Source: Rhodospirillales bacterium (lineage in GTDB: Bacteria > Pseudomonadota > Alphaproteobacteria > Reyranellales > Reyranellaceae). From it: a stretch of 64,000 nucleotides of DNA. The stretch covers positions 1-64,000 of the forward strand of contig CANIEC010000008.1 in assembly GCA_947466085.1 (NCBI GenBank). The letters are read 5' to 3'. The notes under the pieces were generated by a model. The model was not told the DNA's origin, did not search any database, and worked only from the letters and a program-made list of their open reading frames with translations. This document shows positions 1-64,000 of this stretch, piece after piece. Position numbers and translations under genes: made by a program. Positions within the stretch are counted from its first letter, which is position 1. Each line of letters opens with the position of its first letter.

Positions 1-108
1 CTCCAGCTCCATCAGCCGCTCGGCGGCAAAGCCGATCATCTCGCGCAAAACGTCGGCGTCCGGGGCCTTCTCCACGAGCGTCCGCAGGTTCATCATCTCG
101 TCGGTCAT
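1..108 (-). CDS. IS256-family (mutator-type) transposase, N-terminal fragment cut by the window edge
   Basis: Only the first 36 codons are present. The N-terminus reads [20 protein letters not shown] and continues with [17 protein letters not shown] recognise this as the usual beginning of IS256/mutator transposases of alphaproteobacteria, which catalyse cut-and-paste or copy-out transposition with a DDE active site. The DDE residues lie outside the window. The ATG is preceded by an AAGGAC-like ribosome-binding site. Whether the rest is intact cannot be seen. The family call rests on a short stretch, so it is good but not certain. Confidence 0.75.
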
Positions 109-150
109 CGGTGGTGTCCTTGGTCAAAGGTTGGTGTCGCAAACAGACCC
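1..150 (-). mobile_element. Probable IS256-type insertion sequence, transposase-proximal end
   Basis: The transposase start at 108 is followed outward by about 40 bases that, read on the minus strand, begin GGGTCTGTTTGCGACACCAA (150 down to 131). This G-rich start and its spacing before the transposase fit the terminal inverted repeat of an IS256-type element. The true boundary and the target duplication cannot be confirmed because the other end is outside the window. Confidence 0.45.
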
Positions 151-780
151 TAACCCGGAGATCGCCGGTGACCGCCGCAAGGCCGCTCCCTCGCTACAGC
201 GCTCCCTTCCGGGCGCGCTCGCTCGCGGCCTTGCTGCCAGCACCTACACCACCACCGGGGGCACGACCCCGGGCCGGCCTCGGATGCGTTCAGGAACTGG
301 CTCACGATCGACCTCATCCGGTGTTGACCGCTCGTCTTATGAAGGCGGCCTCAGGGGCCGGGTCAACACGCTTTTTCCATCCGGGATTGCTCGTCACCTC
401 GACCGCAGCGAAGCGAAGGCGAGCAGTCTTTTTCAATCCCATTACCGCAACTCCGGCCGCGCTGCCCTGTAGTTCGCGGGCGAATTGAGAAGCAACAACC
501 GATAGCAAATCAATTTATAGTGGCCTCCAAAAGGGGCGGGTTGGGTTGCCCCCTTGAAGGCTGTTCGCCCAAAGGCCAAGCTACCTTGATCAACGCGTGT
601 GGACGCCGAAGCGAACTATCCTTCGAGATGCCCAAAGGTCGTTGTGGACGTTGGGCACGCTGGAAATGCCGGGAGAACTGAAGTGGTAAGCCATCTGGCT
701 TCTTTGGAACCCGGCAAAGTGCCGAGGACGCAGACCGTTCCAATTGTTCATTGACGAAGTGCCAGTTGGGAATTTCTTTA
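151..780. other. Gene-free stretch beside the insertion sequence
   Basis: I see no convincing coding region here. The short open frames have low-complexity translations without recognisable family signatures. The sequence holds several small inverted segments, for example ggggc...gcccc around 534-556. Its base composition drops towards the right, where the accessory pair begins. It may be remnant DNA from earlier insertions, but nothing in it identifies an element. Confidence 0.5.
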
Positions 781-1836
781 ATGCGGAAATCACCTCGAGC
801 GAACATTCCTGCTGGACTGCAGTCGCTCAGGGCCAGGCTTGTTTCGATCAGCGGTCGCGCCGTTCACACACTGCGGAAGTGGAGCATGGGTTCAGCGGGC
901 AACTCGATCCGATATTTCTTGCCGCCAACTCTTGCGCTGCCTCTCAAGCGTCTGAAGCGCAAGCTGAGCGTCATGCCCGTCAGGCTTCTCTTTCCCGAGT
1001 CTTCGACCTCGAACAGGGCAGTCCGCGTCGTCATCTACGGCTCCAGTTTCAACTGGCTTTCCCGACTTGGTGATTTCGCGCTCTGGAAAGACATTCCCGG
1101 GGTGGCGGAAGTCCTGCTGCTTCCCGACGATTCCGGCAAACAGATACCACGCCCGTTCCATACGAGCTGCCGCACGGTGATCATCCCCTTGTCGGAAGAC
1201 AACATCAATAACTGCCCACGAAACCACCCGGCCCTCATTCCAAATCGTCGCGCCGTGGAAATCCTGCGAAACAAGGCAACGTTTGCTGCCTACATCAATG
1301 AATATGGCTTGGCCGATCTGTGCCCGGTCACATACGAGTCCGGGGAGCATGCAGAGTTTCCATGCATCCTCAAGCGCGTGAACGCTTCATACGGTCGAGA
1401 CAGCATGGTCCTCAGATCGAAGCAGGAACTGGCGCGCGCCGTGGCGTTAAGCCAGGAGGAATTCATCCTCCAGTCGCTGGTGCGAGGGACAACAGAGTAT
1501 ACGACCCATTGCATCTGCAAGGATGGGCGCATCATATGGTCGTATTCAGTCGGTTTCGAGATGGATGGCCCCGAAGAAATCCGTCGCGGCATGGTCTGCA
1601 AGGAGCACCTTGGGAGGGTTACACCGCCGGCCGGAACGTTTGCTGCGATTGAAAGGGTGCTTGCCCCTCTTGGTTACTCCGGACCCTGCAACGTCAACTA
1701 TAAGCGTTCGGGGGCCGGCACGATTTCCATATTCGAAGTAAATCCGCGATTTGGCGGCTCGTTGATGCAACTTGAGAATGTCGAGTCCCTGCGCGAGGCT
1801 TTGTCGTGCGTGATCGACAATGCGACTTCATGCTAG
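781..1836 (+). CDS. ATP-grasp domain protein of unknown substrate
   Basis: A 351-residue protein. After a basic N-terminal stretch of about 75 residues, a Rossmann-like pre-ATP-grasp region begins (VRVVIYGSSFNWLSR, about 81-95). The ATP-grasp fold follows, with a nucleotide-binding lysine (CILKRVNASYGRDSM, about 195-209) and the metal-binding FEVNPRFGGSL near residues 318-328. Such enzymes activate a carboxylate with ATP and join it to an amine or thiol; the substrate cannot be read from the sequence. I chose ATG 781, but TTG 751 and ATG 973 are in the same frame, and a start near 973 would give the usual compact N-terminus. The acyltransferase gene downstream may act with it. Composition is less GC-rich than the core genes. 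Confidence 0.7.
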   Translation: MRKSPRANIPAGLQSLRARLVSISGRAVHTLRKWSMGSAGNSIRYFLPPTLALPLKRLKRKLSVMPVRLLFPESSTSNRAVRVVIYGSSFNWLSRLGDFALWKDIPGVAEVLLLPDDSGKQIPRPFHTSCRTVIIPLSEDNINNCPRNHPALIPNRRAVEILRNKATFAAYINEYGLADLCPVTYESGEHAEFPCILKRVNASYGRDSMVLRSKQELARAVALSQEEFILQSLVRGTTEYTTHCICKDGRIIWSYSVGFEMDGPEEIRRGMVCKEHLGRVTPPAGTFAAIERVLAPLGYSGPCNVNYKRSGAGTISIFEVNPRFGGSLMQLENVESLREALSCVIDNATSC

Positions 1837-2058
1837 CGGCGGCTTGAACGTCAGCAGGGATGTGTACCGTCCCGCCAGGTGTGCCCCGACTCCTGGTCGT
1901 GGCGTACCAGGGCGCTTTGGCCTGGAAGGCCAATTCGGACTACATTTCAGCGCTGTGCGTTGTACCGACGAATGGCTGCGTACAGTAACCAGCAATAGGT
2001 ACTCCAAACCATACAGGGACTGGCATCGTGCACCTCCAAACCAAGACGTCGTAGCTGC
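1837..2058. other. Intergenic spacer inside the accessory pair
   Basis: About 220 bases between the ATP-grasp gene and the acyltransferase gene. No coding region, terminator with a T-tract, or clear promoter is visible. It might hold a remnant of a lost gene, but the translations show no recognisable family. Confidence 0.4.
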
Positions 2059-3186
2059 GTGCAAAGCTGCGAGATCCAGGTGATAGAGACGGCAAGTGAT
2101 CTTGCCGCGCTGGCTGAGGAATGGAACGGCCTCGCCGCCCGCTGTCCAGGCTATTACCTGTCGCAGACATTTCAGTGGGCAGAAACAGCGTGGGAGACCG
2201 TCGCCCGACCGCGGGGACGCAAACTCAACTGCATGACGCTCCGCTCCGAGGGGCGGCTGACAGCGGTGTGGCCCCTGGTCATCTATCGCGACCGGGGCTT
2301 GCGAATTCTTCGCCCGCTCGGCTTCGAGGGCAGCGAATACTGCGCCCCGCTGGTCGAGCCGGGCGATGAGGCCGACAACCGGGTCGCTCTTCTGTGGCGG
2401 GAGGCGGCACGCTCCACCGATATCGCTTTCCTGCCGCACGTCCGCGCCGACTCCCGGCTGGCGGTCGTACTCGGCAACGGAAACCATTGGAGCTTTACGG
2501 AAGGTACTCTCGCGGCGCCCTACGTGGCGCGCGCTGACTATTCCGACTGGGCCAACTATCACGCAAGCATTGGCCGTAACCGGCGCCGCGAGATCAGGCG
2601 TATGCACCGCCGTCTGGCCAGGCGGGGCGAGGTCGTTGTGGCGCGCGAAGGCACGGATGCTTCTGCCACTCTGATCGACTGGATGCTCGATCAGAAGAAG
2701 CACTGGCTCAATTGCTCCAACCTCACCAATGATTGGATCGCCCGGCCTGACTACCGCGACTTCCTGATGGCGTTGGCTGCCCGGGAGGATGCAGTTGGCG
2801 GCGTTGCCCTGTTCGCGATCAGGGTTGATGGAGTGCCGGTCGCCGCCCAGCTCGTCAGTGTCGACCGCAGCCGCGTCGAAGCCTATTTCGCCGCCTACGA
2901 TCACGAGTGGTCGGTCTACTCGCCGGGGCACCTCATTACCGAACATGTGCTGAGATGGGCGTTCGAGCGAGGCTTTGATTTCGATTTCCGGATTGGCGAC
3001 GAGCCCTACAAGTACAGCTGGTCCAGGAGGAACTGTGACACCGCTACCTGGCTGGTCGGCACCAGCAAACGAGGCATCCCGACGGTGGTCGGTCTGCGAG
3101 CCAGAAAGTGGGCAAGCCGGATACGGCAGAAACTGGCCCTGGGCCGCTTTCTCCCGTCCAAGTATCGCCGCCGCTTGAATTCATGA
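2059..3186 (+). CDS. CelD/BcsL-type GNAT acyltransferase (FemAB-like, Acetyltransf_6)
   Basis: A 375-residue protein that matches the pattern of the BioF2/CelD-like acetyltransferases. It has an N-terminal half with EEWNGLAARCPGYYLSQTFQW (about 21-41). The region NYHASIGRNRRREIRRMHRR (about 168-187) is the characteristic segment rich in Arg and Lys. The C-terminal GNAT half includes AAQLVSVDRSRVEAYFAAYD and the typical FDFRIGDEPYKYSW ending. Relatives modify exopolysaccharides or transfer amino acids in envelope polymers; the acceptor is unknown here. The start is GTG at 2059 with no strong ribosome-binding site. Together with the ATP-grasp gene it forms a small accessory unit beside an insertion sequence. 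Confidence 0.75.
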   Translation: MQSCEIQVIETASDLAALAEEWNGLAARCPGYYLSQTFQWAETAWETVARPRGRKLNCMTLRSEGRLTAVWPLVIYRDRGLRILRPLGFEGSEYCAPLVEPGDEADNRVALLWREAARSTDIAFLPHVRADSRLAVVLGNGNHWSFTEGTLAAPYVARADYSDWANYHASIGRNRRREIRRMHRRLARRGEVVVAREGTDASATLIDWMLDQKKHWLNCSNLTNDWIARPDYRDFLMALAAREDAVGGVALFAIRVDGVPVAAQLVSVDRSRVEAYFAAYDHEWSVYSPGHLITEHVLRWAFERGFDFDFRIGDEPYKYSWSRRNCDTATWLVGTSKRGIPTVVGLRARKWASRIRQKLALGRFLPSKYRRRLNS

Positions 3187-3258
3187 GTTACTTGCCGAAC
3201 AGTGCGCCGGTCGAAACGGACGAATACGAGACGAACCGTAGAAGGTCGGAGTGTTGGA

Positions 3259-4284
3259 ATGGACTATCGCCGCCTGGGCCAGGCCGGCCTGAAAGTTTCC
3301 GAGATCTGCCTCGGTACCATGACCTTCGGCAACGGTGCCGACCAGGAGGAAGCCACGACGATGGTGAACGCCGCGCTGGATGCGGGCGTCACCTTCTTTG
3401 ACACGGCCAATTCCTATGTGGGCGGCACGTCCGAGACGATGCTGGGCGTGGCGCTGAAGGGCAGGCGCGAGGACGCCGTCATCGCCTCCAAGTTCTTCAA
3501 TCCAATGGGCCACCGGCCCAACGATTCGGGCATGTCTCGGCTGCACATCAAGCAGCAGATCGAAGGCTCGCTGAAGCGGCTGCAGACCGATTACATAGAT
3601 ATCTATTACATCCATCACGTCGACCATCAGACGCCGCTCGAGGAGATGCTGCGGGCGCTCGACGATCTCGTGCGCGACGGCAAGATCCTCTACACGGCCT
3701 GCTCGAATTTCGAGGCCTGGCGCCTGATGGAGGCGCTCTGGATCAGCGACACGAAGGGCTGGGAGCGATTCGCGGCCTACCAGCCGCAATACAGTCTCGT
3801 CGTGCGCGACATCGACGAGGAGATCGTGCCGGCGCTGCAGCTCAAGGGGCTGGGCTGCGTGGCCTGGTCGCCGCTCGGCAGCGGCTATCTCGCCGGCAAG
3901 TACACGCCAGGCACTCTCGAGGTGCAGGGAAGCCGCTCGGCCGAGGGTTGGGGTTTCCAGAGCAAGTTCTTCGCGCCCAACCATGCCGAGATCCTGCAGA
4001 CGCTGCTCGACACGGCAAAGGAGTTGGGCAAGCCGCCGGCCGAAGTGGCGCTGCGCTGGGTGATGGACCAGCCCTTCATGACCAGCGCCATCGTCGGGGC
4101 CCGCAACGTCGAGCAACTCGGCGAAACCCTGAAGGCAGGCGGCTGGCGCCTGCCGGCCGACGCGCTCACCAAGCTCGACGAAGTCTCCGCCCAGCCAAAC
4201 AGATATCCGCGCGCCTTCGAGGACCCGATGCCCCAGCGCCGCGCGAGTGCGCTGAAGATGCCGGGCCGAAAGCCGGACCGATGA
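3259..4284 (+). CDS. Aldo/keto reductase
   Basis: A 341-residue NADPH-dependent aldo/keto reductase (TIM barrel). The start MDYRRLGQAGLKVSEICLGT is typical of the family. The catalytic tetrad can be placed: Asp48 (FFDTANSY), Tyr53, Lys78 (VIASKFF) and His119 (YYIHHVD). The C-terminal cofactor-binding part contains TSAIVGARNVEQL. It reduces carbonyl compounds, but the substrate is not evident; YajO/Gfo-like relatives act on aldehydes or sugars. I chose ATG 3259, with the purine-rich gaaggtcggag upstream. An in-frame start at 3202 would add 19 residues without homology to the fold. It is a single gene, followed by a convergent minus-strand block. Confidence 0.9.
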   Translation: MDYRRLGQAGLKVSEICLGTMTFGNGADQEEATTMVNAALDAGVTFFDTANSYVGGTSETMLGVALKGRREDAVIASKFFNPMGHRPNDSGMSRLHIKQQIEGSLKRLQTDYIDIYYIHHVDHQTPLEEMLRALDDLVRDGKILYTACSNFEAWRLMEALWISDTKGWERFAAYQPQYSLVVRDIDEEIVPALQLKGLGCVAWSPLGSGYLAGKYTPGTLEVQGSRSAEGWGFQSKFFAPNHAEILQTLLDTAKELGKPPAEVALRWVMDQPFMTSAIVGARNVEQLGETLKAGGWRLPADALTKLDEVSAQPNRYPRAFEDPMPQRRASALKMPGRKPDR

Positions 4285-4546
4285 ACTGATACTCGCGCCG
4301 CGGCGGGGCAAGGATCGGGGTCAGCGCTCCCGCGAACCCTCGCGCTGACGTCCTGCGAGCGGCTCATTGCGTTCGCTGCGATACTGCACGTTGCTTACGT
4401 TCGGCCATAGTGGCTTTGCCATCGTTCCCTCGATCGCCCCTTGCCGGGTTTCTTCGTCAGAGTGACCACCGCCGCTTACGTCTGCCTGACGAGATATCAG
4501 GATAGGTAAGCAGAAACGCTGTCGTCAACTTTGGTTGTGTTTTTTG
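4285..4546. other. Convergent intergenic region with an 8-bp inverted repeat
   Basis: The two flanking genes point towards each other. Perfect 8-base arms gtcagcgc (4320-4327) and gcgctgac (4342-4349) enclose 14 bases, with no T-tract after them. A second, weaker repeat (ttggttg at 4531-4537, caaccaa at 4558-4564) overlaps the end of the minus-strand gene. Either could end transcription, but neither is a classic terminator. Confidence 0.3.
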
Positions 4547-5833
4547 TCATTGTACTGCAACCAACAGGCTACCCTGCAGGTGACAGAGGCCGCTGTCGGA
4601 GGTCGAGGGCCTGCCGGCCAGCGTCTGCACGTCCGGCACGTAGATCGGACGGTTGCCGGCGAAGCCGGCGGTCGAGACGAGACGGGCCTGTTTGCCGGCT
4701 TCGGCCTGGGAATAGACGACGGTCACCCCATGGATCAGCGCGAATTCGTCGGGCCAGACGAGGCGCAGGACCGTAACGGGGCGGGATCGCTCGTCACGGG
4801 CAAGCCAGCGTTCGACGCGGGGTGGCGGGCCCGGTTTGCCGACGCCGCGATGGACGGTGCCGTCGAGCGTGATGCCGGTCTGGGTCATCTGCCCGATCGG
4901 CAGCATCGTGTTGATCTCCTCGCCGTTCTGGCCGACCCAGATCTCCAGATGCGGCTGGTGGATCCATGAGCCGCCGGACGGCACGACACCCGGTATGGGA
5001 TCGAAGACCTGTACGATCAGCGAGTTGCTGCCGACGCCGATCGTCCGGATCTCGGCCGCCTGGTCGGCCACCGCGGGCTTGCCCCAGACGACGAAGCCAT
5101 TGTCGCCGGCCGTCGTCATGCCGGGCACGCAATTGCCGAGCGCGGTGCCGGCCGGGATGGCGGCCTTGCCGGGCAGGCCCGGTGCCACCACCGGATAGGC
5201 CCCGATCGTGTCCGCATCGATGCGCGCCGCGAAGGTCTGCGGCGGCTTGGGCCAGGACGGACAACCGATGCCGAGATCGCGCCGAGTGCTGTCCTTGGCC
5301 AACGCGCGGACCAGCCGTGTCCGGTAGTCGATGTCGGTCAGCGTGCCGCTCTGTTCCGAGCCATTGTGGTAGCTGCAATCCTGCTCGGTCAGGGCGCGGA
5401 AGGGCGCCAGCGAATAGGTGACATCCATCGACCAGCGCCAGGCCGAGCCGCCATACTGGTGATGGACGAGGCGGTTGGGGCCGACCCCGACCTCGTCCTC
5501 GCCGACGCCCGACGAGCCGTAGCCGTCGTTGCAGAGCTGCAGAACCTGCTTCGGCGCCGCAGTGCCGTCCAGGAGCCAGTATTCCACGCCACCGTCGCGC
5601 GCGTTGCCGTCGATGCAGCCTTCGTCCTGGTCCTTCGGCTTGTCGGCGAGGCCGAGGCGGACCTCGACGACGTAGAGCGACGCTCCTGCCGGCGACTTGC
5701 CAGCATCATGGGTCTTCCCGACCTTGCAGGTCGTGCGTGTCCCGCAGATCGCGGCGGTCTGTGCAGCATCGGGTGCTGCAAGCGCAGCCAGGGGAAGCAG
5801 CGCCAGGCAGGCCGCGACGAGCAGGGGCTTCAT
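4547..5833 (-). CDS. Secreted protein of unknown function
   Basis: A 428-residue protein with a clear Sec signal peptide (MKPLLVAACLALLPLAALA, cleavage after about residue 19). The mature part has a GTRTTCKVGKTHDAG segment, several Cys (possible disulfides), and Trp/Gly-rich beta-like stretches such as GGSAWRWSMDVTYSLAPF. I do not recognise the family with confidence. It is the last gene of the minus-strand block, starting 5 bases after the TauD-like gene ends, so it is probably co-transcribed. Function would be in the periplasm. The same-strand frame remains open far upstream, but the start is set by the signal peptide. Confidence 0.65.
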   Translation of the reverse strand: MKPLLVAACLALLPLAALAAPDAAQTAAICGTRTTCKVGKTHDAGKSPAGASLYVVEVRLGLADKPKDQDEGCIDGNARDGGVEYWLLDGTAAPKQVLQLCNDGYGSSGVGEDEVGVGPNRLVHHQYGGSAWRWSMDVTYSLAPFRALTEQDCSYHNGSEQSGTLTDIDYRTRLVRALAKDSTRRDLGIGCPSWPKPPQTFAARIDADTIGAYPVVAPGLPGKAAIPAGTALGNCVPGMTTAGDNGFVVWGKPAVADQAAEIRTIGVGSNSLIVQVFDPIPGVVPSGGSWIHQPHLEIWVGQNGEEINTMLPIGQMTQTGITLDGTVHRGVGKPGPPPRVERWLARDERSRPVTVLRLVWPDEFALIHGVTVVYSQAEAGKQARLVSTAGFAGNRPIYVPDVQTLAGRPSTSDSGLCHLQGSLLVAVQ

Positions 5834-5838
5834 GGCGA

Positions 5839-6717
5839 TCAGCCAGCCAGCACGGACTCGCCCACGATCTGGGTCCGGTGCATCAGCCGGCGCAGGCTCT
5901 CGTCGAAGGCATCGCGGCGATGCATGACGCAGCGATTGTCCCACATCACCAGATCGCCGGCGCGCCACTTCTGGTACCAGGCGAACTTCTCCTGCGTGGC
6001 ATGCGCCCAGATCGCGTCGAGCAAGGCTTCGCTCTCCGCGACCTCGAGCCCGTGGATGTAGGCGCCGGGCCGCCGGCCGAGAAACAGCGCCTTGCGGCCG
6101 GTGACCGGATGCAGACGGACGAGGGGATGCACGGCTCCCGGCGTGTGACGGACGTCCACCGTGCGCTGGAATCCCTTGCGCAGTTCGCCAGCCGAGTTGC
6201 GGCTGGAATCGTGGATGCAGGTCTTGCCCTCGATCGCGCGCTTCAGCTCGGGCGACAGGCTCTCGTAGGCGGCATACATGTTGAGGAAGCCGGTATTGCC
6301 GCCGTCGGCCGGCACTTCGAGCGCATAGAGCAGCGAGGCGCGCGGCGGCAGCGGATTGTAGGACATGTCGGTGTGCCAGACGAGTTCGTAGGAGCCAAGC
6401 CCGCCCATCTCCTTGCCGTCCTTCTTGGCATTGGCGATCACCGCGACCCAGTCCAAGGCCTCCGGAACGACACCCGAGTTGGCCCGGTCGAGATTGGCGG
6501 AGGCAATCGGAACGCGGTCGAGTTCGCCGAAGCGGGTGCTGAATTGCATCAGCATGGGGTCGTCGAGCCTCTGGCCCGAGAAACGCAGCACCAGGTGCTC
6601 GGCCCAGGCGTCGGCGATGCGCGCAAACACCGCATCGCTGACCGGCTGCGAGAGGTCGACGCCGTGCACGTCGGCGGCGAGTGCCGCGCCGGTCGGCTGG
6701 ATCCACAGTTCGCTCAT
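5839..6717 (-). CDS. TauD/TfdA-family Fe(II)/2-oxoglutarate dioxygenase
   Basis: A 292-residue protein with the non-haem iron facial triad of the family: His115-x-Asp117 (ELVWHTDMSYNP) and distal His266 (DNRCVMHRRD). Arg276 or Arg277 (DESLRRLMHR) is placed to bind 2-oxoglutarate. Early TauD features are also present (ADVHGVDLSQP, about 16-26). Such enzymes hydroxylate a substrate while converting 2-oxoglutarate to succinate, often releasing sulfite, glyoxylate or an aldehyde. The substrate is not predictable; the SDR immediately upstream (12-base gap) suggests the hydroxylated product may be oxidised next. Confidence 0.9.
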   Translation of the reverse strand: MSELWIQPTGAALAADVHGVDLSQPVSDAVFARIADAWAEHLVLRFSGQRLDDPMLMQFSTRFGELDRVPIASANLDRANSGVVPEALDWVAVIANAKKDGKEMGGLGSYELVWHTDMSYNPLPPRASLLYALEVPADGGNTGFLNMYAAYESLSPELKRAIEGKTCIHDSSRNSAGELRKGFQRTVDVRHTPGAVHPLVRLHPVTGRKALFLGRRPGAYIHGLEVAESEALLDAIWAHATQEKFAWYQKWRAGDLVMWDNRCVMHRRDAFDESLRRLMHRTQIVGESVLAG

Positions 6718-6729
6718 CGGTAGGCTCCT

Positions 6730-7482
6730 TCATCCATGCATGGTGAGACCACCGGAGACGCTGATCGTCTGTCCGGTGATGAAGCTCGCATCGTCGCTCG
6801 CCAGGAAGCAGACGGCCCCCGGAATATCCTCGGGCTGGCCAACGCGTTTCATGGGAATGGCACCGACGAGGGCGGCGCGCACTTTCTGGCCGCGCTCGTC
6901 GTCGCCGGCGACGGCGGCCAGCAGCGGCGTGTCGGTCGGACCGGGGCAGACGGCGTTCAGGGTGATGCCCTTGCGGGCGACCTCGCGCGCCACGGTCTTG
7001 GTGAAGGCGATGATGCCGCCCTTGCAGGCCGAATAGACGGCTTCCTGGGAGGAGCCGACGCGGCCCGCGTCCGAGGCGATGTTGACGATGCGGCCGCTGC
7101 CGCGCGCCACCATGCCCTTCAGCACGATGTGGCTCATGTTGAGCGGCCCGCGCAGGTTGATGGCGATGAGCTGGTCCCAGAGGTCGGGTGTGGTGTCGAC
7201 GAAGTTGGCGAAGCGGTCCCAGCCGGCATTGTTGACCAGGATGTCGGTCGGGCCGACGCTGCGCTCGAACCCGGCGATCGCCGTTCCGACGGCTTCGTAG
7301 TCGGCGATGTCGACGCCCGAGGCGTACCCCTGGATCTCGTCGGCGACTTTCTTCGCGCCCTCGAGATTCTTGTCGAACACCCCGACCCGCGCGCCGTAGC
7401 CCGCGAAGCGCCGGCATATCGCCCCGCCGATCGCACCGGCACCGCCGGTGACGATGACGTTCTTCCCGTCGAGTCCGCGCAT
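6730..7482 (-). CDS. Short-chain dehydrogenase/reductase, BadH-like
   Basis: A 250-residue classical SDR. The NAD-binding motif is TGGAGAIG (12-19), the structural motif NNAG (84-87), and the catalytic residues Ser137, Tyr150 and Lys154 (EAVYSACK). The stretches IVNIASDAGRVGSS and TGQTISVSGGLTMHG resemble 2-hydroxycyclohexanecarboxyl-CoA dehydrogenase (BadH) of alicyclic acid degradation as I remember it. That similarity makes oxidation of a hydroxyacyl-CoA plausible, with the enoyl-CoA hydratase-like gene just upstream. The exact substrate is inference. The gene sits 12 bases before the TauD-like gene. Confidence 0.9.
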   Translation of the reverse strand: MRGLDGKNVIVTGGAGAIGGAICRRFAGYGARVGVFDKNLEGAKKVADEIQGYASGVDIADYEAVGTAIAGFERSVGPTDILVNNAGWDRFANFVDTTPDLWDQLIAINLRGPLNMSHIVLKGMVARGSGRIVNIASDAGRVGSSQEAVYSACKGGIIAFTKTVAREVARKGITLNAVCPGPTDTPLLAAVAGDDERGQKVRAALVGAIPMKRVGQPEDIPGAVCFLASDDASFITGQTISVSGGLTMHG

Positions 7483-7520
7483 TGCCAGCTCCTGAAGCGT
7501 TACGTCCGATAGAAAAGCAG

Positions 7521-7630
7521 TGTCATCCCGAGCGTAGGAGGGACCTTTGTCTGCGAGTGAGGAAGGGTCCTTCGCTACGCTCGGGATGACAATGTTGCTG
7601 TGGCTACTCAGTGCGTCGATGCAGAGAATG
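7521..7630. repeat. Dispersed intergenic palindromic repeat, copy 1 (composite)
   Basis: An arm TGTCATCCCGAGCGTAGG.. (7521-7549) is followed after about 12 bases by its inverted partner (about 7562-7591, ending GCTCGGGATGACA). Then comes a spacer (7592-7626) that aligns with the spacer of the copy at 23853-23951, ending in the first bases of a third arm (tgtca, 7626-7630) at the stop of the enoyl-CoA hydratase-like gene. The half-unit is about 29 bases with consensus TGTCATCCTGAGCGCAGCGA AGGACCTTT. It looks like a REP/MITE-like dispersed element, and it lies between two genes of the same strand. Confidence 0.75.
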
Positions 7631-8443
7631 TCACAGCGGCGAATACGGATCGAACTTGGGCTTGCGCTTCTCGAGATGAGAGGCGAGCCCTTCCTTCACC
7701 TCGGGTCCGAGGAAGCCCAGCATTTCGAGGCCGAGCGATGTGTCGAAGGTCGGGCCCATCATGCGCAGCCAGTTGTTGAGCGCATATTTGGTGAACCGGA
7801 TCGAGGTCTGCGCGCCCTCGGCGAGCTTGGTGGCGACCTCCAGGCCCTTGGCCTCGAGCTGGTCGTCCTCGACGCAGAGCGAGACCAGGCCGATCTTCTC
7901 GGCCTCCTCGCCGTCGATCGCCTCGCAAAGCAGGAGATAGTATTTGGCCTTGGCCATGCCGCAGAGGAGCGGCCAGACGATGCAGGCATGGTCGCCGGCG
8001 GCGACGCCGAGCCGGGTGTGACCGTCGATGATCTTGGCCTTCTTCGAGGCGATCGATACGTCGGCCAGGATGCCGGCAACGAGGCCCGCACCGACCGCGG
8101 GACCGCGCATGGTGCTGACGATCGGCTTGGAGCAGTTGATGACGTTGTAGACGATGTCGCGCGCTTCCTTCCAGGTGCGCAGCAGCGCGTTGTAGTCCTT
8201 GATGTTCTTTTCGATGATGTCGAAGTCGCCGCCGGCCGAGAACACCTTGCCGCCCGCGCCCTGGATGATCACGCAGTTGACGGTGTCGTCGCCGTCGATG
8301 TCGCGCCACACGTCGACCAGCTCGCGATGCATGATCGCGTCCGTCGCATTGTATTTCTCGGGCCGGTTCATCGTGACCCGCAGCACCTTGGGGTGCGGAC
8401 GGTCGAACAGCAGGCGCTGATAGCGATTTTGCCAGTCGGACAT
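7631..8443 (-). CDS. Enoyl-CoA hydratase/isomerase (crotonase) family protein
   Basis: A 270-residue crotonase-fold protein. Oxyanion-hole segments are present (KVFSAGGDFD about 66-74 and MRGPAVGAGL about 112-121). The two glutamates that add water in true hydratases are not conserved: the region IIDGHTRLGVAAGDHAC has His142 and Asp151 instead. The reaction may therefore differ (isomerase, hydrolase, dehalogenase-like or other crotonase chemistry). The SDR 148 bases downstream suggests a CoA-thioester pathway. The ATG at 8443 is preceded by GAGGAAAC, a good ribosome-binding site. It is the first gene of the minus-strand block and is divergent from the solute-binding protein gene. Confidence 0.85.
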   Translation of the reverse strand: MSDWQNRYQRLLFDRPHPKVLRVTMNRPEKYNATDAIMHRELVDVWRDIDGDDTVNCVIIQGAGGKVFSAGGDFDIIEKNIKDYNALLRTWKEARDIVYNVINCSKPIVSTMRGPAVGAGLVAGILADVSIASKKAKIIDGHTRLGVAAGDHACIVWPLLCGMAKAKYYLLLCEAIDGEEAEKIGLVSLCVEDDQLEAKGLEVATKLAEGAQTSIRFTKYALNNWLRMMGPTFDTSLGLEMLGFLGPEVKEGLASHLEKRKPKFDPYSPL

Positions 8444-8552
8444 GGGTTTCCTCCGTTGCCCGGACGTTAGCACCCCTTGTTCGCGTCGGGGAATGGCATG
8501 CCGATTGCGTTCCAACTGCAGGGTGAACCGGGCAACGGACAGGGGGCCAGTC

Positions 8553-10121
8553 ATGCGGGCGATCAGCTGGGCAATCGGCGCGGTGGCGGCCGCGCTTCTG
8601 TCGCTCCCGGGGCAGGGGCAGGCGCAGACGATCCGCGCGGTCATGCATGCCGACATCAAGATCATCGATCCGATCTGGACCTCGGCCTACAACGTCCGGA
8701 ACTACGGCTATATGGTCTACGACACCCTGCTGGCGATGGACGAGACTCTCGTCGTCAGGCCGCAGATGCTCGAAGGCTGGAAGATCAGCGACGACAAGCT
8801 CACCTACACCTTCACCTTGCGGGACGGGCTGAAGTTCCATGACGGCGCGCCCGTCACCTCGGCCGACTGCATCGCCTCGCTGCAGCGCTGGGCGCCCAAG
8901 GACGCGATGGGGCAGAAGCTCTTCTCGCTGGTCAAGGAGCTGAAGCCGGTCGACGACAAAAGCTTCACCATGGTGCTGAGCGAGCCCTACGGGCTGGTGT
9001 TGGAGTCGCTGGGCAAGCCCAGCTCCACGGTGCCCTTCATCATGCCCAAGCGGGTCGCCGACACACCCAATAACGTGCAGATCAGCGACCCCACCGGATC
9101 GGGGCCGTTCGTCTTCCGCAAGGACCTGTGGCGGCCGGGCGAGAAGACGGTCTACGACAAGTTCAAGGACTACAAGCCGCGCAGCGAGCCGGCCTCGGGC
9201 CTGGCCGGCGGCAAGGTGGTCAACGTCGACCGGGTCGAGTGGCTCAACATCACCGATGCCCAGACCGCGGTGAACGCGCTGCTGAACGGCGAGATCGACT
9301 ATATCGACCAGCCCGAGATCGAGCTGCTGCCGCTGCTTGCCAAGGACAAGAACATCGTCATCGGCAACTACAACAAGCTTGGCGGCCAGATGAACCTCCG
9401 CTTCAACACGCTGCACAAGCCGTTCGACAATGCGAAGATCCGCCAAGCGGCGCTCTACGCGCTGAACCAGAAGGACTTCCTGATCGCGGGCTTCGGCGAC
9501 GAGAAGTACTACAAGGAATGCAAGGCGCTGTTCATCTGCGGCACGCCCTTCGCCACCGACAAGGGCTTCGAGGACAAGCTGAACTCCGACTTCGCCAAGT
9601 CGAAGGAGATCCTCAAGCAGGAAGGTTATGACGGCACGCCGGTCGTGCTGCTGTTCGCCACCGACACGCAGACCGGCCGGCTGACGCCGATCGTGAAGTC
9701 GCTGCTGGAGAGGGGCGGCTTCACCGTCGACATGCATGCGATGGACTGGCAGACCGTGCTGTCGCGGCGCACCCGCAAGGAGCCGCCGGACAAAGGCGGC
9801 TGGCACGCCTTCATCACCACCTGGGTGTCGGCCGACCTGCTGGATCCGATCATGATGTCCTACATCGCCGCGACCTGCGAGAAGGCCAATGTCGGCTGGC
9901 CGTGCGATCCGCAGATGGAGAAACTGCGCGATGCTTACTCCCGGGCGACCGCTGAGGCCGAGCGCAAGGAGCTGGCGATCGCGATCCAGGTGCGCGCGTC
10001 GGAATATCCGATGTATGCCAATCTCGGCCAGTACATCATGCCCGTCGCCATGCGCACCACGATCACCGACCAGCTCAGCGGGCCGGTGCCGATGTTCTGG
10101 AACATGAAGAAGAAGCAGTAG
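8553..10121 (+). CDS. ABC transporter substrate-binding protein, family 5 (peptide/nickel/opine type)
   Basis: A 522-residue periplasmic binding protein with a signal peptide (about residues 1-24, ending GQGQAQ). Family 5 features are present: IDPIWTSAYNVRNYGYMVYDTL near the N-terminus, MLEGWKISDDKLTYTFTLRDG followed by LKFHDGAPVTSADC, and the later NLRFNTLHKPFDNAKIRQAA. It would capture a peptide or other small ligand for an ABC importer. No permease or ATPase gene is nearby, so it may work with a transporter encoded elsewhere. The downstream amidohydrolase begins 35 bases later and could process the imported compound. The start ATG 8553 is chosen because it begins the signal peptide; an upstream in-frame extension has no signal. 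Confidence 0.9.
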   Translation: MRAISWAIGAVAAALLSLPGQGQAQTIRAVMHADIKIIDPIWTSAYNVRNYGYMVYDTLLAMDETLVVRPQMLEGWKISDDKLTYTFTLRDGLKFHDGAPVTSADCIASLQRWAPKDAMGQKLFSLVKELKPVDDKSFTMVLSEPYGLVLESLGKPSSTVPFIMPKRVADTPNNVQISDPTGSGPFVFRKDLWRPGEKTVYDKFKDYKPRSEPASGLAGGKVVNVDRVEWLNITDAQTAVNALLNGEIDYIDQPEIELLPLLAKDKNIVIGNYNKLGGQMNLRFNTLHKPFDNAKIRQAALYALNQKDFLIAGFGDEKYYKECKALFICGTPFATDKGFEDKLNSDFAKSKEILKQEGYDGTPVVLLFATDTQTGRLTPIVKSLLERGGFTVDMHAMDWQTVLSRRTRKEPPDKGGWHAFITTWVSADLLDPIMMSYIAATCEKANVGWPCDPQMEKLRDAYSRATAEAERKELAIAIQVRASEYPMYANLGQYIMPVAMRTTITDQLSGPVPMFWNMKKKQ

Positions 10122-10156
10122 GCGGTCGCGCCGACGAAACGCCCGAGGAGGAAACC

Positions 10157-11542
10157 TTGACCATCGTGATTCACAACGCCGCCATCGTCACCGTCGACGA
10201 TGCCGACAGCGTCCACTACAACGCCGCGGTCGCCATCGAGGGCGACCGTATCGCCGCAGTCGGCCCCAGCGCCGACATACTGGCGAGCTATCCCGCGGCC
10301 GAGAAGATCGACGGTACCGGCAAGCTCGTCATGCCGGGCTTCGCCAACATCCATACGCATTTCACCATGACGCTGGCGCGCGGCGTGTTCGAGGACCTGT
10401 CGCCGTCGCACAAGCCACCTTTTTCGGGCGGTCTGTCGCCGATCCCGTTGCCCGAGATGACGCCCGACGAGCGCCGCGCCTTTGCGTTGCTGGGGGCGCT
10501 GGAGGCGCTGCGCAGCGGCACTACGCACGTGCTCGAGGATTCCAACGACGTCGACCACTATGCCGGCGCCCTGGCCGACACCGGCCTGCGCTTCCTGCTG
10601 GCCGAGCGCGCCTACGACCGCATCGGCACCTCGATCGGCGATCCCGCGCCCTACCAGCTCGACCGCGCGCTCGGCCAGAACCACATCAAGACCATCGAGC
10701 GGAACCATCGCAACTGGAACGGCAAGGCGGACGGGCGGATGCGCATCGCCATCTCCGCCTGGGCGCCCGACATGTGCTCGCCGGAGCTGCTGCAGGACCT
10801 GAGTGCGCTGCAGAAGCAGCTCGACACCCGCATCACCATCCATCTCAACCAGATCTGGGGCGAGGTGGCCGCCGTACGTGCCCATCGCAACCGCCTGCCG
10901 ACCGAGTATCTCGCCGATCTCGGCTTTCTCAACGAGCGCATCATCTGCGCCCATTGCCGCTGCATGGAGCCGTCGGAGGAGAAGCTTTTGGGCGAGGCCA
11001 AGGTCAATGTCTCGTTCAACTCCGCCATCGCCGCGCGCCGCGGCTTGAGTCCGCGGGTCGCCGACCTCGAAAAGTACGGCTGCAACATCGGCATGGGCTC
11101 CGACAACATGGCCGAGGACATGGTCGAGGTGATGCGCACCGGCCTGTTCATGGAGCGGGTGCGCCGCGAGGACGGCCGCGAGCCGACGCCGGAGCGGGCG
11201 CTGCGCTGGGCAACGCGCAACGGCTATCGCGCGCTCGGCGTCCCCGACGGCGGCTGGCTGGCGCCGGGTAACAAGGCCGACCTCATCATGATCGACCTGC
11301 AGCGCGCCCACCTGATCCCGGTGCTGCGCGTCGTATCCGACTTCGTGCACAACGGCCAGGCGCGCGACGTCCAGTCGGTGATGGTCGACGGCAAGTGGGT
11401 GATGAAGGACGGCGCCGTCCTGACGATGGACGAGGAGCAGATCCTGCGCGACGCCCAGCGCATCGCCAACGAGGCCTGGTCACGAACCTTCAAGACCCGC
11501 TTCACGCCACCGGCGGGCTTCTCTCCGGACGCGCTGCCTTAA
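10157..11542 (+). CDS. Amidohydrolase of the ATZ/TRZ/cytosine deaminase type
   Basis: A 461-residue metal-dependent hydrolase with the usual beta-sandwich plus TIM-barrel layout. Metal ligands can be assigned as His65 and His67 (ANIHTHFTM), His229 (ITIHLNQ), His266 (ICAHCRCME) and Asp316 (MGSDNM). Family members deaminate or dechlorinate N-heterocycles or remove amines from purine-like compounds; the substrate is not evident. The start is TTG at 10157, supported by a strong GAGGAGGAAA ribosome-binding site 4-12 bases upstream. It is probably co-transcribed with the solute-binding protein gene before it. Confidence 0.88.
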   Translation: MTIVIHNAAIVTVDDADSVHYNAAVAIEGDRIAAVGPSADILASYPAAEKIDGTGKLVMPGFANIHTHFTMTLARGVFEDLSPSHKPPFSGGLSPIPLPEMTPDERRAFALLGALEALRSGTTHVLEDSNDVDHYAGALADTGLRFLLAERAYDRIGTSIGDPAPYQLDRALGQNHIKTIERNHRNWNGKADGRMRIAISAWAPDMCSPELLQDLSALQKQLDTRITIHLNQIWGEVAAVRAHRNRLPTEYLADLGFLNERIICAHCRCMEPSEEKLLGEAKVNVSFNSAIAARRGLSPRVADLEKYGCNIGMGSDNMAEDMVEVMRTGLFMERVRREDGREPTPERALRWATRNGYRALGVPDGGWLAPGNKADLIMIDLQRAHLIPVLRVVSDFVHNGQARDVQSVMVDGKWVMKDGAVLTMDEEQILRDAQRIANEAWSRTFKTRFTPPAGFSPDALP

Positions 11543-11559
11543 AGGCTATCGGACTGATT

Positions 11560-11587
11560 GGAGCGCGCAACTCCAGTTGCTCGCTCC
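11560..11587. terminator. Bidirectional hairpin between convergent amidohydrolase and trpE
   Basis: Arms ggagcg-c-gcaact (11560-11572) and agttgc-t-cgctcc (11575-11587) form 12 pairs with one mismatch and a 2-base turn. There is no T-tract on either strand. The location, within 58 bases between two genes that end towards each other, supports a shared terminator. Confidence 0.55.
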
Positions 11588-11600
11588 TCCGATGCCTGAC

Positions 11601-13133
11601 TCAACGCCGCTTGTTGCCGGCGCTCCACTGGCCGGCGCTGGCGAAGCGGACGGCCTCTTCGGCGGCTCGCACGAGGGCGCGCGCCTTCTGGACGCTCTCC
11701 TGGTACTCGGCTTCGAGATCCGAATCGGCCACAACGCCGACCCCGGCCTGCACGTACATCGTGCCGTCCTTCACCAGGCCGGTGCGCAGCAGGATGCAGG
11801 TATCCATCGTGCCGTTGGCCGCGAAGTAGCCGGCACAGCCGGCATAGATGCCGCGGCGAACCGGTTCGACCTCGTCGATGATCTGCATGGCACGCACCTT
11901 GGGGGCGCCCGAGAGCGTGCCGGCCGGGAAGCCCGCCTTCAGCACGTCGATCGCATCGAGCCCGTCCTCGATCTTGCCTTCGACATGGGAGCTGATGTGC
12001 TGGACGTGGCTGTACTTCTCGATGGTGAACTGTTCGACGACGCGCACCGAGCCGATCTTGGAGACCCGGCCGACATCGTTGCGCGCCAGGTCGACCAGCA
12101 TCAGATGCTCGGCGCGCTCCTTGGGATCGGCCAGCAGCTCTTCGGCGAGCTGCTTGTCCTCCTCCGGCGTGGCGCCGCGGCGGCGGGTGCCGGCGAGGGG
12201 GCGGATGGTGACGGTGTCGTCGCGCAGCCGGACGAGGATCTCCGGGCTGGAGCCCACGATGGTGAAGTCGCCATAGTCGAAGAAGATCAGGAACGGCGAG
12301 GGGTTGATGCGGCGCAGCGCCCGGTAGAGCGACAGCGGCGGCAGCTTGAACGGCAACGAGAAGCGCTGCGAGGGCACGATCTGGAAGGCGTCGCCCGCGC
12401 GGATATACTCCTTGCAGGTCTCGACCATCGCCTTGAAGTCGTCCTTCGACATGTTGGCCTGCGGCTCGGGCAGGGCGTCGAGGTCGTCGGCGCTGTCGCG
12501 GCGGAAGGGAAGGGTGCGCTCGAAGTCGGAGACGGCGTCGGCGAGCCGCTCCTGCGCGGCTTCATAGGCGGCGTGGGCGCTGATGCCGGTCTGCGGCCAG
12601 ACGGGCGTGACCAGGGTGACGTTGTCTTCCAGCCGGTCGAAGATGCAGATCAGGGTCGGCCGCACCATGATGGCGTCGGGCAGGCCGATCGGGTCGGGAT
12701 TGGTGTCGGGCAGCCGCTCCATGTCGCGGACCATGTCGTAGCCCAGGAAGCCGAACAGGCCCGACGCCATCGGCGGCAGGTCCGCCGGCAGCTCCATCTG
12801 ACATTCCTTGATCAGACCGCGCAGCGTCTCCAGCGGCCGGCCCTCGAGATTCTCGAAGGCCTGGGAATCGGCCTGGGCGCGGCGGTTGATCTCAGCCTGG
12901 CCCTTGCGGCATCGCCACACGATGTCGGGCTTGAAGCCGATGATGGAGTAGCGGCCACGTACCGAACCGCCTTCAACCGATTCCAGCAGGAAGGAGTTGG
13001 CGCGGCCGTCGGCCAGCTTGAGATACGCCGAGACGGGCGTCTCGAGATCGGCGACCAGCTTGGTCGAGACGACCTGCGGCGTGCCGGAATCGTAACGCGC
13101 CGCGAAGGCGTCGAAGTCGGGCGAGATCGACAT
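11601..13133 (-). CDS. trpE: Anthranilate synthase component I
   Basis: A 510-residue chorismate-utilising enzyme that makes anthranilate from chorismate and ammonia or glutamine, the first step of tryptophan synthesis. The N-terminal feedback-binding motif LLES lies at 49-52, followed by GRYSIIGF. The catalytic domain shows DAFQIVPSQRF, FTIVGSSPEILVRL, PLAGTRRRG, LVDLARNDVGRVS and AGTLSGAPKVRAMQIIDE. It is the stand-alone form and is not fused to TrpG. It starts 10 bases after ppiD ends, an arrangement common in alphaproteobacteria. The usual trpG-trpD-trpC genes do not follow; a convergent amidohydrolase does. Confidence 0.97.
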   Translation of the reverse strand: MSISPDFDAFAARYDSGTPQVVSTKLVADLETPVSAYLKLADGRANSFLLESVEGGSVRGRYSIIGFKPDIVWRCRKGQAEINRRAQADSQAFENLEGRPLETLRGLIKECQMELPADLPPMASGLFGFLGYDMVRDMERLPDTNPDPIGLPDAIMVRPTLICIFDRLEDNVTLVTPVWPQTGISAHAAYEAAQERLADAVSDFERTLPFRRDSADDLDALPEPQANMSKDDFKAMVETCKEYIRAGDAFQIVPSQRFSLPFKLPPLSLYRALRRINPSPFLIFFDYGDFTIVGSSPEILVRLRDDTVTIRPLAGTRRRGATPEEDKQLAEELLADPKERAEHLMLVDLARNDVGRVSKIGSVRVVEQFTIEKYSHVQHISSHVEGKIEDGLDAIDVLKAGFPAGTLSGAPKVRAMQIIDEVEPVRRGIYAGCAGYFAANGTMDTCILLRTGLVKDGTMYVQAGVGVVADSDLEAEYQESVQKARALVRAAEEAVRFASAGQWSAGNKRR

Positions 13134-13143
13134 GGACGGCTCT

Positions 13144-15072
13144 CTATTGCTGGGGCGCGAAGGTCGCCTGGAAGGCGGCTTCGTCGACGGTCACGCCGTA
13201 CTTGGCGCGGAGCGCCGCCACGAGCTGCAGGATCAGGTCGTTCGCCACCATCGTGTCCAGCTGCTTGCCGAAGCGGTCGAGCTGGTCCTTGTCCTTGGCG
13301 AGGTCCGGCGGCTCGACGGACTTCACGCGCACCAGCACGCTACCGTCGCCGGTCCGGACAGATTGCGTCTTGTCCGGAGCGAGCTTGAAGAGTTCCTGCA
13401 CCACCGCCTGGCTGAGATAGTTGCCGGCATCGGCCTCGAAGCGGGTCACCGGCTTGCCGATCCGCGCCTCCAGGCCGAGGTCCTTGGCAAGCGTGACGAA
13501 GTCGGTGCCGGCATTGGCCTTCTCGACCGCTTCCTTGACCTTCTCGTCGGCCAGCTTGCGGCGTTCCCCGGCCTGCCAGGCCTCGACCACCTTGGCCTCG
13601 ACGTCGGCAAGCGCCGGCGTGCGCGCGGGCGTGATGCGGTCGGTGCGCACGATGAAGTATTCGCCGCGCTGCGTCTCCAGCAGCTCGCTCTCGGCGTTCT
13701 CGCGCGTGGCGAAGGCCGCCTGCACCAGTTCGGACGACGCCGGGCCGATAACGACCTGCTTGCCGGTGGCATCCTGGCCGCGCGAATCAACGTTCTCGTA
13801 GGTCCGGACCTTGAGGCCGAGATCCTCGGCGGCCGCCTTCAGCGACTGCGTCCTGCCCAGCACGCGCTCGAAGTCGGTGACCAGCTTGATGAGCAGGTCA
13901 GGCGCCTGCTGCGCCTTCAGGTCCTTCTCGAGCTTCTCCTTGACCTCTTCGAAGGGCACCGACTTGCCGGCCTCGATCTTGTTGATGCGCACGATGTGCC
14001 AGCCGAGCGGCGACTGGATCGGCGCCGCCGCAATGCCTTCGGGCAGGCCGAAGATGCCGTCGGCGAGCGGGCCCGGCGGCAGGTCCTTCTTGGTCACCGG
14101 ACCGAGCTTGATCACGCCGTCGGCGTTGCCGGTCACGTCCTTGGCCGCGTCTTCCAGGGACTTGCCGCCCTGGACGGCCGCAATGATCGCCTTGGCCTTT
14201 TCCTCGTTGTCGGTCATGGCCTGGTCGACGTCGCGCTTCTCGGGCGTGCCGAATTCGCCGGAGCGCGCCTCGTACTCCTGGCGCAGGGCGTCGGAGGTGA
14301 CCGCCACCTGGCTTTCGACGTCGTCGACCGTGATCATGACGTAGGAGAAGGCGCGGAACTCGGGCACCTGGAACTTGGCCTTATTGGCCTCGAAATAGGT
14401 GTTGAGCTGCTCCGGCGTCGGCTTCGGCACGTCGACGACGATCGCGTCGGGAATATAGATCGTCTCGGCGGTGCGCTTCTCGCTCTCCAGCTTGAAGACG
14501 TCGTTGCGCAGCGATACCGGGGCGAGACCGTCGGAACGCACGACGCCAAAGAGCTGGCTGGCGGCGATCTCGCGGCGCATGTCGACCACGAACTGCGTCT
14601 CGCTGATGCGCGCCTGCTGCAGGCGGTTGCGATAGAGCAGGGGATCGAACGAGCCGCCGGTGCCCTGGAAGGCCGGGTTGCGGGCGATGACCGCGCGGAC
14701 TTCCTCATCGCTGATGATCAGGCCGAATTCCTGGACGGCGTAGTCGAGTACGGCCCGCTGGATGACCTCCTCGAGGGCGCGGACGTGCAGTCCGTAGCGC
14801 AGCGCCTGTTCCTGCTCGGGCCGCTGGCCGGTCTGGCGCTGGATGGCCTCGAGCTGGCGGTTGAACTGCTCGCGCACTTCGGTCGCATAGACCGGTGCGC
14901 CACCGACCCAGCCATAGAGGGGAATTTTCGTGCCGCCGACATGCGCCACTTCGGTGCTGCGCCCGGCCGCCTTCAGCATGTCGCCGACACCCCACAGGCC
15001 GAAGCTGATGATCAGCATGCCGAAGAGAATGGAGAGAACGATGAAGCGGGCGTACTTGCGGAACTGATTCAC
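13144..15072 (-). CDS. ppiD: PpiD-like SurA/parvulin-type peptidyl-prolyl isomerase
   Basis: A 642-residue inner-membrane-anchored periplasmic folding factor. One N-terminal transmembrane helix is visible (about 11-29, FIVLSILFGMLIISFGLWG). A SurA-like N-domain follows (about 35-240), then a parvulin-type region with LADGIFGLPEGIAAAPI and GWHIVRINKIEAG (about 345-375), and a second degenerate half with EYFIVRTDRI. The function is release and folding of exported proteins at the Sec exit. It is the first gene of a ppiD-trpE unit and is divergent from tpiA, with 137 bases between them. Confidence 0.92.
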   Translation of the reverse strand: MNQFRKYARFIVLSILFGMLIISFGLWGVGDMLKAAGRSTEVAHVGGTKIPLYGWVGGAPVYATEVREQFNRQLEAIQRQTGQRPEQEQALRYGLHVRALEEVIQRAVLDYAVQEFGLIISDEEVRAVIARNPAFQGTGGSFDPLLYRNRLQQARISETQFVVDMRREIAASQLFGVVRSDGLAPVSLRNDVFKLESEKRTAETIYIPDAIVVDVPKPTPEQLNTYFEANKAKFQVPEFRAFSYVMITVDDVESQVAVTSDALRQEYEARSGEFGTPEKRDVDQAMTDNEEKAKAIIAAVQGGKSLEDAAKDVTGNADGVIKLGPVTKKDLPPGPLADGIFGLPEGIAAAPIQSPLGWHIVRINKIEAGKSVPFEEVKEKLEKDLKAQQAPDLLIKLVTDFERVLGRTQSLKAAAEDLGLKVRTYENVDSRGQDATGKQVVIGPASSELVQAAFATRENAESELLETQRGEYFIVRTDRITPARTPALADVEAKVVEAWQAGERRKLADEKVKEAVEKANAGTDFVTLAKDLGLEARIGKPVTRFEADAGNYLSQAVVQELFKLAPDKTQSVRTGDGSVLVRVKSVEPPDLAKDKDQLDRFGKQLDTMVANDLILQLVAALRAKYGVTVDEAAFQATFAPQQ

Positions 15073-15209
15073 GGGCCGGACGGGGTTCTTGAAGGGGCGC
15101 CATGCCTACCACCGGCCCCTTGGACAGGCAACCAAGCGGCCTTTGACCGCAAACGCCACCGCCTTTAGATACGCCCCAACGGATTGGGCGGAACGGGAAG
15201 GGAATTTCG

Positions 15210-15965
15210 ATGGCGCGTACGAGGCGGCCGCTGATCGCGGGCAACTGGAAGATGAACGGTCTCAAGGCCGACGCACTTGCCCTCGCCACGGAACTTGCCG
15301 CCGGCGTGAAGCAGGCCGGATGGAGCGACCGCGAGCTGCTGGTCTGCCCGCCGGCAACACTGGTCGCGGCCGTCGCCGACGCCGCCAGGGGAAGCGGACT
15401 TCTGGTCGGGGGCCAGAACTGCCACGCCAAGGTGAGCGGCGCCCATACCGGCGACGTTTCCGCCGAGATGCTGAAGGATGCCGGGGCCACGCACGTCATC
15501 GTCGGCCACTCCGAGCGCCGGGCCGACTGCGGGGAGACCGACGCGATTGTCCGTGCCAAGGCCGAGGCGGCCTGGCGCGCCGGGTTGGTGCCGATCGTCT
15601 GCATCGGCGAGACCCTGTCGGAGCGCGAATCCGGCGACACGTTTCCGGTTCTGGAGACCCAGCTCAGGGGCAGCGTGCCGCCAGGAGCGACGGCCGCCAA
15701 TCTGGTCGTGGCCTATGAACCGGTCTGGGCGATCGGCACGGGCAAGACGCCGACCGTGGCCGAAGTTGCCGCAGCGCACGCGCATATTCGCACGGTGCTG
15801 GGCGGGCTGATGGGCGATGCGGCCGGGGTGCGGCTGCTCTACGGCGGGTCGGTGAAGGGCAGCAATGCCGCCGAGCTCCTGGCCGCCGGCGATGTCGATG
15901 GTGCCCTGGTGGGCGGGGCGAGCCTCAACGCCGCCGAATTTTTGGCTATCGCCAAGGCCGCCTAA
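15210..15965 (+). CDS. tpiA: Triosephosphate isomerase
   Basis: A 251-residue TIM barrel that interconverts dihydroxyacetone phosphate and glyceraldehyde 3-phosphate. Catalytic residues are Lys14 (GNWKMNG), His100 (VIVGHSERR) and Glu170 ([15 protein letters not shown]). The phosphate-binding [11 protein letters not shown] is near the C-terminus. ATG 15210 has ggaagggaa upstream. It is the first gene of tpiA-secG-pyrG. Confidence 0.98.
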
Positions 15966-16016
15966 AGCAGCTAGAAGCGCCCGCTTGCGAAGATGCCCTT
16001 CTAGCGCTGGACAAAA

Positions 16017-16400
16017 ATGGACGCCGTAAGACACTTTCTCCACGAATGGCGCCTCGTGCTGCTCGTCATCCATGTCGGTGTGACCAGCGCGATGATCGTC
16101 GTGATCCTCCTGCAACGCAGCGAGGGCGGTGGGCTCGGCATGGGCGGCCGGTCGGATGCGCTGTTCTCGGTGCGCGGCCAGGCCAACATCCTGTCGCGGA
16201 TGACCGCGATCTTCGCGACCATCTTCTTCGTGTTGAGCATGGTGATGGCCTGGAGCATGACCGACCCGGTCCGTGCCACGCGGTCGATCATGGATCGCGT
16301 GCCCGTCGGATCGGGTGCGCCTGCCGCCCCCAATGCTCCTGGCGGCATGGCACCGGCGGCTCCCGCCGCACCGGCGCAACCCGCAGCTCCCACCCGCTAA
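16017..16400 (+). CDS. secG: Preprotein translocase subunit SecG
   Basis: A 127-residue small membrane protein of the SecYEG channel. Two transmembrane helices are seen: LVLLVIHVGVTSAMIVVILL (about 13-32) and ILSRMTAIFATIFFVLSMVM (about 58-77). The connecting loop QRSEGGGLGMGG is the family signature. The C-terminus is a Pro/Ala-rich tail of about 40 residues, as in many alphaproteobacteria. It lies 51 bases after tpiA and upstream of pyrG. Confidence 0.95.
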   Translation: MDAVRHFLHEWRLVLLVIHVGVTSAMIVVILLQRSEGGGLGMGGRSDALFSVRGQANILSRMTAIFATIFFVLSMVMAWSMTDPVRATRSIMDRVPVGSGAPAAPNAPGGMAPAAPAAPAQPAAPTR

Positions 16401-16412
16401 GGGCCGACATGA

Positions 16413-18131
<1,719 letters not shown>

Positions 18132-18192
18132 GCAAGGTCGGGGCCGCGGCCGGGTCGCATTTCCGTCACCTTTTTCAGGTGCATTGGCTTCC

Positions 18193-18957
18193 ATGTTCCG
18201 AATTGCCGCCCTCGTCACGCTCGCCGTCCTCACGCTCGGCTCGAATGCCTGGGCACAGGCTGCCTCGCAGTCGCCCTACGGCAAGGCCGAGCGACGCGAT
18301 CCCATCTTCCTGCGCTTCAGCGAGATGGCAAACCGCTATTGGGTGAACAGCGAGACGAACTCGGCCAGCCACAAGGTCGTGGCGATCCCGATGCCGAAGC
18401 AATGTGCCTTCCTCTATGCCGACGCCTATACGCGGGGGCAGCAGAGCGAAAGCGAGGTGCAGCAGATCGCCGTTTCCAACTGCAACCGGCGCCTCGCGGA
18501 GCTCGGCCCCCTGGGTGAGAATTACGGCGTCGACTGCCGGTGCCAGGTCGTGATCAGCGACGAGACCTACGTCGTCCCCAAGGCCTCGATGCCGGACGAC
18601 GCCTACGGCCCCACCTCGATCTTCTATCGCGACGATCGCGGCAACGTCGCACGCCTGAACGGCGTGGTCCGTTACGGCGCGCTGATCGGCCGGGATCGCT
18701 CCGTCACCTTTACGGTTGAGAATCCCCGCGGCGAGCAGGTCTGCACCGGCACCATGACCAACGAGAATCCCGGCAGCGGCCAGTTCTCGCTCTCCTGCTT
18801 CGGCGGCAAGTTTGCCGGCCGCGGCAGCTACGAGAGCAAGACCGGTGCCCCCAACGACCACATCATCGCCCGCGGCCAGACCGGTCGCGGCCAGCCCGTC
18901 GTGATGGCGATCGGTCTGCCGGCGCAGTTGGCGGCCAACACCTATGGCGGCATCTGA
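18193..18957 (+). CDS. Secreted protein of unknown function
   Basis: A 254-residue protein with a Sec signal peptide (MFRIAALVTLAVLTLGSNAWA, cleavage near residue 21-22). The mature part has four or more Cys, including GVDCRCQVVISDE, and Tyr/Gly-rich strands near the end (FSLSCFGGKFAGRGSYE). I do not recognise a named family. It lies 61 bases after pyrG. Its stop is separated from the next start by a single base, so the two secreted proteins are probably made together. Confidence 0.7.
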   Translation: MFRIAALVTLAVLTLGSNAWAQAASQSPYGKAERRDPIFLRFSEMANRYWVNSETNSASHKVVAIPMPKQCAFLYADAYTRGQQSESEVQQIAVSNCNRRLAELGPLGENYGVDCRCQVVISDETYVVPKASMPDDAYGPTSIFYRDDRGNVARLNGVVRYGALIGRDRSVTFTVENPRGEQVCTGTMTNENPGSGQFSLSCFGGKFAGRGSYESKTGAPNDHIIARGQTGRGQPVVMAIGLPAQLAANTYGGI

Positions 18958-18958
18958 G

Positions 18959-19870
18959 ATGCGTCTCGCGGCGAGCGTCGTCTCCCTGGTGCTCCTGGCA
19001 CCTGCCATCGGATGGGCGCAGAGCGCGGGTGAGGTCGAGCGCTGCTTCCAGAATCCCGCCGCCTGCGCGAGCGGGGGAGGCGGGGGCGCCGCAGCCGCGC
19101 CGCCGGCTCAGGCTCCGGCGCCCGTCGCAGCGCGCCCGGCGCCAGCGCCTGATTACGCCACGGTGCTCAACAGTCCCGACGCCGACCGCAGGAAGATCCA
19201 GGAGTCCCTGCGCACCCTCGACAAGTACAATGGCCCGATCGATGGCAACCTGCAGTCCGAAGCCACGGTGAAGGCGATCGGTGACTGGCAGAAGGGGCGC
19301 AATACGCCGGCCGTCGGCAAGCTGACGCCGCAGGAAGCGGCCCAGCTCAATGCAGAGGCGGCCCGCGCGCCCATCCGCCGGCTCGAATCGGCACCGCAGA
19401 CGGCGGCGCCTGTGCCTCTGCAGCCGGCCCCGCCCTCCAACGCCGACGCGCTCAAGGCCCTGCAGGCAAGGCTCGCCGAACGCCGCAAGGCCGCCGAGCC
19501 GAAAGCCAATGCCGCGGCGCAGGGCCTCGTGCGCGACCTCAAGGCCTACGTTGCAGCCGATGGCAAGGGCGTGGCGGGCGAGCAATTCACGGGCTTCGCC
19601 AAGTGGTACGCGGACAACAAGGCAGCCGGCCGAACCGTCGGCGAGATCACGCCGGCGATCGACGACTACGGCGATGCCAAGGCCGGTGCCGCGGCCACGA
19701 CCGAAGTGAAGTTCGAAACGAAGCAGGGCGACAAGACCTACGGCCAGTGCCTGGTCTTCGCCTGGATCGAAGCCACCCCGCGCAAGAACCCACAGGCCTT
19801 CACCTGCGACGACGTCGCCGCGGTCGAGCAGTGGAAGACCGACCAGGCGCTGAAGAGCGCCTGGCGTTGA
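18959..19870 (+). CDS. Secreted protein with a peptidoglycan-binding-like segment
   Basis: A 303-residue protein with a signal peptide (MRLAASVVSLVLLAPAIGWA). A Gly/Ala/Pro-rich linker follows (about 40-65). A helical segment of about 60 residues (RRKIQESLRTLDKYNGPIDG through PAVGKLTPQEAAQL) resembles the peptidoglycan-binding domain 1 fold. The rest is Ala-rich, with one late Cys pair (YGQCLVFAW and FTCDD). The pairing with the previous secreted protein (TGA-G-ATG) suggests a joint periplasmic role. The domain call is tentative. ATG 18944 is an alternative start that would overlap the previous gene. Confidence 0.65.
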   Translation: MRLAASVVSLVLLAPAIGWAQSAGEVERCFQNPAACASGGGGGAAAAPPAQAPAPVAARPAPAPDYATVLNSPDADRRKIQESLRTLDKYNGPIDGNLQSEATVKAIGDWQKGRNTPAVGKLTPQEAAQLNAEAARAPIRRLESAPQTAAPVPLQPAPPSNADALKALQARLAERRKAAEPKANAAAQGLVRDLKAYVAADGKGVAGEQFTGFAKWYADNKAAGRTVGEITPAIDDYGDAKAGAAATTEVKFETKQGDKTYGQCLVFAWIEATPRKNPQAFTCDDVAAVEQWKTDQALKSAWR

Positions 19871-19891
19871 TGCCTGGAATGCTTTCCTTCG

Positions 19892-19914
19892 CTCCTGAGC
19901 GCAGCGAACGGTCC
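19892..19914 (+). repeat. Degenerate half-copy of the dispersed palindromic repeat
   Basis: The core cctgagcgcagcgaa (19894-19908) is identical to the arm of the 23853-23951 element, and the flanks diverge. It lies in the spacer between two convergent genes. Confidence 0.45.
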
Positions 19915-19969
19915 AACTCGCGATTCCCCGGGGCGGCCGCGGCTTGAACAGGCGAGGTGTCGCTGCGCC

Positions 19970-20950
19970 TCAGAACCAGTAGCGCTTGCCGACGGCGGAG
20001 GGCGCCAGAACCTCGTCGCCGAAGGCTTGGCCCAGCGCCGCCATGGCGCGCCAGCCGGTGCAGTGGCCGGCGCCGATACGGGCCAGGCCAAAGCCCTTCA
20101 GGGCGGCGATGGTCTCGGGGATGATCTTCTCGTTCGTACCCGAGAGATGAAGACCGCCTAGCACAGCATGCAGCGGCACCGCGGGGAAGCTCGCGCGGGC
20201 ATGGTGGAGCACGTTCACGATGCCGGCGTGTGAACAGGCGCTCAGCACGACCAGCCCCTTGCCCTTCACGTTCACCGCGATCCAGCGTTCGTCCATGAGC
20301 AACTCGTCGCTCTCCCACGGCGCATCGGGCGCCGTGCGCCGCATCTGGCCGGGCAGGCCGCGCTCGAAGGGCGTGACCCGCGGGATCTCGCCGCTCACAT
20401 GGAACAGGCCGTCGAGCAGGCGCTGCGGCTGGGTCGTCGAGACGATCTCGGCGCCGAGGCCGCTCAACTCATCGGCCGAGGGCACGTCGTCCATCTGCCG
20501 TACGCTGCCGTCTGGCAGCTTCATGCCGCGCTGGTGGAACATGCCGGGATGGACGTGGAAAGGTACGTCGCGTCCGCCGTTGCCGGCGCGGATGCGCTGC
20601 AGCGCCAGCTTCATGGCCCCGGCATGGTCCCAGTGGCCGTGCGAGAGCACGATGCCCTCGACCCGGCCGAGATCGACGCCGAGCCGCGTCGTGTTGCGCT
20701 CGAAGGCGTATTCCTCCGGCCCGCTGTCGAACAGCAGCGTGTGGATGACGTCGCCCTTCTGTACGGTGACGAGGCAGGAGAGCCCGTGGACGCCACAGCA
20801 CAGGCAGCGGTCCGACGAGGCGCGCAGGCCGCGCCGTGTGGCGAAAGCCCATTCGCCCTCGACGTTGAGTGGGGTGGAGGAGAGGCCATCGACTGCGTTG
20901 TCGACCAGGATGTGTATGTCGACGCGGTCGGCTTCGGCGAGGTCGGTCAC
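19970..20950 (-). CDS. MBL-fold metallo-hydrolase (COG1237-like)
   Basis: A 326-residue metallo-beta-lactamase-fold protein. The metal motif is HGHWDH (104-109, in GIVLSHGHWDHAG), with later ligands likely in VVLSACSHAGIVN and GAGHCTG. A Cys cluster (RCLCCGVHGLS, about 48-58) precedes the fold, in the position where this family has a conserved HGLS stretch. Relatives include a dihydropterin phosphate synthase-like group; the substrate here is unknown. It is downstream of the nitrile hydratase genes on the same strand, but 212 bases away. Confidence 0.85.
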   Translation of the reverse strand: MTDLAEADRVDIHILVDNAVDGLSSTPLNVEGEWAFATRRGLRASSDRCLCCGVHGLSCLVTVQKGDVIHTLLFDSGPEEYAFERNTTRLGVDLGRVEGIVLSHGHWDHAGAMKLALQRIRAGNGGRDVPFHVHPGMFHQRGMKLPDGSVRQMDDVPSADELSGLGAEIVSTTQPQRLLDGLFHVSGEIPRVTPFERGLPGQMRRTAPDAPWESDELLMDERWIAVNVKGKGLVVLSACSHAGIVNVLHHARASFPAVPLHAVLGGLHLSGTNEKIIPETIAALKGFGLARIGAGHCTGWRAMAALGQAFGDEVLAPSAVGKRYWF

Positions 20951-21162
20951 GCGGCTGGTCCTCCCATATTGATCGGCAGCCTAAGGGCCGGCGGTCCTGT
21001 CCGGCAACTGCGGACAGGCATCCGGCGCCCCGGTTGGTACGAACTGGTTGAGAGGCGGACTCACCAGGTGGCGTTGTTCCGACTCCAGTTCAGGAGTGTT
21101 GCGGTCGTTCCGCTAGGTCCTTGGCTGCGCTCAGAAAAAATCGTCTGATCAGAACGCGCCGA
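20951..21162. other. Spacer with half-copy of the dispersed repeat
   Basis: No gene is seen. A 20-base stretch at 21115-21134 (aggtccttggctgcgctcag) matches one arm of the repeat at 23853-23951 with a single difference. No clear promoter is visible for the metallo-hydrolase gene. Confidence 0.5.
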
Positions 21163-21780
21163 CTACTTCGCGCGCTCCAGGTAGCTCTCGAAGACGCCGA
21201 CATGGACGAAGGCCGGATCGGCCGCGTCGGACCACAGGTCGCGCGCGTCGAAGCGGACGTCGTAGGTCGGCTCGTGTTCGGCTTCGATGCCGTGGCCATG
21301 GGCGTCGGGGAACGGGTAGGGCGGTGACACGCCCACCACCACGCCGCTCTTGCCGCGGATATAGCCCGGCATGCGCACATGGCCATGCACGTGGTGCGAC
21401 TTGACCGTGACCTTGTCGCCGACCTTCAGCGTCTCGCGCGTGGCGACGTTGGTGCGGCCGGGGGCGCTCGGCAAGGCGAGTGGGAAGGCGCCCTGGGCGC
21501 GACGTTCCAGCTCCTCCTGGGTCAGGATGCCCTTCTCGACGCAGAGGGTGGCGAGGCTGGTCAGCGAGCGCTCATAGTAGCTGGCCGACAGATAGTGGCG
21601 CGGCTCCATGCGCTCGATGGCGTGGCGGTACTCGTCCATGTTGAAGATGCCGAGCTTGACCGCCAGCGAATAGAGCGCGTTGACCCGCTTCTCCCACGGC
21701 TCGTGGAAGGTCTGGGCGCGGAGCGAGTAGCGGACCCGGCCGAAGCCCTGCTTGCCGCCGAGATCGTGCATGCCGTCCAT
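21163..21780 (-). CDS. nthB: Nitrile hydratase subunit beta
   Basis: A 205-residue protein with the hallmark start MDGMHDLGGKQGFGRV and the C-terminal SH3-like barrel (GDKVTVKSHHVHGHVRMPGY and YDVRFDARDLW). It pairs with the alpha subunit to hydrate nitriles to amides. The full-length single chain argues against thiocyanate hydrolase, where the corresponding region is split into two subunits. It begins 16 bases after nthA ends. No activator gene follows. Confidence 0.93.
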   Translation of the reverse strand: MDGMHDLGGKQGFGRVRYSLRAQTFHEPWEKRVNALYSLAVKLGIFNMDEYRHAIERMEPRHYLSASYYERSLTSLATLCVEKGILTQEELERRAQGAFPLALPSAPGRTNVATRETLKVGDKVTVKSHHVHGHVRMPGYIRGKSGVVVGVSPPYPFPDAHGHGIEAEHEPTYDVRFDARDLWSDAADPAFVHVGVFESYLERAK

Positions 21781-21796
21781 GACTGTCTCTCCGGTC

Positions 21797-22393
21797 CTAG
21801 AGGCGCGAGACGCCGATCATGGCGTCCTTGGTGACCAGCCCGGCGAGTTTCTCCTCGGACCAGCCCTCGGTGCCTTCCGGGCGCACCGGCAGCACCATGT
21901 AGCGCGTGTCGGCCGTCGTATCCCAGACGCGGATCTCCATGTCGGCCGGCAGGTCGAGGCCCATCTCCTTCAGCACGGTGCGCGACTGGCGCACGACGCG
22001 GGCGCGGTATTCCAGGTCCTTGTACCAGTCCGGCGGCAGGCCGATGATCGAGAAGGCGGTGCACGAGCAGAGCGTGCAGCAGATCACATTGTGGACGTTC
22101 GGCGTGTTCTCCAGCACGACCAGGTGCCGGTGATGCGGCGGCATGGACAGGCCGAGCTCGGTCACGGCCTCCCGGCCGTTGGCGAACAGCCGCTCGCGGA
22201 ACGCCGGATCGGTCCAGGCCTTGGCGACCACACGCGCGCCGTTCTCCGGCACCCATTCCTCCTCGGCGAGGTGCTTGAACTCGCGGATGAAGTTGGCGGG
22301 CTCCATGCCGCGTTCGTGGAAGGCGGCCTCGATGGCATCGGTCCGCGCTTCGACGGAGGCGGTGGCCTGATGCTGATGGGTCTGGTCGGGCAT
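21797..22393 (-). CDS. nthA: Nitrile hydratase subunit alpha, cobalt type
   Basis: A 198-residue catalytic subunit. The metal claw is Cys106-Thr-Leu-Cys109-Ser-Cys111 (in NVICCTLCSCTAF); Thr after the first Cys is the known signature of cobalt enzymes, whereas iron enzymes have Ser. Two of these cysteines are normally oxidised to sulfinic and sulfenic acids during maturation. Other conserved parts are KAWTDPAFRERLFANG (58-73) and LPPDWYKDLEYRARVVRQ. The gene leads an nthA-nthB pair and is divergent from eno (120 bases apart). Confidence 0.95.
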   Translation of the reverse strand: MPDQTHQHQATASVEARTDAIEAAFHERGMEPANFIREFKHLAEEEWVPENGARVVAKAWTDPAFRERLFANGREAVTELGLSMPPHHRHLVVLENTPNVHNVICCTLCSCTAFSIIGLPPDWYKDLEYRARVVRQSRTVLKEMGLDLPADMEIRVWDTTADTRYMVLPVRPEGTEGWSEEKLAGLVTKDAMIGVSRL

Positions 22394-22435
22394 TGTTTTC
22401 TCCCAGGCGGCGGCAATTCTTGCGGGGAAGTATAG

Positions 22436-23791
<1,356 letters not shown>

Positions 23792-23812
23792 GCCAGGCTG
23801 AACGGGATGAGG

Positions 23813-23841
23813 AAGGGTCGCTGCGGCGGCCCTTTTTCTTT
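23813..23841 (+). terminator. Rho-independent terminator of eno
   Basis: The stem gggtcgc (23815-23821) pairs with gcggccc (23826-23832) around the 4-base loop tgcg, with one G-T wobble. It is followed directly by tttttcttt (23833-23841). It begins about 20 bases after the enolase stop codon. Confidence 0.85.
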
Positions 23842-23852
23842 GGGAAAGAGCG

Positions 23853-23951
23853 AAAGGTCCTTCGCTGCGCTCAGGATGACAATTTTGCTCGAATCTATGC
23901 ACTGCGCCGATCCAGAAAACGCTGTCATCCTGAGCGCAGCGAAGGACCTTT
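23853..23951. repeat. Dispersed intergenic palindromic repeat, copy 2
   Basis: Perfect 28-base inverted arms: 23853-23880 (aaaggtccttcgctgcgctc then aggatgac) and 23924-23951 (its exact reverse complement). They enclose a 43-base spacer that aligns with 7592-7626 in the first copy. The element lies just after the eno terminator and before the MarR-GNAT gene. The near-perfect arms suggest a young or maintained copy. Confidence 0.85.
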
Positions 23952-23994
23952 GCTTGATTGCCAATAGTTGACTACGGCAAGTAACTGATTGACG

Positions 23995-24020
23995 ATGGCA
24001 ATCTTCCTGGAGATTGCCAT
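23995..24020 (+). promoter_or_regulatory. Perfect hairpin/operator across the MarR-GNAT start
   Basis: Arms atggcaatct (23995-24004) and agattgccat (24011-24020) are perfect 10-base inverted repeats around the loop tcctgg. The GGAG ribosome-binding site straddles the loop and right arm, and the start codon (24019-24021) is at the end of the arm. It may be a MarR operator, a translational block, or both. Confidence 0.55.
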
Positions 24021-24948
24021 GGCAGCATCGTCGCTCGCGTCCCGCATCGAGGCGGTCCGCCGTTTCTCGCGCTTTTATACCCGCCGAATCGGCGTGCTCG
24101 AGGAAACCCTGCTGCACAGCCCCTTCACCCTGCCCGAGGGACGTCTGGTCTACGAGATCGCCAATCGCGACCGGCCGACGGCGCAGGAACTGTGCCGCGA
24201 TCTCGGACTCGACCCGGGCTATGTCAGCCGCCTGCTGAAGGGGCTGGAGAAGAGGGGCTGTCTCGCCCGCACACGCAGCCAGCAGGACAAGCGCGAGACG
24301 CAGCTCGCGCTCACCGCCAAGGGCCAGCAGCTCTGGGCCGCCATGAACGAGCAGTCGCGGCAGGACATCGCCAGACTGCTGGCCGAACTGCCGGTCGAGC
24401 GGCAGGACAAGCTGGTCAAGGCGCTGGCGACGGTCGAGAAGCTGCTCGACGAGCCGCCGGAGACGCGCACGCCCTTCACCCTGCGGCCGCATCAGCCCGG
24501 CGACATGGGCTGGATCATCCGCCGCCAGACCCAGCTCTATGCCGATGAGCATGGCTGGGACGGCAGCTTCGAGGCCATGCTGGCGGAGATATCGGCGAAG
24601 TTCATCCGCAAGTTCGACCCCAAGTCGGACAATTGCTGGATCGCCGAGCGCAACGGCGAGATCGTGGGATCGGTCTTCCTGGTGCGGGCGGGCAAGGCCA
24701 CGGGGCAGCTGCGCATGCTCTATGTCGAGCCGACGGCGCGCGGGCTGGGCATCGGCCAGAGCCTGGTCGCGGCCTGCATCGAGGATGCCCGCGCCAAGGG
24801 CTACCGGAAGCTGATGCTTTGGACCAACGACATCCTGGTCTCGGCGCGCAAGATCTACATCGCCGCCGGCTTCCGGCTCATCAAGGAAGAGAAGCACGAG
24901 AGTTTCGGCAAGAAGCTGGTCGGGCAGTTCTGGAACCTCGACCTGTGA
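24019..24948 (+). CDS. MarR-family regulator fused to a GNAT acetyltransferase
   Basis: A 309-residue fusion. Residues about 1-145 form a MarR winged helix-turn-helix (PTAQELCRDLGLDPGYVSRLL is the recognition region; RTRSQQDKRETQLALTAKG is the wing). Residues about 155-309 form a GNAT domain with the acetyl-CoA loop MLYVEPTARGLGIGQSLV and KIYIAAGFRLIKEE. Such fusions occur in many proteobacteria, but the ligand and acetyl acceptor are mostly unknown. I chose ATG 24019 because GGAG stands 7 bases upstream; ATG 23995 and TTG 23989 are in frame but lack a ribosome-binding site. It overlaps the EamA gene by 4 bases (GTGA), so the regulator may control the permease. Confidence 0.88.
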   Translation: MAASSLASRIEAVRRFSRFYTRRIGVLEETLLHSPFTLPEGRLVYEIANRDRPTAQELCRDLGLDPGYVSRLLKGLEKRGCLARTRSQQDKRETQLALTAKGQQLWAAMNEQSRQDIARLLAELPVERQDKLVKALATVEKLLDEPPETRTPFTLRPHQPGDMGWIIRRQTQLYADEHGWDGSFEAMLAEISAKFIRKFDPKSDNCWIAERNGEIVGSVFLVRAGKATGQLRMLYVEPTARGLGIGQSLVAACIEDARAKGYRKLMLWTNDILVSARKIYIAAGFRLIKEEKHESFGKKLVGQFWNLDL

Positions 24949-25850
24949 AGCGGCCCGGCCCGCTCTGGGCCGCGGCCGGGACCGGCATCCAGGTCGGCGC
25001 CGCCATGGTGGCGACCCGCTACGTCGTCGATGCGGCGGGGCCGGGGTCGCTCGGCTTCCTGCGCTATCTGGTCGGGCTGATCTGCCTGGTGCCGGCGCTG
25101 TGGCTGCGGCCGTGGCGGGGCATCGCCGGCCGCGACCTCGTGCCGATCGGGCTGCTGGGCATCGGACAGTTCGCGGCGCTGATCGTGCTGCTGAACTATT
25201 CGCTGCTGCACATCCCGGCGGCGCGGGCCTCGCTGCTGTTCTCGACCTTTCCGCTCATGACCATGATCCTGTCGGCACTGCTCGGCCGGGAACGGTTGAC
25301 GACGGCGAAAGTCGGCGGCTCGCTGCTCACCGTCGGGGGCGTCGCGATCGCGCTGGGAGGGGCCGCGCTGACGGCGCAGCCGGAACACGGGTCGGTCTGG
25401 CTGGGCACGCTGTCGGCCCTCGGTGCGGCCTTGTGCGGCGCGCTCTGCTCGATCTTCTATGCGCCCTATGTGGCGCGCAGCTCGGCGCTGCACGTGACCG
25501 CCTTCGCCATGTTCGTGGCCGTCCTGGCGCTCGCCGGTATTGCCGCTGGCGAGGGCTTTTTCGCCACCTGGCCGTCGTTCACGGCAGGCGAGGTGGCCGC
25601 GGTGGGCTTCATCGGCGTGTCGAGCGGCATCGGGTTCTTTCTCTGGGTCTATGCGCTGGGCAATGCGCCGCCGAGCCTGGTCACGCTGTTCCTGGGCCTC
25701 GGTCCGGTGACCGCGGCGCTGGGCGGCACGGCGCTGCTGGGCGAACCCTTGCCCGTCGCCGCTCTGCTGGGGCTCGGCTGTGTCCTGGCGGGCCTGTGGT
25801 GGGCACTGAAGCCCGACCGGCGGGCCGCACAGACGAAACAAACGAAATAA
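24945..25850 (+). CDS. EamA/DMT-family permease
   Basis: A 301-residue integral membrane protein with about ten hydrophobic helices in two repeated halves (each EamA domain about 130 residues; for example FLRYLVGLICLVPALWL and FFLWVYALGNAPPSLVTLFL). Members export metabolites such as amino acids or drugs; the substrate is not deducible. The start is GTG 24945, overlapping the upstream stop (GTGA), so translation is probably coupled to the MarR-GNAT gene. The C-terminus QTKQTK is encoded inside a 9-base tandem repeat. Confidence 0.85.
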   Translation: MKRPGPLWAAAGTGIQVGAAMVATRYVVDAAGPGSLGFLRYLVGLICLVPALWLRPWRGIAGRDLVPIGLLGIGQFAALIVLLNYSLLHIPAARASLLFSTFPLMTMILSALLGRERLTTAKVGGSLLTVGGVAIALGGAALTAQPEHGSVWLGTLSALGAALCGALCSIFYAPYVARSSALHVTAFAMFVAVLALAGIAAGEGFFATWPSFTAGEVAAVGFIGVSSGIGFFLWVYALGNAPPSLVTLFLGLGPVTAALGGTALLGEPLPVAALLGLGCVLAGLWWALKPDRRAAQTKQTK

Positions 25851-25868
25851 CCGAAACAGTCGAAACGA
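25833..25868 (+). repeat. Four imperfect 9-bp tandem repeats across the EamA stop codon
   Basis: Units are acgaaacaa, acgaaataa, ccgaaacag and tcgaaacga. The first two code for Gln-Thr-Lys (with the codon frame shifted by one base), and the stop codon TAA is the end of the second unit. The single base change from aac to aat-a-a in that unit makes the stop. Copy-number change would keep the reading frame. Confidence 0.7.
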
Positions 25869-25983
25869 ATGTCGCACCCCGGGCGATCCATGGGGTCGGA
25901 GTGGCTTGATGTCGCCGCGCCAATCGAAAAATTCTTGACGGAAGGTCACCATATGTTGCCATATCCCTGCAGGAACGCAGCAT

Positions 25984-26283
25984 ATGTTGTTGAGACCACG
26001 TCAGATTCTGGCTCCCGTCATCTTCGCCACGGTATTCGGTTATTTCGGGTACCATCTGGTGAACGGTGATCGCGGCCTGCTGGCCATGGCCCATCTTCAG
26101 CGCGAAGTGCTGATCGCCGAACAGAACCTCGCCGAAGCCGAGACCACCCGGAAGATCTGGGAGCGGCGCGTGGCGGCCCTGCGCAACCAGAGTCTCGAGC
26201 CCGACATGCTCGACGAGCGGGCGCGCGTGCTCCTGAACTTCGCGCGCAAGGACGACATCATCGTCTTCATGCCGACGCGCTGA
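25984..26283 (+). CDS. ftsB: Septum formation initiator protein FtsB/DivIC family
   Basis: A 99-residue bitopic cell-division protein. One transmembrane helix (about 10-25, APVIFATVFGYFGYHL) is followed by a coiled-coil of about 40 residues (LQREVLIAEQNLAEAETTRK) and a C-terminal MLDERARVLLNFARKDDI region typical of the family. In alphaproteobacteria it often lies between eno and pdhA, as here. A TTGACG hexamer (25935-25940) upstream may be the -35 of its promoter, but I see no convincing -10. Confidence 0.88.
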   Translation: MLLRPRQILAPVIFATVFGYFGYHLVNGDRGLLAMAHLQREVLIAEQNLAEAETTRKIWERRVAALRNQSLEPDMLDERARVLLNFARKDDIIVFMPTR

Positions 26284-26433
26284 CGGTCACGTCACGCGAC
26301 GATGACGCCTCGTTCAGCGTTCGCCCCGCGGCCGTCTGAAAGAAACTGTCCGGCGCGATCCATCGTAGGCAAACAATCGCTCAATTGCTGCGGCGCACCC
26401 GCCGAGAGTCTGTTTTTTCCTGCTAGATCAAAC

Positions 26434-26452
26434 ACATCGCCCTGAGCGATGT
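26434..26452 (+). promoter_or_regulatory. Inverted repeat upstream of pdhA, candidate operator
   Basis: Arms acatcgc (26434-26440) and gcgatgt (26446-26452) are perfect and separated by cctga. It ends 33 bases before the pdhA start, so it lies where a promoter or leader would be. The binding protein is unknown; the spacing is suited to a dimeric helix-turn-helix regulator. Confidence 0.35.
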
Positions 26453-26485
26453 TATAAGCCGAAGCGCGTTCACGAGGGGACTGCC

Positions 26486-27529
26486 ATGGCGAAGCCGGCC
26501 ACGAAGCCGAAAGACGATCCTTCTCCCGCCAAGGCGAAGTCGCCTGCGACTCCGGGCGACAACAGCGTGAGCCCCGACGAGCTCAAGGCGCATTACCGCG
26601 ACATGCTCCTGATCCGCCGCTTCGAGGAGCGGGCGGGCCAGCTCTACGGCATGGGCCTGATTGGCGGCTTCTGCCATCTCTACATCGGCCAGGAAGCGGT
26701 CGTGGTCGGGATGCAGGCCAACGTCCGCGACAAGGACGCCGTCATCACCTCCTACCGCGACCATGGCCACATGCTGGCCTGCGGCATGGACCCCAAGGGC
26801 GTGATGGCCGAGCTGACGGGACGCAGCGGCGGCTACTCCAAGGGCAAGGGCGGCTCGATGCACATGTTCAGCCGCGAGAAGAGCTTCTACGGCGGCCACG
26901 GCATCGTCGGCGCCCAGGTGCCGATCGGTACCGGTCTCGCCTTCGCCCACAAGTACAACGGCAACAAGAACGTCTCGCTGACCTATTTCGGCGACGGCAG
27001 CGCCAACCAGGGCCAGGTCTACGAGGCCATGAACATGGCGGCTCTCTGGAAGCTGCCGGTGGTCTACATCATCGAGAACAACCGCTACGGCATGGGCACC
27101 TCGGTCGAGCGCGCCTCGGCCACGACCGAGCTCTATCGCCACGGCGAAGCCTTCGGCATCCCGGGCGAGCGGGTCGATGGCATGGACGTGCTGGCGGTGC
27201 GGGCGGCCGGCGAGAAGGCCATCGAGCATGCGCGCAGCGGGCAGGGGCCCTACATCCTCGAGATGCAGACCTATCGCTACCGCGGCCATTCGATGAGCGA
27301 TCCGGCCAAGTACCGGACCAAGGAAGAGGTCGACAAGTTCCGCAACGAGCGCGACCCGATCGAGCATATCCGCAAGCGCCTGCTCGACGCCAAGATCGTC
27401 GACGAGACCGCGCTCAAGGCGGTCGATGCGGAGATCCGCAAGATCGTGAACGACGCCGCCGAATTCTCGCAGCAAAGTCCCGAGCCCGATCCGTCGGAGC
27501 TGTGGACCGACATCCTGGTTGAGGCCTGA
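26486..27529 (+). CDS. pdhA: Pyruvate dehydrogenase E1 component, alpha subunit
   Basis: A 347-residue thiamine diphosphate-dependent subunit. The ThDP motif starts GDGSANQG (169-176) and ends near [13 protein letters not shown]. The E1 phosphoryl-loop equivalents [15 protein letters not shown] are present. A Lys/Pro-rich N-terminal tail of about 25 residues precedes the fold. Decarboxylation of pyruvate by the alpha2beta2 E1 begins conversion to acetyl-CoA. It is the first gene of pdhA-pdhB-pdhC-lpd-lipA, with the next ATG 5 bases after its stop. Confidence 0.97.
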
Positions 27530-27533
27530 TCCC

Positions 27534-28904
<1,371 letters not shown>

Positions 28905-28919
28905 GGCGGGAGAGACGGC

Positions 28920-30194
28920 ATGTCCATCAACATCCTGATGCCCGCGCTCTCGCCCACCATGACGGAGGGCAAGCTCGCCAAGTGGCACGTCAAGGTCGGT
29001 GACACGGTCAAGTCAGGCCAGGTCGTCTGCGAGATCGAGACGGACAAGGCCACTATGGAAGTCGAGGCCGTCGACGAGGGCAAGATCGGCCAGATCCTCG
29101 TCGAGGAGGGCGCCGAAGGCGTGAAGGTCAACGCCGTCATCGCCGTGCTGCTCGAAGAGGGAGAAAAGGAAGCCGGCAAGTCCGTGGCACCTGCCGCTGA
29201 AAAGCCGGCTCCCAGGGCCGAGGAGAAGCCTGCCGAGAAGCCGGCAGCAGCGGCGCCCAAGCCGGCCGCACCAGCGGCTTCCTCCGGCGGCACCCGCATC
29301 TTCGCCTCGCCGCTGGCCAAACGCATCGCGGCGGAGAAGGGGATCGACCTCGCCGGCCTCAAGGGCTCCGGTCCGAACGGCCGCATCGTCAAGGCCGACG
29401 TCGAGAATGCCAAGCCCGGTGCCGCGCCCGCGGCAGCCCAGGTCCCGAAGGCCGCGGCCAAGGCATCGGCGCCGCCCGCCGGCGGCCAGCCGGTGTTCGT
29501 GGCGCCCGGCGATAGCCGCGTGCCGCACACCAGCATCCGCAAGGTCATCGCCCGGCGCATGCTCGAGTCCAAGCAGACCGTCCCGCACTTCTACCTGACG
29601 GTCGACTTCGAGATTGACGCGCTGCTGACGGCACGCACCGCGATCAACGCCGTGGTCGAGAAGAAGGGCACCAAGGTCTCGGTCAACGACATGGTGATCA
29701 AGGCCTGCGCCAAGGCGCTGCGTGACCATCCGGAGTGCAACGCCTCGTGGACCGAGGACGAGATGATCCAGTACGGCGCGGTCGATATCTCCGTCGCCGT
29801 CGCCACCGATCGCGGCCTCATCACGCCGATCGTGCGCAATGCCGACATGAAGGGCCTGGCGCAGATCTCGATCGAGATGAAGGACCTCGCCAGCCGCGCC
29901 AAGAGTGGCAAGCTGAAGCTCGAGGAGTTCCAGGGCGGCGGCTTCACCATCTCGAACCTCGGCATGTTCGGCATCCGCGACTTCGGCGCCATCATCAACA
30001 CGCCGCAGTCCATGATCCTGGCCGTCGGCGCGGGCGAGGAGCGGGTCGTCGTTCGCAAGGGCGAGATGGTCATTCGCAACATCATGAGCTGCACGCTGGC
30101 CGTCGATCACCGCGTGGTGGACGGCGCGATGGGCGCGCAGTTCCTGCAGACGCTCAAGGCGTATGTCGAGCAACCCGCCGCGATGCTGGCCTAG
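28920..30194 (+). CDS. pdhC: Pyruvate dehydrogenase E2, dihydrolipoamide acetyltransferase
   Basis: A 424-residue E2 core. The order is: lipoyl domain (1-78, Lys43), Ala/Pro/Lys linker, E3/E1-binding peripheral domain ([20 protein letters not shown] and [13 protein letters not shown], about 123-160), a second flexible linker, and the catalytic domain (about 195-424) with the active-site [15 protein letters not shown] near residue 400. It transfers the acetyl group from lipoyl to CoA. It has a single lipoyl domain, with the second one carried by pdhB. Confidence 0.97.
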
Positions 30195-30203
30195 GAGTAC
30201 GTC

Positions 30204-31616
30204 ATGGCCGAAACCAGTTTCGATCTCATCGTCGTGGGCGGCGGACCGGGCGGCTATGTCGCTGCCATCCGCGCGGCCCAGCTCGGAATCAAGACCGCGG
30301 TGGTCGAGCGCGAGCATATGGGCGGCATCTGCCTCAACTGGGGCTGCATTCCGACCAAGGCGCTGCTGCGCACCTCGGAGGTTTACGGCCTCATCAAGCA
30401 TGCCGACGCCTATGGCCTGTCGGTCAAGGACGTGTCGTTCGATCCCAAGAAGATCGTCGAGCGCTCGCGCAAGGTCGCGAGCCAGCTCAGCAACGGCGTC
30501 TCGATGCTGATGAAGAAGAACAAGATCACGGTGTTCGACGGCACGGCGAAGCTCGCCGGCACCGACGGGGCGAAGCGCAAGGTCGCGGTCGCGCTGAAGG
30601 ACAAGAGCAACGTCACCCTGACGGCCAAGGACGTGATCCTGGCCACCGGCGCCCGCGCGCGCCAGCTTCCCGGCCTCGAGGCCGACGGCAAGCTGGTGTG
30701 GAGCTACAAGGAAGCGATGGTGCCGCCGGAATTCCCGAAGTCGCTGCTGGTCATCGGCTCGGGTGCGATCGGCATCGAGTTCGCGAGCTTCTACCGCACC
30801 ATGGGCGCCGAGGTGACGGTGGCCGAGGTCATGGACCGCGTGCTGCCGGTCGAGGATGCCGAGGTCTCCGCCTTCGCCAAGCGTGCCTTCGAGAAGCAGG
30901 GCATGAAGATCCTGACCAGCGCCACGGTGTCGAACCTGAAGAAAGGCGCCAACAACGTCACGGCCACCATCACGGTCGGCGGCAAGGCGCAGGAGATCAC
31001 GGTCGACCGCGTCATCAGCGCCGTCGGCATCGTGGGCAATGTCGAGAATATCGGCCTCGAAGGCACCAAGGTGAAGGTCGAGAAGACCCACATCGTGATC
31101 GACCCGTGGGGCTTCACCGGCGAGCCCAACGTCTATGCGATCGGCGACGTCGCCGGCCCGCCCTGGCTCGCCCACAAGGCAATGCACGAGGGCGTGCTGG
31201 TGGTCGAGAAGATCGCCGGCGTGAAGGGCGTGCACCCGATGAAGACCGAGAACATCCCGGGCTGCACCTACTGCCAGCCGCAGGTCGCGAGCATCGGCCT
31301 CACCGAGGCGGCGGCCAAGGCCAAGGGGCTGGAACTCAAGGTCGGCAAGTTCCCCTTCATCGGCAATGGCAAGGCGATTGCCCTGGGCGAGCCCGAGGGC
31401 TTCATCAAGACGATCTTCGACGCCAGGACCGGCGAGCTCTTGGGCGCCCACATGATCGGCGCCGAGGTCACCGAGTTGATCCAGGGCTACAGCATCGCCA
31501 AGACGCTGGAGACCACCGAGGTCGAGCTGATGGCCACGGTGTTCCCGCATCCCACCCTGTCGGAGATGATGCACGAGTCGGTACTGGCGGCCTACGGCCG
31601 GACGCTCCATATCTAG
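30204..31616 (+). CDS. lpdA: Dihydrolipoyl dehydrogenase (E3)
   Basis: A 470-residue FAD flavoprotein that reoxidises dihydrolipoamide with NAD. The FAD-binding GGGPGGYVAAIRAAQ is at 12-26, and the redox disulfide is Cys43/Cys48 (GGICLNWGCIPTKAL). A NAD-binding GSGAIGIEFASFY follows, and the C-terminal dimer interface holds the catalytic His in ATVFPHPTLSEMMHE. It starts 9 bases after pdhC. Confidence 0.97.
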   Translation: MAETSFDLIVVGGGPGGYVAAIRAAQLGIKTAVVEREHMGGICLNWGCIPTKALLRTSEVYGLIKHADAYGLSVKDVSFDPKKIVERSRKVASQLSNGVSMLMKKNKITVFDGTAKLAGTDGAKRKVAVALKDKSNVTLTAKDVILATGARARQLPGLEADGKLVWSYKEAMVPPEFPKSLLVIGSGAIGIEFASFYRTMGAEVTVAEVMDRVLPVEDAEVSAFAKRAFEKQGMKILTSATVSNLKKGANNVTATITVGGKAQEITVDRVISAVGIVGNVENIGLEGTKVKVEKTHIVIDPWGFTGEPNVYAIGDVAGPPWLAHKAMHEGVLVVEKIAGVKGVHPMKTENIPGCTYCQPQVASIGLTEAAAKAKGLELKVGKFPFIGNGKAIALGEPEGFIKTIFDARTGELLGAHMIGAEVTELIQGYSIAKTLETTEVELMATVFPHPTLSEMMHESVLAAYGRTLHI

Positions 31617-31622
31617 GCGATC

Positions 31623-32591
31623 ATGGACGGAACCCTCGACAAGCTTTCCCTGAGCCGGGCGGAGCGCCACCCGGAGAAGGCCCACCGCCCCGACAATCCC
31701 ATCCAGCGCAAGCCGGATTGGATCAGGGTACGTGCGCCCAACTCGCCGGAATATGCCGAGACCAAGCGGCTGATGCGCGAGCTCAAGCTCACGACGGTAT
31801 GCGAGGAAGCGGCCTGCCCGAACATCGGCGAGTGCTGGAAGCAGAAGCACGCGACCTTCATGATCATGGGCGAGACCTGCACGCGGGCCTGCGCCTTCTG
31901 CAACGTGGCGACCGGCAAGCCGGGCGCGCTGAACCCGCACGAGCCGGCCAATATTGCGGAGGCGGTCGGCAAGCTCGGCCTCGGCCATGTCGTGGTCACG
32001 TCCGTCGACCGCGACGACCTCGCCGATGGCGGGGCAGGGCACTTCGCCGAGGTGATCACCGCGCTGCACAAGTCGGCGCCGGCGACCACGGTCGAGATCC
32101 TGACTCCCGACTTCATGCGCAAGCCCGGCGCCATCGAGACGGTGGTCGCGTCGCGTCCCGACGTCTTTAACCACAATCTCGAAACCGTGCCGCGGCTCTA
32201 TCCGACCATCCGTCCCGGCGCGCGCTACTTTACCTCGCTGCGCCTCCTGTCGCGCGTAAAGGAGATCGATCCCGCGATGTTCACTAAGTCCGGCCTGATG
32301 GTCGGGCTGGGCGAGACGCGCGAGGAGATCCTGCAGGTGATGGACGACCTGCGCGCCGCCGACGTCGACTTCCTGACGATCGGCCAGTACCTGCAGCCGA
32401 CGCCCAAGCACGCCGCGCTCGACCGCTTCTGGACGCCGGCCGAATTCTCGGAACTCGCCCAGATGGCGCGGGCCAAGGGCTTCCTGATGGTCTCGTCCTC
32501 GCCGCTGACGCGGTCGAGCTATCACGCCGGCGACGATTTCGCGCGCCTCAAGGCCGCGCGCGTGGCCCAGCTAGAGCAGCTCAAGGGCTGA
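31623..32591 (+). CDS. lipA: Lipoyl synthase
   Basis: A 322-residue radical SAM enzyme that inserts two sulfurs into octanoyl-protein. Both iron-sulfur clusters can be placed: the auxiliary cluster from Cys60, Cys65 and Cys71 ([12 protein letters not shown]), and the SAM cluster from Cys86, Cys90 and Cys93 (CTRACAFC). The C-terminal Ser of the auxiliary cluster lies in [14 protein letters not shown]. Placement after lpd means the cofactor maker is co-expressed with the enzyme complex that carries it. Confidence 0.97.
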
Positions 32592-32598
32592 CGGCTTC

Positions 32599-33081
32599 TT
32601 GGCGACCCGTCATCAGGAACGGCGCGTCGTTCCGTTCCAGCCGCGGCAGCTCTTCGACCTGGTCGCCGACGTGCCGCGCTATCCCGAATTCCTGCCCTGG
32701 TGCTTCGCCGGTCGCATCCGCCGGCGTGAAGGGCCCAATGTCGAGATCGCCGAACTGGCGATCGGCTTCGGCCCGTTCCACGAAAAGTTCGTCTCGCGCG
32801 TCGAGCTGTCACCCGACGATCCCGAGGGTCCGCGTATCGTCACGACGGGAATCGAGGGTCCATTCCGGCTGCTGAAGAGCCGCTGGATCTTCAAGCCTCA
32901 TCCCGAGGGCACGCAGATCGACTTCGAACTCGAGTTCGATTTCCGCTCGCTGCTGCTGCAGAAGACTGTGCAACTCCTGTTCGCCGAAGCCGTCCGCCGC
33001 ATGGTCTCGGCCTTCGAGGCACGAGCGTCGCAGCTCTATGGTGCGCCCACGAAACCGGCCAACGCCAAACAGTCGTCCTGA
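32599..33081 (+). CDS. RatA/Coq10-type START-domain protein
   Basis: A 160-residue member of the polyketide cyclase/Coq10 family. The pattern RQLFDLVADVPRYPEFLPWC is the signature, and the helix at the end (VQLLFAEAVRRMVSAFEARA) closes the START-like fold. Relatives include Coq10 (ubiquinone binding) and RatA. Its position directly after lipA is common in alphaproteobacteria. The start is TTG 32599, 8 bases after the lipA stop; no ATG lies nearby in frame. Confidence 0.88.
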   Translation: MATRHQERRVVPFQPRQLFDLVADVPRYPEFLPWCFAGRIRRREGPNVEIAELAIGFGPFHEKFVSRVELSPDDPEGPRIVTTGIEGPFRLLKSRWIFKPHPEGTQIDFELEFDFRSLLLQKTVQLLFAEAVRRMVSAFEARASQLYGAPTKPANAKQSS

Positions 33082-33118
33082 GCGCTGCGCCGCCCTTCGG
33101 GCGGCTCCCTCGGACGAC
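33072..33118. terminator. Bidirectional nested hairpin between convergent genes
   Basis: The inner stem gccgccc (33089-33095) and gggcggc (33099-33105) encloses the loop ttc. An outer stem gtcgtcc (33072-33078) and ggacgac (33112-33118) surrounds it. It lies between the RatA/Coq10 gene and cinA, which end towards each other. There is no long T-tract, so it may be Rho-assisted. Confidence 0.55.
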
Positions 33119-33132
33119 GGGTGTTTGTGTCT

Positions 33133-33624
33133 CTACCGCTCCGCCAGCTTCGCCAGCATGGCCAGCGCGGTGATGACCGCGAGGCGGCGGATGGCGTCGC
33201 GGTCGCCGGGGAAGACGTGGCGTTCGGTCACCGGCTCGAAGCCCGCGCGGGCTGCGCCGAAATGGACCAGGCCGACGGGCTTTTCGGCCGAGCCGCCGCC
33301 GGGGCCGGCGACGCCAGTCACCGAGACGGAAAGCTGCGCGCCGGAGCGGGCGAGGGCGCCGGTGGCCATCGCTCGTGCCACCTGCTCGCTCACCGCGCCG
33401 TGGCTCACGATCGCGTCCCACGGCACGTCCAGCATCTCGCGCTTGGCTTCGTTGGAGTAGGTGACGAAGCCGCGGTCCACGACGTCGGACGAGCCGGCGA
33501 TGGCGGTGAGGGCGGCGGCGATCAGGCCGCCGGTGCAGGACTCCGCCGTGACGACCTTGAAGCCGCGCTTGCGGCAGGCGAACAGGACGTGCTCCGCGGC
33601 TTCCCGCATTTCGTGATCGAACAT
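33133..33624 (-). CDS. CinA C-terminal domain protein (PncC-type NMN deamidase)
   Basis: A 163-residue stand-alone CinA C-terminal domain. The family motifs VVTAESCTGGLIAAALTAIA (about 25-44), GFVTYSNEAKREML and SVTGVAGPGGGSAEKPVG are clear. Characterised members deamidate nicotinamide mononucleotide in pyridine nucleotide salvage. ATG 33624 is chosen; its start lies just past the end of ispDF, so it is likely translated with it. An in-frame start at 33660 would overlap ispDF further. Confidence 0.92.
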   Translation of the reverse strand: MFDHEMREAAEHVLFACRKRGFKVVTAESCTGGLIAAALTAIAGSSDVVDRGFVTYSNEAKREMLDVPWDAIVSHGAVSEQVARAMATGALARSGAQLSVSVTGVAGPGGGSAEKPVGLVHFGAARAGFEPVTERHVFPGDRDAIRRLAVITALAMLAKLAER

Positions 33625-33631
33625 GTGCCGC

Positions 33632-34804
33632 TCAGCTCCCTGGCAGTTCCACGGTTGCAATGGCCTGGGCCGCGATGCCTTCGCGCCGCCCGGTGAAGCC
33701 CAATCCCTCGGTCGTCGTCGCCTTCACGCTGACCCGTCCGGAGGCAACGCCGGCGATGGCGGCGATGCTGTTCACCATGGCGTCGCGATGCGGCCCGACC
33801 TTGGGGGCTTCGCAGACGATCGAGACATCGAGGTGAACGATGCGGCCGCCGCGCGCCGTCACGAGATCGACGGCGTGACGCAGGAAGCGGTCGGAGGAGG
33901 CGCCGCGCCATTGCGGATCGGAGGGCGGGAAGTGCTTGCCGATGTCGCCGGCGCCGATCGTGCCCAGGACGGCATCGGTCAACGCATGCAGCGCCACATC
34001 GGCGTCGGAGTGACCGGCAAGCGCATGTGTGTGCGCAATGGCGACGCCGCCCAGCATGACGGCATTGCCCGGCGCGAAGCCGTGCACGTCGAAGCCGAGG
34101 GCGGTGCGGGTTTCCATGTGAGGCAAGGAGAGGTCGGCGGTGTTGGTGATCTTGCGGTTATCTTCGCTGCCCGCGACCATGACAAGCTTCAGCCCCGCCC
34201 GCTCGGCGACGGCGGCATCGTCCGTCAGCGCGGTCGCTTCGTCGGCGGCGAGCGACGCCGCTGCGCGGTGCGCCATCAGAAGGGGCGCGAAGCGAAAGAC
34301 CTGCGGTGTCTGCGCGCGCCACAGGTCGAGGCGCGGCACGGTCTCCGTGATCGCCTGGCCCGCGCCGACGCGCTTCAACGTATCGGCGAGGGGAATGCCA
34401 AGGATGGCGCCATCGATCCCGTCGGCCGAGGCGGCGGAGAGGCACGCCTCGATGTCGGCAGGCCGCACGAAGGGGCGGGCCGCGTCGTGGATGGCGACGA
34501 AATCCGGCGCCGTAGAGGCCAGGGCTTCGAGGCCGTGCAGCACGGACTGCTGGCGGCTGCTGCCGCCCGGCACCGGCTGGGGCAGGTCGAGCCCGCGTGT
34601 CGCGGCCTCGTAGCGCGCGTCATCTCCCGAACCGATCACCACGATAACGCGGCCGACGGCAGGCGTGGCTTGAAAGGCGGCGATGGTCCGGCGCAGGACG
34701 GGCTCGCCGTCCAGAAGCGCATATTGCTTGGGCAGTGGGCCGCCGAAGCGGCTACCGCGGCCGGCCGCGACGATCAGGGCGGTAACTCTACGCATTATGC
34801 GCAA
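33632..34804 (-). CDS. ispDF: Bifunctional IspD/IspF enzyme of the MEP pathway
   Basis: A 390-residue fusion. Residues about 1-230 are the cytidylyltransferase IspD (ALIVAAGRGSRFGGPLPKQY is the nucleotide motif; IHDAARPFV follows). Residues about 233-390 are the cyclodiphosphate synthase IspF (ALGFDVHGFAPG and LAGHSDADVALHALTDAV metal motifs; TTTEGLGFTGRREGIAAQA C-terminus). The two act at steps three and five of isoprenoid precursor synthesis. Fusion is typical of alphaproteobacteria. It is divergent from dusB with 113 bases between. Confidence 0.97.
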   Translation of the reverse strand: MRIMRRVTALIVAAGRGSRFGGPLPKQYALLDGEPVLRRTIAAFQATPAVGRVIVVIGSGDDARYEAATRGLDLPQPVPGGSSRQQSVLHGLEALASTAPDFVAIHDAARPFVRPADIEACLSAASADGIDGAILGIPLADTLKRVGAGQAITETVPRLDLWRAQTPQVFRFAPLLMAHRAAASLAADEATALTDDAAVAERAGLKLVMVAGSEDNRKITNTADLSLPHMETRTALGFDVHGFAPGNAVMLGGVAIAHTHALAGHSDADVALHALTDAVLGTIGAGDIGKHFPPSDPQWRGASSDRFLRHAVDLVTARGGRIVHLDVSIVCEAPKVGPHRDAMVNSIAAIAGVASGRVSVKATTTEGLGFTGRREGIAAQAIATVELPGS

Positions 34805-34817
34805 TCTAGCAGGCTTT

Positions 34818-34850
34818 GACGGGCGCGTACTTCCGGCCCTTGCGCCCGTC
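34818..34850. other. Inverted repeat in the ispDF/dusB divergent region
   Basis: Perfect 9-base arms gacgggcgc (34818-34826) and gcgcccgtc (34842-34850) enclose 15 bases. It lies just upstream of the ispDF start. It could be an operator or mRNA hairpin; nothing decides which. Confidence 0.35.
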
Positions 34851-34879
34851 GTCGGGACCCGCTATTGCTCGCTTAATTA

Positions 34880-34894
34880 TTGTGCACTGCACAA
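34880..34894 (+). promoter_or_regulatory. Palindrome upstream of dusB-ntrBC, candidate operator
   Basis: TTGTGCA-C-TGCACAA is a perfect 15-base palindrome with one central base, ending 23 bases before the dusB start. It contains GTGCA/TGCAC half-sites similar to the known NtrC site pattern (TGCACC...GGTGCA), though with much closer spacing. Autoregulation of nifR3-ntrBC by NtrC is known in related bacteria. The link here is inference. Confidence 0.4.
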
Positions 34895-34917
34895 GATGCC
34901 TAATAACTGAACAAAGA

Positions 34918-35925
34918 ATGCCAAACGCACACAGCCTCAAACCCATCGACATCGGCCCCGTTCGTATCGAGGACCCCGTCATCCTGGCGCCGCTATCGGG
35001 TGTCAGCGACATGCCGTTCCGACAGATGGTGAAGCGCCGCGGGGCAGGGCTCGTCGTTTCCGAGATGATCGCCTCGGCCGCGATGGTCCGCGAAAACCGC
35101 AAGACGTTAATGATGGCCAAGACGACGCCGGAAGAGTTTCCGATGTCGGTCCAGCTCGCAGGCTGCGAGCCCGAGGTCATGGCCGAAGCCGCCAAGCTCA
35201 ACGAGGATCGCGGCGCGGCGATCATCGACATCAATTTCGGCTGCCCGGTGAAGAAGGTCGTGAACGGGCACGCCGGTTCGTCGCTGATGCGCGACGAGGT
35301 CCATGCCGCGAAGATCCTCGAAGCGACGGTCAAGGCCGTTAAGCTGCCGGTCACGCTCAAGATGCGGACCGGCTGGGATTCGACCAACCGCAACGCCCCG
35401 AACCTCGCGCGCATCGCCGAGGCGTGCGGCATCAGGATGTTGACGGTGCATGGTCGCACCCGCTGCGACTTCTACGAGGGTCACGCCGACTGGGCCTTCG
35501 TCCGCACCGTCAAGGCGGCCACCAAGCTGCCGGTGATCGTCAACGGCGACATCAACACGCTCGACGACGTCGACCAGGCGCTGGAGCAGTCGGGTGCCGA
35601 CGGCATCATGATCGGCCGCGGCGCCTATGGTCGCCCTTGGTTCCCCGCCCAGGCGATCCATTACCTTCGGACCGGCGAGCGTCTGCGCGATCCCTCGATC
35701 GCCGAGCAATACGCGACGGTGCGCACGCATTTCGAGGCGATGCTCGAACACTACGGTCTGGAAACGGGCGTACGCATGGCCCGCAAGCATCTCGGCTGGT
35801 ATTCCAAGGGCCTTCCGGACTCCGCCGATTTTCGAGCGGCGCTCAACCGCGAAACCGACGCCGACAAGGTGCGGGGCATGCTCGCTTCGTTCTTCCTGCC
35901 GGCCGCGGAGCGACAGGCAGCCTGA
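34918..35925 (+). CDS. dusB: tRNA-dihydrouridine synthase (NifR3)
   Basis: A 335-residue FMN enzyme that reduces uridine to dihydrouridine in tRNA. The TIM barrel starts [20 protein letters not shown]. The catalytic Cys is in [12 protein letters not shown], followed by [11 protein letters not shown]. The FMN phosphate site is [16 protein letters not shown]. The start ATG 34918 follows AACAAAGA, and an upstream in-frame start would cross the palindrome. Its stop overlaps the ntrB start (TGATG). This gene order is the classic nifR3-ntrBC operon. Confidence 0.96.
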
Positions 35926-37030
35926 TGTCCCTGCGCCCTCTCAAACGGAACGGCATGAGCGATCAGTTTCCGACGGCTCTCCTCGATTCGCTCTCGGAAG
36001 CGATCATCGTCGTCGATGCGAACGGCCTGATGCACTACGCCAACCTCTCGGCCGAGCAGTTCTTCGGCGTCGGCCGGGCCCGCCTGGTCGGTCATCCGCT
36101 GAGCGAGTTCGTTCCCGAGGACACGCCGCTCTTCTCCCTGATGGAGCAGGTCCTGGCCACCGGCGGCGCGGTCGCCGAGAACGGCGTGACGCTCGCGTCG
36201 CCGCGCATCGGCACGCGTTTCTGCGCGCTCCGCCTCTCGCCGATCGTCGACAGCGAAGGTCTGGTCGCAGTTTCTCTGGTCGAGCAGACGATCGCCCGCA
36301 GCATCGACCGCCAGCTCTCGCATCGCAGCGCCGCCCGCTCGGTGAGCGCGCTGGCCGCGATGCTGGCGCACGAGGTCAAGAACCCGCTATCCGGCATCCG
36401 TGGCGCCGCCCAGCTCCTCGAACAGTCGGTGCCGGATTCCGATCGTGAGCTGACCGAGCTGATCTGCGAGGAGACCGACCGCATCGTCGCGCTGGTCGAC
36501 CGCATGGAGGCCTTCGCCGACGGCCGCCCCATCGAACGCGGGCCGATCAACATCCATCAGGTCCTCAACCATGTGCGCCGCCTGTCGCAGAACGGCTTCG
36601 GCAAGGGCGTGCGCTTCATCGAAACCTACGATCCGTCGCTGCCGGATGTGCACGGAGATCGCGACCAGCTCATCCAGGTGTTCCTGAACCTGGTGAAGAA
36701 TGCCTGCGAGGTCCCGGGCGACGTCGATCGCGAGATCGAACTGTCGACCGCCTATCGCCACGGGCTGCGGCTGGCCGTGCCGGGACAGCAGACGAGGGTG
36801 AACCTGCCGCTGGTCGTTTCCGTACGCGACAACGGCCGCGGCGTGTCGGACGAGATCCGCAGTCACCTGTTTGACGCGTTCGTGACCAACAAGCCCACCG
36901 GAACCGGCCTGGGTCTTGCTTTGGTCGCCAAGATCATCAACGACCACGGCGGCGCTATCGAGTTCGATAGCGAGCCTGGCCGCACATCATTCAGGGTCAT
37001 GTTGCCGCTCCAGTTCCCGCAGGCCACGCC

Positions 37031-37034
<4 letters not shown>
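35925..37034 (+). CDS. ntrB: Nitrogen regulation sensor kinase NtrB (NR II)
   Basis: A 369-residue cytosolic histidine kinase. A PAS domain (about 14-115, [20 protein letters not shown]) precedes the phosphoacceptor His149 ([15 protein letters not shown]). The ATPase domain has the N-box LVKNACE, the G1 box RDNGRGV and the later [14 protein letters not shown]. It phosphorylates or dephosphorylates NtrC according to nitrogen status via PII. The start ATG 35925 overlaps the dusB stop; MSDQF at 35955 is an alternative start. The ntrC start overlaps its stop (ATGA). Confidence 0.96.
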
Positions 37035-38506
<1,472 letters not shown>

Positions 38507-38510
38507 TTTC

Positions 38511-40742
38511 GTGACAGCTGCGCTGGGCGTCTCACGCTTGGGCGACAAGATGAGCGCGGTGCTTCGCAGCCTTAGCGGTCGCATTGCCGCCGTCTCGTTG
38601 GCCATCCTCGCCATGGCCGCGGGCGGCGCGACCTATGCGTGGCTCGCCGGCTTCGTGCCGGAATCGTTCGGCACGCGCGGCTGGATGACGGGCCTGCTGG
38701 TGGCCGATCTGGTCATCGCGATTGCCCTGGTCTCCGTGGTTGCCGTTCGCCTGACCCAGCTCTGGCTCGACCGTAGGCGCGGCGCCGCAGGCTCGCGCCT
38801 GCACATGCGGCTGGTGCTGGTCTGCAGCGTCTTCACGATCACACCGACGGTCATCGTCACCATCATCCTGTCGATGCTGGTGATCAGCCTCACCGACTTC
38901 GTCGTAAAGCCGTCGCAGGCCTCCTACGAGGCCGCCCGCGCCATCGGCGAGCCGGTGCGGCGTGCCCGCGAGCAGGAGATCCTGAACGACATCGGGGCTA
39001 TCTCCGCCCCGCTGCAGGCCGAAGGCGTCGACGCGGTGCGCGACCCGGCGGCAACGAAGGCGCTGCTGGAGCGCCTGATCGAGGGACGACCGATCATCGA
39101 GGCGACCGTGCTCGATGCGGACAAGGGGGTGATCGCCCAGGCCAAGGCGCCGGATGCGACGGGCATGGCCAATCCCGTCCCGCCGGCCCAGTTCCTCTGG
39201 CAGGCGGTGAACCAGGCGCGGCCCGTGCAGATCGAATCGCCGACCGGCGCCTACTTCGTGATGCAGCTCTTCGTCGGCGAGCCGCTGTTCCTGGCAACCG
39301 GCCACGCCGTCGACCTCAGGGTCGTCGACTACATCAAGAGCATCGAGTTCGCAGGCTCGTTCTATTCGCAGATCGAATCGGCGCTGCGGCGCAGCCAGCT
39401 CATCATCTTCGTGGTGTGCGGCGCCATCGCCTTCCTGATGCTGCTGGCCGCCGTGTGGCTCGCCATCCTATTCGCCACACGCCTGACCGAGCCGATCGGC
39501 GGCCTGATGCAGGCGGCCGAGAAGGTGCGGGGAGGCGATCTCAGCGCCCGCGTGGAGGAAGGACCGCCCAACGACGAGCTGGGCCAGCTCGCGCGCTCCT
39601 TCAACCGCATGGCCAGCCAGATCGAGCAGCAGCGTGGCGAACTGGTGCACGCCAATACAGAGCTCGACACGAGGCGCCGTCTCACCGACGCGGTTCTGGC
39701 GGGCGTCTCCGCCGGCGTGTTGAGCGTCGACGGCGAGGGCATCGTGATGCGCTCCAACCGGTCGGCGCTCGACCTGCTGGCGCTGCCCGAGGACGGCGTG
39801 CTGGGACGGCCGCTGATCGCGGTGATGCCGGAACTTGGGCCACTGGTCGCACAGGCGGCGGAGCGGCCAGATCGGATGACCCAGGGTCAGGTCGAGATCC
39901 TGCAGCGCGGGGCGCGGCAGATCCTGCTGGTTCGTATCAGCGCCGCCACGGGTGCCGGCTTCGTCGTCACCTTCGATGACGTCACCGACCTGATGTCGGC
40001 GCAGCGCATGGCGGCGTGGGGCGACGTGGCCCGCCGAATCGCGCACGAGATCAAGAACCCACTGACGCCGATCCAGCTCTCCGCCGAGCGGCTGAAGCGG
40101 CGCTACCTGAAGCAGATCAAGGACGATCCCGAAACCTTCTCGATGTGTACCGACACCATCATCCGGCAGGTCGGCGACATCGGGCGCATGGTCGACGAGT
40201 TCTCCTCCTTCGCCCGCATGCCGCGGCCGACGGTCAAGGAGGAGGATGCGAAGGAGTTGTGCCAGCAGGCCCTGTTCCTGCAACGCAACGGTAATCCCGA
40301 TATCCGCTACACCGCGAACCTGCCCACCCATCCGGCGCCGCTCAACTGTGACCGGCGCCAAGTCTCGCAGGTGCTGACCAACATCCTCAAGAACTCGGCT
40401 GAGGCGATCGAGGGCAGGGACGAGAAGTCGGACACGCCCTTGCCACAGGGAGAGATCAGCCTGTCGCTGATCGAGGACGAGTCCGGCATGCGCATCGTCG
40501 TGGAAGACAACGGTCGGGGACTGCCGAAGGAGGGGCGCGAGCGGTTGACAGAGCCCTACATGACCACCCGGAGCAAGGGCACCGGCCTCGGTCTCGCGAT
40601 CGTGAAGAAGATCATGGAGGACCATGGCGGGTTCCTGTCGCTGCAGGATCGCGAGGGTGGCGGCGCGCGCATCAGTCTGGTATTCCGACGAGACGCGAAG
40701 GAAATCGCGTCGGCTCGACCGCAGGCGACAGCCGCACAATGA
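38511..40742 (+). CDS. ntrY: Nitrogen/redox sensor histidine kinase NtrY
   Basis: A 743-residue membrane kinase. Hydrophobic helices are at about 25-45, 57-81, 98-130 and 295-325, with a periplasmic region between the third and fourth. A HAMP linker follows (TRLTEPIGGLMQAAEKVRGG, about 323-342), then a PAS domain (about 395-500), the phosphoacceptor His512 (RRIAHEIKNPLTPIQL), and an ATPase domain (VEDNGRGLPKEG and TGLGLAIVKKIM). It starts at GTG 38511, 4 bases after ntrC. It is the partner of NtrX. Confidence 0.95.
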   Translation: MTAALGVSRLGDKMSAVLRSLSGRIAAVSLAILAMAAGGATYAWLAGFVPESFGTRGWMTGLLVADLVIAIALVSVVAVRLTQLWLDRRRGAAGSRLHMRLVLVCSVFTITPTVIVTIILSMLVISLTDFVVKPSQASYEAARAIGEPVRRAREQEILNDIGAISAPLQAEGVDAVRDPAATKALLERLIEGRPIIEATVLDADKGVIAQAKAPDATGMANPVPPAQFLWQAVNQARPVQIESPTGAYFVMQLFVGEPLFLATGHAVDLRVVDYIKSIEFAGSFYSQIESALRRSQLIIFVVCGAIAFLMLLAAVWLAILFATRLTEPIGGLMQAAEKVRGGDLSARVEEGPPNDELGQLARSFNRMASQIEQQRGELVHANTELDTRRRLTDAVLAGVSAGVLSVDGEGIVMRSNRSALDLLALPEDGVLGRPLIAVMPELGPLVAQAAERPDRMTQGQVEILQRGARQILLVRISAATGAGFVVTFDDVTDLMSAQRMAAWGDVARRIAHEIKNPLTPIQLSAERLKRRYLKQIKDDPETFSMCTDTIIRQVGDIGRMVDEFSSFARMPRPTVKEEDAKELCQQALFLQRNGNPDIRYTANLPTHPAPLNCDRRQVSQVLTNILKNSAEAIEGRDEKSDTPLPQGEISLSLIEDESGMRIVVEDNGRGLPKEGRERLTEPYMTTRSKGTGLGLAIVKKIMEDHGGFLSLQDREGGGARISLVFRRDAKEIASARPQATAAQ

Positions 40743-40774
40743 CCCGCCGTTCCATGCGGGCTGCTTGAAGTGAC

Positions 40775-42181
40775 ATGGCCCACGATATTCTGATCGTCGA
40801 TGACGAACGCGATATCTGCACGCTGATCGCCGGCATCCTCGAGGACGAGGGTCACACCGCGCGCCGTGCCCACAACAGCACCGAAGCGATCGAGGCCGTG
40901 CGACAGCGTAGGCCGGCCCTGGTCATTCTCGACGTCTGGCTGCAGGGCAGCGAGCTCGACGGGCTGCAGATCCTCGAAGTCATCCGCCGCGAGGATCCGC
41001 CGATCCCCGTCGTGATGATCAGCGGCCACGGCACGATCGACACCGCCGTGTCTGCGATCAAGAGTGGCGCCTACGATTTCGTCGAGAAGCCGTTCAAGGC
41101 CGACCGCCTGCTGCTCGTCGTCGACCGCGCCATCGAGGCCGACAAGCTGAAGCGCGAGAACGTGGCGCTGCGCCGGCGCGCCGGCGGCGAGGTGACCTTC
41201 GTGGGCTCCTCCAGCGACGCCGCCAACGTGCGTGCGCAAATCGAGAAGGTGGCGCCGACCGGCAGCCGCGTCCTCATCACCGGCGCCTCCGGCTCGGGCA
41301 AGGAAACGGCGGCTCGGCTGATCCACCAGGGGTCGAAGCGAGCCGACGGGCCCTTCGTGGTCGTCAATTGTTCGACCCTGCCGGCCGAGCGGCTGGAGAT
41401 CGAACTTTTCGGCACCGACGGTGACACCGATGCCGAGGCGCTGCGCGTATCGGGTGCGTTCGAAATGGCGCATGGCGGTACGCTGGTGCTCAAGGAAGTG
41501 GCCGACCTGCCGCTGGTGCTGCAGGGAAGGCTGGCGCGCCTGTTGCAGGAACAGTCCTATGCGCGCGACGGCGGCAAGACCAAGGTCGAGGTCGACGTAC
41601 GTGTCCTGGCGACGACGGCGCGCGACCTGCAGGAGGAGATTGCTGCCGGCCGCTTCCGCGAAGATCTGTTCCACCGCCTGAACGTCGTGGGACTGCGCGT
41701 GCCGCCGCTCAGCGAACGCCGCGAGGACATCCCCGAACTGGCGCTCGACCTGCTGAAGCGGGTCGCCGACGCCACCGGCCTGCCGGCGCGCTCGATCGGC
41801 GAGGATACGCAGGCGGCCCTGCAGGGTCACGACTGGCCGGGCAACGTGCGCCAGTTGCGCAACGTCATCGAGCGGCTGCTGATCCTGGCGCCGCCGGGCG
41901 GCGCGCCGATCCGCGCCGACGTTCTGCCCAACGACGTCAGCGAGGACGCGCCGTCGGTGCTGCGCTGGGAGAAGGGCGGGGAGATCATGCAGCTGCCGCT
42001 TCGCGACGCGCGCGAGGTCTTCGAGCGCGAGTACCTGCTTGCCCAGGTGACGCGTTTCGGCGGCAACATTTCACGGACGGCGACCTTCGTCGGCATGGAG
42101 CGCTCGGCCTTGCATCGCAAGCTGAAGTCGCTCGGCCTGCACGGCGGTTCGCTGGAGGGCGGCGGCGAGCCGCCGGTCTGA
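40775..42181 (+). CDS. ntrX: NtrX response regulator with degenerate AAA+ domain
   Basis: A 468-residue regulator. The receiver domain keeps Asp53 (VILDVWLQG). Walker A is kept (GASGSGKE, 170-177). The sigma-54 loop GAFTGA is absent; the segment reads LFGTDGDTDAEALRVSGAFE (211-230). Walker B reads LVLKEVADL, with Lys240 in place of the Asp of the DE pair, so ATP hydrolysis is doubtful. The Fis-type C-terminus is intact (GNISRTATFVGMERSALHRK). It probably acts as a phosphorylation-controlled DNA-binding regulator without activating sigma-54. Absence of GAFTGA in alphaproteobacterial NtrX is known; the Walker B change is the unusual part. Confidence 0.93.
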   Translation: MAHDILIVDDERDICTLIAGILEDEGHTARRAHNSTEAIEAVRQRRPALVILDVWLQGSELDGLQILEVIRREDPPIPVVMISGHGTIDTAVSAIKSGAYDFVEKPFKADRLLLVVDRAIEADKLKRENVALRRRAGGEVTFVGSSSDAANVRAQIEKVAPTGSRVLITGASGSGKETAARLIHQGSKRADGPFVVVNCSTLPAERLEIELFGTDGDTDAEALRVSGAFEMAHGGTLVLKEVADLPLVLQGRLARLLQEQSYARDGGKTKVEVDVRVLATTARDLQEEIAAGRFREDLFHRLNVVGLRVPPLSERREDIPELALDLLKRVADATGLPARSIGEDTQAALQGHDWPGNVRQLRNVIERLLILAPPGGAPIRADVLPNDVSEDAPSVLRWEKGGEIMQLPLRDAREVFEREYLLAQVTRFGGNISRTATFVGMERSALHRKLKSLGLHGGSLEGGGEPPV

Positions 42182-42196
42182 GGAGGAGAGGGCGTC

Positions 42197-43060
42197 ATGG
42201 CGCGTTATGCCTATGTCAACGGTCGCTACGTCGACCATCGGGAAGCGAGCGTCCACATCGAGGATCGTGGCTACCAGCTGGCGGACGGCGTCTACGAAGT
42301 CGTGGGCGTACGCGACGGCAAGTTGATCGACGAGAAGCCGCATATCGACCGGCTCGACCGCTCGCTGAAGGAACTCAGGATCGACTGGCCGGTATCGCGC
42401 AACACGATGGGCTTCATCCTGCGCGAACTGATGCGCAAGAACCGGCTGCGCGACGGCCTGGTTTACATGCAGGTGACGCGCGGTGTCGCCCGTCGCGACC
42501 ACGGCTTTCCGACTACGCCGGTGAAGCCCGCCCTGGTGATGACGACCAAGGCCACCAAGCATATCGAAGCCGATGCCGGCCCCGGTGTCGCGGTGAAGAG
42601 CATGCCCGACATCCGCTGGGAGCGTTGCGACATCAAGACGGTGGCGCTGCTGGCGAACGTGCTCGCCAAGCAAGCCGCTCGCGAAGCCGGCGCCTACGAG
42701 GCCTGGCTCGTCGACGACAAGGGCTGCGTCACCGAAGGCGCGTCGACCAACGCCTGGATCGTCACCCAGGACGGCGAGTTGGTGACCCGCCAGACCGACA
42801 ACGCCATCCTCTCCGGCATCACGCGGCAGACGCTGAAGTCTATCTGCAATTCGCTGCAGCTCAGGTTCGTCGAGCGGCCGTTCACGGTCGAAGAAGCCAA
42901 GAAGGCGAAGGAAGCCTTCATCACCAGCGCCACATCCTTCGTGACGCCGGTCGTCAGGATCGACGGCGACAAGGTCGGCGACGGCAAGGTCGGCGCCACG
43001 GCGAGGCGCCTGCGCGAGGAATATGTCCGCTTCTCGGAGGCGGGCGAGGCCGTGACGTGA
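42197..43060 (+). CDS. dat: D-amino-acid transaminase (PLP fold type IV)
   Basis: A 287-residue class IV aminotransferase. The PLP lysine is Lys147 (RCDIKTVALLANVLAKQ). The N-terminal YVNGRYVDHREASVHIEDRG and the C-terminal CVTEGASTNAWIV (cofactor phosphate region) are family hallmarks. It interconverts D-amino acids and 2-oxo acids, probably D-Ala/D-Glu for peptidoglycan. The ntrX-dat-hfq order is typical in this class. The HAD gene overlaps its stop (GTGA). Confidence 0.92.
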   Translation: MARYAYVNGRYVDHREASVHIEDRGYQLADGVYEVVGVRDGKLIDEKPHIDRLDRSLKELRIDWPVSRNTMGFILRELMRKNRLRDGLVYMQVTRGVARRDHGFPTTPVKPALVMTTKATKHIEADAGPGVAVKSMPDIRWERCDIKTVALLANVLAKQAAREAGAYEAWLVDDKGCVTEGASTNAWIVTQDGELVTRQTDNAILSGITRQTLKSICNSLQLRFVERPFTVEEAKKAKEAFITSATSFVTPVVRIDGDKVGDGKVGATARRLREEYVRFSEAGEAVT

Positions 43061-43713
43061 GACTGCCGGAGGGCCTGAAGCCGCCGCGCGCCGTCCTGTT
43101 CGACTGGGACAACACCCTGGTCAACACCTGGCCGACCATCGTCGAATGCTACCGCGACACCTTCACGGCGCTTGGCCTGATGCCGTGGACAGCGGCGGAG
43201 GTCCAGGACCGCGCCCACGGCTCCTTGCGCGAGCTCTTCCCCACCCTGTTCGGCCCGCGTGCCGGCGAGGCGGAGCAGGTGTTCTACGACACCTTCCGTC
43301 GCATTCACCTCGAACGGCTGGAGCCGTTGGCCGGCGCGGACACGCTGCTGGCGCGCTGCCACGCCAAGGGACTGTACGTGGCGATCGTCAGCAACAAGGT
43401 CGGCGACAATCTGCGGACCGAGGTCGCCCATCTCGGCTGGGGCAAGTGGATCGCCCGTTCCGTCGGTGCGCGCGACGCCGCCCGCGACAAACCAGCACCG
43501 GACCCCATCTACCTGGCGCTCGACGGCACGGGAATTGCCCCGGACGACAGCGTGTGGATGGTCGGTGACACACTCGCCGACCTCAAGAGTGCACACGCGG
43601 CGGGGTGTCTGCCCGTTCTCGTGGGAGGCGCGGACGAGTTGTCCGGCTCCCTGCTTGAACATCCGCCGAGACTGCGAGCGCGTAATTGTCATCAGTTGCT
43701 GGCATTGCTTTGA
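43057..43713 (+). CDS. HAD-superfamily hydrolase (phosphoglycolate phosphatase-like)
   Basis: A 218-residue haloacid dehalogenase-fold phosphatase. The nucleophile and acid are Asp16 and Asp18 (VLFDWDNTL), motif II is in YVAIVSNKVG, motif III in RDKPAPDP, and motif IV in WMVGDTLADLKSAHAAG. It probably dephosphorylates a small phosphorylated metabolite. The start is GTG 43057, overlapping the dat stop by 4 bases, which points to coupled translation. Confidence 0.88.
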   Translation: MRLPEGLKPPRAVLFDWDNTLVNTWPTIVECYRDTFTALGLMPWTAAEVQDRAHGSLRELFPTLFGPRAGEAEQVFYDTFRRIHLERLEPLAGADTLLARCHAKGLYVAIVSNKVGDNLRTEVAHLGWGKWIARSVGARDAARDKPAPDPIYLALDGTGIAPDDSVWMVGDTLADLKSAHAAGCLPVLVGGADELSGSLLEHPPRLRARNCHQLLALL

Positions 43714-43817
43714 GACCAACCTCCCCTATATACGAGGCGACTCGGTAGCGGGGAGAGACCCCGTACCCCCAACCGGCCGCTTTCGGGCAGCCGGACGCCC
43801 ACCAAGAGGCCAAGAAT

Positions 43818-44063
43818 ATGAGCGAAAAGGCACAAAACGTTCAGGACGTCTTCCTGAACCACCTTCGGAAGAACAAGACTCCGGTCACGATCTTCCTCGT
43901 GAACGGCGTGAAGCTTCAGGGCATCGTCACGTGGTTCGACAATTTCTCGGTGCTGCTGCGCCGCGATGGGCATTCGCAGCTTGTCTACAAGCATGCGATT
44001 TCGACCATCATGCCGGTCACGCCGGTGCAGCTGTTCGACGGGGACAAGGCCGACGCGGGCTGA
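43818..44063 (+). CDS. hfq: RNA chaperone Hfq
   Basis: An 81-residue Sm-like hexamer subunit. Sm1 ([22 protein letters not shown]) and Sm2 ([10 protein letters not shown]) are both present. It pairs small RNAs with mRNAs and influences nitrogen and stress regulation. The ATG at 43818 follows a purine-rich leader. An upstream segment of 105 bases separates it from the HAD gene. hflX starts just after its stop. Confidence 0.98.
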
Positions 44064-44064
44064 T

Positions 44065-45423
44065 TTGATCGACGAATTCGAGCAGGACCCACAGGAAAAG
44101 CGCGCACGACAGCCGTTGGAGACCGTGCGTCCCGCGACGGTCGCCGCGGTCGTGTGCCCCTACATGGCGGGCCCACGGGGTCGTGGCCGTGAACGCGACA
44201 GCGATGCCAAGCTCGAAGAGGCGGTGGGCCTTGCCCGCGCGATCGATCTCGACGTTCGGCTGCAGCAGGTCGCACCGCTGCGGCAGGTCACCCCGGCGAC
44301 CTTGCTCGGCAAGGGCGTCGTCGCCCGGATCGCCGCCGCGGTCGAGGAGTTGGGTATCGGCCTGGTCGTCGTCGACGACAAGCTCACGCCCGTCCAGCAG
44401 CGCAACCTCGAGAAGGCGTGGCAGGCCAAGGTCATCGACCGCACCGGCCTGATCCTGGAGATTTTCGGCGCGCGCGCCCGCACCCATGAAGGACGCCTGC
44501 AGGTCGAACTGGCCGCGCTCGACTACCAGCGTGGCCGACTCGTGCGGTCGTGGACCCATCTCGAGCGGCAGCGCGGCGGCTTCGGCTTCCTCGGTGGCCC
44601 CGGCGAATCGCAGATCGAGATCGATCGCCGCCTGATCGGCGAGCGCATCGTGCGGATCAAGCGCGACCTCGAAAGCGTACGCAAGACGCGCGCCGTCAAC
44701 CGCGCCGGCCGCAAGAAGGCGCGCCTGCCGACCGTGGCGCTGGTCGGCTACACCAATGCCGGCAAGTCGACGCTGTTCAACCGCATGTCGGGCGCCGAGG
44801 TGATGGCCAAGGACCTGCTCTTCGCCACGCTCGATCCGACCATGCGGTCGATCAAGCTGCCGAACGGCAAGTCCTGCGTCCTTTCCGATACGGTGGGCTT
44901 CGTCTCCGATCTGCCGACGCACCTGGTCGCAGCCTTCCGCGCCACGCTGGAGGAAGTGATCGAGGCCGACTTGATCGTGCACGTGCGCGACATTTCCCAT
45001 CCCGACAGCGAGCAGCAGCGCGCCGACGTCGAAGAGGTACTGCACGAGCTCGGGGCGCTGGACGAGGCGGGGGGCCGCCCGTTCATCGAGGCGCTGAACA
45101 AGGTGGACGCGCTGCCGGAAGAGCTGCGCTCGACCCTGGAGACCCGCACTGCCACCGGCGCCGAGCGCGCCCGCCAGTACCCGGTGTCGGCGCTGACCGG
45201 CGAGGGGGTCGACCGGCTGCTGGATGCCATCGCCGACCTGCTGGGTGCGGCCGGCGAGGCGCGCGAGGTCTCCGTGCCGCTGTCCGACGGCGCCACCATC
45301 GCCTGGCTCTACCGGCACGGCGAGGTGCGGAGCCGCCGCGACGAGGGCGATACCGCCTGGCTCACGGTGGCGCTGGACGACGCCGCGGCCGCCCAATTCG
45401 AACGCCGCCAGCAGGCGCGCTGA
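44065..45423 (+). CDS. hflX: GTPase HflX
   Basis: A 452-residue ribosome-associated GTPase. The N-terminal domain includes VTPATLLGKGVVARI and the linker SQIEIDRRLIGERI (Arg/Glu-rich). The G domain begins with ALVGYTNAGKSTLFNRMSG (G1), with ATLDPT (G2), DTVGFVSDLP (G3) and NKVDAL (G4). It rescues or splits stalled ribosomes. The start is TTG 44065, 1 base after the hfq stop (TGATTTG), so translation is probably coupled to hfq. An ATG start further upstream would overlap hfq fully. Confidence 0.95.
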   Translation: MIDEFEQDPQEKRARQPLETVRPATVAAVVCPYMAGPRGRGRERDSDAKLEEAVGLARAIDLDVRLQQVAPLRQVTPATLLGKGVVARIAAAVEELGIGLVVVDDKLTPVQQRNLEKAWQAKVIDRTGLILEIFGARARTHEGRLQVELAALDYQRGRLVRSWTHLERQRGGFGFLGGPGESQIEIDRRLIGERIVRIKRDLESVRKTRAVNRAGRKKARLPTVALVGYTNAGKSTLFNRMSGAEVMAKDLLFATLDPTMRSIKLPNGKSCVLSDTVGFVSDLPTHLVAAFRATLEEVIEADLIVHVRDISHPDSEQQRADVEEVLHELGALDEAGGRPFIEALNKVDALPEELRSTLETRTATGAERARQYPVSALTGEGVDRLLDAIADLLGAAGEAREVSVPLSDGATIAWLYRHGEVRSRRDEGDTAWLTVALDDAAAAQFERRQQAR

Positions 45424-45433
45424 TAGCTCTGCG

Positions 45434-45463
45434 TTGACACTTAGCGGGCGCCCTTCCTATAAG
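45434..45463 (+). promoter_or_regulatory. Sigma-70-type promoter of groES
   Basis: TTGACA (45434-45439) and TATAAG (45458-45463) are separated by 18 bases. The start of groES (45493) is about 30 bases downstream, giving a leader of about 25 bases. A heat-shock sigma factor could use a related site, but no CIRCE palindrome is visible. Confidence 0.65.
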
Positions 45464-45492
45464 CGCCGAAACCTCAGGACGAAGGAAACACC

Positions 45493-45780
45493 ATGGCTTT
45501 CAAGCCCTTGCACGATCGAATTCTGCTGAAGCCGGTGGCCGCCGAGACCCGCACCAAGGGCGGTCTGATCATTCCCGACACGGCCCAGGAAAAGCCCATG
45601 CAGGGCAAGGTCGTCGCGGTTGGCAAGGGCCGCCGCCTTGAGGACGGCCGCCTGCAGGAACTCGGCGTCAAGGTCGGCGACACGGTCCTCTACGGCAAGT
45701 GGTCCGGCACCGAGGTGAAGCTCGGCGGCGTGGATCACGTGATCCTGAAGGAAGAGGACCTCTTCGGCGTCGTCGGCTGA
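45493..45780 (+). CDS. groES: Co-chaperonin GroES, without adjacent groEL
   Basis: A 95-residue chaperonin cap. The start [17 protein letters not shown] and mobile loop [18 protein letters not shown] are standard, as is the end [15 protein letters not shown]. GroES normally precedes groEL, but here the next gene (6 bases later) is an inositol monophosphatase-family protein. A second groESL elsewhere would be needed, or this copy pairs with a distant GroEL. It has its own promoter. Confidence 0.95.
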
Positions 45781-45785
45781 GGCCG

Positions 45786-46619
45786 ATGCTCGATTCCGGC
45801 GGCTTGGAACGGGTCGCCGAACTCATGCGCGAGACGGCGGCAGCCGAGTTGCTGCCGCGTTTCCGCAATCTCTCCAAGGACGAAGTCCGCCAGAAGCGGC
45901 CGGGCGACATCGTGACGGTGGCTGACGTCGCGGCCGAGCACCGGCTCGCGGCCGGCCTCGCGAAAATCCTGCCGGGTGTGCCGGTCGTGGGCGAGGAGGC
46001 CGTTGAGCAGGATGCCGGCCTTCTCGACCTGATCGGGCGTCCCGGCGAGGCCTGCTGGATCGTCGATCCGCTCGACGGCACCGCGAACTTCGCCGCCGGC
46101 CGCGACCGCTTTGCCATCATCATCTGCCTGGTGCAGGATGCGACCGCAGTCGCGGGCTGGATTCTCGACGTGCCGAACGACCGACTGGCCGTTACCCAGC
46201 GCGGCTGCGGGGTGAGCTTCGACGGCACACCGGTACTGGGCAAGCCCACGCCGGAACCGCTGAACGGCTTCGTGGGCTACAAGATCACCAAGTCGTTCGA
46301 CGAACAGCTGGGCCCCGGGCAACGTGCCCGACTGGGCAACATTACCACCTTGCGCTGCGCCGGCGCCGAATACCTGGAGATACTCGCGGGCCGCGCAAAT
46401 TTCAGCCTCTACCGCACGACCAAGCCGTGGGACCACGCTGCCGGCACCCTGATGATGCGCGAGGCGGGCGGCGACGCTGTCCAGTTCGGCGCTGCACCCT
46501 ACACGCCGGCCCAGCCCCACAATGCCGGCCTGATCGCCGCCTCGACCGAAGAGGCGCTGAACGAGGCGAGGGCGCTCCTCGAAGCGTCGCGCATGCCGCT
46601 GCTGACGCCGCGGCCGTAG
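45786..46619 (+). CDS. Inositol monophosphatase-family phosphatase
   Basis: A 277-residue Mg-dependent phosphatase. Metal motifs are GEEAVE (about residue 75-80, first acid), WIVDPLDGTANFAAG (around 92-106), and the late WDHAAGTLMMREAGG with the terminal Asp. Relatives dephosphorylate inositol phosphate, histidinol phosphate or 3'-phosphoadenosine nucleotides; which one cannot be decided. It starts 6 bases after groES, an unusual partner. It ends 2 bases before the convergent mazG. Confidence 0.9.
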   Translation: MLDSGGLERVAELMRETAAAELLPRFRNLSKDEVRQKRPGDIVTVADVAAEHRLAAGLAKILPGVPVVGEEAVEQDAGLLDLIGRPGEACWIVDPLDGTANFAAGRDRFAIIICLVQDATAVAGWILDVPNDRLAVTQRGCGVSFDGTPVLGKPTPEPLNGFVGYKITKSFDEQLGPGQRARLGNITTLRCAGAEYLEILAGRANFSLYRTTKPWDHAAGTLMMREAGGDAVQFGAAPYTPAQPHNAGLIAASTEEALNEARALLEASRMPLLTPRP

Positions 46620-46621
46620 CC

Positions 46622-47452
46622 TCAAACCTGCCCCTTGGCCTCCTGCCAGAGGATTTCCATTTCTTCGAGGCTGGCGTCGGACGGCTTGCGGCCGGTCTCG
46701 GCCAGGCGGCGCTCGATGTGGCGGAAACGCTTCTCGAACTTGTCGTTGGTGGCCCGCAGCGCCACCTCAGGGTCGACCTTGCAGTGGCGGGCGAGGTTGG
46801 CGACGGCGAACAAGACATCGCCAAGTTCGTCGGCGACCTTGGCTTGCTCCATCTTTCCGGCTTCCAGTTCGGCTCGCAATTCGCTCAGCTCTTCCTCGAT
46901 CTTTTCGATGACCGGACCGATCGTGGCCCAGTCGAAGCCGACCCGCGCGGCGCGCTTCTGGATCTTCTCGGCCCGCATCAGGGCGGGAAGGGCCAGCGCG
47001 ACCCCGTCCAGCGCCCCTGGCGTGCCTTCGGTGGCAGCCTTGGCCGCGCGCTCGGCGGCCTTGCGGGCTTCCCAGGAGACGGTCTGGGCGTCAGCCGTCC
47101 GGATGTCCAAGTCGCCGAAGACGTGCGGATGGCGGTCGACCATCTTGTCGGCGATGGCGGCGGCCACGTCGTCGAAGCCGAACGACCCGGCCTCGCGGGC
47201 GATCTGGCTGTGATAGACGACCTGCAGCAGCAGGTCGCCGAGTTCTTCCTTGAGCGCCGGCATGTCGTCGCGCTCGATGGCGTCGGCGACCTCGTAGGCT
47301 TCCTCGATCGTGTACGGCGCGATGGTGCGGAAGGTCTGGTCGATGTCCCAAGGGCAGCCATGCTGGCGGTCGCGCAGCCAGGCCATGACGGCCAGCAGCC
47401 GCGGGAGCGGTTCCTTGGGGAGGGATTCCGGCGTGGGCTTGCCTGAAGTCAT
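46622..47452 (-). CDS. mazG: Nucleoside triphosphate pyrophosphohydrolase MazG
   Basis: A 276-residue two-domain NTP pyrophosphatase. The first half has CPWDIDQTFRTIAPYTIEEA followed by YEVADAI, and ALKEELGDLLLQVVYHSQIA (Mg-binding acids). The second half has IEEELSELRAELE and VADELGDVLFAVANLARH. It removes non-canonical or excess NTPs and affects ppGpp. It ends 2 bases from the convergent phosphatase gene. Its promoter region is an AT-rich patch. Confidence 0.95.
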   Translation of the reverse strand: MTSGKPTPESLPKEPLPRLLAVMAWLRDRQHGCPWDIDQTFRTIAPYTIEEAYEVADAIERDDMPALKEELGDLLLQVVYHSQIAREAGSFGFDDVAAAIADKMVDRHPHVFGDLDIRTADAQTVSWEARKAAERAAKAATEGTPGALDGVALALPALMRAEKIQKRAARVGFDWATIGPVIEKIEEELSELRAELEAGKMEQAKVADELGDVLFAVANLARHCKVDPEVALRATNDKFEKRFRHIERRLAETGRKPSDASLEEMEILWQEAKGQV

Positions 47453-47469
47453 GCTGCAGAGCTCATTCC

Positions 47470-47498
47470 CAATTATCGTATAATATATATTATGACAA
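47470..47498 (-). promoter_or_regulatory. AT-rich candidate promoter of mazG
   Basis: Read on the minus strand, TTGTCA (47498-47493) and TAATTG (47475-47470) are 17 bases apart. The spacer contains the 14-base palindrome ataatatatattat (47480-47493). This patch is strikingly AT-rich against a GC-rich background. Confidence 0.45.
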
Positions 47499-47523
47499 AT
47501 ACTGATATTCCATAAATATCAAT

Positions 47524-48261
47524 CTATTGCCAATCGATCCGCATGTTCTGAGTTATCAACGCTAGCAGCTGCAGGCCGCGGGCGGCTTCGGTGGTCGGCA
47601 GGCCGAGCGTGACCAGGACACCGGCCTTCGGGTTCCTCGGACTGGGAATGACCAGGTCGAACACGGTCCGCGGACCGCCGCTGTCGGACGGCCCCTTCGG
47701 TACGTTCTCGTAGACGATCAGGAAGCTTCCGTCGCGCAGCTTGCGGGCCTGGGCCTCGACGCCCGGCCGGCGGGCCTTTATGGAGCCGGCCTTGGTGGCG
47801 GCGTAGTGCTCGGCGTCCTTGACACCCTCGTAGGTGAAATCGACCCGCCAGACGATCAACCGGACGCGCTTGTCGGTCGTATAGGCGATGCCCCGCTCCC
47901 CGTCCTCGGTTGCCTGCCAGCCCATCGGCAGAAGCAGCTCGATCTTGACGGAGTCGAAGCGCAGCCGCACGGCTTGGCTTGCCGGATCGATGCCGAGAAC
48001 ACGCGTAAATTTCTGGGTGGTCCCGCCACCGATGCTCTGCTCGCCGCGGGTGTAGCTCGAGCCGTTGTCGGGGGTCCCAAAATCGCGAAACGTGAGCCCC
48101 CCGGAGTCCAGCCGGTTGGCCGTCTGGGCATGGAGCTGTGTCGCGAAACCCGCGAACGCCGCCGCCGCCGAGCCAGACAGGAACATCCGGCGTCCGGACT
48201 CCTTTCGTTTACGCTCGCGCGTCAGATGAGATTGGCCCGGTATCCATCTGGAATAAAACAA
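47524..48261 (-). CDS. Predicted Tat-exported protein of unknown function
   Basis: A 245-residue protein. The N-terminus carries a Tat-like motif (SGRRMFLSGSAAAAF, about 22-36) followed by a hydrophobic stretch and cleavage near Gln-46 (AQ). The mature part has strands such as LRFDSVKIELLLPMGW and GSFLIVYENVPKG. I do not recognise the family. The start at 48261 keeps the Arg-Arg pair; an in-frame Met at 48186 would lose it. It is transcribed after the PhnP-like gene, 9 bases apart. Function unknown. Confidence 0.65.
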   Translation of the reverse strand: MFYSRWIPGQSHLTRERKRKESGRRMFLSGSAAAAFAGFATQLHAQTANRLDSGGLTFRDFGTPDNGSSYTRGEQSIGGGTTQKFTRVLGIDPASQAVRLRFDSVKIELLLPMGWQATEDGERGIAYTTDKRVRLIVWRVDFTYEGVKDAEHYAATKAGSIKARRPGVEAQARKLRDGSFLIVYENVPKGPSDSGGPRTVFDLVIPSPRNPKAGVLVTLGLPTTEAARGLQLLALITQNMRIDWQ

Positions 48262-48270
48262 TATTTCACC

Positions 48271-49041
48271 CTAGAGGTCGATTTGAAGACCGTCATGGCA
48301 AGGCGTCACGTGGGCCGGCGTCGTCCGGTCGACTTCGGCATAGTCCATATCGACATGCAGGTTGGTCAAGAACGCCCGCCGCGGCTTCAGCCGGTCGATC
48401 CATTCGAGCGCACGATCGAGATGGGCATGCGTCGGATGCGGCCGATAGCGCATGGCGTCGACGATCAGCACCTCCACGCCCTCGAGCGCCTTCAGAGAGT
48501 CCTCGGGCAGCATGACGACGTCGTTGGCGTAGCCGACGGCGCCGAAGCGGAAGCCCAACGACGGGATCGTCCCATGGTCCTGCAGAAACGGCACGACCGG
48601 CAGGCCGGCGGCCTGGAAAGGACCGGAAATCACCGTGTGGCGGTAGATCGGATTGTAGAAACCGTTTCCCTCCGCATGGAAGCAGTAACCGAAGCGCCGA
48701 CTGAGCACGCCGTAGGTGCGCTCATCCGACCACGACTCGATCTGACCCTGCCGCAGCGCAAACGGCCTCAGATCGTCGATGCCGTGGCACTGGTCGGCAT
48801 GGTCGTGTGTCCAGATCACCGCGTCGATCCGCTCGGCCTCGGCGGCCAGGAGCTGGCTGCGCACGTCGGGCGAGGTGTCGATCAACAGGGTCTTGCCCTG
48901 GTCCTGCACCAGGATGGAGCAGCGGGTGCGGAGGTTGCGTGGGTCGGAGGGGTTGGCCGCCCCCCACTCGCCCTTCCCGCCCGGACCGCCCACCCGGGGC
49001 ACGCCGGCAGACGTGCCGCAGCCCAGGATGGTCACGCGCAC
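48271..49041 (-). CDS. MBL-fold metallo-hydrolase, PhnP/phosphodiesterase-like
   Basis: A 256-residue metallo-beta-lactamase-fold protein. The start VTILGCGTSAGVPRVGG and the metal motif THDHADQCHG (about 77-86) match the PhnP-like phosphodiesterases of cyclic ribose phosphates and related enzymes. Later ligands are likely in VVPFLQDHG and LTNLHVDMD. The substrate is not certain; no phn genes are near. Its start overlaps the tatD stop by 10 bases. Confidence 0.85.
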   Translation of the reverse strand: MRVTILGCGTSAGVPRVGGPGGKGEWGAANPSDPRNLRTRCSILVQDQGKTLLIDTSPDVRSQLLAAEAERIDAVIWTHDHADQCHGIDDLRPFALRQGQIESWSDERTYGVLSRRFGYCFHAEGNGFYNPIYRHTVISGPFQAAGLPVVPFLQDHGTIPSLGFRFGAVGYANDVVMLPEDSLKALEGVEVLIVDAMRYRPHPTHAHLDRALEWIDRLKPRRAFLTNLHVDMDYAEVDRTTPAHVTPCHDGLQIDL

Positions 49042-49820
49042 CGCGAACGCTCCGCCTTGGTGAACAGCCGGAAGAAATTGTCGGTCGTCGCGGCCTCCAA
49101 CTCGGCGAGGCTCACGCCCTTGAGTTCGGCGACCTTGGCTGCGGTGTGGGCGACGAAGGCTGGCTCGTTGGTCTTGCCGCGCTTGGGGATGGGCGCGAGG
49201 TAGGGCGCATCGGTCTCGACCAGGAGACGGTCGAGCGGGACGTGGCGCACGATGGCGCGTAGCTCCTCGGCCGCCTTGAAGGTCACGATGCCCGAGATCG
49301 AGATATAGAGGCCGAGCGCCAGGGCACGTTCGGCCACGGCGTGGCCCGAGCTGAAACAGTGGATCAGGCCGGGGAAGGCGCCCTTCCCGTGCTCCTCCTC
49401 GAGGATGTCGCAGGTCTCGGCATCGGCATTGCGCGTATGGACGATCAACGGCAGGCCGGTCTGGCGCGACGCGGCGATGTGGGAGCGGAAGCTCTCGGCC
49501 TGCTCGTCGCGCGGGCTATGCTCGTAATAGAAGTCGAGGCCGGTCTCGCCGATGCCTACGACCTTGGGATGGTGCGCCGCTTCGATCAGCCGATCGGGGG
49601 TGCGTTGCCCTTCCTCCTTCGCCTCGTGCGGATGGACGCCGACAGAGCACCATACATTGTCATGGCGCTCGGCGATCGCCCGCACCCGCTCGAACTGGTC
49701 GAGCCGCGTACCGATCGTGAGCATGCCGGCGACGCCGGCCGTCCGGGCGCGTGCCAGCACGCCCGACTCGTCGGTCGTCAGCTCCGGAAAGTCGAGATGG
49801 CAGTGGCTGTCGATCAGCAT
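49032..49820 (-). CDS. tatD: TatD-family hydrolase
   Basis: A 262-residue TIM-barrel metal-dependent DNase/hydrolase. The metal motif starts LIDSHCHLDFPEL (1-13), with Glu in GIGETGLDFYYEHSP, His in LIVHTRNA, His in LIHCFSSG, and Asp in LVETDAPYLAP. It ends inside the start of the next gene. It begins 1 base after metG ends, so it is a coupled part of a metG-tatD-hydrolase unit. Confidence 0.95.
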   Translation of the reverse strand: MLIDSHCHLDFPELTTDESGVLARARTAGVAGMLTIGTRLDQFERVRAIAERHDNVWCSVGVHPHEAKEEGQRTPDRLIEAAHHPKVVGIGETGLDFYYEHSPRDEQAESFRSHIAASRQTGLPLIVHTRNADAETCDILEEEHGKGAFPGLIHCFSSGHAVAERALALGLYISISGIVTFKAAEELRAIVRHVPLDRLLVETDAPYLAPIPKRGKTNEPAFVAHTAAKVAELKGVSLAELEAATTDNFFRLFTKAERSRCA

Positions 49821-49821
49821 G

Positions 49822-51426
49822 TCAGGCCGCAGCCTTCGGCGGCTTGGGGGCCTTGGGTGGCTTCGGTGGCTTGGCCGCGGGCTCGGCCGTCGGCTCGATG
49901 AAGCGCGGGAAAACGCCCTGCGGCGGCGGCAGCGCCGTGCCGGAGACCAGCTCCTCGTCGAAGGCCGCGTAGACGCGCTTCTCTGGCTGCACCGCGAGCT
50001 GATCGAGGATCCTGGCCGTCGAGTCGGGCATGAACGGCTGCGCCAGCAGGGTGATCCGCCGGATCGTCTCGGCAAGCACCCACAGGACCGTGTCGCGCCG
50101 CACCGGGTCGATCTTGGCCAGCGCCCACGGCGCCTGCGCGTCGACGTAACGGTTGGCGTCGGCGATCACTTCCCAGAGGGCGGTCAGCGCCTTGTGGAAG
50201 GCCTGCTCATCGAGCTCGGCGCGCACGATGGCCAGCAGGCCGCGCGCGCGGTCGAGCAGCGCCGTGTCGGCCTCGAGCAGCTGGCCCTTGGGCGGAACCT
50301 TCTCGCCGCAATTCTTGGCGACGATCGACAGGACGCGCTGGCAGAGATTGCCGTAGGCATTCGCCAGGTCGGCATTCATGCGGCCGATCAGGGCGCGGCG
50401 CGAGAAATCGCCGTCGTTGCCGAACGGCACTTCGCGCAGCAGGAAGTAGCGGACCTGGTCGAGCCCATAGGTTTTCACCAGGTCGACCGGGTCGATCACA
50501 TTGCCCAGAGATTTGGAGATCTTCTGGCCCTCGTTGGTCCACCAGCCGTGCGCGAAGACGCGCTGCGGCGGCGGCAGGCTCGCGGCCATCAGGAAGGCCG
50601 GCCAGAACACGCAGTGGAAGCGGATGATGTCCTTGCCGACCATGTGAAGGTTGGCCGGCCAGTACTTCCAGAGCGGATTGGACTGGTCTGGGTAGCCGCA
50701 CTCGGTGATGTAGTTGGTGAGCGCGTCCAGCCACACATACATGATGTGCTTCTCGTTGCCGGGCACCGGAATGCCCCAGGAGAAGCTGGTGCGTGAGACC
50801 GAGAGGTCCTGCAGGCCGCCCTTCACGAAGCTCATCACTTCGTTGCGGCGACTGTCCGGACCGATGAACGCGGGATTCTTCTCGTAGTATTCGAGCAGCC
50901 GGTCGGCCCAGGCCGAGAGCCGGAAAAAGTAGGACGGCTCCTCGACCCACTGCACCTCGGCGCCGGTCGATGTGGCGCGGCGCTTGTTGTCGGGGCCGAC
51001 CTCGGTCTCGCCCTCGACGAAATAGGTTTCGTCGCGCACCGAGTACCAGCCGGCATACTTGCCTTCATAGATGTCACCCGCTGAGACGAGCTTCTCCCAC
51101 AGTGCCTGGCAGGCTGCGTAATGGCGCGGCTCGGTCGTGCGGATGAAGTTGTCGGGGCTGTAGTTCATAACGCCGATCAGGTCGCGGAACGACTGGCTCA
51201 CCTTGTCGGTGAAGGCCTGTGGCGGTAGGCCGGCGGCAGCGGCGGCCGTCTCGATCTTCTGGCCGTGCTCGTCGGTGCCGGTCAGGAAGTGGACGTCATA
51301 GCCGTCGAGTCGCTTGAAGCGCGCCAGCACATCGCAGGCGAGCGTGGTGTAGGCATGCCCGATATGGGGCACGTCGTTGACGTAGTAGATCGGCGTGGTG
51401 ACGTAATAGGTGCTGTTGCCCGACAT
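49822..51426 (-). CDS. metG: Methionyl-tRNA synthetase
   Basis: A 534-residue class I synthetase. The HIGH-like motif is PHIGHAYT (19-26). KMSKS appears as GQKISKSLGNV. The inserted connective peptide lacks zinc-binding Cys pairs, as in a bacterial subgroup. The C-terminal anticodon domain follows. The last 17 or so residues are a Lys/Pro-rich tail (PKPPKAPKPPKAAA). It charges initiator and elongator tRNA-Met. The next gene upstream, holB, ends 155 bases before it. Confidence 0.97.
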   Translation of the reverse strand: MSGNSTYYVTTPIYYVNDVPHIGHAYTTLACDVLARFKRLDGYDVHFLTGTDEHGQKIETAAAAAGLPPQAFTDKVSQSFRDLIGVMNYSPDNFIRTTEPRHYAACQALWEKLVSAGDIYEGKYAGWYSVRDETYFVEGETEVGPDNKRRATSTGAEVQWVEEPSYFFRLSAWADRLLEYYEKNPAFIGPDSRRNEVMSFVKGGLQDLSVSRTSFSWGIPVPGNEKHIMYVWLDALTNYITECGYPDQSNPLWKYWPANLHMVGKDIIRFHCVFWPAFLMAASLPPPQRVFAHGWWTNEGQKISKSLGNVIDPVDLVKTYGLDQVRYFLLREVPFGNDGDFSRRALIGRMNADLANAYGNLCQRVLSIVAKNCGEKVPPKGQLLEADTALLDRARGLLAIVRAELDEQAFHKALTALWEVIADANRYVDAQAPWALAKIDPVRRDTVLWVLAETIRRITLLAQPFMPDSTARILDQLAVQPEKRVYAAFDEELVSGTALPPPQGVFPRFIEPTAEPAAKPPKPPKAPKPPKAAA

Positions 51427-51581
51427 AATGACTGAACTCCGAACGGCCGCCCCTTCCGGGGCACGAGACTCAAGCGCGTTCAGCCCCGCATTCGTTCGCA
51501 GGGCAGAGAGTCTCCGATGTCGGACCGGGGCAACATGGGTGGTCTTTTCTCATGGCTCCCTTTGGCGATCAAGGCACGCGC
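51427..51581. other. Leader region of metG with two small hairpins
   Basis: On the plus strand gcccc-ttcc-ggggc (51449-51462) and gagact...agtctc (51464-51515) can pair. In the metG mRNA they would be in the leader. No T-tract, T-box or coding leader peptide is visible, so regulation is only a possibility. Confidence 0.3.
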
Positions 51582-52712
51582 TCAGCGCGTCGCGGATTGC
51601 AGCGCGAGGAAGCTACCCATGACAGTCTGCTTGCGGTCGAGATTGACCGCGTCGGCCCGTGAAAAGAGCATCGCGACGTGCTCCGAGGCCGCCATCCAGC
51701 GATCCAGGCTGGCCGCCGCCAGCAGCCTGCCCCGCAGCCCGCTCTCCATCGGCACGACGGGTGCAGCTTCCGTGGCGAGCGCTGCTTGCCGCATCAGGCC
51801 CTTTAGCCAGCCGTCGAAGAGATAGTTGAGGGCGCGCCAGTCGGCATTCGCCTCCTCGCCGCGCCTGGCAAAGCGTTCGGCGAAACCATGCAGCCGGGGC
51901 ATGTCGAGGTCGGGCAGCGTCGCCAGCACCTCGACCATCTCACGATAGAGGTCGAGGCTGCCCGCTCCCGCCAGTTCGAGCGCGCGGCCGATGCTGCCTT
52001 CCGCGAGACGGGCGAGCGCCCTTCTCTCCTCGTCCTTCGTCTCGGGCGCATAGTCGCCGAGCAGCCTGACGACGGTCTCCTCGCCGAGCGGCTGCAGCGC
52101 CAGGCGCCGGCAGCGCGAGCGGATGGTCGGCAACAGCCGGCCCGGCGCATGCGAAACGATCAGCAGAACCGCATTGGGCGGCGGCTCCTCGAGGATCTTC
52201 AGCACCGCGTTGGCGCTGTTGCGATTCATCTCGTCGGCCGAATCGACGATGGCGACGCGCCATTTCCCCATCGCCGGAGTCATATGCATGAAACCGCCGA
52301 GCCCGCGCACGTCGTCGACGGCGATCTCGGCGCGGATGCGGCCGGTATCGTGGTTGAGAGCGCGCCGCAGGTGGAAGAGATCGGGATGCGAGCGCGCATC
52401 GATCAGATGCCGGCCCGGCGCGTCGGCCGAGACGTCGAGCGACTCAGGCCCGCCGCCGAACAGGCCGCCCTGGTCCTGGCCCGCCAGCAGGAACCGTGCG
52501 AAACGCCACGCTAGGGTTGCCTTGCCGATGCCGCGCGGACCGGTCAGCAGCCAGGCGTGATGCAGCCGGCCGCTCTGCTGTGCCGCCAGCATCGTCTGTT
52601 CGGCCTGCTGATGGCCGACCAGACGGTCGTTGCGCCACGGCGGCGGCCAGCCGTAGGGCCATTCGAGCTTCTCGAGTTCGGCCGGATCTGACGGCGTCTT
52701 GCCCCGCGCCAC
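51582..52712 (-). CDS. holB: DNA polymerase III subunit delta'
   Basis: A 376-residue clamp-loader subunit. The AAA+ region starts with LVGHQQAEQTMLAAQQSGRL and a P-loop LLTGPRGIGKATL (about 52-70); an SRC-like arginine-finger stretch is TIRSRCRRLALQPL. It loads the sliding clamp with tau and delta. It starts 3 bases after tmk, a common pair. Confidence 0.94.
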   Translation of the reverse strand: MARGKTPSDPAELEKLEWPYGWPPPWRNDRLVGHQQAEQTMLAAQQSGRLHHAWLLTGPRGIGKATLAWRFARFLLAGQDQGGLFGGGPESLDVSADAPGRHLIDARSHPDLFHLRRALNHDTGRIRAEIAVDDVRGLGGFMHMTPAMGKWRVAIVDSADEMNRNSANAVLKILEEPPPNAVLLIVSHAPGRLLPTIRSRCRRLALQPLGEETVVRLLGDYAPETKDEERRALARLAEGSIGRALELAGAGSLDLYREMVEVLATLPDLDMPRLHGFAERFARRGEEANADWRALNYLFDGWLKGLMRQAALATEAAPVVPMESGLRGRLLAAASLDRWMAASEHVAMLFSRADAVNLDRKQTVMGSFLALQSATR

Positions 52713-52715
52713 GGC

Positions 52716-53354
52716 TCAGGCTTCCAGACGCGCGGTCACCGCGGCGGCAATCGCCTGGGCGATCTCGTCGATGCCGGCGGTGGCATCGATCACGACGCAG
52801 CGCGTGGGATCGGCCGCGGCGATGTCGAGGAAACCCGCGCGGACGCGCTCGTGGAAATCGACCGGGAGAGATTCGTAGCGCGTCTCGGTGCCCCGGCGGG
52901 CCGCCGCGCGCTTCAGGCCGGCCTCGACCGGCAGATCGAGAATGAGCGTGAGGTTGGGCCGGAAATCGCCCACGGCGATATCGTAGAGCGTGCCGAGCAT
53001 CGCGCGGTCGGTGCCGTGCCCATAACCCTGGTAGGCCATGGTCGAGTCGGCGAAGCGATCCGAGACGACCCAGGTGCCGCTGCGGATGGCAGGCAATACC
53101 GTGCTGCGCAGATGCTCTCGGCGGGCTGCGAAATGCAACAACGCCTCGGTGACGCCGTCCCAGCGCTCCACGGGGCCCTCGACCAACAGCTTGCGCACCA
53201 TCTCGGCGCCCGGCGCGCCGCCAGGTTCGCGCGTGGCGATGCAGGTGTGGCCGCGCTTCTCGATCCACTCCCTGAGGCGGGTGACCTGTGTCGACTTCCC
53301 GGCCCCTTCTCCGCCCTCCAGCGTGATGAAGAGCCCATCGGCACCTTGCGTCAC
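52716..53354 (-). CDS. tmk: Thymidylate kinase
   Basis: A 212-residue kinase that makes dTDP from dTMP. The P-loop is GGEGAGKST (14-22), the DRF motif is VVSDRFADSTMAYQGYG, and the LID region is RRGTETRYES. The start is GTG 53354, overlapping the dacA stop by 4 bases (GTGA); a longer same-frame extension upstream would cross dacA. Confidence 0.96.
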   Translation of the reverse strand: MTQGADGLFITLEGGEGAGKSTQVTRLREWIEKRGHTCIATREPGGAPGAEMVRKLLVEGPVERWDGVTEALLHFAARREHLRSTVLPAIRSGTWVVSDRFADSTMAYQGYGHGTDRAMLGTLYDIAVGDFRPNLTLILDLPVEAGLKRAAARRGTETRYESLPVDFHERVRAGFLDIAAADPTRCVVIDATAGIDEIAQAIAAAVTARLEA

Positions 53355-54655
53355 GACAGCCAGCCGAACATGTAGTGCTGGAGCATCGTGGTGACGCGGC
53401 CGAACACGCCCATGCGCGGCACGTCGGCCCCCGCTTCGAGCGGATACTCCATCGTACGGTTGTCGGGGAGCGTCACGACGGCGGTGCCGATCTTCGTACC
53501 CTTGATGATGGGCGCAGCGATCGGGCCGTCGAAGCGCGCGACGACGCGCGGCGTCACCGTCTGGCCTGTCGGCATCGTGAGCTGTACGGTTTTCGGAATG
53601 ACCAGCGGCACCTTCTCCTGTGCGCCGAGCCACACCGGCGCCTCGACCAGCATGTCGCCGGCGCGGAACACCGTGATGTTGGTCGACTCACGGTAGCCCC
53701 ATTCCATCAGCCGTGCCGTCTCCTGTGCACGCTCCGCCATCGACGCGAGGCCGTTGACGACCAGGATCAGGCGACGCCCGTCGCGCACGGCCGAGGTGGT
53801 CTGGCCGTAGCCGCCCTCTTCCGTATGGCCGGTCTTGAGACCGTCGGTGCCGGGCGTGATCTTCAGGAGCCGGTTGCGGTTTTCCTGGCGGATGTTGTTG
53901 TAGGTCCAGTTCGTCTCCGCATAGTACTTATAGTACTGCGGGTAGTCGTCGATCGTATGCCAGCCCAGCACCGCGAGATCGCGCGCCGTTGTGTACTGTC
54001 CCTCCGCCGGCCAGCCCGACGAATTCTTGAACACCGTTTTCGTCATGCCGATTTCCTTCGCGCGCTTGTTCATGCGCTCGGCGAAGGCTTCCTCTGTGCC
54101 CGCCAGTCCCTCGGCGATCACGACACAGGCATCGTTGCCCGACAGGATGATGATACCCTTGATCAGATCCTCGACCGTGGGTTCGCTGCCGATTTCCAGG
54201 AACATGCGCGAGCCGCCCATGTTGCGTGCGCGCTCGCTGACCCGGAAACGCGTGTCGAGCTTGAGGCGGCCGGCGGCCAGTTCGTCGAAGATGATGTAGA
54301 TCGTCATCATCTTGGACATCGACGACGGCGGCATCGGCGTCTCGGCGTCCTTGAACAGAAGCACCGTCGAGGTCTGCGGATCGACCATGAAAGCGTGGCG
54401 TGCCAGCGTGCCGATGCCGACCTGCGAGGGCGGCAGCGACTCGACCTTGGGCCCAGCCGGCTCCTTGGGCGCGGGCTTGGCGGTGGCGGCGGCCGGCGGG
54501 CGTGGCTTGGGCGGCGGCTTCTGCTGGGGCGCCGGTTTCTTCGGCGGGTCCTGCTGGGCGTAGGCGGCGAGCGAGAGGCCGGCCAGGCCGGCGACGGCGA
54601 GCAGCGCCAGTCCGGCGCGATAGAGCCTATTCAGCGACCACACGGGCATCCCCAT
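53351..54655 (-). CDS. dacA: D-alanyl-D-alanine carboxypeptidase (penicillin-binding protein 5/6 type)
   Basis: A 434-residue periplasmic peptidoglycan enzyme. A signal peptide is followed by a Pro/Lys-rich linker (about 35-70). The catalytic Ser112 and Lys115 are in SSMSK, the second motif is Ser172-Gly-Asn (LSGNDA), and the third is Lys274-Thr-Gly (LKTGHTEEGG). A C-terminal beta domain and an amphipathic end (LQHYMFGWLS) suggest membrane attachment. It removes the terminal D-Ala. I chose ATG 54655; ATG 54649 is equally possible. It overlaps rlpA by 29 bases. Confidence 0.93.
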   Translation of the reverse strand: MGMPVWSLNRLYRAGLALLAVAGLAGLSLAAYAQQDPPKKPAPQQKPPPKPRPPAAATAKPAPKEPAGPKVESLPPSQVGIGTLARHAFMVDPQTSTVLLFKDAETPMPPSSMSKMMTIYIIFDELAAGRLKLDTRFRVSERARNMGGSRMFLEIGSEPTVEDLIKGIIILSGNDACVVIAEGLAGTEEAFAERMNKRAKEIGMTKTVFKNSSGWPAEGQYTTARDLAVLGWHTIDDYPQYYKYYAETNWTYNNIRQENRNRLLKITPGTDGLKTGHTEEGGYGQTTSAVRDGRRLILVVNGLASMAERAQETARLMEWGYRESTNITVFRAGDMLVEAPVWLGAQEKVPLVIPKTVQLTMPTGQTVTPRVVARFDGPIAAPIIKGTKIGTAVVTLPDNRTMEYPLEAGADVPRMGVFGRVTTMLQHYMFGWLS

Positions 54656-55697
54656 AGCCTGAACGCTTGAGCCGGTCGGCGACAATGCCGGCGGCATCTT
54701 GGGTGGTATAGGGCCCCAGCCGAACGCGATAAACATCGCGTCCGTTGGCCGAGCCCTGTGAAATCTCGGGGTTGCCGTAGCTGCGCACGGCGCCGCGCTG
54801 CTTCTCGGCATTTTCCTGCGTGGCGAACGCGCCGACCTGCACGAAGAAGCCGTTGAGCTGCGACGACGGTGTCGCCGTGGCCGTTGCCGTCGAGAGCGAC
54901 GCGATGGTGGGCGGGACATCGCCCGACGCGGACCTCGGCGCCCCAAACGGAGCAGCAGTTCGCGGCGGAGGCGCATACACGGTCTGCGCCGGAGCCGCCG
55001 GCACGGGGGGTGGCACGTACGACGCCTGCACGACCTGCGGTGGCGGCGCCGCGACGGGCGACGGGGCTGGTGCCGGCGTAGGTGCCGGCGTTGGCGCGGC
55101 CCGGCTGCCGCTCGCGAGCTGGGCCACCGCCTGTTGCTGCTCGGCCGGACCGCCGCCGCTCAAGGCGACGTCCTTGACCGCCAGGCTCTCGGCCTGGAGC
55201 TGGTCGACGCGGACCCGCGCCGTGCCTTTGCCGACCATGTCGATCTCCTCCGCCGCCGTGCGCGACAGGTCGATGACACGGCTGCGGGCGAAGGGGCCGC
55301 GGTCGTTGACCCGTACCACGGTGCTGCGGCCGTTCTCGAGATTGGTCACCCGCACGATCGCTGGCATCTGCAGGGTGCGATGCGCGGCCGTCCGGTCGGC
55401 CTGGTCGTAGCGCTCGCCGTTGGCCGTCGACTTGCCGTGGAAGCCTGGCCCGTACCAAGAGGCGGTGCCGGTTTCGCTGAGGGTGAAGGTCTCCTGCGGC
55501 GTGTAGGTGATGCCGTCGATTTTGTAAGGCTGGCCCACCTTGTAGGTCCCGCGCTGGGCCACGCTGCTGCCCGGGGTCCCGCCCCCGCCCTTGCTCGACG
55601 AGCCGCAGGCGGCAAGGCTGGCGAGCAGTGCCGCCGCCCCGCACAGCCGAAGGGTGCCGGACAGGGGAAATCTCAATTTTACCAATGCTAGCGGCAT
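54627..55697 (-). CDS. rlpA: Septal ring lytic transglycosylase RlpA-family lipoprotein
   Basis: A 356-residue lipoprotein. A signal with lipobox LAAC precedes a double-psi beta-barrel (TGTASWYGPGFHGKSTANGE through VVRVNDRGPFARSRVIDLS). A Pro/Ala-rich linker (APTPAPTPAPAPSP) is followed by a C-terminal SPOR domain (FFVQVGAFATQENAEKQRG). It acts on denuded peptidoglycan at the septum. I chose ATG 55697; in-frame starts at 55715-55718 and 55799 exist, but the lipobox spacing fits 55697. Confidence 0.92.
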   Translation of the reverse strand: MPLALVKLRFPLSGTLRLCGAAALLASLAACGSSSKGGGGTPGSSVAQRGTYKVGQPYKIDGITYTPQETFTLSETGTASWYGPGFHGKSTANGERYDQADRTAAHRTLQMPAIVRVTNLENGRSTVVRVNDRGPFARSRVIDLSRTAAEEIDMVGKGTARVRVDQLQAESLAVKDVALSGGGPAEQQQAVAQLASGSRAAPTPAPTPAPAPSPVAAPPPQVVQASYVPPPVPAAPAQTVYAPPPRTAAPFGAPRSASGDVPPTIASLSTATATATPSSQLNGFFVQVGAFATQENAEKQRGAVRSYGNPEISQGSANGRDVYRVRLGPYTTQDAAGIVADRLKRSGYGDARVVAE

Positions 55698-55755
55698 GAT
55701 GTTCACATTGTACATCATCTTGGGCGTTTGGAGGAGCGCCCTTCCGCCGACCTGT

Positions 55756-56640
55756 TCAGGCGGCGATCCGATCGGACAGGAGACCCACCGCCAGGGCAAA
55801 GAAATCCGACTGATTCCAGCGTAGGATCACCTTGAAGTTCTCGGTCGTCTGGTAGGCCGGGCCGCCCGCTCCCGCCGGCCGCACGATGCGCCCGCCGGCC
55901 CCAGCCTGCGCTCCCGGGGAGACTTCGTCGCCCCATCGCATCCCCGGCCGCCAGCCGACCCGGCGCAGGTAGTTCACGATCGATGCGAAGACGTCGAGTT
56001 TGTTGGTCCAGATGTCCTTGCGGCCGTCGCCGTCGCCGTCGGCGGCATAGGCGAGGAAGCTGGTCGGGATGAACTGGCACTGGCCCATCGCCCCGGCCCA
56101 CGAGCCCTTCATGGCGTGCAGGCCGACATGGCCCTGCGACAGGATCTTGAGCGCGGCGATGAGCTGCTCGCGGAAGAACTTGGCGCGGAAATTGTTGTAG
56201 ACCAGCGTCGCTAGCGCCTCGACCACCTCGAAGTCGCCGAGCCGCGTGCCGTAGTTGCTCTCGATGCCCCACAGTGCCACGGCGACCTGGGGCGGCAGGC
56301 CGGCCGGGCCGGCGAACCGTTCGATCGCGGCGCGGTTCTCGGCCAGCAGCGCGCGGCCGCGCTTGATGCGCTCCTCGGAGACGACCAGTCCCTGATAACG
56401 CTCCCACGTCATCTTGAATTCGGGCTGGTTGCGCGCCTGCTCCATCACACGCGGCACCTCGCGGATGTCGGCCAGCGCCGCATCGATAGTCCCCTGGTCG
56501 ACACCCGCCCGCAGCGCCTCCTGACGAATCCCCTGCAGCCAGGCGGCCGGAAACCGTCCGTCACCCTGGGCGAAGGCCGTCCCGGAGGCGGTCAGGGGCG
56601 CCAGGGCCGCGCCGGCACACAGCAGTCTGCGAGTGATCAT
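55756..56640 (-). CDS. mltB: Membrane-bound/periplasmic lytic transglycosylase MltB-like
   Basis: A 294-residue peptidoglycan hydrolase. The signal includes MITRRLLCAGAALAPLTASG; the Arg pair and hydrophobic run also fit a Tat-like export. The catalytic Glu is in VALWGIESNYGTRLG, and MGQCQFIPTSFLAYAADGDG is the family signature. It cleaves glycan strands to anhydro-muropeptides. It lies upstream of rlpA and dacA in a minus-strand cell-wall group and is divergent from msrB. Confidence 0.92.
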   Translation of the reverse strand: MITRRLLCAGAALAPLTASGTAFAQGDGRFPAAWLQGIRQEALRAGVDQGTIDAALADIREVPRVMEQARNQPEFKMTWERYQGLVVSEERIKRGRALLAENRAAIERFAGPAGLPPQVAVALWGIESNYGTRLGDFEVVEALATLVYNNFRAKFFREQLIAALKILSQGHVGLHAMKGSWAGAMGQCQFIPTSFLAYAADGDGDGRKDIWTNKLDVFASIVNYLRRVGWRPGMRWGDEVSPGAQAGAGGRIVRPAGAGGPAYQTTENFKVILRWNQSDFFALAVGLLSDRIAA

Positions 56641-56880
56641 GAAGCGTCCGCTCGTTGGTCGTTGCCCTCACGGGATGCGATATTCCTGTGCCGGCCAATC
56701 TTGCGCACACTATGGCGACCTCGCCCGCCGGGCCATCGGTACCTGGTTCGCTCGTGCGAAGAATTGGGTTCGAATGGTCCCCATTGGGGCCCTTGAAGGG
56801 TGCTTCCTGCCTCCCCCTGACAGAGCGCCCGCCGCTCCCTATATTCTGCCTCCGAAGGCACGTTGCGACAGGAGCCCGAA

Positions 56881-57330
56881 ATGCAGACCTACAAAAAGAC
56901 TCCCGAAGCCCTGGCGAAACTCTCGCCCGAACAGTTCTACGTTACCCAGGAGAGCGGCACCGAGCGCCCCGGGACAGGCGCCCTGCTCCACAACAAGGAG
57001 CCCGGTATCTACGTGGACATCGTATCGGGCGAGCCGCTGTTCGCCTCGGCCGACAAGTACGAATCGGGATGCGGCTGGCCGAGTTTCACCAAGCCGATCG
57101 AGCCCGCCAACGTCGCGGAGCTGAAGGACGGCTCGCACGGCATGCTGCGCATCGAGGTGCGGTCGAAGCATGGCGACAGCCATCTCGGTCACGTCTTTCC
57201 GGACGGGCCGCGCGACCGCGGCGGGCTGCGCTACTGCATCAACTCGGCCTCGCTGCGCTTCGTGCACCGCAAGGACATGGAAGCGGCGGGCTATGGGGCC
57301 TATCTCGACCAGGTGGAGGACGTGAAATGA
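56881..57330 (+). CDS. msrB: Peptide-methionine (R)-S-oxide reductase
   Basis: A 149-residue repair enzyme. The catalytic Cys119 is in [11 protein letters not shown], and the resolving Cys64 is in ESGCGWPSF. The two CxxC zinc motifs of some members are missing, so it is a zinc-free form. It reduces methionine-R-sulfoxide. ATG 56881 has GACAGGAG upstream. Its stop overlaps msrA (ATGA). Confidence 0.95.
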
Positions 57331-57845
57331 GCCAAGAGCGCGCAGTACTGGCCGGCGGCTGTTTCTGGGGCATGCAGGACCTGATCCGTCGCATGCGGGG
57401 CGTCGTGTCGACGCGGGTCGGCTATACCGGGGGTCACGTGGCGAACGCCACCTACCGCAACCATGACGGCCACGCCGAGGCGATCGAGATCATCTTCGAT
57501 CCGTCGAGGATGAGCTATCGCCAGCTCCTGGAATTCTTCTTCCAGATCCACGATCCCTCGACAATCAACCGCCAGGGCAACGACCGCGGTACCTCCTACC
57601 GCTCGGCAATCTTCTACACGACCGACGAGCAGCGCCGCGTTGCCGAGGACACGATTGCCGATGTCGACGCGTCCGGCCTTTGGCCCGGCAAGGTCGTCAC
57701 CGAGGTCACGGCCGATTCCGACTTCTGGGAAGCCGAACCGGAGCACCAGGATTACCTGGAGCGCATTCCCAACGGCTACACCTGCCACTTCGTGAGGCCT
57801 GGCTGGAAGCTTCCGGTCCGTGCGAAGGCGCTCGGAACCGCCTGA
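57327..57845 (+). CDS. msrA: Peptide-methionine (S)-S-oxide reductase
   Basis: A 172-residue partner of msrB that repairs methionine-S-sulfoxide. The catalytic Cys12 is in [11 protein letters not shown], and [11 protein letters not shown] and [16 protein letters not shown] are conserved. It overlaps the msrB stop by 4 bases, so expression is coupled. A hairpin follows in the convergent spacer. Confidence 0.96.
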
Positions 57846-57983
57846 CAGTCAACTCTCAGGAGTCGTCGCGACGGCAACGATGGCCGTGAGCACGGGCACG
57901 ACGATCTTCGGTCGGGCCGGCGCCGAGACAAAGGGCGACATGAAGGTGGACTCCGCAGTGTTGGCGCGCATGGTAGCGCCTGC

Positions 57984-58008
57984 CCCTGTGGCAAACCAAG
58001 CCACAGGG
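57984..58008. terminator. Hairpin between convergent msrA and a Bug-type gene
   Basis: Perfect 9-base arms ccctgtggc (57984-57992) and gccacaggg (58000-58008) enclose aaaccaa. No T-tract follows. Location between convergent genes supports a bidirectional terminator. Confidence 0.5.
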
Positions 58009-58052
58009 CGCTGCCCGGCGCCGGATCAAGGTCCCCGCGTATCGAGGCCGCC

Positions 58053-59027
58053 TCAGTCGAGCTTGAGGTTGAGGTCCTTGACGATGCCCTTCCACACCAG
58101 GAACTGATCCTTCTGGTACTGCACCGCCTGCTGCCGCGTCGACGGCGTCGGCACGATGCCGTTCTGCAGCAACTTGGCCTTCACCGATTCCGTTTCCAGG
58201 ATCTTCACGAGTTCGCGGTTCAGCCGGTCGAGGATGTCGTCGGGCGTTCCCGCCGGCGCCACGGCGCACCACCAGCCGCTCATGTCGGGCGGCGTGGCGA
58301 GCCCCTGCTCCGAGAAAGTCGCCACGTCGGGCAGCAGCGAATTGCGCTGGGCGGTCGTCATGCCGACCGCCCGTACCTTACCACCCCGGATCATGCCGAG
58401 TGAGGCAGGGATATCGGCGACCATGATCTGCACGTGTCCGCTGATCACGTCCGCGAGGCCCGGGGGTACCGACTTGTAGGGCACGTGCGTCACGTCGAGC
58501 TGGTAGGCGTTTTTGATATAGCCGCCATAGGCGATCCCACCGGTGTTGCCGCTCGCATAGTTGAACTTCCCGGGATTGTCCTTCAGCAGCTTGACCAGCT
58601 CGGGGGCCGTCGTTGCCTTGACGTCGTTGTTGACCAGCCAGACGTAGGAAACCGACGCCACCAAGGCGATGTAACTCAGGTCCTTGGCCGGATCGTAGCG
58701 GACGCCGCTGGTCAGGCCGGCGGGACTGGCGACCAGGCCAGAGTTGGTCAGCAGCCCGATCGTGTAGCCGTCCGGCGGCGAGCTGACGACGAGCTCGGTG
58801 CCGAGCGTCGTATTGTTGCCAGGCTTGTTCTCGACGATGATTGGCTGGCCCAGCGCCTGGCCGAGCGGCTCGGCCAGGATGCGGGCAAGGATGTCGCTGC
58901 CCGAGCCGGCACCGAAGGGCACGATGAGCCGGATGGGCTTGTTCGGATAGGATTGCGCCATCACCGGCGCGGCAAGCATGACGGCGATGGTGGTGGCGAA
59001 CGCGGTAAGCCGGCGAACGAACTTCAT
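58053..59027 (-). CDS. Tripartite tricarboxylate transporter (Bug/TctC) solute-binding protein
   Basis: A 324-residue periplasmic binding protein with a signal peptide (about 1-24, ending VMAQ). The family start YPNKPIRLIVPFGAGSGSD, ENKPGNNTTLGTELV and PDGYTIGLL are typical. Ligands are usually carboxylic acids. No TctA/TctB membrane genes are nearby, so it may work with transporters elsewhere. It lies downstream of, and on the same strand as, an acyl-CoA dehydrogenase gene, 84 bases apart. Confidence 0.93.
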   Translation of the reverse strand: MKFVRRLTAFATTIAVMLAAPVMAQSYPNKPIRLIVPFGAGSGSDILARILAEPLGQALGQPIIVENKPGNNTTLGTELVVSSPPDGYTIGLLTNSGLVASPAGLTSGVRYDPAKDLSYIALVASVSYVWLVNNDVKATTAPELVKLLKDNPGKFNYASGNTGGIAYGGYIKNAYQLDVTHVPYKSVPPGLADVISGHVQIMVADIPASLGMIRGGKVRAVGMTTAQRNSLLPDVATFSEQGLATPPDMSGWWCAVAPAGTPDDILDRLNRELVKILETESVKAKLLQNGIVPTPSTRQQAVQYQKDQFLVWKGIVKDLNLKLD

Positions 59028-59111
59028 GAGCTTCCTCCCTTGCTTTTCTTATTCGTGGATTCTCGAGGCGACGCTTCCTGCTCCTTTTGGTCGATGACAG
59101 ATGCGGACGCT

Positions 59112-60254
59112 TCAGAACCTGAAGCCGAGGTCGCGGGCGATCAGGTTCTTCTGGATCTCACTGGTGCCTTCGCCGATCACGTAGACCAGCGCGTCGCGAT
59201 GGATGCGCCCCACCGGATACTCGCGCATGATGCCGGCGCCGCCGTGAATGCGGATCGCCTGCTCGCTCACGGCAACGGCGGTCTCGCTGGCGATCAGCTT
59301 CACCCTCGCGGCGGTTGCCGAATCGAGCGTATTCTGGTCGACACGCCAGGCACCATAATAGACCAGCCATTTCGCCGCCTCGATCTGGGCCGACATGTCC
59401 GCCAGCTTGTGGCCGATCGCCTGGTAGTCGCCGATCCGCTTATTGGCGACCAGCCGGTCCCGCGCGTAGGCCGTGGCCGCGTCGAAGGCGGCGCGCGCCA
59501 TCCCGAGGGCGTTCGCGGCGACGCCGACGCGGTTCTCGCTCAGCGACTCCAGGATCACCGGATAGGTTCCCAGCCGGTCGCCGAGGACGCAGTCGTCCGG
59601 AACGAATACGTCGTCCATATGGATCAGGCCCGTCTCGGAGGCGCGGATGCCCTCTTTCCTGAGTTTGTCGTTCTTCATGCCCGAGGCCGGCAGTTCGACG
59701 ATGAACAGGCTGATGGCGTCGCCGCTGAGTTCCGGCGCGGTTCGCGCCGCGACCAGCAGGAAATCCGCGATCGGCGCGTTGGTGATGTAGAGCTTGCTGC
59801 CCCGTAGCTTCCAGCCGCCGTCGGCGCGTTCGGCACGGGTCTTCAACGCGCGGATGTTCGAGCCTCCGTCGGGCTCGCTCAAGGCAAAGCCGGCGATCTT
59901 CTTCCCCTGCACGGCGGGCCGGAAGAAGCGCCGACGCTGCTGTTCCGTGCCCGCCTTCCAGATCGGCCAGATCCCGAGATGGCTGTGCGCCGACCAGCTC
60001 GATGCGAATCCCTGGCTCATGTAGCTCAGTTCCTCGCGCACGATGCAGTCGCTCACCTTGTCGAGACCGCTGCCGCCATCTGCTTCGGGATAGCGCACAC
60101 CCAACAGGCCGAGTTCACCCCAGCGCGCGAAAACCTCACGCGGCAGGATTTCGTTCTCCTCTGCCGCCACCACCAGCTTCTGGTGCTCCGTCTGGCACAG
60201 GCGCCTGACGGTCTCGCGCACGGCCTCATGCTGGTCGGAAAAAGAAAAATCCAT
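59112..60254 (-). CDS. Acyl-CoA dehydrogenase
   Basis: A 380-residue FAD enzyme. The motifs FALSEPDGGSNIRALKTRAE, KLYITNAPIADFLLVAAR and IHGGAGIMREYPVGRIHRDA are typical, as is the ending VIGEGTSEIQKNLIARDLG. It introduces a double bond into an acyl-CoA. The chain length or branch preference is unknown. It precedes the Bug-type binding protein, suggesting uptake and degradation of a carboxylic acid. Confidence 0.93.
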   Translation of the reverse strand: MDFSFSDQHEAVRETVRRLCQTEHQKLVVAAEENEILPREVFARWGELGLLGVRYPEADGGSGLDKVSDCIVREELSYMSQGFASSWSAHSHLGIWPIWKAGTEQQRRRFFRPAVQGKKIAGFALSEPDGGSNIRALKTRAERADGGWKLRGSKLYITNAPIADFLLVAARTAPELSGDAISLFIVELPASGMKNDKLRKEGIRASETGLIHMDDVFVPDDCVLGDRLGTYPVILESLSENRVGVAANALGMARAAFDAATAYARDRLVANKRIGDYQAIGHKLADMSAQIEAAKWLVYYGAWRVDQNTLDSATAARVKLIASETAVAVSEQAIRIHGGAGIMREYPVGRIHRDALVYVIGEGTSEIQKNLIARDLGFRF

Positions 60255-60448
60255 GATCGCCGATTTTGCTCGTTGCCAGGGATTTTCACACTGACAACGA
60301 ACGAAACACGGGTCAATCGACCGGTGCCGCTGTGCGCGACACCTCACAAACTGCTTGAAGTCCCACAGGCACGACGTTCATATCCGCGGCCCCAACATGA
60401 TGCGGGCGTGGCGACACAATCCCCCGCATCCGACCGAAGAGGTTTTTC

Positions 60449-62791
60449 TTGGTGGTCTCCATCCAGGCGCGTATTGCCGAAGAACTCGGGGTCAGGGAGC
60501 AGCAGGTCCAGGCCACGGTCGAGCTGCTCGACGGCGGGGCGACCGTCCCCTTCATCGCGCGCTACCGCAAGGAGGTCACGGGATCGCTGGACGATGCGCA
60601 GCTGCGCACGCTCGAGGAGCGGCTGGGCTACCTGCGCGAGCTGGAAGCGCGGCGGAAGGTCATCCTCGACTCCGTCCGCGACCAGGGGAAGCTCGACGCG
60701 AAGCTCGAAGCTGCGATCCTGGCAGCCGACAGCAAGAGCCGGCTGGAGGACATCTACCTCCCCTACAAGCCCAAGCGCCGCACCAAGGCGGAGATCGCCA
60801 AGGAAGCCGGGCTGGAGCCGCTCGCCGACCTTCTGCTGAAAGATCCGACCGTCGAGCCCGCGGTTCGGGCGGAACCGTTCGTCTCGGCGGACAAGAACGT
60901 CGCCACGGCAGCGGCCGCGCTCGAGGGCGCGCGCGCCATCCTGGTCGAGCGCTTCGCTGAGAATGCCGACCTGATCGGCGCGCTGCGCGAGGAGTTCTGG
61001 AGCAACGGCCGCCTCGTCTCCAAGGTACGCGAGGGCAAGCAGGAAGCCGGCGCCAAGTTCAGCGACTATTTCGATTTCTCGGAAGCACTCGCCAAGATGC
61101 CGTCGCATCGCGTGCTGGCGCTGTGCCGCGGTGAGCGCGAGGAGATCCTCGGCCTGACGGTCGAGCCGGACGATCCCGCGACGCGTCCGCCCGCCAGCCA
61201 GGCCATCCCCAGCGCCTACGAGCTGCGCATCATGCGGACGTATGGCATCTCCGACCAGGGACGGCCGGGCGACAAGTGGCTGGCCGAGACCGTGCGCTGG
61301 GCGTGGCGCACCAAGATCACGATCATGCTGTCGATCGACCTCCGGCTTCGCCTGTGGACCGCGGCCGAGGAAGAAGCGGTGCGGGTCTTCGCCTCGAACC
61401 TGCGCGACCTGCTGCTGGCCGCTCCCGCCGGTGCCCGGCCGACGCTGGGACTCGACCCCGGATTCCGGTCGGGCGTGAAGGTCGCGGTGGTCGACGCCAC
61501 CGGCAAGGTCGTGGCGACCAGCACGATTTACCCGCACGAGCCGCAGCGCCGCTGGGACGAGTCGCTCGCCATCCTGGCGCGGCTCGTGCGCGAGCATGAG
61601 GTCGAGCTGATCGCGATCGGCAACGGCACCGCCTCGCGCGAGACCGACAAGCTGGCGATCGAACTGCTGAAGGGGCTGTCGGAGATCAAGCTGCAGAAGA
61701 TCGTGGTGTCGGAAGCCGGGGCCTCCGTCTACTCGGCGTCGGCCTATGCGTCGGAGGAACTGCCCGGCCTCGATGTGACCTTGCGTGGCGCCGTCTCGAT
61801 CGCCCGCCGGCTGCAGGATCCGCTGGCGGAACTGGTGAAGATCGACCCCAAGTCGATCGGAGTCGGCCAGTACCAGCACGATCTCAGCGAGTTCAAGCTG
61901 TCGAAATCGCTCGATGCCGTCGTCGAGGACTGCGTGAACGGCGTCGGCGTGGATCTCAATACGGCGTCGGCCCCGCTGCTGGCCCGCGTCTCAGGCATCG
62001 GCCCCGGACTGGCGCAGGGCATCGTCTCCCATCGCGACACGCATGGCGCCTTCCGCTCACGCAAGGCGCTGAAGGACGTGCCCCGGCTCGGCCCCAAGGC
62101 CTTCGAACAGTGCGCCGGCTTCCTGCGCATCCCCGGAGGCGACGACCCGCTCGACGCCTCGGCCGTGCATCCCGAATCCTATCCGGTGGTGCATCGGATC
62201 ATCGCCACGACCAAGAGCAGGATCGACGCCCTGCTCGGCAACGCGCCTGCCCTGCGGGCGCTCTCGCCGGCTTCCTTCGTCGACGAGAAGTTCGGCCTGC
62301 CGACGGTGACCGACATCCTGCGCGAGCTGGAGAAGCCGGGGCGCGATCCGCGTCCAGCCTTCAAGACGGCGGAGTTCAAGGCCGGCGTCGAGACCCTGAA
62401 CGACCTGGAACCAGGCATGGTTCTGGAGGGTGTCGTCACCAACGTCGCAGCCTTCGGCGCGTTCGTCGATGTCGGCGTCCATCAGGACGGCCTCGTGCAC
62501 GTCTCGGCGATGTCGAACAGCTTCGTGAAGGACCCGCGCAGCGTCGTGAAGCCGGGCGACGTCGTTCGCGTGAAGGTCCTGGAGGTCGACAAGCCGCGCA
62601 AGCGCATCAGCCTGACCCTGCGCCTCGACGACCAGGCCGGCAGCCAGCCTGCACGGTCCGGCCGCAGCGAGGGCGGTGGCGGCGCGTCCCGGCGAGACCA
62701 GGCCCGCGTCCAGGCCGCCAAGCCCGCCGCCCCGGGCAACGCGATGGCCGACGCGTTGCGGCGGGCTGGCTTTGGGGCGAGAAGCAAATGA
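60449..62791 (+). CDS. tex: Tex-family RNA-binding transcriptional accessory protein
   Basis: A 780-residue protein. The N-terminal Tex domain has [20 protein letters not shown], the RNase H-like (YqgF) region has [20 protein letters not shown], a helix-hairpin-helix region has [19 protein letters not shown], and a C-terminal S1 domain has [20 protein letters not shown]. It affects transcription and RNA handling. The start is TTG 60449 (GTG 60452 is next), after GAAGAGG. The last 60 residues are Gly/Arg/Ala-rich. Confidence 0.95.
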
Positions 62792-62829
62792 CGTAGAGTT
62801 GCGCCGAAACACCGCCGCAAGGTTACCCA

Positions 62830-63366
62830 TTGAAGATTCTCTCCTGGCCGATCGTTGCCCTCGCCGCGCTGGTGGTGACAGCCGGTGCCGCCGCCCAGTC
62901 CTCGGACGACGACACCGTGGTGCCGCCCGCGCCGAAGCCGCGCTTTACGGTGGTCGACGGCGACACGGTGCGATTCGGACCGCAGACTGTCCGCCTGTTC
63001 GGTATCGATGCCCCGGAGCGCAGCCAGACCTGCGACGATGGCCAGTGGCGTGCCGGCGCGCTGGCCCGCAAGGCGCTCGAGGAGTTCATCGCCGGGCGTC
63101 CGGTGAACTGCCGCCTGGTGGATACCGATCGCAAGACCAATCCGCCGGTGGCGCAGTGCTTCGCCGGCGACGACGACCTGCAGGAGAAGATGGTCTCCGC
63201 CGGCTGGGCCTGGGCCCTGCCGGCCGCCAGCAAGGACCGCTACGTGCCCGATGAGCGCGAGGCCATGGAGCGCAAGCTCGGCGTCCACGCGCACAAATGC
63301 GTGTCCCCCGCCGAATGGCGCGCCATGCTCCGCCGCGAGGCCTTGAGACGGGAACAGGGCGGCTGA
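62830..63366 (+). CDS. Secreted thermonuclease-family protein
   Basis: A 178-residue staphylococcal nuclease-fold protein with a signal peptide (MKILSWPIVALAALVVTAGA). The nuclease core has FTVVDGDTVRF and RLFGIDAPERSQTC, which hold metal ligands and the catalytic Arg and Glu region. Two or three Cys may form a disulfide. The start is TTG 62830, 38 bases after tex. It may degrade extracellular DNA or have a non-nuclease role. Confidence 0.85.
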   Translation: MKILSWPIVALAALVVTAGAAAQSSDDDTVVPPAPKPRFTVVDGDTVRFGPQTVRLFGIDAPERSQTCDDGQWRAGALARKALEEFIAGRPVNCRLVDTDRKTNPPVAQCFAGDDDLQEKMVSAGWAWALPAASKDRYVPDEREAMERKLGVHAHKCVSPAEWRAMLRREALRREQGG

Positions 63367-63516
63367 CGGCCCCCCTCCCGTGAAAGCCCGGTTCGGCGCG
63401 TATCCCAGCTGGTCATGCTGCCTCAGGCAAGAAGCATCCGCCCTGCAGCCGCCGCCAACGCAGAATCCCATTTGTTGCAATCAGGACGGTGCATAAGTAT
63501 TTGATCGGGCTGAGCT
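63367..63516. other. Spacer before the tRNA gene
   Basis: 150 bases with no open gene. No strong promoter is visible for the tRNA. Confidence 0.4.
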
Positions 63517-63606
63517 GGATGGGTGGCCGAGCGGTTTAAGGCACCGGTCTTGAAAACCGGCGTGGGTTCACGCCCACCGTGGGTTCGAATCCCACCCCCT
63601 CCGCCA
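63517..63606 (+). tRNA. tRNA-Ser (anticodon UGA)
   Basis: A 90-base tRNA with encoded CCA (63604-63606). The anticodon stem ccggt/accgg encloses the loop cttgaaa, anticodon TGA. A long variable arm (gtggg/cccac) marks tRNA-Ser. The acceptor stem is ggatggg (63517-63523) against cccctcc (63596-63602), which leaves a mismatch T63520:C63599. The D arm (gccgag...ggc) and T arm (gtggg-ttcgaat-cccac) are regular. Confidence 0.95.
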
Positions 63607-63650
63607 TTACCTCCCAGGACAACTGTCTGGGGGGGCCGGTCAAGGCCGAT

Positions 63651-63677
63651 GAAAAGCCCAGTCAATACGGGCTTTTC
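63651..63677 (+). terminator. Intrinsic terminator after tRNA-Ser
   Basis: Perfect 9-base arms gaaaagccc (63651-63659) and gggcttttc (63669-63677) enclose 9 bases. The right arm contains the T run. It begins 45 bases after the tRNA end. Confidence 0.65.
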
Positions 63678-63862
63678 GCCGAAAACTCCTGGCTCCGTAC
63701 TTTCCGAACTTCTCATGGATGCGCAGGGCACCTGAAATCCAAACGCACCATTGAAATCGCGTGGCTTTTTCGGATCTCCGGTATGGCAGCAATGATCGAA
63801 ATCGCTCCTCCCAGTCCAGGCGTCTGTGCTGTCGATAGCGTTCGCTCTCGTCGTTTCAAGGG

Positions 63863-64000
63863 TTACGGTCGCAGGACCACGCGGCCGACGATCTTTCCGG
63901 CCTTCAGTTCCTCGAGCACATCGTTGGCGGCCTCGAGGGGGCGTGTGGAGTAAGGCATCGGCTGGACCTTGCCGTTGCGGACCAACGCCATCAGCTCGTG
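63863..64000 (-). CDS. Zinc-binding alcohol dehydrogenase/quinone oxidoreductase-like, C-terminal end
   Basis: The last 45 codons before the window edge. The ending DVLEELKAGKIVGRVVLRP is the usual C-terminus of MDR-superfamily alcohol dehydrogenases, which oxidise alcohols with NAD(P). The catalytic and cofactor parts are outside the window, so subfamily cannot be decided. Confidence 0.7.
   Translation of the reverse strand, partial: HELMALVRNGKVQPMPYSTRPLEAANDVLEELKAGKIVGRVVLRP

Follow-up and report, generated by a model that had tools for sequence, protein, structure and literature searches.

Background

Alphaproteobacterial NtrX is known as an odd relative of NtrC that has no sigma-54 loop and yet keeps an AAA+ domain. 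The best solved relative of the protein described here is NtrX of Brucella abortus (530.8 bits with 5m7n; also 5m7o and 5m7p), for which the entry titles name structures with ATP and with ADP. It has the same domain order, is likewise GAFTGA-less and carries nearly the same HTH, but keeps the Walker B Asp (LYLDEVADM), unlike the NtrX of Reyranella, in which residue 240 is a Lys. Following Fernandez et al. 2017, Brucella NtrX is said to be without ATPase activity and not to oligomerise upon nucleotide binding or phosphorylation. PspF and the other sigma-54 activators (bEBPs) share with Reyranella NtrX the AAA+ fold, Walker A and the RxDxxxR arginines (PspF mapped by motif); Reyranella NtrX differs from them in having neither GAFTGA nor the Walker B Asp, and is predicted to be unable to remodel the sigma-54 holoenzyme.

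The regulators of Rhodobacter capsulatus and Caulobacter are NtrC, not NtrX, but they are likewise GAFTGA-less members of the NtrC family and act at sigma-70 promoters; in the available part of PMC10274813, the R. capsulatus protein is described as needing ATP binding rather than hydrolysis, while the Caulobacter protein, though GAFTGA-less, requires the Walker A Lys and the Walker B Asp, the latter for growth on ammonium, where Reyranella NtrX has Lys. Given this requirement in Caulobacter, a missing GAFTGA alone is no proof that hydrolysis is idle. A more distant relative by fold is VpsR of Vibrio cholerae (7v2b; Foldseek rank 15, 28% identity in the structural alignment), which, unlike NtrX, binds c-di-GMP according to the entry title. 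We take VpsR to be the protein that is spelled "VspR" in the account given next. The available text of PMC10274813 describes the GAFTGA-less bEBP "VspR" of V. cholerae as acting at sigma-70 promoters with no need for ATP. By analogy, Reyranella NtrX most likely works in the manner of such GAFTGA-less NtrC-family regulators at sigma-70 promoters.

The ntrX gene and its neighbourhood

The window, by which we mean the whole stretch of 64,000 nucleotides that was analysed, carries at 40775..42181 (+) an open reading frame that starts with ATG and translates, with no internal stop, into an NtrC-family response regulator of 468 aa. This protein matches NF051870, the NCBIfam NtrX equivalog model, with 668.7 bits over residues 2-455 (cut-off 600) and has the Pfam domains Response_reg, Sigma54_activat, AAA_lid_14 and HTH_8, the last with 36.2 bits; PF00158, the model of the sigma-54 interaction AAA+ fold, scores 166.6 bits. 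A Foldseek search with a predicted model (mean pLDDT 82.4, pTM 0.57) returned the AAA+ domains of FleQ, FlrC and NtrC1, confirming the fold as modelled. By every feature tested the protein belongs to NtrX, and 40775-42181 (+), in a window that near-identical named records put in Reyranella, encodes the NtrX of a Reyranella species.

The phospho-acceptor Asp53 of the receiver (40931..40933, +) is present in 58/58 clade proteins and 173/173 other NtrX proteins that cover the site, and Walker A, GASGSGKE at residues 170-177 (41282..41305, +), has its Lys176 and Glu177 in all 58 clade proteins covering them; the original prediction had both elements retained, as translation confirms. It had also claimed that the sigma-54 loop is replaced, and in the place where sigma-54 activators have GAFTGA we find loop L1, TDGDTDAEALRVSGAF, at residues 214-229 (41414..41461, +). 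The canonical Asp-Glu of Walker B is Lys240-Glu241 (41492..41497, +), the stretch reading LVLKEVADL where NtrC of the same window reads LFLDEIGDM, again as had been predicted. Further downstream, the RxDxxxR motif, a motif named in the available part of PMC3419264, reads REDLFHR at residues 295-301 (41657..41677, +) with its arginine fingers kept, and the Fis-type HTH DNA-binding region occupies residues 405-455 (41987..42139, +) with a mean pairwise identity of 99.4% in the clade. By the GAFTGA test this NtrX is not a sigma-54 activator, though its AAA+ fold matches, and when its motifs are compared with those of a canonical AAA+ ATPase, Walker A agrees and Walker B departs.

Directly 5' of ntrX lies ntrY (38511..40742, +), encoding a membrane sensor kinase with NtrY_N, HAMP, HisKA and HATPase_c domains, and in the same operon ntrC (37031..38506, +; TIGR01818, 691.8 bits), whose product has an intact GAFTGA and Walker B. 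GAFTGA and LFLDE were found in 30/30 Reyranella NtrC proteins, the top scorers among the 59 genomes that had a match. Among named clade loci, ntrY stands upstream of ntrX in 33 of 34, the remaining locus (L079) spanning only 109 bases upstream, and 27-59 bases separate the last sense codon of ntrY from ntrX at these loci. The dusB-ntrBC-ntrYX cluster is adjoined by a 390-residue open reading frame at 33632-34804 (-) of the window that resembles a fused IspD-IspF. The source genome carries rpoN, and of its 22 matches in the NtrX search only NtrX itself and NtrC extend beyond residue 142, leaving NtrC as the sole other sigma-54-activator-type AAA+ protein from that search of this 89% complete genome.

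Distribution of the Walker B lysine

Our survey of NtrX reduced 279 loci to 232 distinct proteins, in which residue 240 is Asp in 162, Lys in 59, Glu in 7, Asn in 2, and Thr and Arg in one each. Lys was found in 59/59 distinct proteins of the Reyranella/Enhydrobacter clade, all sharing 84% identity or more with the window protein, and in 0/173 of the other alphaproteobacterial NtrX proteins. The alignment that the original prediction had proposed as a check therefore speaks against Lys240 as a common feature of NtrX, a possibility that we rejected. Each Lys protein comes from a genome of its own, and these make up 59 of the 66 clade genomes that were searched (genus g1 and G070); of the seven that could not be read at this residue, six, which are 73-89% complete, had nothing matching at E 1e-100, and G027 has a split gene.

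The source genome is an assembly of 322 contigs with 89% completeness, a state in which one might suspect a sequencing or assembly artefact confined to one genome. Against this stand the presence of Lys in 59 distinct proteins of 59 genomes and in 35/35 named clade loci, including the records of R. aquatilis KCTC 52223, R. massiliensis 521 and Enhydrobacter aerosaccus ATCC 27094, and the fact that going from Asp to Lys requires two base changes. The chance of such an artefact is negligible, and assembly error was rejected.

A GAFTGA-like loop was absent from all 231 NtrX proteins covering the loop, in agreement with the statement in the original prediction that alphaproteobacterial NtrX has lost it. 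Outside the family, NtrX could be read in 129 of the 146 class genomes with a match, the 17 left out of the count having partial matches or internal stops and including several small genomes that are among the most divergent; NtrC outside the genus was read in 88 of 107. The Walker B Asp is kept in 123/129 of these NtrX proteins. The Asp-Glu pair is broken in 13/129 NtrX proteins versus 1/88 NtrC proteins (Fisher p = 0.009), a value to be read with the related, non-independent rows in mind and with an NtrX sample that extends into small, divergent genomes. Across parts of alphaproteobacterial NtrX, the Walker B site looks as though it were drifting. The six non-Reyranella proteins that have lost the Asp (to Asn, Glu, Thr or Arg) are L257, L270, L271, L274, L282 and L284; the Glu is lost in eight, one of which is also without the Asp. 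The single one of the 88 NtrC-search matches without the Walker B Asp, L440 (LYLPD), has no GAFTGA either, and is possibly a second hydrolysis-dead protein of the NtrC type.

A literature search, with subscription papers mostly outside its coverage, found no printed description of a Lys in Walker B of NtrX among the papers listed, which is weak evidence that none exists, and gave no lead on such a Lys in enhancer-binding proteins; a search naming the genus turned up a soil-community paper and no assay of any Reyranella NtrX.

Evolution of residue 240

Within the clade, codon 240 is AAG in 55 and AAA in 4, while the nine distinct proteins of the sister genera have Glu in five (all GAG) and Asp in four (GAC or GAT). 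A single base change leads from GAC to GAG, and another from GAG to AAG. The tree was built from 15 representatives of the 57 full-length Reyranella-clade proteins, 9 sister-genus proteins, 34 of 78 nearer outgroup proteins and one protein from the order's second family; sites 240 and 282 were masked. In it the family forms one clade, and the Lys group sits with full support on a stem 0.33 long. An Asp-bearing genus adjoins a Glu-bearing genus, which calls for two origins of Glu or for a reversion to Asp. On this tree the replacement of the Walker B Asp by Lys probably took place on the Reyranella stem, via Glu. The order Asp, Glu, Lys is plausible from the codons but comes without proof, because parsimony needs at least 3 changes at residue 240.

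Selective relaxation of the AAA+ domain

Pooled dN/dS in the clade was 0.165 for the AAA core (residues 143-310), 0.108 for the lid, 0.048 for the receiver and 0.009 for the HTH. Since the core still stands at only 0.165, purifying selection remains, and by this measure the core is constrained and not simply decaying. Pooled dN, taken as AAA core over receiver, gave a ratio of 4.05 (3.65-4.58) for Reyranella NtrX, from 933 of 1596 pairs with a synonymous difference of 0.05-0.5, against 1.86 (1.58-2.25) for NtrX of the sister genera, 1.26 (1.03-1.55) for a control genus of 30 proteins that all have Asp, and 0.58 (0.44-0.75) for Reyranella NtrC, from 418 of 435 pairs, where the control genus and Reyranella NtrC are non-random draws (in each case the 30 top-scoring genomes, out of 43 with a match and out of 59), and the intervals, from a bootstrap that resamples taxa and ignores shared ancestry, are too narrow. 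In another control genus, a small one with only 6 of 21 pairs usable, the ratio was 2.31 (1.06-4.26), a noisy value that speaks firmly neither for nor against the contrast. Branch lengths on a fixed topology, which are free of the shared-ancestry fault but carry no interval, gave ratios of 1.25 for the rest of the tree, 2.41 for the sisters, 4.69 for the Reyranella stem and 5.00 for its crown.

Of the sites conserved in at least 95% of 128 Asp-bearing outgroup proteins, those both unchanged and invariant in the clade number 36/53 in the AAA core and 11/14 in the lid, 38/40 in the receiver and 32/32 in the HTH, and 102 of the 168 positions of the core vary within the clade while 66 are invariant. 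On these rates and counts, the AAA+ core and lid are selectively relaxed in the clade with the receiver and HTH spared, and Reyranella NtrC has no comparable release of its AAA+ domain.

This strong relaxation of core and lid, together with the 19 AAA and lid sites whose conservation in other NtrX is 90% or more but which are altered or variable in the clade, versus 2 in receiver and HTH, would fit a pocket that no longer binds any nucleotide, with Lys240 neutralising Glu241 or filling the Mg site and the remaining motifs serving only folding and subunit packing. Such packing would not obviously require the Gly, Lys and Glu of Walker A and both arginine fingers, all of which are invariant in 58 proteins, and we consider an empty pocket possible but unlikely. 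The reading that we favour, and think probable, is that the AAA+ domain is a hydrolysis-dead, structural and possibly nucleotide-binding dimer scaffold in a phosphorylation-controlled, sigma-54-independent NtrX orthologue; the absence of ATPase activity, the promoter type and the retention of nucleotide binding are what we infer in this reading.

Loss of hydrolysis

The Asp of the hhhhDE motif is the residue that coordinates Mg, and position 240, going by this motif, is presumably the counterpart of PspF D107; what the original prediction had called the lost catalytic Asp is, by this analogy, the Mg-coordinating Asp. The next residue in PspF, E108, is proposed in the available part of PMC4132715 to position the hydrolytic water, and Glu241, its kept counterpart, is by the same analogy the catalytic one. 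In Table 1 of PMC3419264, a source available in part, PspF D107A has a Vmax of 0.23 versus 39.51 per min for the wild type and a Km of 300 versus 250 uM, that is, a loss of over 99% of Vmax. A Lys at the Walker B Asp should be at least as harmful as an Ala. One might still imagine that NtrX remains an ATPase in which Lys240 is tolerated or the metal is held by other residues, as Glu241, Walker A and the arginine fingers are intact and invariant as they would be in an active site; but the ~0.6% of Vmax left in PspF D107A, the expectation that a Lys repels Mg2+ and the finding that AAA relaxation is strongest in this very lineage make an active enzyme very improbable.

The loss of hydrolysis probably preceded the arrival of Lys, which would make Lys a late, clade-wide mark of that loss, because none of the 231 NtrX proteins has GAFTGA, because the Asp-Glu pair is broken more often in NtrX than in NtrC, and because Brucella NtrX, its Walker B Asp intact, is reportedly without ATPase activity. 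On the other hand, the 123 of 129 proteins outside the family that keep the Asp, taken with the case of Caulobacter NtrC, imply that the site is not idle everywhere. No printed statement on the ATPase activity of NtrX came up in the literature searched, the available parts of PMC5892882, PMC9937504, PMC4426382 and PMC9409073 being silent on it. The earlier proposal that hydrolysis was given up while DNA binding remained thus gains from the relaxed AAA+ domain, from the spared receiver and HTH and from PspF D107A, but errs, besides the residue label, in its scope: it spoke of an abandonment in this protein, whereas the whole clade, as far as it was read, carries Lys, and hydrolysis had probably disappeared before that.

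State of the nucleotide site

In the clade members that cover them, Gly170, Gly173, Gly175, Lys176, Glu177, Asn198 and Glu241 are invariant, as are arginines 295, 301, 359 and 362, which include the two arginine fingers and the Arg of sensor II. With Walker A, Glu177, the arginine fingers and the sensor II Arg kept in this way, nucleotide-dependent function may persist, and to that extent the original prediction is not supported as it stands. The Asp of RxDxxxR (Asp297) is replaced by Glu in 47/58 clade members, compared with Asp in 125/129 other class NtrX proteins and 87/88 NtrC proteins. The sensor I position is Ala in 37/58 clade members; the loss of a sensor I Asn as a mark of lost hydrolysis was weakened by NtrC itself, which has His there in 59/88 and Asn in 25/88. 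The absence of counterparts to PspF E118 and E125 from NtrX was likewise considered and dropped, as the intact NtrC of the window also has none at the aligned places.

A special protection of the pocket was not supported by the comparison of conserved pocket sites, kept in 9/11, with the other conserved AAA and lid sites, kept in 38/56 (p = 0.48). Because the pocket is not significantly better kept than those sites, its retention is compatible with nucleotide binding and does not demonstrate it.

The same sites bear on an adaptive role for Lys240, which might take the place of Mg2+ by contacting the beta and gamma phosphates, allowing tight, metal-free binding of ATP or another nucleotide without hydrolysis, in a sensor or locked state. 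It would fit such a role that Lys240-Glu241 is invariant in 59/59 while its codons vary (AAG or AAA, GAA or GAG) amid a core in which most positions vary, and that Walker A, Glu177, the arginine fingers and the sensor II Arg do not change; but with 66 of 168 core positions invariant a single invariant site is weak evidence, the conserved pocket sites are not significantly favoured over others, and there is drift at the Asp of RxDxxxR and at the polar position of sensor I. This adaptive role is to our mind improbable. An extended version, in which Lys240 replaced Mg2+ stepwise through Asp, Glu and Lys in a site that binds ATP but never hydrolyses it, and the former motor now reads nucleotide state as a ligand, a metal-independent nucleotide receptor, is likewise improbable.

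A candidate NtrX box near ntrY

The available part of PMC9223101 describes S. meliloti NtrX as binding CAAN2-5TTG-type sites, with lower expression where the sites overlap start sites, and as requiring phosphorylation of D53; for R. sphaeroides NtrX, which is mainly an activator in the available part of PMC7240162, a different motif has been proposed, per PMC9223101. Because the window NtrX and Brucella NtrX hardly differ in their HTH, the two probably share a binding site of the Brucella type. The only CAAN2-5TTG match in the 33.5-44.5 kb part of the window is CAACACGTTG, a CAAN4TTG candidate NtrX-type box at 38431..38440 (+), within the 3' end of ntrC and starting 80 bases before the ntrY start. 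The Leu codon from which its TTG comes is TTG in 30/30 full-length ntrC genes of Reyranella, whereas the spacer's Asn codon is AAC in 17 and AAT in 13; the motif is present in 40/42 of a wider ntrC set, in which TTG makes up ~10% of Leu codons, and outside the genus it occurs at the same place of ntrC in 15/88. Only 4 of 59 invariant-Leu positions, that of the box included, have one codon in all 30 ntrC genes. It is as if a regulatory element for ntrYX overlapped the ntrC 3' end. Around it, 7 of the 15 ntrC codons 464-478 (38420-38464, +, of the window) are identical in all 30 Reyranella genes, and the mean modal codon share at invariant ntrC residues is 0.795. The entire 3' end of ntrC is rather well conserved at synonymous sites, and the whole window holds 27 CAAN2-5TTG matches where shuffles give 18-31; for both of these reasons the box at 38431-38440 is a candidate that is suggestive only.

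Conclusions

In the mechanism that we envision around a scaffold without hydrolysis, NtrY would phosphorylate Asp53, as it is taken to do from the family, the receiver-AAA+ unit would act as a dimer scaffold, and the receiver and HTH would control binding at CAAN2-5TTG-type sites. From what is described for its relatives, NtrX may then activate or repress housekeeping promoters without sigma-54 remodelling. Hydrolysis would already have been dispensable in alphaproteobacterial NtrX, and the ATPase domain would have been further released in the Reyranellaceae. On the alignments, the Lys240 NtrX is real, clade-wide as far as it could be read, and informative, though it only goes one step further on a path already known. 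A clade with Lys, beside sister genera that have Asp or Glu and with an NtrC paralogue left intact in the operon, makes a natural experiment, which lets one ask what role the AAA+ domain still plays when hydrolysis has become next to impossible, and whether the job that remains to it is nucleotide binding.
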